The position numbers were made by a program, and so were the translations under genes. From NCBI RefSeq assembly GCF_000337675.1, contig NZ_AOIB01000027.1, forward strand, positions 80,076 to 112,767: a stretch of DNA of 32,692 nt. Reading direction: 5' to 3'. The notes beneath the pieces are model-generated. The model was not told the DNA's origin and made no database searches. It saw nothing but the letters and a program-made list of their open reading frames with translations. Every line of letters starts with the position of its first letter. The stretch's first letter is position 1. Positions 1-32,692 of this stretch are shown here, piece after piece. Source of the stretch: Natronococcus amylolyticus DSM 10524 (GTDB lineage: Archaea > Halobacteriota > Halobacteria > Halobacteriales > Natrialbaceae).

Positions 1-111
1 GCTCACTTGTTTGATTCCGGCTCTCGCCGTGGCAAACACCGAGTCAACTGCCAGTTTTCCGCGCACAACGACCGTTACGGTCGGGTGACCAATCAAGCTC
101 ACGGCGCGTAT

Positions 112-131
112 CCCACGACTGAAGTCGTGGG
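112..131 (+). repeat. Perfect hairpin resembling an IS200/IS605 (IS1341) end
   Basis: Eight bases, CCCACGAC, are followed by a TGAA loop and the exact complement GTCGTGGG, then a run of T. This matches the type of palindrome found just after tnpB in haloarchaeal IS1341-like elements, where it also forms the 3' part of the guide RNA. No TnpB sequence is recognisable in the 111 bases before it, so it is either an orphan end or the edge of an element lying mostly outside the window. Confidence 0.5.
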
Positions 132-174
132 TTTTGCGCCTGCTTCACGCTATAATGACACCGCGTAGCCTGAT

Positions 175-279
175 CGATAGCATTGTGGAGCGGATGGAGG
201 CTCGTTTTAGTCTGCTCCTGCTTATCATGTCCTTGAACCGGTCGATATCAGCGTCAACAGCGCCTCTGCAGGTGAAATA
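175..279 (-). pseudogene. Degenerate transposase C-terminal fragment (IS5/IS4-like)
   Basis: Read on the minus strand, this stretch encodes a peptide containing GAVDADIDRFKDMI. That resembles the segment 'R-x-x-V-[ED]-A-D-I-[DE]-R-F-K' near the C-terminus of haloarchaeal IS5-group DDE transposases. There is no start codon and no full domain, and the following residues do not continue the family convincingly. Best read as a short relic of an insertion sequence; the match is from memory and needs a database comparison. Confidence 0.3.
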
Positions 280-425
280 GCGAGTGCCTCAAGGCTTGGC
301 TCTAAGGTGGTCACTATATTCACCAAGTGTCGTGTTAAAGTACTAAATACGACTTGTTCGTCTATGATTATCTCATGTAGCTAGCTTCCTTAGATGTTCC
401 TATTAATTCTGTGACTGGACTAGAG

Positions 426-434
426 TTAATATAC
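426..434 (+). promoter_or_regulatory. TATA-like element upstream of the gene at 458
   Basis: The AT-rich stretch TTAATATAC lies about 28 bases before the ATG at 458. This is the usual haloarchaeal TATA-box distance for a leaderless or nearly leaderless transcript. Confidence 0.45.
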
Positions 435-457
435 TGTACGTATGAGAGGGTAGTAGG

Positions 458-913
458 ATGCCGGTTGATGTCGAATCGGATCAATGGAATAAGAGTAAAC
501 GGGTAGATATTCTGGAAGTAGAGATTGAAAGGTTTCTTCAGAAGAATTCAGAGAAGGCCTACAGCCCGGCAGAAATCTCGGACCATCTCACAGATGAAAA
601 ACCAGAGGTATTTCCTGAAATATTGCTTACTGAGGAGAGTTCTGCCAGAGTATCTCGGATAGTGTTGATTACGTCTCGGCTGGAAAAGTTAGCTTGGCAC
701 GAGCGTGTCAAGGCCCATGCACTCGAGGGCAAATTATACTACACTAACTGCGAAGGTGGACAATTTCCAATAGCTGAAGTAGAGCGAAACATTCCTAATC
801 GATTCATCAATATAGAGCAGAGGATAGAAGAGATTGATGATGAATTAGGAACCGTACGCAGGATGCTTCAAGATTTGGAAGAGGAACTTCCCGAAGACTT
901 TGATCTGTTATAA
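458..913 (+). CDS. Conserved haloarchaeal protein, probable winged-helix fold (151 aa)
   Basis: A 151-residue acidic protein without signal peptide or membrane segment. Residues about 15-95 (helices around EIERFLQKN, SPAEISDHL and ARVSRIVLITSRLEKL, then a strand pair around GKLYYTN) look like a winged-helix DNA-binding unit. The last 35 residues (IEQRIEEIDDELGTVRRMLQDLEEEL) form a heptad-like helix, probably for dimerisation. The ATG at 458 fits the TATA element at 426-434. The gene is less GC-rich than the operons nearby. Its last third and the 215 bases after the stop are duplicated in degraded form at 10,687-10,998, suggesting the gene travels with mobile DNA. No specific function is recognised; a regulator is inferred. 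Confidence 0.65.
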   Translation: MPVDVESDQWNKSKRVDILEVEIERFLQKNSEKAYSPAEISDHLTDEKPEVFPEILLTEESSARVSRIVLITSRLEKLAWHERVKAHALEGKLYYTNCEGGQFPIAEVERNIPNRFINIEQRIEEIDDELGTVRRMLQDLEEELPEDFDLL

Positions 914-1128
914 ATCTCGGCGTGGAGCCGATTGAGTTTCGGGTTTGAGGACATTGATTCGGTGGTGGGTCGAGTGGCATGGAATCTAGCCGTCGTGATA
1001 ACTGGTGAATATGTGCCCGCCCCGAGTGAGGTTGTTCGATTGGCCGAGTAGCCGATCACCGGTACCCTTGGAAAACCAAACGGAACTTCAGTATACGGGC
1101 TATAGTCATGAAGCGCTTTTTGGTGTAA
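810..1128 (+). repeat. Dispersed duplication, copy 1 (gene 3' end plus downstream module)
   Basis: Bases 810-1128 match 10,687-10,998. Identity is near perfect across the last 35 codons and the first 40 bases after the stop, falls in the middle, and rises again in a terminal block (GGAAAACCAAACG, CTTCAGTAT, GTCATGA, TTTTTGGTGTAA). The downstream part has no conserved reading frame between copies, so the conserved tail is more likely an element end or a structured RNA than coding sequence. In both copies ACCAAA and TTTGGT can pair. Confidence 0.75.
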
Positions 1129-1642
1129 TCTTGAGCCAGAGGAGGTGGTGAGAAAGCTACCGCTGTAATCGGGTGGAGACGATTGGTTCCTTGAGTTGCT
1201 CACCGACAAAGAAAGGAATCGTTCAGCAAACGATGACTAGCGATTTGGACCGTATCACCTGATAGTTCGGTAGCGTCTGGATACCGATGAAAGATCCACT
1301 AATTTGCGTTAACGTTCGCTAATTTGGTTCCACAATCTAGTCGTTCAATATCTCTTCGGGCCATGATACTGAGTGCCCGCAAGGGCGTAGGTACAATCTC
1401 CAGTTGCCAGTCAGCTGAAGGGGTGCCTCCCCCTCCCTTCGCTGATGAGTCGTTGCACCACTTACCGTTCTCCCACCCCCCTGTCGTTTTGTGATTTGAG
1501 CGGGGAACATCTCGAGATGGTTTCTGTTCTGAGCACGCTACGTACCTCGAACTCTTGAGTCTAGTCTGCGAGCACCCTCCCGCTGGTCAGGCTGAGTCAT
1601 CGAAGCGCTGATAACCGCCACGATCTGTTTGGCTGTCTGCCG
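1129..1642. other. Intergenic, nothing assigned
   Basis: About 510 bases between the downstream module and the reductase operon. I see no convincing reading frame on either strand, no RNA gene and no clear terminator. Translations of both strands have frequent stops and no recognisable motif. Confidence 0.5.
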
Positions 1643-2443
1643 TCACAGGTCGATTCCGCCGTTGATGTCGATTACTTCGCCGGTCATGTAGCCTGACTGC
1701 TCGCTGGCGAGGTAGCGAACGAGGCCGGCGATCTCGCTGGTGTCGGCGAACCGTTCGAGCGGGATCTCTGCGCGCAGGTCGTCTTGGATCTCGTCGGGAA
1801 GTGCCTCGACCATCTCAGTGTGGGTGAAGCCAGGCGCGATACAGTTGGCCGTCGTACCTGTGCTCGCCAGCTCGAGGGCGAGCGATCGGGTGAAGCCGAA
1901 CAAGCCGCTTTTCGCCGCCGCGTAGTTCGCTTGACCGACATTCCCCTGCTTGCCGATCACGCTCGAGATGTTGATTACTCGCCCGTGATCGACGGTTTTG
2001 ACATCGTCGTAGAACGTTTGTGTGCAGTTGAACGTCCCGTGCAGCGAGACATCGATTACCCGGTGCCAGTCCTCCACGGTCATCTTTTGGAACGGCCGAT
2101 CACAGGTGATCCCGGCGTTATTGACGAGCACGTCGATTGGCCCAAATGTCTCGTGGACTGCCTCGCGCATCGTCTCGATTTCGTCGCGGTCAGTGACGTC
2201 AGCCTGAACAGGATGAGCCGTCCCCTCAAAGTCTGCTTCAGTGATTGTATCGGCGACCTCGTGAGCGGCTTCCTCGGAGGAGCGGTAGTTGACGATGACG
2301 GTTGCGCCGTGTCGACCCAGTTCGCGAGCGATGCAACGTCCGATTCCACGCGAGGCGCCGGTCACCAGACATGTTCGTCCCGTAAGCGGTTGGCGGGGCG
2401 GGAGTTCCAGAGTGTCCCGCCGCTCGGCGAGTTCTGCAGTCAT
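1643..2443 (-). CDS. phaB: Short-chain dehydrogenase/reductase, PhaB-like 3-oxoacyl reductase (266 aa)
   Basis: A classical SDR enzyme. The nucleotide-binding motif TGASRGIG is at residues 28-35, NNAG at 108-111, and the catalytic Ser161, Tyr174 and Lys178 sit in the order S-x12-Y-x3-K. The NYRSS stretch after the second strand favours NADPH. A typical C-terminal SGYMTGEVIDINGG segment is present. Sequence and length (266 aa, with a short N-terminal extension before the fold) fit acetoacetyl-CoA reductases of haloarchaeal polyhydroxyalkanoate synthesis (PhaB) or the closely related FabG reductases; the sequence alone does not separate these. The ATG overlaps the stop of the upstream gene as ATGA, so translation is probably coupled. 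No PHA synthase genes are in the window. Confidence 0.8.
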   Translation of the reverse strand: MTAELAERRDTLELPPRQPLTGRTCLVTGASRGIGRCIARELGRHGATVIVNYRSSEEAAHEVADTITEADFEGTAHPVQADVTDRDEIETMREAVHETFGPIDVLVNNAGITCDRPFQKMTVEDWHRVIDVSLHGTFNCTQTFYDDVKTVDHGRVINISSVIGKQGNVGQANYAAAKSGLFGFTRSLALELASTGTTANCIAPGFTHTEMVEALPDEIQDDLRAEIPLERFADTSEIAGLVRYLASEQSGYMTGEVIDINGGIDL

Positions 2444-3033
2444 GGCCGGCCCTCCAGCGCTGCCGCCTGATCGTGTTGAGAGTATGGGGACTTTTCACAC
2501 TCCTTCGTTTCGAGTGCAGAGAGCCACTCCTGGACAGTGTATGTCCGGTCCTCAACCGTATCGGAGCCTTCCGTATACGGGACGACCCCCCGGAGTGCTT
2601 CTGTATCCAGGCCGGTCTCAGTATCGGCCTCGTAGAGTGCTACTGCTATGAACGGTACTCGGACCCGTTCGTGTGTCTCGTTACTCCCCAATCCAAGCGG
2701 TGACGACGGAACCTCATCCCGACGGAACGCTGGTTCAAGTGTGTAATCGTGCTGCTCGGCCCACTGTTCGAACTCAGCGACGAGTTCGTCACGTGTGGGC
2801 CTCATCTCGTCCGTCTTAGTAACCCCATGGTGTTCTGACGGCCACTGAGAGACCTGAAAGTCGGAGATGGGTCCGTGATCACACAGCTGCTGCAGGCGCT
2901 CGGTGAGTGCGTTGATCGTCTCTGCGACGGGAGCTGGAACACCCGACCGCACGTAACAGTCGACCTGGATATTTTCAGCCCGATCGATGGTGTTTGCTGG
3001 GAAATCCGCACCACTATTGGCTGGCATATCCAT
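2440..3033 (-). CDS. Conserved haloarchaeal protein, middle gene of reductase operon (197 aa)
   Basis: A soluble protein of 197 residues (start ATG at 3033; an in-frame ATG two codons later is also possible). It overlaps the preceding winged-helix gene by 20 bases and the reductase by 4 (ATGA). Features include an N-terminal IQVDCYVRSGVPAPVAETI stretch, a central KTDEMRPTRDELVAEFEQWA helix, and a C-terminal block with VPFIAVALYE, VVPYTEG and YTVQEWLSALE. I recall similar uncharacterised haloarchaeal proteins paired with a small winged-helix protein, but no function is known to me. The overlaps on both sides suggest it works with the regulator, the reductase, or both. Confidence 0.75.
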   Translation of the reverse strand: MDMPANSGADFPANTIDRAENIQVDCYVRSGVPAPVAETINALTERLQQLCDHGPISDFQVSQWPSEHHGVTKTDEMRPTRDELVAEFEQWAEQHDYTLEPAFRRDEVPSSPLGLGSNETHERVRVPFIAVALYEADTETGLDTEALRGVVPYTEGSDTVEDRTYTVQEWLSALETKECEKSPYSQHDQAAALEGRP

Positions 3034-3253
3034 CCTCCGTACGGGAGACGAGATCTTTCTGAACGAGCGATGTGAGTATCGGTAGGAGCGTGAGCTTTGA
3101 TAGGCCAAGCAATTGCTGGAGTTCAGTCGCTGTGGCCTCCTCCACCGCAAGGAGGGTTAGATAGACCAGTTTCGACTGAGGTGATCCGAGATCATCGATC
3201 TCTGCCATCTCCTGTTCTGGCACGGCGGTCTCTTGTGAGTTTGTAGGCACCAT
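3014..3253 (-). CDS. Small winged-helix (MarR-like) regulator (79 aa)
   Basis: First gene of the reductase operon. Residues about 25-78 form a compact winged helix: SPQSKLVYLTLLAV, then TATELQQLLGLSKLTLLPILTSLVQKDLV with the recognition helix around LSKLTLLPIL, then the wing RTEDGYA. The ATG at 3253 is chosen over the GTG two codons upstream because it sits about 30 bases after the TATA box at 3280-3288, giving a leaderless transcript. Its 3' end overlaps the next gene. It may autoregulate the operon; that is inferred from context only. Confidence 0.75.
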   Translation of the reverse strand: MVPTNSQETAVPEQEMAEIDDLGSPQSKLVYLTLLAVEEATATELQQLLGLSKLTLLPILTSLVQKDLVSRTEDGYASQ

Positions 3254-3279
3254 AACCACAGAGGACGGCTACCGCTCTG

Positions 3280-3288
3280 TTTATAAAG
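3280..3288 (-). promoter_or_regulatory. TATA box of the winged-helix/reductase operon
   Basis: On the minus strand CTTTATAAA lies about 31 bases upstream of the ATG at 3253, fitting a leaderless haloarchaeal promoter. Confidence 0.55.
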
Positions 3289-3913
3289 CTTGGATGAGGC
3301 ACGTCCACAAACCTCACTTAGCGGGTTCCTGTCTTGAACGGCTGTTCCACGCGTAGTGTTAGATTTGACAGACATCACTGTCCGCTTTGCTCCCAGCACT
3401 CGAAAGAAGCCGTCTGTGAACTCGTTGTGAGCAGGTCGGCGAGTAGACACCGCCATGGCCTGCTTGCTTTTCCAACGTCCGAAAGCCACGATGTACAGTC
3501 GTGGCGGCCGACTGCGGTGATTGCCGCATTGTAGGCAACTCTGAACGATGCCGCTGCTTCTGATTCCTAAGGAGCGACAGAGGGTACCGGCCGCCATGAG
3601 TTCGGATCCGTCTGGTGGGTGGTCCCGGATTCGGTGACGGTAGGTGACAGCGGTCTCTGTCGCATGACACGCCAAAGCGTGCCAGTCTCTACCACGGGCG
3701 GTGCAGTATATAAAATTTGTGGCTCCTCGTCTACTTGAGCAACGTCGATCGCCGTCTGGGAACGTTGCTAAACTGTTGTCTACCAACTGATAAGGATCAG
3801 CGCCGTTGCTCGGAGATTCCCACGGCAAAAATAGTACAGGCGAGAATTGCTCGGCAATAGGACAGCGGTGGGTTTCTCGAGTGAGCAGCGGAACTTTCGG
3901 AATTCAAAGGCGG

Positions 3914-3966
3914 CTATAAGTAACTCTGTCGAGCAATTGAGGCTGCCCGGTGTGATCGCACCGGGC
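3914..3966 (+). promoter_or_regulatory. TATA-like element and 5' hairpin ahead of a small ORF
   Basis: CTATAAG (3914-3920) is followed at 3945-3966 by a perfect 8-bp stem, GCCCGGTG and CACCGGGC, around a TGATCG loop. The stem ends 7 bases before tandem ATG codons at 3974 and 3977. If transcription starts about 25 bases after the TATA element, the hairpin would be at the very 5' end of the RNA and could limit translation of the ORF. Confidence 0.35.
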
Positions 3967-3973
3967 GTCCGCG

Positions 3974-4123
3974 ATGATGATCGAAACGACAGCGGTGATC
4001 GTCGCATCGTACGTAGGAGTCAAGGGGCTCCTACGAACGGTCGACAGTACGACTCCGCTCTCGATCAGCGTTTGGGTGTGGGGTGCGGGCTTCGAGCTGT
4101 CGATCGGTGACGACCCTGGTTAA
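3974..4123 (+). CDS. Possible 49-aa small membrane-associated protein
   Basis: A 49-codon frame starts with two ATGs. Its product begins MMIETTAVIVASYVGVKGLL, a mildly hydrophobic helix long enough to touch or span a membrane, continues with polar residues, then LSISVWVWGAGFELSIGDDPG. The composition, with an acidic tail, looks more protein-like than other frames nearby. It is preceded by a TATA-like element and hairpin, and a terminator-like hairpin begins 9 bases after its stop. I do not recognise a family. It could instead be a non-coding RNA or a chance frame in transposon debris. Confidence 0.35.
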   Translation: MMIETTAVIVASYVGVKGLLRTVDSTTPLSISVWVWGAGFELSIGDDPG

Positions 4124-4131
4124 GGTTGTTG

Positions 4132-4150
4132 AGCCCCGCTACGGGGCTTT
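4132..4150 (+). terminator. Terminator-like hairpin
   Basis: A perfect 7-bp stem, AGCCCCG and CGGGGCT, around a CTA loop (4132-4148), followed by TT. It begins 9 bases after the stop of the small ORF. The T tract is short, so termination strength is uncertain. Confidence 0.45.
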
Positions 4151-4816
4151 GCAACGAGACGGCCGAAGGCGCTGCGGTCTAAGCCTACCTATCGATATAG
4201 TCCTCGAGAATTGGATCAGTTTTCCACTCCGTCGTTCCTTTAAGTAGTTCTGGCCACAAGGTAGAGCTATGACGGGAAGTCGTTCTCTCGTGTTTTCAAC
4301 GCAGTAGCGTAGGCTGTCCTGGCTCGCGAAAGGGTCTTGATTCGAGCAGTGATTTCTGTCCGCGTTAGTACTAGCGGCCAAGATGCCCAACGCCAGCGAC
4401 GACCAAACGACCCGATCAGCGCGATTGGCAGTCTGGCTAATGAGGATTTCTTAGAGAAACCCGGGGTGAGGGTTTCTACGGAAGACGCGGTTGACAACTG
4501 GTTGGTAGGTGGGGCCTCGCCATTTATTCATGTGTGGGCCTAGCATGATAAGATTTGTGGTCAGGGTGTGTTACTATGTCAGCTGAACGTCGGAGTTCAA
4601 ACTGCGACGTTGACCGACCAATTTACCATTCTTTCTTAAGAACCATGCTGCCCACAGATCCCATGCCAAGCAATCCCATCGTTAAGTATACAACGCATAG
4701 GTTTGCCCTTCTCTACCGATCCTACATCGCGAGATCGACTTCTGCCTAACTTCTCAGTCCGCTTCAGTTGTCATACTGTGTCCCTGAGATCGCCCTTCGA
4801 GATAGTCTTCGACTCA

Positions 4817-4843
4817 TTTAAATCGCCAACGGACAAGAGTCCG
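4817..4843 (+). promoter_or_regulatory. Promoter and probable operator of the PadR gene
   Basis: TTTAAA at 4817-4822 lies 27 bases before the ATG at 4846. Between them, at 4830-4843, is the perfect palindrome CGGAC-AAGA-GTCCG, placed where a bound repressor would cover the start site. PadR proteins commonly autoregulate, so this is a candidate PadR operator. Confidence 0.5.
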
Positions 4844-4845
4844 AT

Positions 4846-5129
4846 ATGTACGATTTGACCGCTTTCCAGCGCGATCTGCTCTATGTTGTTGCTGGCCTGG
4901 ATGAACCACATGGACTCGCCATCAAAGAGGAACTCGAGGAGTATTACGAAAAAGAGGTCCACCACGGTCGTCTGTATCCGAATCTGGATACGATCGTCGA
5001 GAAGGGGCTGATCGACAAAGGACAACTCGATCGTCGGACGAACGTCTACTCCTCACCCAGCGTGGACAGCGTGAACTCGAGGCTCGCCACGACTGGGAGG
5101 ATCAATACATTGGCGGATTGGTTGATTGA
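4846..5129 (+). pseudogene. PadR-family regulator with a frameshift
   Basis: The first 67 codons are a typical PadR winged helix: FQRDLLYVVAGLDEPHGLAI, ELEEYYEKEVHHGRLYPNLDTIVEKGLIDKG and DRRTNVYS. At about 5050-5056 the expected wing sequence leaves frame. Shifting by one base restores LTQRGQRELEARHDWEDQY, the family's usual C-terminal helix, ending at a TGA at 5127-5129; without the shift a 99-residue product with an unrelated tail ends at 5145. One C appears to be missing in the CTCC/CTCACCC stretch. The gene lies upstream of a transporter operon in the same direction, as PadR regulators of drug-export ABC systems often do. Real mutation or sequencing error cannot be separated here. Confidence 0.75.
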
Positions 5130-5505
5130 AAACTCGCTGTGTTAGTGCTACAATGAGGATTCTCGATGGAGGCTCGCATCCAGCTTAACGGGCATGATTC
5201 GCGATGGGACTGGTGTCGGTGGAAATTTCGGATCCATACGGTACGTCCGTGCCATCGCGTCAACATTGTCGAGTCGACCAGACGCGGGTTCGAGCGCACC
5301 GATTCAAAGACTGAGTCGAACGTCGAGTCGGTGCCGCTGGTATCGGGCCGCCAAAATCAGCCAACGGCGTCGAGTGCGAAAGTGTGCCGATAACCCGTCT
5401 AACACGAGTATTTGTCCGTTTCAGTGCCTCTCCAAACCACTTTCACTCCACATTTGGCGCGAGTATATCCGCTCAGAAAACGTACGAAATGGGGAGGAGA
5501 ACGCT
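5130..5505. other. Intergenic between PadR and ABC genes
   Basis: About 375 bases. Two forward frames are partly open, but their translations are Arg/Ser-rich and carry no motif. No clear terminator follows the PadR gene. The only strong signal is the purine-rich Shine-Dalgarno-like GGGGAGGAG at about 5492-5500. Confidence 0.4.
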
Positions 5506-5592
5506 ATGACTACCCATCCCATGACCGAACGCGTGACCGCAGGATTCGTCGGTCACAATCAACGGACTGGACTCGACGAGGCAAGTCAATGA
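5506..5592 (+). CDS. Possible 28-aa leader peptide upstream of the ABC gene
   Basis: The ATG at 5506 follows a strong Shine-Dalgarno-like GGAGGAG by about 7 bases, and the 28-codon frame ends at a TGA overlapping the ABC ATG (ATGA at 5589-5592). The product ([20 protein letters not shown]...) resembles no protein I know. It may couple translation to the transporter gene or be the tail of a lost gene. Confidence 0.35.
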
Positions 5593-6725
5593 CCGAACAC
5601 AGTTCACCGAGGCACACCGCTGACCTCACGGAACCAGCCGGCCTCGAGGGGTCGGTATCAGCGGATCGAAGCGGTGCGAATTCCGGGGCCACCCCTGGCG
5701 ATTTCGGCCCGTCCAAGGATTCGGCACTCGCGATCGAAACCGAGGAGCTGGTCAAACACTTTGGTGAGACGAAAGCTGTCGATGGTGTAGACCTAGCCGT
5801 CCCTGCGGGCGGCATCTACGGCTTACTGGGCCCCAACGGTGCCGGCAAGACCACGATGATCCGGATGCTCGCGACGCTGTTGCAACCCGATGCTGGGACG
5901 GCTCGCGTGTTCGGTCACGATGTGGGAGCCGATGCGGACGCAGTTCGCGGGCGCGTGAGCATGACCGGCCAGTTCGCGTCGGTGGACGAGGACCTCACCG
6001 GACACGAGAATCTCGTCTTGCTCGCCCGCCTGCTCGGCTACTCGCGGCGAGAGGCGAAGGCACGGACAATAGAACAGCTCGAGGCATTCGGCCTGACCGA
6101 CGCGGCGTCCCGCCAGGTGAAGACGTACTCAGGCGGGATGCGCCGTCGACTTGACATCGCGGCGAGTATCGTCGTCACCCCAGAGCTGCTGTTCCTCGAC
6201 GAGCCAACTACCGGCCTCGATCCGCGAAATCGCTCTCAGGTTTGGGAGATTATCCGAGCGCTCGTCGCCAACGGAACGACGGTGCTGCTGACAACACAGT
6301 ACCTCGAGGAGGCCGACCAACTTGCCGACCGAATCGCTGTTATTGATGACGGTCGAATTGTCGCTGAGGGGACGCCCAGAGATCTTAAAGCCTCGATCGG
6401 CTCGGGCGTGTTGAACGTCCGGGTGCGTGATCCTGGCCAGCGTGAGGAGGCGAGGCAGGCACTAACCCGAATACTCAACGCCCCCGTGAAACTCGAGTCG
6501 GATCCGGCTGCGCTGTCGGCTCGCATAGCGGACACCAACCGCATCGCGCACGCGTTTGTCGAGCTGTCGCAGGCCGAGATCGCGGTCACGGACTTCGCGC
6601 TCGGCCAGCCTAGCCTTGACGAAGTGTTCCTCGCGCTGACCGATCGCGACGACCGAGATACACACACTGATCGCGCAAGTCGCGACGGTCGAGACAAGGC
6701 GGCCGCCGGGGGGAGATCGCGATGA
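5589..6725 (+). CDS. ABC transporter ATP-binding protein, DrrA-like (378 aa)
   Basis: ATPase of an ABC-2 type exporter resembling the daunorubicin-resistance DrrA family. After a polar, probably disordered N-terminus of about 55 residues come Walker [10 protein letters not shown] (about residue 80), the Q-loop region [14 protein letters not shown], signature YSGGM (about 178), Walker [13 protein letters not shown] (about 200) and a switch-region [22 protein letters not shown] typical C-terminal domain ends in [12 protein letters not shown]. The ATG at 5589 is preferred to the upstream open frame because that extension is basic and unlike the family. Its stop overlaps the permease start (ATGA at 6722-6725), so the two form one unit. 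Likely an efflux or lipid/drug export ATPase; substrate unknown. Its partner gene carries a nonsense codon. Confidence 0.88.
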
Positions 6726-7555
6726 CAACCGAGAGCGGCGCCGAGCCCGACGCTGAACGCCTCCGATCGGCGGTATCGGACCAGCCGCGGCCACCGCGGC
6801 CGAGCGCGCTCTCTGCATCGCTCACATTTGGCTGGCGGGCACTGTTAAAGATCAAGCACGTCCCTGAGCAACTGTTTGACGTCACCGTTTTTCCGGTCAT
6901 GTTCTTGCTGCTGTTCACCTATCTGTTCGGCGGTGCGCTTGCGGGTTCGACGAGTGCGTACTTGCAAGAGCTCCTGCCAGGAATCCTGGCGATGACGGTT
7001 GTCTTCATCACGATCTACACTGGGATCACGCTGAACGATGACGTTGATGAGGGTGTCTTCGATCGGTTCCGGACACTCCCGATCTGGCAGCCTGCGGTCA
7101 TTGTCGGTGCCCTGCTCGGTGACGCCGTACGGTACACGATTGCCTCGACGATCGTCATCGCCCTCGGACTAATCCTCGGGTTCCGACCTGACGGCGGTGC
7201 CGTTGGCGTGCTATCGGCCGTGGCACTCTTGCTTGTATTCTCGTTCAGCCTCTCGTGGATCTGGACCGCCCTCGGGTTCGTTATGCGGAGTCCGGAGTCG
7301 CTCATGGCCACGAGCATGCTGGTCCTGTTCCCGCTGACATTCGTCAGCAACGTCTTCGTCGATCCGGCGACGATGCCATAGTGGCTCGAGGCGTTCGTTG
7401 GCATCAACCCAGTCAGCCACCTGGTCACGGCGATGCGCGGACTGATGCACGGGACCGCGACGACCGGCGAGGTCGGCATCGTCCTGCTCATGTCCGCGGC
7501 GCTCGTCATGGTGTTCGCTCCTCTTACGATGTACCTCTTCCGTAAAGAAACTTGA
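6722..7555 (+). pseudogene. ABC-2 type permease with an in-frame TAG stop
   Basis: Membrane partner of the preceding ATPase. The first 219 codons encode a cytoplasmic N-terminus, TM1 (LFDVTVFPVMFLLLFTYLFG), the LLPGILAMTVVF and IYTGITLNDDVDEGVFDRF segments, and further membrane helices. After VFVDPATMP comes TAG (7379-7381). Reading on in the same frame gives WLEAFVGINPVSHLVTAMRG, a final membrane segment and FRKET, then TGA at 7553-7555. This is the normal family C-terminus (usually MP-x-WL-x-x-F), so one base change from a sense codon such as GAG would explain the TAG. The truncated product would lose the last membrane helix and is probably non-functional unless the codon is read through. 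Confidence 0.85.
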
Positions 7556-7937
7556 ACGTCCCCTCTTTTTTATGGTCGCTGAATTTCTTCGCAAACCGCC
7601 GCCAGTATAGGGTCAATCAACGCTTCATGGTCGAGCACTGCGAACAGAACACTCACGGAGTGCTGCTTGTTGCGAACGTTAGGAGGAGTCCGCGGCTAAA
7701 CGGACTACTGCTGATGGTGTCTTGTTCACTTGCGACGACGTGCGGCCAGGCTTTGTCTGCGATCATGGTCGAACAGCCGCATGGAACAACGATTACTCGA
7801 GTCTGGGAATCGATGGTGGACCTCGGTGAGTCGAACCTTGAGGAACAAACGCGACAGGTGAGTCCGAACGACAAGTATGGTCCAAGAGTACGTGATGACA
7901 AGGCGGTGTTGAGGCTAACAGTGCTTGAGGAGTAATT
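7556..7937. other. Segment with one doubtful ORF before the MITE
   Basis: A forward frame is open to a TAA at 7933-7935, with a possible ATG at 7627. Its predicted product (about 100 residues, including SPNDKYGPRVRDDKAVLRLT) has no motif I recognise. It may be a remnant of a gene; I cannot support a function. The final bases are the left target duplication of the adjacent MITE. Confidence 0.3.
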
Positions 7938-8072
7938 GCCGTGTTGAATAGCGGCCTCTGAGATGGGAAATGGCTATTCGATTCGTGAGATCACCACCCT
8001 TAACGTCTCACGAAAGTGACCAGCTCGAAGCCATCCACGAAGACACCGCTATTCAACACGGCAGGAGTAATT
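7928..8072. mobile_element. 125-bp MITE with 17-bp inverted ends and 10-bp target duplication
   Basis: The element spans 7938-8062. It starts with GCCGTGTTGAATAGCGG (7938-7954) and ends with the exact reverse complement (8046-8062). It is flanked by the direct repeat AGGAGTAATT at 7928-7937 and 8063-8072, a clean 10-bp target duplication. Inside, TTCGTGAGA (7982-7990) and TCTCACGAA (8006-8014) form a 9-bp stem with a 15-base loop. There is no transposase frame, so it must have been moved in trans by an IS with matching ends. It inserted just beyond the 3' end of the minus-strand gene at 8071. Perfect ends and target repeats indicate a recent insertion. Confidence 0.85.
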
Positions 8073-8649
8073 AGAACTGAATTGTCCACACTCCATCTCT
8101 TCCTTGGGATAAGTCGAATACACTGAGGGTTCTGGAATCAGCATCATACCCTAGGAGAGCAAAGGATTCCATCTCGTGACTAATACCGACTCTTGAGGTG
8201 TCGAGGATCATACTGACTACGATTTGTAGCTGTCCTGACTCGTCCTCTACGGTCTCTAAGACCCATTCGTGGGGAGTTTGCAAACCCCCGCTTGGATCAA
8301 CCGTTACGCCGGGATTCTGAATGATCGTACTTCTGTGTCCGAGCCCGTGGAAATTCGGATCATCATTTCCGAGCGCGAACTTCCAATATGCATGCGTCCG
8401 AGTTCCCGGAATTCCCTCAACGTACTGCACCGGTTCCAAATAATCTTCTTGTAGCCACAAACCCTGTCCTTGAGTCAGAATTTCTAGCCACGTGTCAACT
8501 GAGCCTCCACCCTGGACATTCGCCACAGTGTTCCCATTCAACTGGGCCGATGCTACTGATCTGTTGCTGGCTCCAGCCACCGTATTCGCGCCTAAGACGG
8601 GGACTGCGATCACTCCACAGGCATTGGTTATGAAGGCTCTTCGATCCAT
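8071..8649 (-). CDS. Exported protein with Tat-like signal, unknown function (192 aa)
   Basis: The start at ATG 8649 gives an N-terminus MDRRAFITNACGVIAVPVLG, with twin arginines at 3-4 and a hydrophobic stretch ending near ANTVAGA. This is a Tat-like signal; upstream in-frame codons would bury it. TATA-like sequences (minus-strand ATATTTATCTAT, about 8672-8683) sit 25-30 bases before this ATG. The mature part, about 165 residues, has several amphipathic strands (QLQIVVSMILDTS, SFALLGYDADSRTLSVFDLS) and Trp/Tyr-rich segments, suggesting a beta-rich secreted domain. No family recognised. It is divergent from the secreted protein at 8882, with 232 bases between them. Confidence 0.7.
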   Translation of the reverse strand: MDRRAFITNACGVIAVPVLGANTVAGASNRSVASAQLNGNTVANVQGGGSVDTWLEILTQGQGLWLQEDYLEPVQYVEGIPGTRTHAYWKFALGNDDPNFHGLGHRSTIIQNPGVTVDPSGGLQTPHEWVLETVEDESGQLQIVVSMILDTSRVGISHEMESFALLGYDADSRTLSVFDLSQGRDGVWTIQF

Positions 8650-8881
8650 ATCCGTGTAGATGCTTCGAAGATAGATAAATATATCAACACGTATTTTGAA
8701 TAACAGGAGAAGGGACCTGACTGCTGCCGATCTAATGCCACCACTGAACAAACGCTGAGAGACGATCGTACAGAGGTTAGTTCTGGTCGACAAGCTCGCA
8801 ACTGAAGGCAGAGACATTCGCCTCTCTCTTTCGACATTCTTCAGCCGCTATTGATACTGTCCAATCACACACTAGTTGAAG

Positions 8882-9481
8882 ATGCCTAAGAAAAACAGAA
8901 CAGTAGTACAATCAATCATCGTCGTTGGCATCTGTCTGAGCATCCTTTTGACTGGACCCGCTGCTGCTACCACTAGCATCGGGGCGGACACCGCTGAAGT
9001 GTTCAGTCTGAATCAGCAGGAAGGCCAGTATGGTGATGGGGACTACGAGGATGAAATTGAGGCGGAATATGGCGACGGAACTGGATATGAGGACGAAATA
9101 GAGTATGGGGATAGCCCGATACAGAGTCCTGAAGACTTCGTTGGTGTGTTAGAAGGTGAGTTTGACCTACAAGTATATGATCTTCAATTCCAAGAGGATA
9201 TTGGTTACCTAACCATCGGGAGCAACTCTGCTGGCGATATAGATATCCTATTACAAGAAATACTGATGGTTACAGCCACGTACACTGTCTATGTTGATGG
9301 CGCTGAGGCTTTCCCAGCCGCACTTGTAGTTGAGATCGTCGATAGCAATGGGGACTCTGTCGTTGGATACCATATCGAAGCAAACTGGGTCCTGGCATAC
9401 CTGGATGGATCGGCCACCGAAGAGGAACTCATGGAGAGTATCTTCTACACCTTACAAGATCTAACGCAACAGTACCAGTAG
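8882..9481 (+). CDS. Secreted acidic protein with Tyr-Gly-Asp repeats (199 aa)
   Basis: The ATG at 8882 (a TTG lies two codons earlier) gives a Sec-type signal: MPKKNRTVV, then IIVVGICLSILLTG and a cleavage region near AAATTS. After it is a low-complexity acidic segment with tandem units YGDGDYEDEIEAE and YGDGTGYEDEIE and a final YGDS (about residues 43-75). The rest is a roughly 120-residue domain, probably alpha/beta, with GDIDILLQEILMVTATYTVYVDG and a C-terminal helix. No function is known to me. The acidic Tyr/Gly repeats suggest an extracellular linker or cation-binding segment. Base composition is more AT-rich than the nearby operons. Confidence 0.72.
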   Translation: MPKKNRTVVQSIIVVGICLSILLTGPAAATTSIGADTAEVFSLNQQEGQYGDGDYEDEIEAEYGDGTGYEDEIEYGDSPIQSPEDFVGVLEGEFDLQVYDLQFQEDIGYLTIGSNSAGDIDILLQEILMVTATYTVYVDGAEAFPAALVVEIVDSNGDSVVGYHIEANWVLAYLDGSATEEELMESIFYTLQDLTQQYQ

Positions 9482-9745
9482 TCCGTTTCGTTCCACCACT
9501 AAACTGAGGTAGCCTTTCGTCTTGCTCCGCTATTCTGAGACTTCTCAACGGTCAGCTGACAGGATTCAGCAATCGGTTTAGCCGGTAACTCCTGCCCGAG
9601 CAGGCCTCCGGCGTGAGTGGCAACAGTGTCGCGTCGGCGGCAGACCGCCGCCGAGAGCGACGACTTTCCGTCGATTCAGCCGTTATCCGCTCGTCAGGAC
9701 CGTCAGTACAACCGTTCCGACACAGAACTCAGGCTTCAGAAACAG

Positions 9746-10286
9746 TTAGCCGAGGGTGCTTTGTGAGGTACTGATCCTTGGTCGCTGGATCGTAGACGTT
9801 AGCTGGCTTCCACTCGGGTCGTAGAGCTGCATATAGGCTTCAACGTCACGTGGTACGTCTACACTCAACGTCGTCTCTTGTGCTACCTCTTCTGCTTTTA
9901 GTAGGTTCGCGTCTTCCAGCGCTGCTCTCCCCTCTTCGGTAAGCAATAGAACACGTGTGGATTATCACGCGTTCGCTGGTCTTCGGGCAGAGTGACTCGA
10001 GCAACGAGACTAGTATCAACCAACGTCTCTAGGTGGTTTCTGATGGTGCTTGAATTCACGTCCAACATGAAGTAGTCGAGTTCCTTCAGCGTTGGAAGGT
10101 GCTCAGGGTGCCCGATGATCTTTTGGAGAATTTTGAACCGTTCCCTGCTAAGATCATCCGTGTGAACTTCGACGACTTCACACGTCATGCCGTGATACTG
10201 AGCATCGGAATCGTCTGCGCCAGATAGATCTGGACCAGATCACCGACTGAGTACGCCTCATTTGATGGCTGTGAAATATTCTCCAT
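9746..10286 (-). pseudogene. Winged-helix regulator, frameshifted and apparently chimeric
   Basis: Three minus-strand frames join into one protein-like path. First, MENISQPSNEAYSVGDLVQIYL from ATG 10286. After a shift near 10,223-10,226 it continues as ADDSDAQYHG-MTCEVVEVHTDDLSRE, which resembles a small haloarchaeal 'YSVGDRVRVYL...YHG...CEVVE...DDLS' protein family. It then runs into FKILQKIIGHPEHLPTLKELDYF, VNSSTIRNHLETLVD and LPEDQRTRDNPHVFY, a different haloarchaeal winged-helix family. A second shift near 9,945 restores LTEEGRAALEDANLL, that family's C-terminus. Unshifted, the pieces are 33, 96 and 66 codons. The N-terminal piece and the middle overlap as ATGA. Best read as a fused, decayed pair of genes. 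Confidence 0.55.
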
Positions 10287-10313
10287 TGTCGTCTGTGAGA
10301 TGGACTGCTTCGA

Positions 10314-10661
10314 TCAGAGCGGTTCTACGACGATATGTTCTTGAACGAGATAGGGGCGCTTTGCCCGGCCCGTAGTCTCATACTTGATGACACCGTGTTC
10401 GGCCAGCACTCCCAGGTCCCGACTTACCTGTCCCTTATCGCGCTCTAGGAGACAAGCGAGCTCACGAACAGACTTGACCTCCTCTCCTCGGAGTGTGTGG
10501 ATGATTTCGCGTCTCTTTGGAGTAAGAACCGTCTCAGCGCTTTCAAAGCTGAGAACTTGCACGTCATCCATGCCTCCCCGTGCAAGTGCTCGAGCCATCT
10601 CGCTCCGTCGCTCTACTTGAGCATTGTCATCTGTTGGCTGCGACCAGTCTATTTGAGGCAT
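10314..10661 (-). CDS. Winged-helix regulator, TumA/antitoxin-like (115 aa)
   Basis: An N-terminal 45-residue acidic region with alternating helix and strand (ARGGMDDVQVLSFESAETVLT) is followed by a winged helix: PKRREIIHTL, SVRELACLLERDKGQVSRDLGVLAEHGVIKYE with recognition helix DKGQVSRDLGVL, then TTGRAKRPYLVQEHIVVEPL. This arrangement resembles haloarchaeal MarR-like antitoxins paired with TumE-type (DUF6516) toxins. No toxin gene is adjacent: upstream lies the duplicated fragment at 10,687 and downstream the broken regulator. It is either an orphan antitoxin left after rearrangement or an independent regulator. The family link is from memory. Confidence 0.6.
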   Translation of the reverse strand: MPQIDWSQPTDDNAQVERRSEMARALARGGMDDVQVLSFESAETVLTPKRREIIHTLRGEEVKSVRELACLLERDKGQVSRDLGVLAEHGVIKYETTGRAKRPYLVQEHIVVEPL

Positions 10662-10686
10662 CTTGATCCACTGACTGTTGTGTAGT

Positions 10687-10998
10687 ATATAGAGCAGAGG
10701 ATAGAAGAGATTGATGATGAATTAGGAACCGTACCAGGATGCTTCAATATCTGGAAGAGGAACTTCCCGAAGACTTTGATCTGTTATAAATCTCGGCGTG
10801 AAGCCGATTGAGTTTCGGGTTTGAGGCGATTGCTCCAGAGTCAGGTCGTATAGACCTAGTCGTCGCGATCGGCGGTGAGCACGGGCTCGCTCCGTGAGGG
10901 TGTTCGGTTGCTCGAGTAGCGATCATCGGTACACCCTCGGAAAACCAAACGAGCTTCAGTATGCGGACTACACAGTCATGAGACATTTTTTGGTGTAA
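10687..10998 (+). pseudogene. Dispersed duplication, copy 2: truncated, frameshifted gene tail
   Basis: This stretch matches 810-1128. It begins abruptly inside the coding sequence at ATATAGAGCAG, 26 bases beyond the start of the divergent gene at 10,661. It has lost one base (GTACCAGG against GTACGCAGG), which breaks the frame, and ends with the same TTTTTTGGTGTAA block. The 5' two thirds of the gene are absent. Just after the end, GTAAGCA and TGCTTAC pair around CCA (about 10,994-11,011). The copy is probably a leftover from movement or recombination of the element carrying the gene at 458. Confidence 0.75.
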
Positions 10999-11459
10999 GC
11001 ACCATGCTTACCACAAAAGTGCACTATTAGTGGATCGCGGTTCGTGGGCGACATAAGCACCCTAATCAGCACCCACCTGTTCGAGCCAGATTGGCCACAA
11101 TTCCCCAAGTTGTGGCTAACCTCGTGTCACCCACGTGCCGCCTTTCACTCAGATCCAGCAGGGGCCCACCGTTGCTATCCAACACCCGCTTTTGCATAAT
11201 ACCCCATCAGCCAGATGTCTGACGGACTCGAGGGTACTGACTTGTTATAAACCTCGAGGGCTACGAGAGAGGTCGTGAAAACGCTAGGAGTAAGATCCCT
11301 TCGCATTCGAATAACGGCAATGACAACATGGGATGTAGATCGAGTACTCATTGCTCGCTGATTAAGTTCACTCATATAGGCTCTCAGCGAGAAAAGCTCA
11401 TAGACAGCTTTGAGATCCCATTCGCATATTCCTGCAGGAGACAGCAAAGAGCAGCGGTA
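10999..11459. other. Intergenic, nothing assigned
   Basis: About 460 bases. Short open frames on both strands have no recognisable motif and implausible composition. No RNA gene or insertion-sequence end is evident apart from the small hairpin at the left edge. Confidence 0.45.
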
Positions 11460-11726
11460 TTACTTGATGTTAAGGCTGTAGAGGCGTTTGCGCGCGTCCG
11501 AGAACGAGAATCGGGAGTCAACGACGTTCTCCTCGTCGAGACGATTTAGGGCGTAGCGAACTGTCCGGTTCGGTAGAAGCGACTCGTCGGCGATCTGTTG
11601 CTGGGTCATCGCATCGTTGTGCTCGAGGACTTTTGCAACGAGTTTGGCGCTCGGTGGCAGATCAGGGATGTCGTCCCATGATCCGTTGTGGGTTGGTTTT
11701 TCCTGCATTGATTCTGACGTCCCCAT
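11460..11726 (-). CDS. MarR-like winged-helix regulator (88 aa)
   Basis: A small regulator typical of haloarchaea. After 20 polar residues come LPPSAKLVAKVLEHNDAMTQQQIADESLLPNRTVRYALNRLDEENVV and the wing SRFSFSDARKRLYSLNI. The recognition helix is NRTVRYALNRL. The ATG at 11,726 is preceded by an AT-rich palindrome at 11,754-11,774 that could be its operator. It lies downstream of the signalling/glycosyltransferase operon on the same strand, separated by at least 58 bases, and may or may not belong to it. Confidence 0.75.
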   Translation of the reverse strand: MGTSESMQEKPTHNGSWDDIPDLPPSAKLVAKVLEHNDAMTQQQIADESLLPNRTVRYALNRLDEENVVDSRFSFSDARKRLYSLNIK

Positions 11727-11753
11727 TGTCTACTCCCCATTCCAAACATAGCG

Positions 11754-11774
11754 TGATAATATCTTCCATTATCA
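11754..11774. promoter_or_regulatory. AT-rich palindrome upstream of the small regulator
   Basis: TGATAAT and ATTATCA (7 bp each, 7 bases apart) are exact inverted repeats centred about 38 bases upstream of the ATG at 11,726, overlapping the expected TATA/BRE position. A second perfect 7-bp inverted repeat, TATCTTA-GAGAA-TAAGATA, lies at 11,812-11,830. The first is a plausible operator; the second may be an operator, part of a terminator, or chance in AT-rich DNA. Confidence 0.4.
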
Positions 11775-11784
11775 CTCATGCACT

Positions 11785-11946
11785 CTAGTTATGAATGGGT
11801 GCGAATTTATCTATCTTAGAGAATAAGATAATTACCTTACTAAACCTGTAGAACGCCTGTATGCAGCCGTCAATGAGGAGACCCCACTTGTCGCACTCCT
11901 CTTTATAGCGAACGTTGTCGAGCTCGCCATACTCCGCTCCGATCAC
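11785..11946 (-). CDS. Possible 53-aa protein coupled to the glycosyltransferase
   Basis: A GTG start at 11,946 overlaps the glycosyltransferase stop as GTGA, the same kind of overlap used elsewhere in this operon. The 53-residue product (GAEYGELDNVRYKEECDKWG, then LLIDGCIQAFYRFSKVIILF, then SKIDKFAPIHN) starts acidic and polar and ends with an amphipathic or membrane-touching helix. The first half is GC-rich like the operon and the second half AT-rich. I recognise no family. It could be a small membrane partner of the glycosyltransferase or a chance frame. Confidence 0.35.
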   Translation of the reverse strand: MIGAEYGELDNVRYKEECDKWGLLIDGCIQAFYRFSKVIILFSKIDKFAPIHN

Positions 11947-13370
11947 GGGCCATTCTCGTCATCAAACCCTTTTCGCTCCATCGCACCCCACGAATCGACC
12001 CCGCGGAGGAACTCAACGAACCCACGCCAGAGGATGATCGTCTTCCACTGCCGGTAAAGGATGTTCTCGAGGATACCGTAGCCGAGCAATAGGGCAACAT
12101 CCTGTGGCCGTTCGTAGCGCCGGTAGCTCGCCACCTCACTCAGTACGGACAGCCAGGAAAGGAACATGCTGAGGAGGATCGCAAGCAGCAGGAACGAAAT
12201 GAAAAACCACGTGTCGACAATCCCGAGGACGAACGCCAACGGGACGATAACGTACCCGAGTCCCTCAACCAGGGGACCAAACCCCTCGACGCCCATAAAG
12301 AAAGGTAACGCAAACATTCCGGTTACACCGTAGTTCGGATTGCCGATCATCTTCCGATGCATCGTCAACGTTTGGAATAGGCCACGATGCCAGCGTCGTC
12401 GTTGTCGACTTAGCGCCGTTCGATCTTCGGGAACTTCCGTCCAGATCACCGGCTCGGGAACGAACTCAAGACGGTACTCCTGATCGCATTCGTTCAGGTA
12501 GCGGTGCATGCGGACGACCAACTCCATGTCTTCGGTAATCGTATCCGAGCGGTACCCACCGACCTCTCGAACCAGTCGCGTGTCGAAGAGGCCGAACGCT
12601 CCCGAGATGATCATTAGGCTCTTCAGGCTGCTCAAACCGATTCGGCCAGAGAGAAACGCCCGCAGGTACTCCATTGTTTGGAAGCCAACCAGCGGGTTCC
12701 GCGAGAGGCGAATCTCTTCGACGATCCCTTCAGTGATCGAACAGCTATTCGCAACGCGGACGACGCCACCGGTCGCGACGGTTCGCTCAGGATATTCAAG
12801 AAATGGTTTGGCGACCGAGAGCAGCGCGTCACGCTCGATAACCGAATCCGCGTCGACCGCACAGAACAGCTGTTTCTCGGTGAGATAGACCCCGGCGTTC
12901 AATGCGTCCGCCTTCCCTCCATTTTCCTTATCGATCACGGTCAGTTTTCGGTTTTCTGTCGAACGATAGACGTCGCGTACGGTTTCACATGGAAGTTCTC
13001 TCGGTGGTGATGCGGGTACCGCTTCGAGGTCGAACGCGTCGACAAGCCTATCCAACGTGTCGTCAGACGACCCGTCGTTGACGACGATTACTTCGTAATC
13101 GGGATACTGAAGATCAAGGAACGACTGGACGCTTGAGACGATAACAGGCGCTTCGTTGTACGCGGGAACGACGATCGCGATTCCAGGGAGGAACGGCGAG
13201 CCAAACCGCTGGTAGGTCGATTCGAATGTCCGTTTGTTTATCAGCCGACGCAGCTCAACCAGCGCCGTGAGGTGGATGACGAGATACGCGGTGTTCGCTA
13301 CCACAAAGTAGGCAACGACGAAGACGCTGAACCCAAACAGAAACCCCGCAAGGAGGTCAATGGCAGTCAT
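11943..13370 (-). CDS. Membrane family 2 glycosyltransferase, PgaC/IcaA-like (475 aa)
   Basis: A processive-type polysaccharide synthase. It has an N-terminal membrane helix (LLAGFLFGFSVFVVAYFVV), a GT-A domain with IAIVVPAYNEAPVI, VIVVNDGSSDDT, the metal-binding FCAVDADSVIE, the acceptor TEDMELV and the QRRRWHRGL motif (Q-x-x-R-W), then several C-terminal membrane helices (ALPFFMGVEG, GYVIVPLAFVLGIV, FISFLLLAILLSMFLSWL). This order is that of poly-N-acetylglucosamine, cellulose and hyaluronan synthases; the sugar cannot be told from sequence. The ATG at 13,370 overlaps the stop of the HEAT gene (ATGA); an upstream in-frame codon would add an unlikely Cys/Gly-rich leader. It is the effector end of an operon headed by phosphorelay proteins, suggesting regulated production of exopolysaccharide or surface glycan. 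Confidence 0.88.
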   Translation of the reverse strand: MTAIDLLAGFLFGFSVFVVAYFVVANTAYLVIHLTALVELRRLINKRTFESTYQRFGSPFLPGIAIVVPAYNEAPVIVSSVQSFLDLQYPDYEVIVVNDGSSDDTLDRLVDAFDLEAVPASPPRELPCETVRDVYRSTENRKLTVIDKENGGKADALNAGVYLTEKQLFCAVDADSVIERDALLSVAKPFLEYPERTVATGGVVRVANSCSITEGIVEEIRLSRNPLVGFQTMEYLRAFLSGRIGLSSLKSLMIISGAFGLFDTRLVREVGGYRSDTITEDMELVVRMHRYLNECDQEYRLEFVPEPVIWTEVPEDRTALSRQRRRWHRGLFQTLTMHRKMIGNPNYGVTGMFALPFFMGVEGFGPLVEGLGYVIVPLAFVLGIVDTWFFISFLLLAILLSMFLSWLSVLSEVASYRRYERPQDVALLLGYGILENILYRQWKTIILWRGFVEFLRGVDSWGAMERKGFDDENGP

Positions 13371-14437
13371 GCATCCTCCAGAACAGCCGTGTGTTCGGCC
13401 TCGACCCAGCGCCACGTCCGTTCGAGCGCTTCAGGGGAATTGGCTGGTCTCTTCTGCCTACCCTGCGTATGCAACACTCGCACGCCGACGAGTCGGGCCA
13501 AGTCGTCAGGTTCGTCCTGAACGGCTGTCACCACTCGTTCAAGATTGGTGTTCCACCGACCGTAAACGTCGTACGCAATCCGTCGAACCTTCGGCGAAGG
13601 GTCAGTAAGGAGGTCCTCGATTTCTACCGCATCACGGAGCTGCTGGTTCCAGCCGTACTCCGCGAGCGTCGAGAGTGCAGCTGCCCGGACTTCGGGTGAT
13701 TCATGATCGAGACAAAAAAGAATCCATGTTAACGAGGACGGGCTAACTCCTGATTGACAGTGCTGGAGGACGGTCAAGACCTGAATAAGCACCGCATCCT
13801 CCCATTCTCCATGTTTTTCATTAGCGATAGACAGTAGATACTCCGGTTTCCGAATGACAATTCGATAAAGGGTATCAAGTCCAAAGATCGACAGTGGCTC
13901 ACGGCCCTCCCACAGGAGCAGATCCACACCGGTTCGTTTAGCACGGGGATCGTCGTTCTCGAAAAGGACGCGCGCCGTCGCCGTTCGAACGCTCTGATTC
14001 CACGTACAGGTCCGAAGAGCGGTATCGACGGCCGACGGGTACTCGAGGAGAGCGAGCCAGCTCAGCGCGCGGAGCGTCAGGTAGAGATTGTCAGACTCGA
14101 GGTCGTTTCGAAGCCGCTCGGGAGTGAACCCGAGCGCGTAAACCAATTGCTGAAGTTTCGTCCGTTCTCCGCCGTGAATCTGCGGGAGTAACCGTTTTCC
14201 GGTCTCACGTACGGCCGACCATTCCGGCGGCGATAGTTCCTCGACCCAGTCGTTCCAAGAGGGATCATCCTCGTCTAACCTGGATGCCAACTCGGCCGTT
14301 ATTACGGGTTTTACCACCTCGACGTGGTGGGCTTTTCGCTGTTTTCGAACGGAGACGACGAGCGTCGCCGTGCCAACGAGCAAGACTACTGACCCCAATC
14401 CGATCGTCGCCCAGACAACGAGCGTGATTGCCTCCAT
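13367..14437 (-). CDS. Membrane-anchored HEAT-repeat protein (356 aa)
   Basis: An N-terminal membrane anchor (VVWATIGLGSVVLLVGTATLVVSV, about residues 8-31) followed by KQRKAHH places the rest in the cytoplasm. From about residue 50 to the end there are repeated helical pairs typical of HEAT repeats, clearest in LTWILFCLDHESPEVRAAALSTLAEYGW and EDLLTDPSPKVRRIAYDVYGRW, with weaker units before. Such proteins act as scaffolds. It lies 3 bases after the response regulator gene and overlaps the glycosyltransferase gene by 4, so a role linking the phosphorylated regulator to the membrane glycosyltransferase is the obvious hypothesis, but it is inference only. Confidence 0.82.
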   Translation of the reverse strand: MEAITLVVWATIGLGSVVLLVGTATLVVSVRKQRKAHHVEVVKPVITAELASRLDEDDPSWNDWVEELSPPEWSAVRETGKRLLPQIHGGERTKLQQLVYALGFTPERLRNDLESDNLYLTLRALSWLALLEYPSAVDTALRTCTWNQSVRTATARVLFENDDPRAKRTGVDLLLWEGREPLSIFGLDTLYRIVIRKPEYLLSIANEKHGEWEDAVLIQVLTVLQHCQSGVSPSSLTWILFCLDHESPEVRAAALSTLAEYGWNQQLRDAVEIEDLLTDPSPKVRRIAYDVYGRWNTNLERVVTAVQDEPDDLARLVGVRVLHTQGRQKRPANSPEALERTWRWVEAEHTAVLEDA

Positions 14438-14440
14438 ACT

Positions 14441-14818
14441 TCACGTGCTCGGTAGCATGCGTTTGATCCGGGCGACGACCTCGTTCGGGCTGAATGGCTT
14501 GGTGACGTAGTCGGTCGCGCCGCGCTCGAAGCCCTCAACGACATCATCCTCACGCGACCGTGCGGTGAGCATCAACACAGGAAGATCGGCGAGAGTGTCT
14601 TCGTCTCGAATTCGCTCGAGGACCTGAAATCCGTCCATCCGCGGCATCATCACGTCAAGCACCACGAGGTCAGGCAATTCATCGGTTTCCTGAAGGTGAT
14701 CGATGCATGCTCGCCCGTCTTCGAACGTTGTCACGTCGAACCCGTTCGCCTGGAGTTTGAACGTCAGAAGTTGTTGGATGTCCTCATCGTCTTCGGCGAT
14801 GACGATCGATCGAGTCAT
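14441..14818 (-). CDS. Single-domain response regulator (125 aa)
   Basis: A complete receiver domain and nothing else. Acidic Glu9, Asp10 and Asp11, phosphoacceptor Asp55 in LVVLDVMMPRMDG, the switch Thr85 in LMLTARS and Lys107 in VTKPF are all present. With no output domain, it must act by protein contact (for example on the HEAT protein) or as an intermediate in a phosphorelay. The start overlaps the stop of the upstream GAF-HisKA gene (ATGA at 14,815-14,818). Confidence 0.92.
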   Translation of the reverse strand: MTRSIVIAEDDEDIQQLLTFKLQANGFDVTTFEDGRACIDHLQETDELPDLVVLDVMMPRMDGFQVLERIRDEDTLADLPVLMLTARSREDDVVEGFERGATDYVTKPFSPNEVVARIKRMLPST

Positions 14819-16422
14819 TGGTCAGTCACCCCAGATCCCGTAGCGTCTCCTTCTCTGTGTGAGGAATCTACCGGTGTCGAGATGAGTGTCGAGGCCAAGT
14901 CCGTGGCGTTGAGCGGTCGCTGAACGAACAGCCTCCCACCGATTGTGTATCGTGGCTCGGTTTCTGTCCGTGACTGATCGACGAGTAGGACTGGAAGTCG
15001 GCGTCCGCCCCGACGCTCGCGAAAGATCCGTGTCCCCTCTCTCACAGTATCGGTCCCATTCGTCGCGCCGGAGAGCCCCTCGGTCCGAACGAGGCCAACA
15101 TCGTACTCCCTCTCTCGATGTACCGTCCGCGCCTTGTCAAGGTCGGTGACCACCGTCACTTGCCACGATTCGGGGAGGACAACCGCTTCCTCATCCGCCG
15201 TTGTATCAAACATTAAGACGTCAATTCGCTCCTCATCGTTTACATCGAGAAGGGTTTCGGTCGCCTCAAGAACAACGGCCGGCTTCTCCGAAAGATACGC
15301 GGACACACCGAGCTGGGGTGACCCCGTCGATTCATCCCGGACGATCGACAGTGCAACGATTGACGCCTCCTCGTAGTCTGCATTCCGGCATACCTCCTCA
15401 GCAAGCCCGATTCCATCACCGTCCTTGGCAAGCAGGTCGACGACGATTACTGATGGGGGATCGTCGCGGATCGCTTCCCGTGCAGCCGAGCGGTCGTCGG
15501 CGATCACGACGTCATAGCCGATATCGTGGAGCTGCTCTACTAGCAGGCCAGAGACCTCCTCATTTATGTCTATGAGCAGGAACGGTCCATCAAGTGAACC
15601 AAGGACGTCTGACTGATCAAGTTCCGACCGCTTATCCCATTCCTCGCGAACGCGTTCGATCCTCCCGTCGAATGCTGAATTCAGTGTTTCGAGAGCGGCG
15701 TCTAGTTCGGTCGCCTTTCGGAGGACGAGCTGTGCGAGTGATTTCTGCTCGTCCGTCAACGACCCAACGTCCTCGTCTGCAAGCATCTCCATATACCCGA
15801 GAATCGACGTCAGCGGCGTCCGGAGTTCGTGCGAGGCCTGCTCGAGAACGTCTCGCTGGAAGTCCGTGAACGCGTACAGCTGCTCTTCCCTCGAGTCAAC
15901 CTCCTCTCGCAACATCAAGCGGTCAAGCCGGGCGTCGACGATCCAGCCCAGGAGCTCAGCGTAGCGAACGTCATCCTCGTCAAACCCGTCGTCCGTGACG
16001 AGCTGTAACACGCCGGCCTCACCGATCGGCGTACAGAGTGCCTGGCCACTTCCGAAGGGGACGTCCACGTCGGCCGCGTCCGTCCCACCCTCGACAACAA
16101 TCGTCTCGTTTCGATCGACGGCCGCGTCGATCCTGGAACCCGTGACCGGGAGTTGCCGTCTACGCTCGGTCGTGTCGGGCGGAGTACTGGTGATTGTGGC
16201 CCATCGCTCCTCACTTCGAACGATGACCACGGCGTAACGGAGCTCGAACAGCTCGTACGTGGCGTGTATCACGGCGTCGTAGATCGCGGTTTCGGTTGGA
16301 CGACCGGCTAGACGGGTTGCAACGCGGTGGAGGAGTTCAAGCCGGGGCAGTGTATCGACTCCTGTATCGGATGTCTCCATGTCGACCTCGTTATCTTGCG
16401 GATGTTCTTCTTTATCTGTCAT
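14815..16422 (-). CDS. GAF-HisKA-receiver protein lacking an ATPase domain (535 aa)
   Basis: The order is GAF-like sensor (about residues 25-170), a coiled stretch, a HisKA phosphoacceptor helix pair with His198 in SHELRTPLTSILGY, a receiver-like domain from about 272 (FLLIDINEEVSGLLVEQL, VIVVDLLAKDGDGIGLAEEV, YLSEKP), and a second, poorly conserved receiver-like region after about 385 (IDVLMFDTTADEE). The N, G1 and G2 boxes of a HATPase_c domain are missing: the HisKA helices run straight into the receiver. It therefore probably cannot phosphorylate itself and may act as a phosphotransfer hub fed by the kinase encoded just upstream. The ATG at 16,422 overlaps that kinase gene by 11 bases; an upstream in-frame start 16 codons earlier is less likely. 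Confidence 0.85.
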   Translation of the reverse strand: MTDKEEHPQDNEVDMETSDTGVDTLPRLELLHRVATRLAGRPTETAIYDAVIHATYELFELRYAVVIVRSEERWATITSTPPDTTERRRQLPVTGSRIDAAVDRNETIVVEGGTDAADVDVPFGSGQALCTPIGEAGVLQLVTDDGFDEDDVRYAELLGWIVDARLDRLMLREEVDSREEQLYAFTDFQRDVLEQASHELRTPLTSILGYMEMLADEDVGSLTDEQKSLAQLVLRKATELDAALETLNSAFDGRIERVREEWDKRSELDQSDVLGSLDGPFLLIDINEEVSGLLVEQLHDIGYDVVIADDRSAAREAIRDDPPSVIVVDLLAKDGDGIGLAEEVCRNADYEEASIVALSIVRDESTGSPQLGVSAYLSEKPAVVLEATETLLDVNDEERIDVLMFDTTADEEAVVLPESWQVTVVTDLDKARTVHREREYDVGLVRTEGLSGATNGTDTVREGTRIFRERRGGRRLPVLLVDQSRTETEPRYTIGGRLFVQRPLNATDLASTLISTPVDSSHREGDATGSGVTDQ

Positions 16423-19400
16423 GAATGTATTTCTCTCCTTCGCGAATTGGTCGATGTGTGGAATCCGCATCGGCGGTCACGATCTCGAATCGGGCGCCCC
16501 CCTCGGACCCTTCGGTGATTGAGATCTCCCACCCGTGCGCGTCGACGATGTCGGTGACGATCGCCAGCCCGAACCGACGCTCCGCGTCATCATCGTCAAA
16601 CTGTCGGTCAGTAAGCAGCGCCTTGCGTTCCGCTTCGGGAATGCCGGGCCCGTCATCCTCAAGGTAAAATCCTCGGTCGCGATCGAGGTCCCCGACGTGA
16701 ACGGTGACGTCGATGCCGCCGTGCTCGATTGCGTTCCGAAAGAGGTTCTCGAACAGCTGGGTCAGTCGGAGGGGATCCCCCTCGACCATTGTCTCGCCTT
16801 CCAAAAGGAGGCGTGCCTCATCGGTTCGGACGGTCGACCACGCCTGTGTAGCGACGTGGTCGATGTCGATGGGCTCTACTTCCCCAATCTCTTTGCCTGC
16901 TCGCGCGAGTGCGAGCAGGTTCTCGACAATCTCGGCTGTTCGATCAACCCCCTCTTCGACCTTCTGCAGATGACGACTGTCTCCTCCTTCCAGTTCGAGT
17001 TCGAGATAACCCTTCGCGACGGTCAGCGGATTTCTGATGTCGTGAGCGACGACGCTCGCGAATTCCTCGAGACGGTCGTTCTTCCGTTCGAGTTCGCGTT
17101 CTCGCTGTTTGAGCGCCAGCTCCCGGTCGGCACGGGTAAGTGCGCTCGTCGTCAGCGCTGCCAAGATGGTACCGAACTCGCGATCGTACTCATCGAAGTT
17201 CCTGTCCCGAAACGACCCACAGATCAATACACCGTGGTCGCCGAGCGGAAATAGCATCTCGCTTCGGATCGGTGTATCTGGATTGTGCACGTTCGGGGCG
17301 GCGGCTACGTCTCCAAGCATCTGTGGCTCGTCGTTCTCGAAAACCTTCCAGGCAACGCTGTTCCCCGGCCGAAAGACAGGTTGTTCGTCGAAGAGATCAT
17401 CCGCTCGATCGGTCGTCGCGAACGGTACCAGGGCGTTCTCCTCGGAGTCGTAGCTCCAGACGCCTGTTATCGGAAGGTTGAGAACCTCGTTCGCGGTCTC
17501 GGTCGCGATCTGAGCGATCGATACCGGTGTACTCGCGTTCATCAGCTGGGAGCCGACAGTGGTCAACGAGTGAAGCACTCGCTCGCGTTCTTTCACTTCC
17601 GTAATCTCCGTCGCGATACCATAGAGCGTGTAGAACTCGCCCTCCTCGTCGAAGAGCGGAATCACCGTGGTCAGAAACGTACGGCGACGGTCGCCGATCC
17701 ACGCTTCCTCTTCGTTCCTGATAGGTTCACCGGCTTCAATGGCTTGGCGTTCGAGCGTTCTGTTGCCTTCGATCGCGTTTTCGCCGTAGACATCATCGGC
17801 TGTCTTTCCAATGAACGCGTCTCGCGGAAGTCCAAGCAGTTCTTCATACTGTTTGTTGACGTACTGATAACGTCCCTTCGGGTCCTTTTTGTACACCACC
17901 GCGAGTGCGTTGTCAAGGACAGACTGGAGTTCGGCCTTGGCCCTCTCTACTTCCTCCCGGAGAACCTTTCGCTCGGTGATATCTGTAATGAATCCTTCGA
18001 GTGCGACCAGTTCGTTGCTCTCGTCGTAGACGCCGGTTCCCTGCTCCCAAACCCACCTTTCGCCGCCGTCCTTCGTCACGATTCGGTACTCCACTTCAAA
18101 GCTCTCCTCGACGTCGAAGGCGTCCTGAATCGTCTCCCAGACGGTTTGCTGATCATCGGGATGGATTATGTCGCCACCCCACGTCACTACCTCATTTTCG
18201 ACTACGTCCGCATCGTAGCCGGTAAGTTCCCGACAGGAGCCACGAACGAACTCCATTGGCCATTCGGATTCATTAGCACACCGATAGACCACACCCGGTA
18301 AATTGTCGAACAGTCGTGAGAGGTACAGTTCGCGCTCCCGTCGCTCGGTTATGTCGCGGATGCCGCAGACTAATCCGCCGGATTCCAACCCCGTGAGCGT
18401 GAGCTCCTGCGGAAACCGGGTCCCATCGACCCTCCTTCCAACTGCCTCCCCTCGCCACTCGCCTTCGCGCCCGATTTCCGGCATGATCTCCGACTCGAAG
18501 CGTTCGAGCTCCGCCTCGTCGTAAAGGATGCGCCAACTCTCGCCGATCAGTTCGTCGGGATCCTCGAACCCGTACATCTCAGCGTGGGCAGAATTTGCGT
18601 AGACGTACTCGTCGTCTTTGTCGAGGATCGCGATTCCTTCCATCGATATCTCGATCGCCGAGTGAAGCCGTCGTGCCTCGCGTTCGAGACGATCACGTTC
18701 GGTGATGTCACGGACGATGGCAAGTAGGAAGTCGTTGCCCTGTATCGTAACGCGTTTCAGATTGACGTCGATCAGCCGCTGTTCGCCATCCTTGCGTTCG
18801 ATTTTCCACTCGAATTGACTCTCTCCCTGTTCGACGGCATGTTGGATCCGTTCGAGGGCCTCCTCCTGTGAGTATTCAGGACTGTCGACGCTGAAGTCAC
18901 CGACGGTGAGCTGTTTGAGTTCCTCGATTGCATAGCCGTAGACAGATTCGGCTGTCGGGTTCGCATCAAGAATCTGTCCTGTTTCGATGTCATGTACGAG
19001 GATCCCTTCGTTGACTGCGTGGAAGATCTCCTCATAGGCGGGCATCGTGAACGGTTTCCCCTCGCTGTCTTCGATCGTATTGACAGTTTGGTTCTCGATA
19101 ATATTGATGACTCTTTCGACAAGTTCCCTGTACGCGTCCGTATCATCATGTCTTGCAACGTACTCATCTACCTCTAGTAAGGTCGCCTCACTCCCATCCT
19201 CGACGAATAGGACGACTGGCACGTCGACGTCGGCAGTCTGGTGGGCTATCTCAGTCCCAGGTTTTTCCCCAAGGTGGTACCCACTAACGACGCAGTCGAT
19301 ACTCCGTTCATGTATTAGTTCGAGCGCTGAATTGACTGTTTGGGCGTTGAACGCAGTCACATCGTATGGGGTCCTCTTCTGTATAGCGGCACTGATTTGA

Positions 19401-19477
19401 TCACGCGTATCGAAATCGAACCCGACATACAGGAGCGTGAGTCCCGCTGGGGACGTACCGGTCTCGTGACCTGTCAT
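16412..19477 (-). CDS. Multi-PAS/GAF sensor histidine kinase (1021 aa)
   Basis: First gene of the operon. An N-terminal receiver-like domain (about 12-125) has SGYHL where the phospho-Asp motif should be, so it is likely inactive. Four PAS domains follow (about 145-265, 265-385, 385-510, 510-635; PAC ends ending in RDITERDRLE, RDITERRERE, TDITERKVLR and TEITEVKERE), then a GAF domain (about 640-790). HisKA has the acceptor His in VVAHDIRNPLTV, and HATPase_c has the N box LFENLFRNAIEHGG, G1 DDGPGIP and G2 RFGLAIV. No membrane segments are seen, so it is a cytoplasmic sensor, probably of redox state, light or small ligands through PAS/GAF. It is the only complete kinase of the operon and presumably phosphorylates the downstream proteins. 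Confidence 0.9.
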   Translation of the reverse strand: MTGHETGTSPAGLTLLYVGFDFDTRDQISAAIQKRTPYDVTAFNAQTVNSALELIHERSIDCVVSGYHLGEKPGTEIAHQTADVDVPVVLFVEDGSEATLLEVDEYVARHDDTDAYRELVERVINIIENQTVNTIEDSEGKPFTMPAYEEIFHAVNEGILVHDIETGQILDANPTAESVYGYAIEELKQLTVGDFSVDSPEYSQEEALERIQHAVEQGESQFEWKIERKDGEQRLIDVNLKRVTIQGNDFLLAIVRDITERDRLEREARRLHSAIEISMEGIAILDKDDEYVYANSAHAEMYGFEDPDELIGESWRILYDEAELERFESEIMPEIGREGEWRGEAVGRRVDGTRFPQELTLTGLESGGLVCGIRDITERRERELYLSRLFDNLPGVVYRCANESEWPMEFVRGSCRELTGYDADVVENEVVTWGGDIIHPDDQQTVWETIQDAFDVEESFEVEYRIVTKDGGERWVWEQGTGVYDESNELVALEGFITDITERKVLREEVERAKAELQSVLDNALAVVYKKDPKGRYQYVNKQYEELLGLPRDAFIGKTADDVYGENAIEGNRTLERQAIEAGEPIRNEEEAWIGDRRRTFLTTVIPLFDEEGEFYTLYGIATEITEVKERERVLHSLTTVGSQLMNASTPVSIAQIATETANEVLNLPITGVWSYDSEENALVPFATTDRADDLFDEQPVFRPGNSVAWKVFENDEPQMLGDVAAAPNVHNPDTPIRSEMLFPLGDHGVLICGSFRDRNFDEYDREFGTILAALTTSALTRADRELALKQRERELERKNDRLEEFASVVAHDIRNPLTVAKGYLELELEGGDSRHLQKVEEGVDRTAEIVENLLALARAGKEIGEVEPIDIDHVATQAWSTVRTDEARLLLEGETMVEGDPLRLTQLFENLFRNAIEHGGIDVTVHVGDLDRDRGFYLEDDGPGIPEAERKALLTDRQFDDDDAERRFGLAIVTDIVDAHGWEISITEGSEGGARFEIVTADADSTHRPIREGEKYIHDR

Positions 19478-19506
19478 CCTACTTGTAGAGTGTCACGTCT
19501 ATGCCT

Positions 19507-19517
19507 TTAATATATTT
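19507..19517 (-). promoter_or_regulatory. Probable promoter of the kinase-to-glycosyltransferase operon
   Basis: On the minus strand AATATATTAAAG lies about 30-40 bases upstream of the kinase ATG at 19,477. It is the only TATA-like element close to the start; downstream genes of the operon are too tightly spaced for their own promoters. Confidence 0.5.
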
Positions 19518-19577
19518 TCCAATATTGTTGATAGATGGCTGCCTTATCACTGCAGAGGATAGTCTCTTTATAACCCG

Positions 19578-19665
19578 CACTGTCTAGTTCAGCACCACCT
19601 CAGCTGGCGTTTTTCCATCAAGCGATTGATGCGGTCTCTGGTGAGTGTGCCGCGTGATTAATGCT
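19578..19665 (-). mobile_element. 3' remnant of an integrase-type IS transposase
   Basis: On the minus strand this encodes THQRPHQSLDGKTPAEVVLN and a TAG stop (19,584-19,586), the C-terminal signature of an rve-type (IS3/IS481-like) transposase. It is followed by the conserved end AACTAGACAGTGC. The same end, coding for YYNRQRPHQALDGKTPIEEV, is at 32,607-32,692 in the same orientation. Only about 25 codons survive here, so this is a truncated relic lying between the kinase promoter and the M24 gene. Confidence 0.75.
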
Positions 19666-19721
19666 CAGGACACCTCTCACTCGGCACGGTTTTAAGATGA
19701 TGTTCCCGGTTCTATTTATTG

Positions 19722-20894
19722 ATGTCTCGTCTCACAGTACCGAAATCCACACACATCGAACGAAAAGAAGAGCTACTAGACCGCGCCAGATCTGATGGGT
19801 ATGAGGGGATAGTCCTCTTTGGATCGTTGAATATCCACTATATCAGTGGAATGTATCACTTGCCGACGGAGCGGCCCGTTGCCCTTGGTATCACTGCAGA
19901 CTCTGTTGAAGCCATTGTCCCACGGCTGGAAAAAGAGCATGCAACCCGTGACGACTTTTTGATTGATGACGTCACTGTCTATTTCGAATATCCGCAAGGT
20001 AATCCAATGAAAACTGTGGCTGAAATGTGTGATCGACTTGGTATTGCTGATGGCGCGATAGCAGTTGATGCGGATGGAAGTCCAGCACGAAATGGGTACA
20101 CTGGTCCAGCGCTCTCAGAACTCGTCTCCGCAGATGTTGGCGTTGAAGACTATATTACGGATATGCGTGAACTCAAGGGAGAGCACGAAATCGAGCTTAT
20201 TCGTGAATCCAGCGCCTGGGCTAATCTCGGACATCGACTCCTTCAGGAACAGATTGAGCCTGGTCGCCGTCCAATTGAGGTTCGAGCAGAAGTCGAAGCG
20301 GATGCAGTGAAGATGATGCTCGATACGCTTGGTGATCGGTATGAGATGCGATCCTGGGCTAATCCGATGCAGTGCCTGTTCACTACGGGAGATGTCACTT
20401 CTCTCCCACATAGTATGGATCAGACAACACGAATAGAGCAGGGAGATAACATCGTTACAATAGTCAAACCCAACATAGGCGGCTATACTACTGAGCTCGA
20501 GCGAACACTGTTCGTTGGTGAGCCAACGGGCGATCAGCGAACGTATTTCGAGATTATGAAGGAGTCTCAAGAGATCGCAATTGAAATGATCGAACCTGGT
20601 GTCGAGTACGCTGCTATTGAGGAAGCTGTTGTTGACTACTACCAAGAGCAAGGGGTTTCTGAGTACGTACAACACCACGTCGGTCATAACATCGGTTTGG
20701 AGGGACATGAGAGACCGTTCCTCGATGTCGATTACGAAGGCGAGATCCGCCCCGGCGAACTGTTTACAGTAGAACCAGGCTTTTACGTTCCTGATGTGGG
20801 TGGCTTCAGACACTCCGATACAGTAGTTGTCACCGAAGACGGGACAGAGACCTTGACGTATTATCCACGCGAAATTGATGAATTGATAGTCTAA
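19722..20894 (+). CDS. M24 'pita-bread' hydrolase, creatinase/prolidase-like, non-canonical (390 aa)
   Basis: Two-domain M24 protein: an N-terminal creatinase-like domain (VLFGSLNIHYISGMYHLP, about residues 1-140) and a catalytic pita-bread domain. Of the five metal ligands of aminopeptidase P and prolidase, His (HHVGHNIGLEGHE) and one Glu (FTVEPGFYVP) remain. The first Asp is lost (IVKPNIGGY), the second is Glu (TTELERT), and the last Glu is Ser (GGFRHSDT). This pattern fits metal-independent relatives such as creatinase better than metallopeptidases. The start is the ATG at 19,722, with a TTTTAAG element about 30 bases upstream. It is encoded divergently from a second M24 protein with the same changes, an amidohydrolase and a symporter, suggesting hydrolysis of a C-N bond in a small imported compound. 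Confidence 0.82.
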   Translation: MSRLTVPKSTHIERKEELLDRARSDGYEGIVLFGSLNIHYISGMYHLPTERPVALGITADSVEAIVPRLEKEHATRDDFLIDDVTVYFEYPQGNPMKTVAEMCDRLGIADGAIAVDADGSPARNGYTGPALSELVSADVGVEDYITDMRELKGEHEIELIRESSAWANLGHRLLQEQIEPGRRPIEVRAEVEADAVKMMLDTLGDRYEMRSWANPMQCLFTTGDVTSLPHSMDQTTRIEQGDNIVTIVKPNIGGYTTELERTLFVGEPTGDQRTYFEIMKESQEIAIEMIEPGVEYAAIEEAVVDYYQEQGVSEYVQHHVGHNIGLEGHERPFLDVDYEGEIRPGELFTVEPGFYVPDVGGFRHSDTVVVTEDGTETLTYYPREIDELIV

Positions 20895-21060
20895 GCACGG
20901 TCCAGATCTCCTTGGTCCATCCAGTGATTTGTATCTTCGAGGTTAGTCTGGGTAGATAGGACAATACTGTGCATCGATAGTACTCCTATGAGACCTCGGT
21001 TGCGTTGCCCCGAATAAACAGCAAAAGTATGAATCAGACTGTGGTTCTGAAATGAGAGTC

Positions 21061-22248
21061 CTAATCTGATTGAGAGTGCTCTACGACAATATTGCTCTCT
21101 TTTAGGACTATAGTTGGGTCGGCAGTCGCAGAAATATCTACTAGTGGATTCTCATCGTAGCAGACCAAATCTGCAGGGGTACCTGGCTCGACAATACCGA
21201 GATCTGGTTTTCCGAGTTCAGTCACACCTGCGAGTGTCGCTGCTTCCAATGCGTCCGGTGGGTCCATGCCTTCGTTGACCATTTGCTCGAGTTCCAGATG
21301 GATTGCTGAATGAGGAACGCCTGGAGAACCGGCGTCGCTACCCGCGAGGATACGACAGCCACGAGCTAGTGCTGATTGAAATGCAGCCGTGTGCTGGTCG
21401 TATAGTTCACTGGCGTTCTGCTGGGCGTACTCTGGAATACCATCTCCTCCACCTGCAATCCGCCCATAGACGAACAACGTTGGATCATACGCTTGGTCTT
21501 TAGTATGTAACCGATCGATGAGATCCTCATCAAGCTGATTACCATGCTCGATCGTGTCGACACCAGCCTCAACTGCGTTTTCGATTCCTGATTGGCCAAT
21601 CGCATGGGCAGCGACCGGGAGCCCGAATCGCTCAGCTTCGTCTACGATTGCCTCTAACTCTTCACGTGAGAGTTCGGCTGTCCCAGCGTCTTCTCCAACA
21701 GATTGTCCATAAACACCACCGGTTGCGCTTACTTTGATGAGATCTGCACCAGCGCTGCGAAGTTCGCGAACGGCATTGCGGCAGTCCAAGGGACCGTTGC
21801 TCTCGATGCCCCAAAATGGATCATGGCCTCCAGGAATAATGATTGTCTGTCCGCTGGCATAGGTCCGCGGCCCTTCGACCCATCCCTTTCGAATCGCGTG
21901 GGCGACAGAGACCGCAATATCATCGACGCTACCAACATCACGGATAGTTGTGACACCGCCGTGGAGTTGGTCTCGAGCGTTACGAACAGCACGGAGTGTC
22001 ATCTGCTGTTCTGAATCTGCTCGCAATGTTGCGACTGGGTCTCCGGAGCCATCCCACACCAAGTGAACATGCATATCACATAGGCCAGGGATGATCGTCT
22101 CAGTCTCGATTTCTTTGTGAGCTGAACCAGGGCGTTCTTGGCTTACAGTAGCGATTTCGTGATTGCGCACGCCTACCCAGTGATCGTCACGAAGTCCGTT
22201 CTGGGCGTCCCAGACAGCCCCGTGGATGAGTACATCATACGACGCCAT
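21061..22248 (-). CDS. Metal-dependent amidohydrolase, imidazolonepropionase/Xaa-Pro-dipeptidase-like (395 aa)
   Basis: Amidohydrolase superfamily TIM barrel with all expected ligands: His60 and His62 (DMHVHL), Lys172 as the probable carboxylated bridge (DLIKVSATGG), His215 (AAHAIG), His235 (TIEHGN) and Asp307 (AGSDAG). The N- and C-terminal strands form the usual small beta domain (GTPADLVCYDENPL). It resembles the group annotated as Xaa-Pro dipeptidase or imidazolonepropionase-like, whose studied members hydrolyse dipeptides or N-acyl amino acids. The ATG overlaps the M24 stop as TGATG, so it is the third gene of the symporter-M24-amidohydrolase operon. Substrate not determinable from sequence. 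Confidence 0.85.
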   Translation of the reverse strand: MASYDVLIHGAVWDAQNGLRDDHWVGVRNHEIATVSQERPGSAHKEIETETIIPGLCDMHVHLVWDGSGDPVATLRADSEQQMTLRAVRNARDQLHGGVTTIRDVGSVDDIAVSVAHAIRKGWVEGPRTYASGQTIIIPGGHDPFWGIESNGPLDCRNAVRELRSAGADLIKVSATGGVYGQSVGEDAGTAELSREELEAIVDEAERFGLPVAAHAIGQSGIENAVEAGVDTIEHGNQLDEDLIDRLHTKDQAYDPTLFVYGRIAGGGDGIPEYAQQNASELYDQHTAAFQSALARGCRILAGSDAGSPGVPHSAIHLELEQMVNEGMDPPDALEAATLAGVTELGKPDLGIVEPGTPADLVCYDENPLVDISATADPTIVLKESNIVVEHSQSD

Positions 22249-23411
22249 CAGTCGACTCGTAGGACGCCAGCATTGGTCTCTGTGACGCTCTCTGCGCCGC
22301 TTTCGGTAATAATGAGGGTGTCAGAGTGTCGAAGCGCATTCCCCTTCTCGTGAAAATATAACCCCGGCTCGATGCTGATCACCATTCCCGGCTCGAGCTC
22401 TCCTGTCTTTTGTGCGTTCAATGCGGGTTGCTCGTGGATCGTGATTCCCTCTCCGTGACCTGTTCTGTGTTGCACGTAGTCACCGAAACCTCGAGATTTG
22501 ATTTGCTCGTATGCCCACTGATCGATCTCTCCAACGTCTTTGCCGGGTTCGACTCGGTCAATAACCTGCTCACGAACATCGACCAGCATTTCCATTCCCT
22601 CCTCAATTTCATCGTCGACGTCTCCAACGAGGAATGTCCGTTCTTCCTCGCAAATGTACCCCTGAACCGACGGCAAGGCAATTCCGACGACGCTGTCGCC
22701 GCCTTCGATCATGCGCGAGGATGAGAGGCTATGTGGTTCAAGTCCGTGTGGTCCAGAAAGGATACTAGCAAACCCGTACTGTCCGAGTTCGTTTGCTGTT
22801 CCGATATCGAACTCACTGTGCTTGTCAAGGTAGGTATCGTAATACGCTTGTTGGACCTCCGCAACGACCTCAATTTCGGGTTTTCCAGAGCGGACTGACT
22901 CAAACATTGCCTCACAGCCAGCCGTCGCCAAATCCTGTGCTCGACGGATTTTGTCGAGTTCCCAGTCTGTCTTCACAATACGAAGCGAATAGAAATGGTC
23001 CGTCGCATCGACGAAATCAGCATTACTCTGGGCAGAAAGGCTCTCGACCCAGCTGGGTTGCGCTTTTGCAGCATCATAACCGAGTGTCTCAGCTGAGTCG
23101 GGGATGGCTGCCGCCAGTATCTCGAATGGGTTGTCGCTATCCTCGTACGTTAGTACACGGTCGGTCCACGCAGTTCGTCTGGCCTTTCGTTCCTCTAACC
23201 GAGGGCCAACAAATGCGCTTTCTGACGGCGTCACGACTCCGAGAACTGGTCTGGAATACATCCCAGCATAACAGCCAGTCAGATAGTATGAGTTCGCTGG
23301 CGAAAACCCGATTAGCCCATCTAGATCGCTTTCACTTAGATAGTCTCGAATCTTCTCGAGTCGCTCGTCGTCTACGAATTGATCCTCTGGTTCTGGTGAA
23401 AAGTCGTGCAT
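22248..23411 (-). CDS. Second M24 'pita-bread' hydrolase, non-canonical (387 aa)
   Basis: A paralogue of the protein at 19,722 with the same fold: an N-terminal domain with LIGFSPANSYYLTGCYAGMY and a C-terminal pita-bread domain. It shows the same loss of metal ligands: no Asp in VGIALPSVQGY, Glu for Asp in CEEERT, Ser for Glu in ALRHSDT. The His (HRTGHGEGITIHE) and Glu (ISIEPGLYF) are kept. Shared substitutions in both copies argue for a distinct functional subfamily rather than decay. It starts directly after the symporter stop (no gap) and overlaps the amidohydrolase start, making a tightly coupled three-gene operon. Confidence 0.83.
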   Translation of the reverse strand: MHDFSPEPEDQFVDDERLEKIRDYLSESDLDGLIGFSPANSYYLTGCYAGMYSRPVLGVVTPSESAFVGPRLEERKARRTAWTDRVLTYEDSDNPFEILAAAIPDSAETLGYDAAKAQPSWVESLSAQSNADFVDATDHFYSLRIVKTDWELDKIRRAQDLATAGCEAMFESVRSGKPEIEVVAEVQQAYYDTYLDKHSEFDIGTANELGQYGFASILSGPHGLEPHSLSSSRMIEGGDSVVGIALPSVQGYICEEERTFLVGDVDDEIEEGMEMLVDVREQVIDRVEPGKDVGEIDQWAYEQIKSRGFGDYVQHRTGHGEGITIHEQPALNAQKTGELEPGMVISIEPGLYFHEKGNALRHSDTLIITESGAESVTETNAGVLRVD

Positions 23412-24827
23412 CTATGATGCCTCCATTGGTTCTGTTACAACTTCTCCATCTCTAGTTATATAACTAACCACAAGGATGGAAAGCAGTGCAGCAGGTGCAG
23501 CGATTACGACTGCATCAGTTTCGATCGGTGTCCCGAGCAGGGGGTCCCAGGCAATTGCAATACTCGCACCGACGAGCATTCCTGAGATTCCACCAGCTTT
23601 AGTGAGTCGATTCCTCATGAGGAAAACGGCCATCAGCGGAACGGTGATCGCGGCCCCGTATGCTGTGTAGGAATACATCTGGAGCTCGAGAATCGTCGGG
23701 AAGAATTCTCCGAGAACAAATGCAAAGATTCCTAGAGCGATGACCAGTCCCCGCGTAAACCAGGCAACCCTGGATGAAGATGCATCGGGGTTTACGAAGT
23801 TACTGTACAGGTCATGTGAAATATTCGTACTTGCTGAAAGCAAGTATGAGCTTCCCGTCGTAATGATGAACGCTGAGACTGCAGCAAGCAGTAGTCCACC
23901 GATCCAAGTCGGAATAACAGTTGTTACCGCGACCAGTGCCATTCCTGGATCCCCTAGCTCTGGGAACATGGCACGGGAGGCAAACACGAAAACAGGGATG
24001 ATCGTCATCGCTACACCGACACCGATGAACCACCCAATAATTCCCCGATTACTGCTCTCGTCACTGTCTCCAGCAAGGATTCGTTGATACATATTCTGAT
24101 CGCCCAAGATCAGCAAAAAGAACGGTGCCCAGAAGCCCAAGAACTGGAGGAATGTCAGGTCTCCGAGCAGATTGGTATGTGTATCCGGTGTTTCCGCGAC
24201 GATGTTGCCCCAACCGCCTGCACTCGAGAGGACGAACGGGACCGCGACAATTAATCCGAATATCATCAGAAAGGCACTGATGGCGTCTGTATAGGAAACG
24301 GACATTAGGCCACCCATCGCTGCCAGACTAATAATGACTACAGCACCAATGATTGTCCCTTGTGTGACAGAGATCCCGGTAGAAACGTTCAGCACGAATC
24401 CAAACCCGATGAACTGGTAGGAGACGATCCCAACGTATGCAAACGCAATAACGATCATTCCGATCACTCGACCTTCCCAGCCAAGTGCGTCCTCCAGCAT
24501 CTCTGGGATAGTGATTTCACTCCCAGCCCTAATGCGCGGAGCTAGGACTTTGAGGATTACAATCCCGATCAGTGCTGCACTCATAAACAGAATTGCTGGC
24601 ACAAATCCGTTTGCGTACCCAATCGAGGTAGGGCCACCAGTAACGGTCCCAGAGCCCATCCACGTTGCCATCAATGTCCCAGCTATGATTACGGCACCAA
24701 GGCTTCGTCCAGCGAGCAAGAAGTCCTCTGCAGTGTTTGTTTTCTTGTACGCCCAGACACCAACACCCAGCATCACTACGAGGTAGGCTGCTACTATGTA
24801 GAACAGTGTTATGTCAGAATCTACCAT
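23412..24827 (-). CDS. Sodium:solute symporter family (SSS) transporter (471 aa)
   Basis: About 13 membrane segments across 471 residues, in the LeuT-fold SSS family (proline PutP, pantothenate PanF and urea transporter relatives). Family features are the N-terminal FYIVAAYLVVMLGVGVWAYKKT, AEDFLLAGRSLG, the ATWMGSGTVTGGPTSIGYANG sodium-site region, and ITIPEMLEDALGWEGRV. First gene of the operon with the M24 and amidohydrolase genes, so it most likely imports their substrate using the sodium gradient. The ATG at 24,827 has a TATA box at 24,852-24,859, giving a leaderless or near-leaderless transcript. Confidence 0.9.
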   Translation of the reverse strand: MVDSDITLFYIVAAYLVVMLGVGVWAYKKTNTAEDFLLAGRSLGAVIIAGTLMATWMGSGTVTGGPTSIGYANGFVPAILFMSAALIGIVILKVLAPRIRAGSEITIPEMLEDALGWEGRVIGMIVIAFAYVGIVSYQFIGFGFVLNVSTGISVTQGTIIGAVVIISLAAMGGLMSVSYTDAISAFLMIFGLIVAVPFVLSSAGGWGNIVAETPDTHTNLLGDLTFLQFLGFWAPFFLLILGDQNMYQRILAGDSDESSNRGIIGWFIGVGVAMTIIPVFVFASRAMFPELGDPGMALVAVTTVIPTWIGGLLLAAVSAFIITTGSSYLLSASTNISHDLYSNFVNPDASSSRVAWFTRGLVIALGIFAFVLGEFFPTILELQMYSYTAYGAAITVPLMAVFLMRNRLTKAGGISGMLVGASIAIAWDPLLGTPIETDAVVIAAPAALLSILVVSYITRDGEVVTEPMEAS

Positions 24828-24851
24828 AGGTACGAGATTCTGAAGCAGATC

Positions 24852-24859
24852 GTATAAAT
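24852..24859 (-). promoter_or_regulatory. TATA box of the symporter/M24/amidohydrolase operon
   Basis: Minus-strand ATTTATAC is about 28 bases upstream of the symporter ATG at 24,827. Confidence 0.55.
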
Positions 24860-25103
24860 GCTATGGCGGTCATGGTCGGTCAAATCTAGTTGGGGTACTT
24901 CGTCTATACGCCAACTGACCGGCAATCCAGTGACTGAGGCTGGCATACCGATCAACGTCGTCTGTTGCTGGGTCGGGTTTAGACTGGATCGCTGCAAAGC
25001 GATAGCCATCCATGTCGGGAGACTACTCTTTGCTCAACTTGACACACTTGAGCTGTCTGCGGTAGGTCACGCTCCAGGCTTCGTCGTTGTTCTTGAGTCT
25101 TTG

Positions 25104-25146
25104 TTAACCAACACTGCGAAAGAAAGAACCGGCCTTTGTTGGTTAA
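25104..25146. repeat. TTAACCAACA inverted repeat, copy 1
   Basis: TTAACCAACA (25,104-25,113) and its exact complement TGTTGGTTAA (25,137-25,146) are 23 bases apart. The same 10-bp pair with a 22-base spacer occurs at 31,319-31,360, with extra shared flanks (G before the left arm; CTTTGTTGGTTAAGA on the right). The spacers are otherwise different. Confidence 0.7.
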
Positions 25147-25212
25147 GACGAGAGATCTTCGAGGACGTTCCGGCTCAATCAGTTGATTGTTCAGAGTGAG
25201 AGATGAAGTCCC

Positions 25213-25474
25213 CGAGTACCAGCACGGCGAGTAGCCGAATGCGAAAGTCGGGCAATAGGTTCAGCGTGATCGGAACAGGGCTGAAGAAATGAGTGGGAGT
25301 ATCCGATTGCTCGAGAACATTCGGAGCAAGCGCTGAATTCACCGAACACATCAATATCGAGCACGCCCGCGAGTACCAGCGTGGCGACTGGCCAGATACC
25401 GAGGCCGGGCAGCAGGCTCGGCGTGATTGCGACGGGAGTACGAACACGGATGAAGGGTGAGTGATTGCTCGAGC
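25213..25474. repeat. Imperfect direct repeat of about 105 bases, 157 bases apart
   Basis: The stretch from 25,213 (CGAGTACCAGCACGGCGA, then GGGCAATAGGTTCAGCGTGAT and ATTGCTCGAG at about 25,307) is echoed from 25,370 (CGAGTACCAGCGTGGCGA, then GGGCAGCAGGCTCGGCGTGAT and ATTGCTCGAG at about 25,464). Identity by eye is moderate. On the minus strand both copies encode hydrophobic peptides containing ITPSLLPGLGIWPVATLVLAG or ITLNLLPDFRIRLLAVLVLG. Perhaps the relic of a duplicated small membrane-protein gene. Confidence 0.45.
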
Positions 25475-25579
25475 AGCCTGCCCTGCCAGCGAGTTGTACG
25501 CGCCATCGCCGTTATTTAGCAAGGCTCGGTGATACTGTGAACGGTATTATGACGAGTATCTCATTTTCTCCTATTGTGG

Positions 25580-26779
25580 CTAGAGTGTTGAGGTGGGAAC
25601 GATGGCGGTTCCATACTTGCCTGCTTCGACTGTCTCACGGATCTCTTCGAGATCACTCGTTATAGTAAGTGCAACAATAAGATGTATGCGAGCTTTCCAG
25701 ACTGGGAGGTCTTCCATTGAAACGTCAGTACCCTCCTCATCGGACGGTGACGCTGGGCCATCGAAGTTTCGTGTACTGCTGACAACGGGAATACCAGCAT
25801 CGAGAGTAGCTTCAACTGCGTCGCTTATCGCAGGTGACGTTCCGCCACGACCCGAATGTTGTACTGCGAACCCATCAGCATCGTATTTCCCATTAACCGC
25901 TTGTTCCATCAGCGGTGCTTCAGCCCCGGCTCCCGTCGCGACGATTGGGACCGTCATTTCAGGCGTTGCCTCGAGGTCACAGTCAGAGAGATTTGAGGAA
26001 TAGCTTCCCGGTTCGCGGTAGATTAGTATCTCGTCATCAGTGAAACGAGCGATCGGACCGGGCGATCCAGAGGAGAACGTCTCTAGTGACCATGCGTCGG
26101 ATTTCATGATGTCACGGGCGGCATGTACTGTTTCGTTCAAAAGAGCGTAAACTCCACTTGGTTCATCAGAGAGATGGAACTCATTGCGAGTGACAAGGCG
26201 CGCTGCTAAAAGCAGATTCGATGGACCATCAGCAACGATTGCATCTGCGGGACGCATTGCGCCGACAAATACAACGGGAATATCCAGATCTAACACCAGA
26301 TCGTTAAAGTATGCATCTTCTTCGATTGTGTTCGTCCCGTGAGTGACGATGACACCAGCAGCACCGTCTTCCTCGGCTTGTTTCGCTGCCTTTGCAACAC
26401 TCACATAATCCTCGACCAAAAGACTGGGGCTTCCCTTTTGCGCCGCCTCCGCGATTTCGATGTCAACGAAGTGCTCTAATTCTGGAACGGATTCGACGAT
26501 TGCGTCTGCTTCTTCGGAGAGACTATAGCCTTCATCAGCAGCCTCTTCTGTACTCGCGATGGTTCCACCGGTTTGTACAAGCCGTACCAACGGCCGCTCG
26601 TCTTCGTCAGGTAGCTCTACGTCTTCTAACATCTCTTCGGCGGACTGTGCCGTTGCCGCCCCGCTAGCGAGGGCTGTCCCACCTGCGGCTCCCGCAAGCT
26701 GGAGGAACGATCTCCTGTTTGGCAGAAAGCTGCCAGTTTCATCTCCCATCGATGCTTTTTCAGCATGTTTGTCTGCCAT
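25580..26779 (-). CDS. Tat-exported asparaginase-like amidohydrolase with altered active site (399 aa)
   Basis: The ATG at 26,779 is preferred to a GTG seven codons earlier. Twin arginines at 22-23 (NRRSFLQLAGAAGGTALASG) mark a Tat signal, so the enzyme is probably exported. The mature part has the type II L-asparaginase fold: TGGTIAS with nucleophile Thr73, Tyr85, THGTNTIEEDAYF with Thr149, VGAMRPADA and the C-terminal VWKARIHLIVALTITSDLEEI. Two changes stand out. The invariant Asp of HGTDT is Asn150, and the lysine of the second catalytic triad (K162 in E. coli AnsB) has no clear counterpart. It may act on a substrate other than asparagine or be weakly active. It lies beside the symporter operon on the same strand, but 750 bases away. 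Confidence 0.82.
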   Translation of the reverse strand: MADKHAEKASMGDETGSFLPNRRSFLQLAGAAGGTALASGAATAQSAEEMLEDVELPDEDERPLVRLVQTGGTIASTEEAADEGYSLSEEADAIVESVPELEHFVDIEIAEAAQKGSPSLLVEDYVSVAKAAKQAEEDGAAGVIVTHGTNTIEEDAYFNDLVLDLDIPVVFVGAMRPADAIVADGPSNLLLAARLVTRNEFHLSDEPSGVYALLNETVHAARDIMKSDAWSLETFSSGSPGPIARFTDDEILIYREPGSYSSNLSDCDLEATPEMTVPIVATGAGAEAPLMEQAVNGKYDADGFAVQHSGRGGTSPAISDAVEATLDAGIPVVSSTRNFDGPASPSDEEGTDVSMEDLPVWKARIHLIVALTITSDLEEIRETVEAGKYGTAIVPTSTL

Positions 26780-26938
26780 AGCGCTTGAGAGTTCGATCAC
26801 TTGTTAATAGATTTTCGCCTATTATGTCCTGTTCAGGCTATACAACATATTAGTTATTAAATGCAGCATGGAGGTGGCCCAATATTCATTGATCAGCCAG
26901 TCAAAGAGGAGGTAAGTGAATGTTCCTACACCCATATA

Positions 26939-27110
26939 TTAGAATCTATTCTCTTCATCGGTTAGCCCCTTGTCGGACACTCGCTTTTTGATACGGCAAG
27001 CCCGCTTTCCATCGAGTCGTTCCTACGTTAACTCTCCGCCGAACTCGGCTTCGATCTCAGACCGATTTTCGAGTAACGTGTTTGAGGCACAGTGTTCAAG
27101 ATGGTCGGCT
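26939..27110 (-). pseudogene. DUF4268-like C-terminal remnant with an in-frame TAG
   Basis: Minus-strand translation gives LLENRSEIEAEFGGELT, a TAG (27,023-27,025), then ERLDGKRACRIKKRVSDKGL and a TAA at 26,939-26,941. This resembles the C-terminal block of DUF4268 proteins (EIEAEFG...L-x-W-x-R-L-x-x-x-R-A-x-R-I), where a Trp codon (TGG) stands in place of the TAG. No N-terminal part exists, because the adjoining DNA is the MutS-family gene on the other strand. A truncated relic, assigned from motif memory. Confidence 0.45.
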
Positions 27111-27123
27111 CGAACTCAGAAGT

Positions 27124-28893
27124 ATGCGACTCGAGGAGTATTGGGGAGTCGGTCCGAAGACGCGGGAGACACTGGTCAAGGAGCTGGGTCAAGAGCAAGC
27201 GATCCAAGCGATTGAGAGCGGGGACATACGGACACTCTCCGATACCGGACTCGCCCGGGGACGGGCGACGCGGATTCTTCGCCGGGCGACCGGCGGCGAG
27301 AGAATGGACATCTTGGCCACGAATGATGCCCGATCTGCATACAACGAACTGCTAGACCTCGCTGTCGATCACGCCGTCACCCAGCGCGCAGCCGACCGGA
27401 TCCGGGTGCTTACACCGCTCGAGAGCAAGAAAGCAATGGAAGACCGCCTTGATAACGTGCTCGCGGCTCGAGACGCTTGGGAGGCGCTCGCGGCCGACGA
27501 CCGAGAGGTCGTACTCGCGGCGTTCAACCGCTACGATGAGCGCGATGGGAGTGAACTCGCCGCCGTCGAAGCTGCGCTCGCGCTGCTCGAATCCGGTGTA
27601 AAGTCCGGTCCCTTCGCGTTGATCGCGGATCTCGAGGCCGACGCTCTCGAGGCGGCCGCGGCTGCGCTTGCGGCACTCAACAACGGTCAGGTCCGCGAGG
27701 GAGCAGACGAGGAACTCGACCGGTTGCGCGACACGCTAGGCACAGTCGAGGACATGGATGCGAACGCGCTCGAACTCATCGATGAACTCCAAGACGGCGG
27801 TGTTCAGGACGTCACGGACTTTCGCGAGTCGTTCGAGGCTCGACTCCTCTCCGATACTGATGTCACGGTCGAGCAGGTACGGGAAGCGATGCCGACGAAC
27901 GCGACGGACGCCACAGACTTCGTCGGCGGAACGCTCCGCCGGCTGCGGTCAGACCTCCGAGAGGCCGCCGACGAACGTGAAGAGCGAGTCGCGGAAGAGT
28001 TCGAATCGACGCTCTCAGAGCGGGACGAAGCCATCGAGCAGGCCGTCAGCGCCGTCGACGAAATCGCGTTCCACCTCTCGCTGGCGCGCTTTGCACTCGC
28101 CCACGACTGCACCCGACCGACGTTCAGAGGAGAGGACGGCGCGGCCGTCTCTGTCGTCGCCGCGCGCAACCTTACAGTTGACGCGAGCGGCGAGGACGTT
28201 CAGCCGATCACCTACGCGCTGGGCGACCATACCGTTACCGAGGGGCCCACAGAGGCTGGCATTCCCGGCCAGCAGCACGTCACCGTCCTCACGGGAGCGA
28301 ACAGCGGCGGGAAGACAACCCTGCTCGAGACGCTGTGCCAGATCGTCCTGCTGGCGACGATGGGGCTGCCCGTTCCCGCTGAGCAGGCCGAAGTGACACC
28401 AATTGACGCGCTGGTCTTTCACCGCCGCCACGCGAGTTTCAATGCAGGCGTCCTCGAGTCGACGCTGCGCTCGATCGTGCCGCCGCTATCGGCCGATGGG
28501 AAAACCCTGATGCTGGTCGACGAGTTCGAGGCGATCACCGAACCTGGCAGTGCGGCAGACCTCCTGCACGGACTGGTGACACTGACCGTCGACCGCGAAG
28601 CGCTGGGCATGTTCGTTACCCACCTCGCGGACGACCTCGAGCCCCTGCCGTCCGAAGCCCGCATCGACGGCATCTTCGCAGAGGGGCTGAGTCCCGACCT
28701 CGAGTTGGTCGTCGACTACCAGCCTCGCTTCGACACCGTGGGGCGGTCGACACCAGAGTTCATCGTCTCGAGGCTCGTCGCAAATGCGAGCGACCGAAGC
28801 GAACGCACCGGATTCGAAACGCTGGGAGAGGCCGTCGGAAACGAGGCCGTTCAGCGCACGCTCGCGGACGTTCGCTGGACCGCTGACAAGTAA
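27124..28893 (+). CDS. MutS-family ATPase with N-terminal helix-hairpin-helix region (589 aa)
   Basis: The N-terminus EEYWGVGPKTRETLVKELG and DTGLARGRATRILRRATGG is a helix-hairpin-helix-like DNA-binding segment. Long acidic helices fill the middle (lever/clamp region, about 90-320). The C-terminal MutS ATPase has Walker A TGANSGGKTT (about 389-398) and Walker B LMLVDEFEAITEPGSA (about 461-476). The mismatch-recognition domain of bacterial MutS is absent, as in archaeal MutS-like/MutS5-type proteins; the role may be recombination or DNA-structure processing rather than mismatch repair. The ATG at 27,124 begins directly at the conserved EEYWGVG; upstream TTG/GTG codons would overlap the DUF4268-like relic. 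GC content is high and the frame intact, unlike the neighbouring debris. Confidence 0.85.
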   Translation: MRLEEYWGVGPKTRETLVKELGQEQAIQAIESGDIRTLSDTGLARGRATRILRRATGGERMDILATNDARSAYNELLDLAVDHAVTQRAADRIRVLTPLESKKAMEDRLDNVLAARDAWEALAADDREVVLAAFNRYDERDGSELAAVEAALALLESGVKSGPFALIADLEADALEAAAAALAALNNGQVREGADEELDRLRDTLGTVEDMDANALELIDELQDGGVQDVTDFRESFEARLLSDTDVTVEQVREAMPTNATDATDFVGGTLRRLRSDLREAADEREERVAEEFESTLSERDEAIEQAVSAVDEIAFHLSLARFALAHDCTRPTFRGEDGAAVSVVAARNLTVDASGEDVQPITYALGDHTVTEGPTEAGIPGQQHVTVLTGANSGGKTTLLETLCQIVLLATMGLPVPAEQAEVTPIDALVFHRRHASFNAGVLESTLRSIVPPLSADGKTLMLVDEFEAITEPGSAADLLHGLVTLTVDREALGMFVTHLADDLEPLPSEARIDGIFAEGLSPDLELVVDYQPRFDTVGRSTPEFIVSRLVANASDRSERTGFETLGEAVGNEAVQRTLADVRWTADK

Positions 28894-29012
28894 GGAAGTG
28901 ATTTGCTGATGCTTCCCTTTGGACTGATGCAGTTTACGTCCTCGAGTGTCGTCAGAGGACAGTCACTGACAGAGTACTTCGTGAGGAGTTTTATCTTCAG
29001 ACAAAGAGGGGA

Positions 29013-29264
29013 TGGGCACACCGCGCTCAAAAAAAGGACGGCCTATTGTACGTAGGGGTGAGCCAGACGGCTGCGACTCGGTTAAAACAACATGCTGCTG
29101 GTCGAGGTCAGGGAGCCAACTTCACTCAAATCTTCCCAGCTAGTCGACTACTTTCGATTGATTGGTATCGCTCAGCCTCTCTGGCTTATCGAGCGGAACC
29201 GATCACGGCTGATGTCCTTGATGAAGCGATCAGTGATAATGTATACGTCTCTCAACCAGGTTAA
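29013..29264 (+). pseudogene. GIY-YIG nuclease-like remnant
   Basis: The frame reads DGLLYVGVSQTAATRLKQHAAGRGQGANFTQIFPASRLLSIDWYRSASLAYRAE, similar to a GIY-YIG domain: LYVGVS for the second half of the motif, then R-x-x-QH, a glycine-rich turn and the [AG]-x-FT segment. The expected first strand (a GIY-like V/Y-Y-V-L) is missing and no good start codon precedes it; the frame begins inside a poly-A tract at about 29,029. The conserved Glu region is not clear either. Best read as a 5'-truncated or frameshifted relic in the 415-base gap between the MutS-like gene and the HEPN gene; nothing else is seen in that gap. Confidence 0.4.
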
Positions 29265-29308
29265 CAGATCTGTCTTATTCAAAACGAGTGGTACATCTGG
29301 AGTCGTTA

Positions 29309-29803
29309 TCAATCGCAAATACACTCGTGGCCAGCAGAAGAGAACGTAAGGACGTATTGGTGGACTACGGTTGCGAGCTCGAGCATCGCATCAGCCTGCT
29401 CAGCGGTTGCCGCTGCCTCTCGGTAGTACACCGCCGCACGGTTTGTTTTCCAGAGATCCAGTAGCCGGTCACCAAACGACTCGCTGAAGAGATTGATCTC
29501 CACGCCTCGTTCGTAGACTGCCGCATGATCATGACGGAGGTCTGCACCGCCTGCAGCATTGCGGTGGATAAGGTAGAACTGGATACTCCGTTCGATGGCG
29601 ACGAACGAGGTCTCGATGACAACAGTGTGGTGGCCGTTGCGCTCGCGGAGCGTAGTAGCAGCCTCGAGAAGGCGACAGGCCTTCCGGAGTTGAACAAGGG
29701 CTTCATCGGAGACATCGAGTCCTGTCTCGAGTGAGTGACCACGAGTATCTTCGAATGCTCTCTCAGCTGCCTCGAGTGCCGTGTCGACGTCGCTATTATC
29801 CAT
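29309..29803 (-). CDS. HEPN-domain protein of an MNT-HEPN pair (164 aa)
   Basis: An all-helical protein with the HEPN pattern (EALVQLRKACRLLEAATTLRER, VVIETSFVAIERSIQFYLIH, NLFSESFGDRLLDLWKTNRAAVYYREAAAT). HEPN toxins use R-x4-6-H for RNA cleavage. Here the corresponding position reads NRAAVYYREA, with Tyr127/Tyr128 where His is expected, so RNase activity is doubtful, or a different chemistry such as AMPylation of tyrosine by the partner is possible (tyrosine AMPylation is known in other MNT-HEPN pairs). The start overlaps the nucleotidyltransferase gene by 8 bases, the classic arrangement for this toxin-antitoxin type. Confidence 0.75.
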   Translation of the reverse strand: MDNSDVDTALEAAERAFEDTRGHSLETGLDVSDEALVQLRKACRLLEAATTLRERNGHHTVVIETSFVAIERSIQFYLIHRNAAGGADLRHDHAAVYERGVEINLFSESFGDRLLDLWKTNRAAVYYREAAATAEQADAMLELATVVHQYVLTFSSAGHECICD

Positions 29804-30461
29804 TCGTCAGTACCTCTGTCTTGAGGTCTTGTAGTGGTCCCGTATCGTACAGCGTGAGTCCGTCGGCGAAGATTTCTTGCAGTCGATCTGCTTGGCGTGT
29901 AGCCGAATCGCTGGACTCGACTAGTATCTCGAAGGCGTATCTGTCGCCATCGAATTGCCGATCTCCCAGCTCCTGGGCGAGTTCGTGAGCTCGCTTCTGG
30001 CTCGTCGCTCGGTTGTCATCGACGAGAACAAAGCAATCGATATCACTTCGTCGGTCAGCGTGCCCTCGAGCGACGCTTCCGAAGAGCAGGATTCCAGTGA
30101 CGTCCTCGAGCGTCTCGAGGAGTCGTTCTTTGAGCGTACGAACGGGATCTCGAAATTCGTCCTGTGGGATCCGAAGGATTGGATCGTCGGGAACGTTGAG
30201 TCGGTCGCGATTGATTTGAACGAGCTTCTTTCGCCCTTCGGTGATCGTTACAAGGTCGAGTGATTCGAGATCGTCAACAGCGAGCGAGACGCTACGAGGA
30301 GGACGGTCGATCGCACGTCCGAGGTCTCGAATGCCAAAAGCTGAGTGTGGAGTATCCGTGAGAAGTGAGAGAATCGGGCCGCAGGCGGTGTGTCTGAATA
30401 CATCCTCATTTGGGAGGGGAATAGGGAGTGCAATAGATTGCTGTTTAACCTTGTTATCCAT
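29796..30461 (-). CDS. Winged-helix fused to MNT nucleotidyltransferase (antitoxin) (221 aa)
   Basis: Residues about 22-90 form a winged helix (GPILSLLTDTPHSAFGIRDLGRAIDRPPRSVSLAVDDLESLDLV). Residues about 110-190 form a minimal nucleotidyltransferase with the Pol-beta signature LLFGSVARGHADRRSDIDCFVLVDD (Gly128, Ser129, Asp140, Asp142). It is a MNT-type partner of the overlapping HEPN gene and probably neutralises it by nucleotidyl transfer, while the winged helix could autoregulate the operon. The palindrome GTATTATAC lies directly upstream of the start (about 30,470-30,478), a candidate operator. The ATG at 30,461 opens a frame with no better alternative. Confidence 0.82.
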   Translation of the reverse strand: MDNKVKQQSIALPIPLPNEDVFRHTACGPILSLLTDTPHSAFGIRDLGRAIDRPPRSVSLAVDDLESLDLVTITEGRKKLVQINRDRLNVPDDPILRIPQDEFRDPVRTLKERLLETLEDVTGILLFGSVARGHADRRSDIDCFVLVDDNRATSQKRAHELAQELGDRQFDGDRYAFEILVESSDSATRQADRLQEIFADGLTLYDTGPLQDLKTEVLTNG

Positions 30462-30643
30462 GGCTAACAGTATTATACAGTAAGCAAAGTAGCTTATGGA
30501 GGGTCAATAATTCGATTGCTCGAGTTATGCAGTGCGTCAGCCCGATATTCGAATCAACTGCGATTCAGCAAATTGGCCCAGCAGGAGTGCACTGGAGTTC
30601 GGATCTCCACTTCCTATAGAAGGGTTGAGACCGACGTTTGAGT

Positions 30644-31207
30644 CTATCGGAGCTGCTCGAGAATCTGCAGAAAGCGAAACGCGGGTTCGCCATAGGCTTT
30701 GGTCTCTTCGGCTGCGACCGCTCGGAGCTCGTTGATACGCTCAGTGTAGCTATCGTTGATCACGAGTTCGATCGGTGTACCGTACTCCGTCTCGAACTCG
30801 TTTGAGAGCACCTCGAGGCCATCGGTAAGAAATCCTTCCGTGACGTAGGGTGCCCAGAGTTGGAGGACATAGTTATCGGCGTCATCGAATATTCGAGTCA
30901 CGTACTCGTAGTCGGATCGGAATTTTGTCTCGAGTTTCTCGAGCGAGTATTGGTAGCTCCGATTCCCGTAGTCTTCCCACTTATCGGTGCTTGGAGTTCC
31001 AGAGTACAACGCGCCGTTCAGGTGGGTCACGACCTCACAGGCATAGATCGTCTGTGTGCCCTCATTCGAGTCGATTGCAACGACGTCGATCTCCATCTGG
31101 TCGCCGTCCTCTTTCGACCGCGCGTTATAGCTGACAACTTCGGCGTCAGTGACGACCGTATGATATGCACCGACGATTAGTTCGCCGGCCTGGGCATTAG
31201 AGACCAT
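30644..31207 (-). CDS. Conserved protein, possible PD-(D/E)XK-like fold (187 aa)
   Basis: The N-terminal part runs AGELIVGAYHTVV, then EIDVVAIDSNEGTQTIYACEVVTHL. An early Glu, an Asp at the end of a strand and a Glu in the next strand (E...D...E-x-T) match the restriction-endonuclease-like core, except that the usual E-x-K lysine is Thr. The C-terminal half is helical (YQYSLEKLETKFRSDYEYVTRIF and ELRAVAAEETKAYGEPAFRFLQILEQL) with an LQLWAPYVTEGFL segment. No signal peptide. I do not recognise a named family. It lies alone, 182 bases upstream of the MNT-HEPN pair on the same strand. Confidence 0.6.
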   Translation of the reverse strand: MVSNAQAGELIVGAYHTVVTDAEVVSYNARSKEDGDQMEIDVVAIDSNEGTQTIYACEVVTHLNGALYSGTPSTDKWEDYGNRSYQYSLEKLETKFRSDYEYVTRIFDDADNYVLQLWAPYVTEGFLTDGLEVLSNEFETEYGTPIELVINDSYTERINELRAVAAEETKAYGEPAFRFLQILEQLR

Positions 31208-31318
31208 TTGGAGTGGTTAGGTCGCTGGCCCCACGAGCGTATCGTCCTCAAGCACAGTATAAGACTGCTCGAGATTCTCGACGGCAATCACAAATTCGAG
31301 GAGTAACGCTGCGTTCCG

Positions 31319-31360
31319 TTAACCAACAGACGGGTGGAAACAGCACCCTTTGTTGGTTAA
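31319..31360. repeat. TTAACCAACA inverted repeat, copy 2
   Basis: TTAACCAACA (31,319-31,328) and TGTTGGTTAA (31,351-31,360), 22 bases apart; the counterpart of 25,104-25,146. It lies in the 250-base gap between the nuclease-like gene and a small ORF, where nothing else is seen. Confidence 0.7.
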
Positions 31361-31457
31361 GAGTTTTCGCCAATGCGGTCGGTAGATTGCTACCTGAGTA
31401 GCAATGTTGTCGAGACTCTCGAGTGTCTTGCTTCGAACTCCTTGAGGACGCCTGAAG

Positions 31458-31649
31458 CTAATTCTGTGAGTAGATAGTTTGCTTCACTCTCTCGAAGTCC
31501 TCTTGAGTCGATCCCTTGATTCGGTAGATCGCCGCGAAGAGCGCCCCCTCAACATCTTGATGACCGCACCCGGCAGGATCCATCGAAGACAGATATTCAG
31601 CGTGAGCTTCGAGTGACTTGACTCGAGTCATTGGATAATTGACTGCCAT
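31458..31649 (-). CDS. Small ORF, unknown function (63 aa)
   Basis: A 63-residue acidic product with plausible haloarchaeal composition: MTRVKSLEAHAEYLSSMDPAGCGHQDVEGALFAAIYRIKGS then EDFERVKQTIY. Helix-rich, one Cys-Gly-His, no signal peptide. I do not know the family. It may be the tail of a larger lost gene or a real small protein. Confidence 0.4.
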   Translation of the reverse strand: MAVNYPMTRVKSLEAHAEYLSSMDPAGCGHQDVEGALFAAIYRIKGSTQEDFERVKQTIYSQN

Positions 31650-31722
31650 CTATCTAGGAGTGTGGACACGAAAGAAGTACGACGGGCAGTACCAACACTC
31701 GACTGACTATCGACTTTCTACC

Positions 31723-32367
31723 CTATCCAGACCAGCGAATATTGATATTCGATCCTAAGAAGTCATCATGCCAAACTAGGTCCAGGTCAGATTCGTCCGT
31801 GTCTTCTGGGACCTCAAAGACAACAACGCCCTCACGAGTCACGCCGGGTTGGACTTCGCCACCGTCATATTCTTCATACTCTTCGAGACCAAGGACAGTA
31901 GCCGTGTCATATTGGCTCCCGTCGTGGAGCAGTTGGAAATCCATCCAAGCCCTTGGCAAGCGTTCAGCTTCGTCGCTATTGTTTGTCGCTTCGAACTCAA
32001 GGAGTGCGTACTGGTATCCTTCGTCTGGCTCACTGGGGAAGTCCGGATTGCCAAGCTGGTCCTCAAAGACAAATCCATGTGCGGTAGCGACAACACCGTT
32101 TGAGAGTTCAATCTGCTCACCGTAGGAGACTTCGACTTGCTCGTCTTGTTCGTCAGCGTAGCCGGAACCCTCGCTTTCAGATTCGTCGTCAGTGTCGTTG
32201 CCGTTCCCGTCTGCTGTGTCGTCGCCGTTCTCGTCTGCTGTGTCGTCATTCGTATCAACACTCTCGTCATCAGCAGATGTTTCATCGGTGCCAGCACAGC
32301 CAGCGAGCGCCACCGCTGCTACCCCACTAATACCGATAAGTGTCTTTCGTCGTGAAAGGTTTCCCAT
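31723..32367 (-). CDS. Tat lipoprotein with DUF4352-like domain (214 aa)
   Basis: The N-terminus MGNLSRRKTLIGISGVAAVALAGC combines twin arginines (SRRKTL) with a lipobox (ALAGC), typical of haloarchaeal Tat-exported lipoproteins anchored on the outside of the membrane. A long Asp/Glu/Thr/Gly spacer (about residues 27-75) is followed by an immunoglobulin-like beta domain of DUF4352 type: EQIELSNGVVATAHGFVFED, YQYALLEFEATNNSDEA, WMDFQLLHDG and TREGVVVFEVPEDTDESDLDLVW. These domains are common on surface lipoproteins; the ligand is unknown. It stands alone on this strand. Confidence 0.85.
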   Translation of the reverse strand: MGNLSRRKTLIGISGVAAVALAGCAGTDETSADDESVDTNDDTADENGDDTADGNGNDTDDESESEGSGYADEQDEQVEVSYGEQIELSNGVVATAHGFVFEDQLGNPDFPSEPDEGYQYALLEFEATNNSDEAERLPRAWMDFQLLHDGSQYDTATVLGLEEYEEYDGGEVQPGVTREGVVVFEVPEDTDESDLDLVWHDDFLGSNINIRWSG

Positions 32368-32606
32368 TATTTACCATTCCCCACCAAAGGGGAAACGCGA
32401 TTCGCCTGCTGTGACACAGGATACACCGCCGAAACGCAGGTGTCTGAAGATAATAATATAGCATAGATACTATTAAGAATTCCGATTTTTCAACTGTATA
32501 TACATGGTGGCGGGAGTGTTTCTGGCTAACCAGATATGCAAATCAAACGTGCTAATAGAAATGTTACTACACCAATTGTTAGACGATGTCCGAATTTTAC
32601 ATCTGG

Positions 32607-32692
32607 CACTGTCTAGTTCTGCACCTCCTCGATCGGCGTCTTTCCGTCGAGAGCTTGGTGCGGTCTCTGGCGGTTGTAGTAGTGCATGAATT
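32607..32692 (-). mobile_element. IS end with transposase C-terminus, continuing beyond the window
   Basis: The minus-strand frame FMHYYNRQRPHQALDGKTPIEEVQN ends in TAG (32,613-32,615). The Y-N-x-x-RPH-x-x-L-x-x-x-TP motif is the C-terminus of an rve-type DDE transposase (IS3/IS481-like). The terminal sequence AACTAGACAGTGC is shared with the remnant at 19,578. The coding part here is intact as far as it can be read; the rest lies to the right of the window. Confidence 0.8.

Follow-up and report, generated by a model that had tools for sequence, protein, structure and literature searches.

We propose, with a probability of roughly 45%, that a gene cluster of Natronococcus amylolyticus DSM 10524 allows the cell to take up a compound that yields proline and to hydrolyse it with creatinase-type, metal-free enzymes and a binuclear-metal amidohydrolase. 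The cluster would be a mobile haloarchaeal catabolic module, in which a small proline-containing compound would be imported by a Na+ symporter; other species would use a PotABCD-type ABC transporter instead. One or more C-N bonds would be broken by the paralogous metal-free creatinase-type proteins M24a and M24b and by the amidohydrolase, and the released proline would be oxidised by the cell's proline dehydrogenase (ProDH) and aldehyde dehydrogenase (ALDH) cassette, carried on another contig.

The window (the whole stretch of DNA analysed, 32,692 nucleotides) carries five genes between positions 19722 and 26800, all confirmed as present. An SSS symporter gene (23412-24827, minus strand; PF00474, E=2e-39), encoding the putative module importer, is gene 1 of an operon that continues with M24a (22248-23411, minus strand; PF00557, E=1.8e-41, and PF01321) and the amidohydrolase (21061-22248, minus strand; PF01979, E=4e-36). 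Translational coupling of the three, as claimed in the preliminary description, is visible in the DNA: on the minus strand, the SSS stop codon TAG directly abuts the M24a ATG with a gap of 0 (23409-23414; GCATCATAG|ATG), and the amidohydrolase ATG shares one base with the M24a TGA (22247-22251; TGATG). The second M24 gene reported nearby on the opposite strand is M24b (19722-20894, plus strand; PF00557, E=2.6e-41, and PF01321), which converges with the amidohydrolase across about 166 bases.

The fifth gene, a type II asparaginase (25580-26800, minus strand; PF00710/PF17763), is separate and lies upstream of the symporter gene at a distance of about 750 bases. It had been described as an adjacent exported asparaginase-like enzyme, and both the gene and a Tat-type signal are present (TAT_signal_seq, 19.4 bits, above the cut-off of 16.7, on NRRSFLQLAGAAGG), although the reading frame ends at 26800 and not at 26779. 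Matches at E<=1e-60 were found in two of the 23 genomes searched, which bear the module or are related (one match, in another genome, lies 14 kb from M24b, and the other is unlinked), and no asparaginase was seen in the module neighbourhoods read. As its linkage is not conserved, the asparaginase is ruled out as a module member, and the processing chain from periphery to cytoplasm proposed earlier therefore fails.

Pfu prolidase supplied the reference columns for the M24 proteins: its ligands D209, D220, H284, E313 and E327, plus T222. Every M24a and M24b row reads I-E-H-E-S in the five ligand columns, with E at T222; thus, both have other residues at three of these five metal-ligand positions (D209, D220 and E327). 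In M24a the signature is H227, Ile/Ala at the D209 position, E255 at D220, E257 at the creatinase E262 position, H319, E348 and S363 (at E327), and in M24b it is R51, H230, E258, E260 (creatinase E262 position), H322, E351 and S365. The M24b Glu260 codon (20499-20501, plus strand) aligns with Glu262 of creatinase 1chm (GYTTELERTLF in M24b, GYYTALERTLF in creatinase), and H230 with creatinase H232. Neither protein has the ligand series D, D, H, E, E of M24B metallopeptidases, so a plain prolidase is rejected for both. The pita-bread fold with Creatinase_N is found in M24b by Pfam and structure and in M24a by Pfam only, and both carry the Glu262 equivalent in x-L-E-R-T and the His232 equivalent. 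In the same alignment, a complete metal-ligand set is seen in Pfu prolidase and in a third M24 protein that neighbours some modules. The metal-poor rows, 42 of 42, fall in a single clade, with support of 100/97 and recovery in 99% of the bootstrap trees, and relatives on Deinococcus plasmids have the same signature. Judged from sequence, M24a and M24b thus appear to be creatinase-type proteins with replaced metal ligands, despite database labels of Xaa-Pro peptidase. E258, E260, H322 and E351 might nevertheless hold one metal ion.

Overall similarity does not separate creatinase from prolidase. The AlphaFold model of M24a, built from six sequences, is poor (pLDDT 64.8), and that of M24b has a pLDDT of 93.5. 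With VIA-align, the top three matches of the M24b model are creatinases (Z 41.3-41.6, prolidases 39.9 and below), a lead of about 1.4-1.7 over the next prolidase, whereas Foldseek E-values place Pyrococcus prolidases first. Prolidases, not creatinase, also lead by sequence in the M24 profile search (query A1); creatinase appears at low rank with the C-terminal fragment and was not reached with the N-terminal fragment. As only structural Z puts creatinase first, and by a small margin, similarity alone is not decisive and the argument is carried by the residue evidence.

In the amidohydrolase, all ligands of a binuclear metal site (HxH, Lys, His, His, Asp) are present, as seen both in motifs and in alignment with 3be7: HVH at 60-62, Lys of LIK at 170-172, His of AAHA at 213-216, His of EHG at 234-236 and Asp of SDAG at 304-307. 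Its best model is the Xaa-Pro dipeptidase NF051886 (250.7 bits, cut-off 500), a cut-off exceeded in none of 59 Halobacteriales genomes. It is predicted to belong to the Xaa-Pro dipeptidase, arginine carboxypeptidase and aminoacylase group (COG1228 type), which also includes N-acyl-amino-acid hydrolases.

Gene maps of relatives rest on tblastn, because greedy calling of reading frames is misleading at high GC; a related-locus search from a single sequence led only to Halolamina. The complete set of SSS, M24a, M24b and amidohydrolase was observed in this window alone. However, M24b-M24a-amidohydrolase runs occur in three other haloarchaea (Halolamina salifodinae, L032/L089; Haladaptatus pallidirubidus, L034/L151; and genome G207, L088), and module orthologues have divergent or polycistronic arrangements of varied order in several haloarchaeal families. 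Amidohydrolase orthologues (at least 53% identity) turned up in five genomes, each adjoining M24b, and all M24a and amidohydrolase orthologues recovered adjoin M24b or the symporter. Symporter orthologues (61-72% identity) adjoin M24b/M24a in other genomes and have no M24 genes with them in four. An M24b orthologue (at least 58% identity) was present in 23 genomes, and each time an importer adjoins it: this SSS symporter in 18 and a PotABCD-type ABC transporter in five. The importers are interchangeable, and the two types never occur together in the stretches read around these 23 loci. The preliminary description had made one functional neighbourhood of the symporter, both M24 genes and the amidohydrolase, to be given up if they did not co-occur elsewhere; since their orthologues do so, in shuffled order, in other haloarchaea, the grouping stands. 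No paper on the module, or on creatinase-like proteins of haloarchaea, was found in the literature searched.

A proline-oxidation cassette of HTH_10 regulator, ProDH and ALDH recurs beside M24 genes, in at least three gene orders. M24b is followed by HTH_10 and ALDH in 11 genomes, with ProDH alongside in five; at six loci ALDH and HTH adjoin M24b and ProDH does not. In Halolamina, ProDH and a metal-type M24 lie beside M24b-M24a-amidohydrolase. A related metal-free M24 is found beside HTH-ProDH-ALDH on Natrialba magadii pNMAG02 and in genome G344, and near ProDH in genome G031. Adjacent ProDH and P5C dehydrogenase-like ALDH are thus seen in relatives, and in N. amylolyticus HTH-ProDH-ALDH is on another contig (G000:C13). 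At 11 of the 23 M24b loci, this window included, the stretch read contains no proline gene; thus, synteny shared within one family may account for part of the link. The earlier suggestion of one compound with C-N bonds fits these data, and the proline-oxidation genes linked to the module restrict the choice to a compound that yields proline. We infer that proline is the product, and the M24 pair would be active hydrolases with a creatinase-like mechanism (His-activated water, Glu-bound substrate).

It is rather unlikely that M24a and M24b are instead prolidases that have diverged but keep their X-Pro peptide cleavage, perhaps through a single metal bound by the new glutamates together with the His and Glu that remain, and with the amidohydrolase as a supporting prolidase. 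Their fold is that of prolidases, archaeal PepQ-type prolidases are their best sequence matches, the amidohydrolase has the best model named above, and relatives in Natrialba magadii and Deinococcus have Opp-type peptide ABC transporters as neighbours. However, the D209, D220 and E327 positions are replaced in every member and the creatinase-position Glu is invariant. The true metal-type M24 beside some modules can be read both ways: it accords with peptide use, but its retention with complete ligands argues that the metal-poor pair does something else. A distinctly less probable route is one in which the pair splits a guanidine or cyclic amidine that resembles creatine or derives from arginine, after the amidohydrolase has removed an acyl or peptide group, and the product reaches glutamate via proline/P5C enzymes. 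Creatinase-type catalytic residues, the top structural similarity to creatinase, the closeness of the amidohydrolase to the arginine carboxypeptidase 3be7 and the PotABCD-type importers of five genomes are consistent with it. Against this, the neighbourhoods read show no recognisable gene for urea, sarcosine or ornithine, the creatine-site comparison covers the E262 and H232 positions alone, and the ectoine-hydrolase-like proteins of the same genome differ strongly in signature.

Loss of metal ligands would also be expected if M24a and M24b were non-catalytic binding proteins (pseudoenzymes) acting on the amidohydrolase and transport as regulators or scaffolds. M24 pseudoenzymes exist, examples being the PA2G4 homologue (PMC3888471) and the FACT Spt16 N-domain, which is among the M24b structural-search rows. 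This is nonetheless very unlikely, since the putative catalytic set H230, E258, E260, H322 and E351, and also R51, are invariant across 18 sequences with 27-81% identity to M24b, and a scaffold would not need such invariance. Least credible of all is a chance gathering of unrelated catabolic genes by recombination in a mobile low-GC island. The window does have a GC content of 0.545, against about 0.66 elsewhere in N. amylolyticus genome stretches, and M24b is flanked by a likely transposase remnant, but the same genes are adjacent in different orders in several haloarchaeal families. This recurrence refutes chance for M24a, M24b, the amidohydrolase and the SSS symporter; for the asparaginase, chance holds.

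The preferred reading, hydrolysis of a proline-yielding compound, has a bolder form, which is somewhat less likely than not: that a metal-free creatinase-type M24 clade, widespread in haloarchaea, present on Deinococcus plasmids and labelled 'Xaa-Pro peptidase', performs a new C-N hydrolysis, for example of modified or N-substituted proline, that gives archaea a nutrient pathway to proline not described before. If so, the so-called Xaa-Pro peptidases, with relatives of M24b in 161 of 392 Halobacteriales genomes (E<=1e-75), would not be metallopeptidases and would need renaming. A nutrient route of salt-lake archaea could be tested with few enzymes and substrates, and metal-dependent and apparently metal-free enzymes of one fold, sometimes in one cluster, would offer a natural comparison.

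Among known systems, creatinase (creatine amidinohydrolase; 1chm, 7yto, 1kp0), which converts creatine to sarcosine and urea, resembles M24b in its full-length fold, the His232/Glu262 equivalents and the lack of prolidase-type Asp ligands. However, identity is 21-23%, creatinase has Ala where M24b has Glu258, and the context differs, M24b having proline genes, an amidohydrolase and a PotABCD or SSS importer. Archaeal prolidase PepQ (1pv9, 1wy2; NF040821) shares the two-domain pita-bread architecture and gives the best sequence matches, but M24a and M24b score 152 and 137 bits against its cut-off of 630 and have D209, D220 and E327 replaced. The ectoine hydrolase DoeA/EutD (6twk, 6yo9) is a hydrolytic M24 relative of M24b (Z 36-37), known for opening a C-N bond of a small solute. 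This identity is ruled out for M24a and M24b by score (TIGR02993, 47-48 bits, cut-off 613) and signature; two EutD-like proteins elsewhere in the genome (417-475 bits, also below the cut-off) have E-P-A/T-Y-E-I-S, against I-E-E-H-H-E-S in M24a/b. For the symporter, the closest NCBIfam model is PutP (TIGR02121), but 148 bits is far below the cut-off of 515, and PutP identity is rejected; it is only 26% identical to a Halopiger protein annotated as a sodium/proline symporter, and its nearest solved structures are choline transporters. The amidohydrolase has the same HxH, Lys, His, His, Asp set as Xaa-Pro dipeptidase and Zn arginine carboxypeptidase (3be7, 3mtw, 2qs8), and differs from the NF051886 group in reaching, at 250 bits, half of the cut-off.

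The SSS symporter (23412-24827, -), the M24 proteins M24a (22248-23411, -) and M24b (19722-20894, +) and the amidohydrolase (21061-22248, -) are a real, conserved module. Read from the DNA, the SSS stop directly abuts the M24a start, and the M24a stop overlaps the amidohydrolase start by one base. M24b orthologues (58-82%) were found in 23 of 392 Halobacteriales genomes, N. amylolyticus included; relatives at 42-49% make up a distinct lower group that is widespread in the same 392. In the 15-19 kb read around M24b in each of the 23, an SSS orthologue adjoins M24b in 18 (own genome included), mostly divergently, and a PotD/PotA-type ABC transporter takes the SSS position in the other five; no stretch carries both transporters. 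M24a orthologues (58-73%) occur in six genomes (own included), sharing the M24b neighbourhood in five and adjoining SSS in genome G186, and amidohydrolase orthologues (53-68%) in five (own included), each within 5 kb of M24b. SSS orthologues, present in 15 of 243 genomes, have M24b or M24a nearby in 11 and neither in four. Among genomes examined, the complete set of four was seen in the N. amylolyticus genome only. The co-operation of these genes claimed in the preliminary description is thus borne out by orthologue co-occurrence in other genomes. Its inclusion of the Tat-exported type II L-asparaginase (25580-26800, -) is rejected, since matches occur in two of 23 genomes searched and neither adjoins the module. 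A 43% asparaginase relative lies 14 kb from M24b in genome G057. A nucleotidyltransferase-domain protein (family F19; window 29796-30461, -; loci L036 and L041) is found about 10 kb or less from the module in three genomes.

Contig C27 ends with the window, and the Halobacteriales genome to which it belongs measures 4.4 Mb. GC is mostly 0.46-0.61 (2 kb steps) over window positions 1-32692 and G000:C27:70000-112767, while the stretches compared on contigs C13, C26 and C43 are near 0.66; this suggests a plasmid or island. Just upstream of M24b, 19583-19640 (-) translates as QRPHQSLDGKTPAEVVLN*, a sequence resembling the C-terminus of IS-type transposases; this is likely an insertion-sequence remnant, fitting a mobile island. 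Just before M24b lie a multi-PAS/GAF histidine kinase (1021 aa) and an adjacent HisKA/receiver protein (551 aa; together 14815-19477, -). A MutS-domain-V protein (27082-28893, +) has a GC of 0.64, above that of surrounding genes.

Recurrent neighbours of the module genes point to proline. In 11 genomes, same-family relatives whose syntenic loci count as about one event, genes for an HTH_10 regulator and aldehyde dehydrogenase (ALDH) come after M24b; proline dehydrogenase (ProDH) adjoins these two genes in five of them. In Halolamina salifodinae, ProDH and a metal-type M24 adjoin M24b-M24a-amidohydrolase in a different gene order. On Natrialba magadii pNMAG02, a 44% M24 relative with the same active-site glutamates is accompanied by an Opp-type peptide transporter, a metal-type M24, HTH, ProDH and ALDH. 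Metal-poor M24 relatives also lie near HTH-ProDH-ALDH in one further genome (G344) and near ProDH in another (G031). The chance of a ProDH within ~10 kb is estimated at roughly 1% per locus (one or few ProDH genes per 4 Mb). Other HTH-ProDH-ALDH cassettes accompany a sodium/proline symporter, proline racemase or FAD oxidoreductases; given these varied partners, the cassette looks like a proline-oxidation core joined by various proline-supplying genes. The N. amylolyticus cassette is on contig C13.

From the observed gene content, co-occurrence and residues we infer enzyme activities, an order of steps and a product. Substrate would be imported by SSS here and by PotABCD in other genomes; M24a and M24b would hydrolyse a C-N bond in creatinase-like fashion, with His-activated water and Glu-bound substrate; the amidohydrolase would cleave one more amide, and ProDH and ALDH would convert proline to glutamate. 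Peptidyl-, acyl- or amidino-substituted proline would fit. The amidohydrolase has all binuclear-metal ligand motifs and groups with Xaa-Pro dipeptidases, arginine carboxypeptidases and acyl-amino-acid hydrolases, below the Xaa-Pro dipeptidase model cut-off.

Pfam and NCBI label both M24 proteins as M24/Xaa-Pro peptidase family, and neither reaches an NCBIfam equivalog cut-off. Pyrococcus furiosus prolidase, whose metal ligands are D209, D220, H284, E313 and E327, has H D D T H H E E at positions H192, D209, D220, T222, H284, H291, E313 and E327; M24a and M24b align to these with H I E E H H E S, although alignments differ on whether M24a has Ile or Ala at D209. A third M24 gene adjoining several modules keeps the complete prolidase set. 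All 42 metal-poor M24 rows, including M24a, M24b and the widespread M24b-like group, form a single clade (support 100/97; 99% of bootstrap trees), and Deinococcus plasmid proteins at 36-40% identity share the signature. On those plasmids (L149, L150, L153) the metal-poor M24 belongs to a conserved set with an Opp-type ABC transporter, a DUF885-like protein and an IclR regulator. As rivals to the proposed mechanism, the M24 pair might be one-metal prolidases or pseudoenzymes, or the module might serve a guanidino route. Metal-ligand loss and the proline link go beyond the preliminary description.

With the good AlphaFold model of M24b (pLDDT 93.5), VIA-align ranks three creatinases at the top (Z 41.3-41.6, rmsd 2.3, 375-376 residues), followed by a Xanthomonas Xaa-Pro dipeptidase (Z 39.9), with DoeA at Z 36-37, whereas Foldseek E-values rank Pyrococcus prolidases first; fold similarity is therefore not decisive. 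Two EutD-like proteins of the same genome, at G000:C26:133293-134453 (L164) and G000:C33:15118-16275 (L165), reach 475 and 417 bits with the ectoine hydrolase model, whose cut-off is 613, and their ligand signature is unlike those of prolidase, the creatinase type and M24a/M24b. Haloferax volcanii also has a match. Creatinase His232 and Glu262, which reportedly carry out metal-free creatine hydrolysis (Coll et al. 1990, listed among the references of PMC4108388), are matched in a PDB alignment by M24b H230 and E260 (GAHN...GYYTALERTLF in creatinase, LPHS...GYTTELERTLF in M24b), and D209, D220 and E327 of P. furiosus prolidase are replaced in both M24a and M24b.
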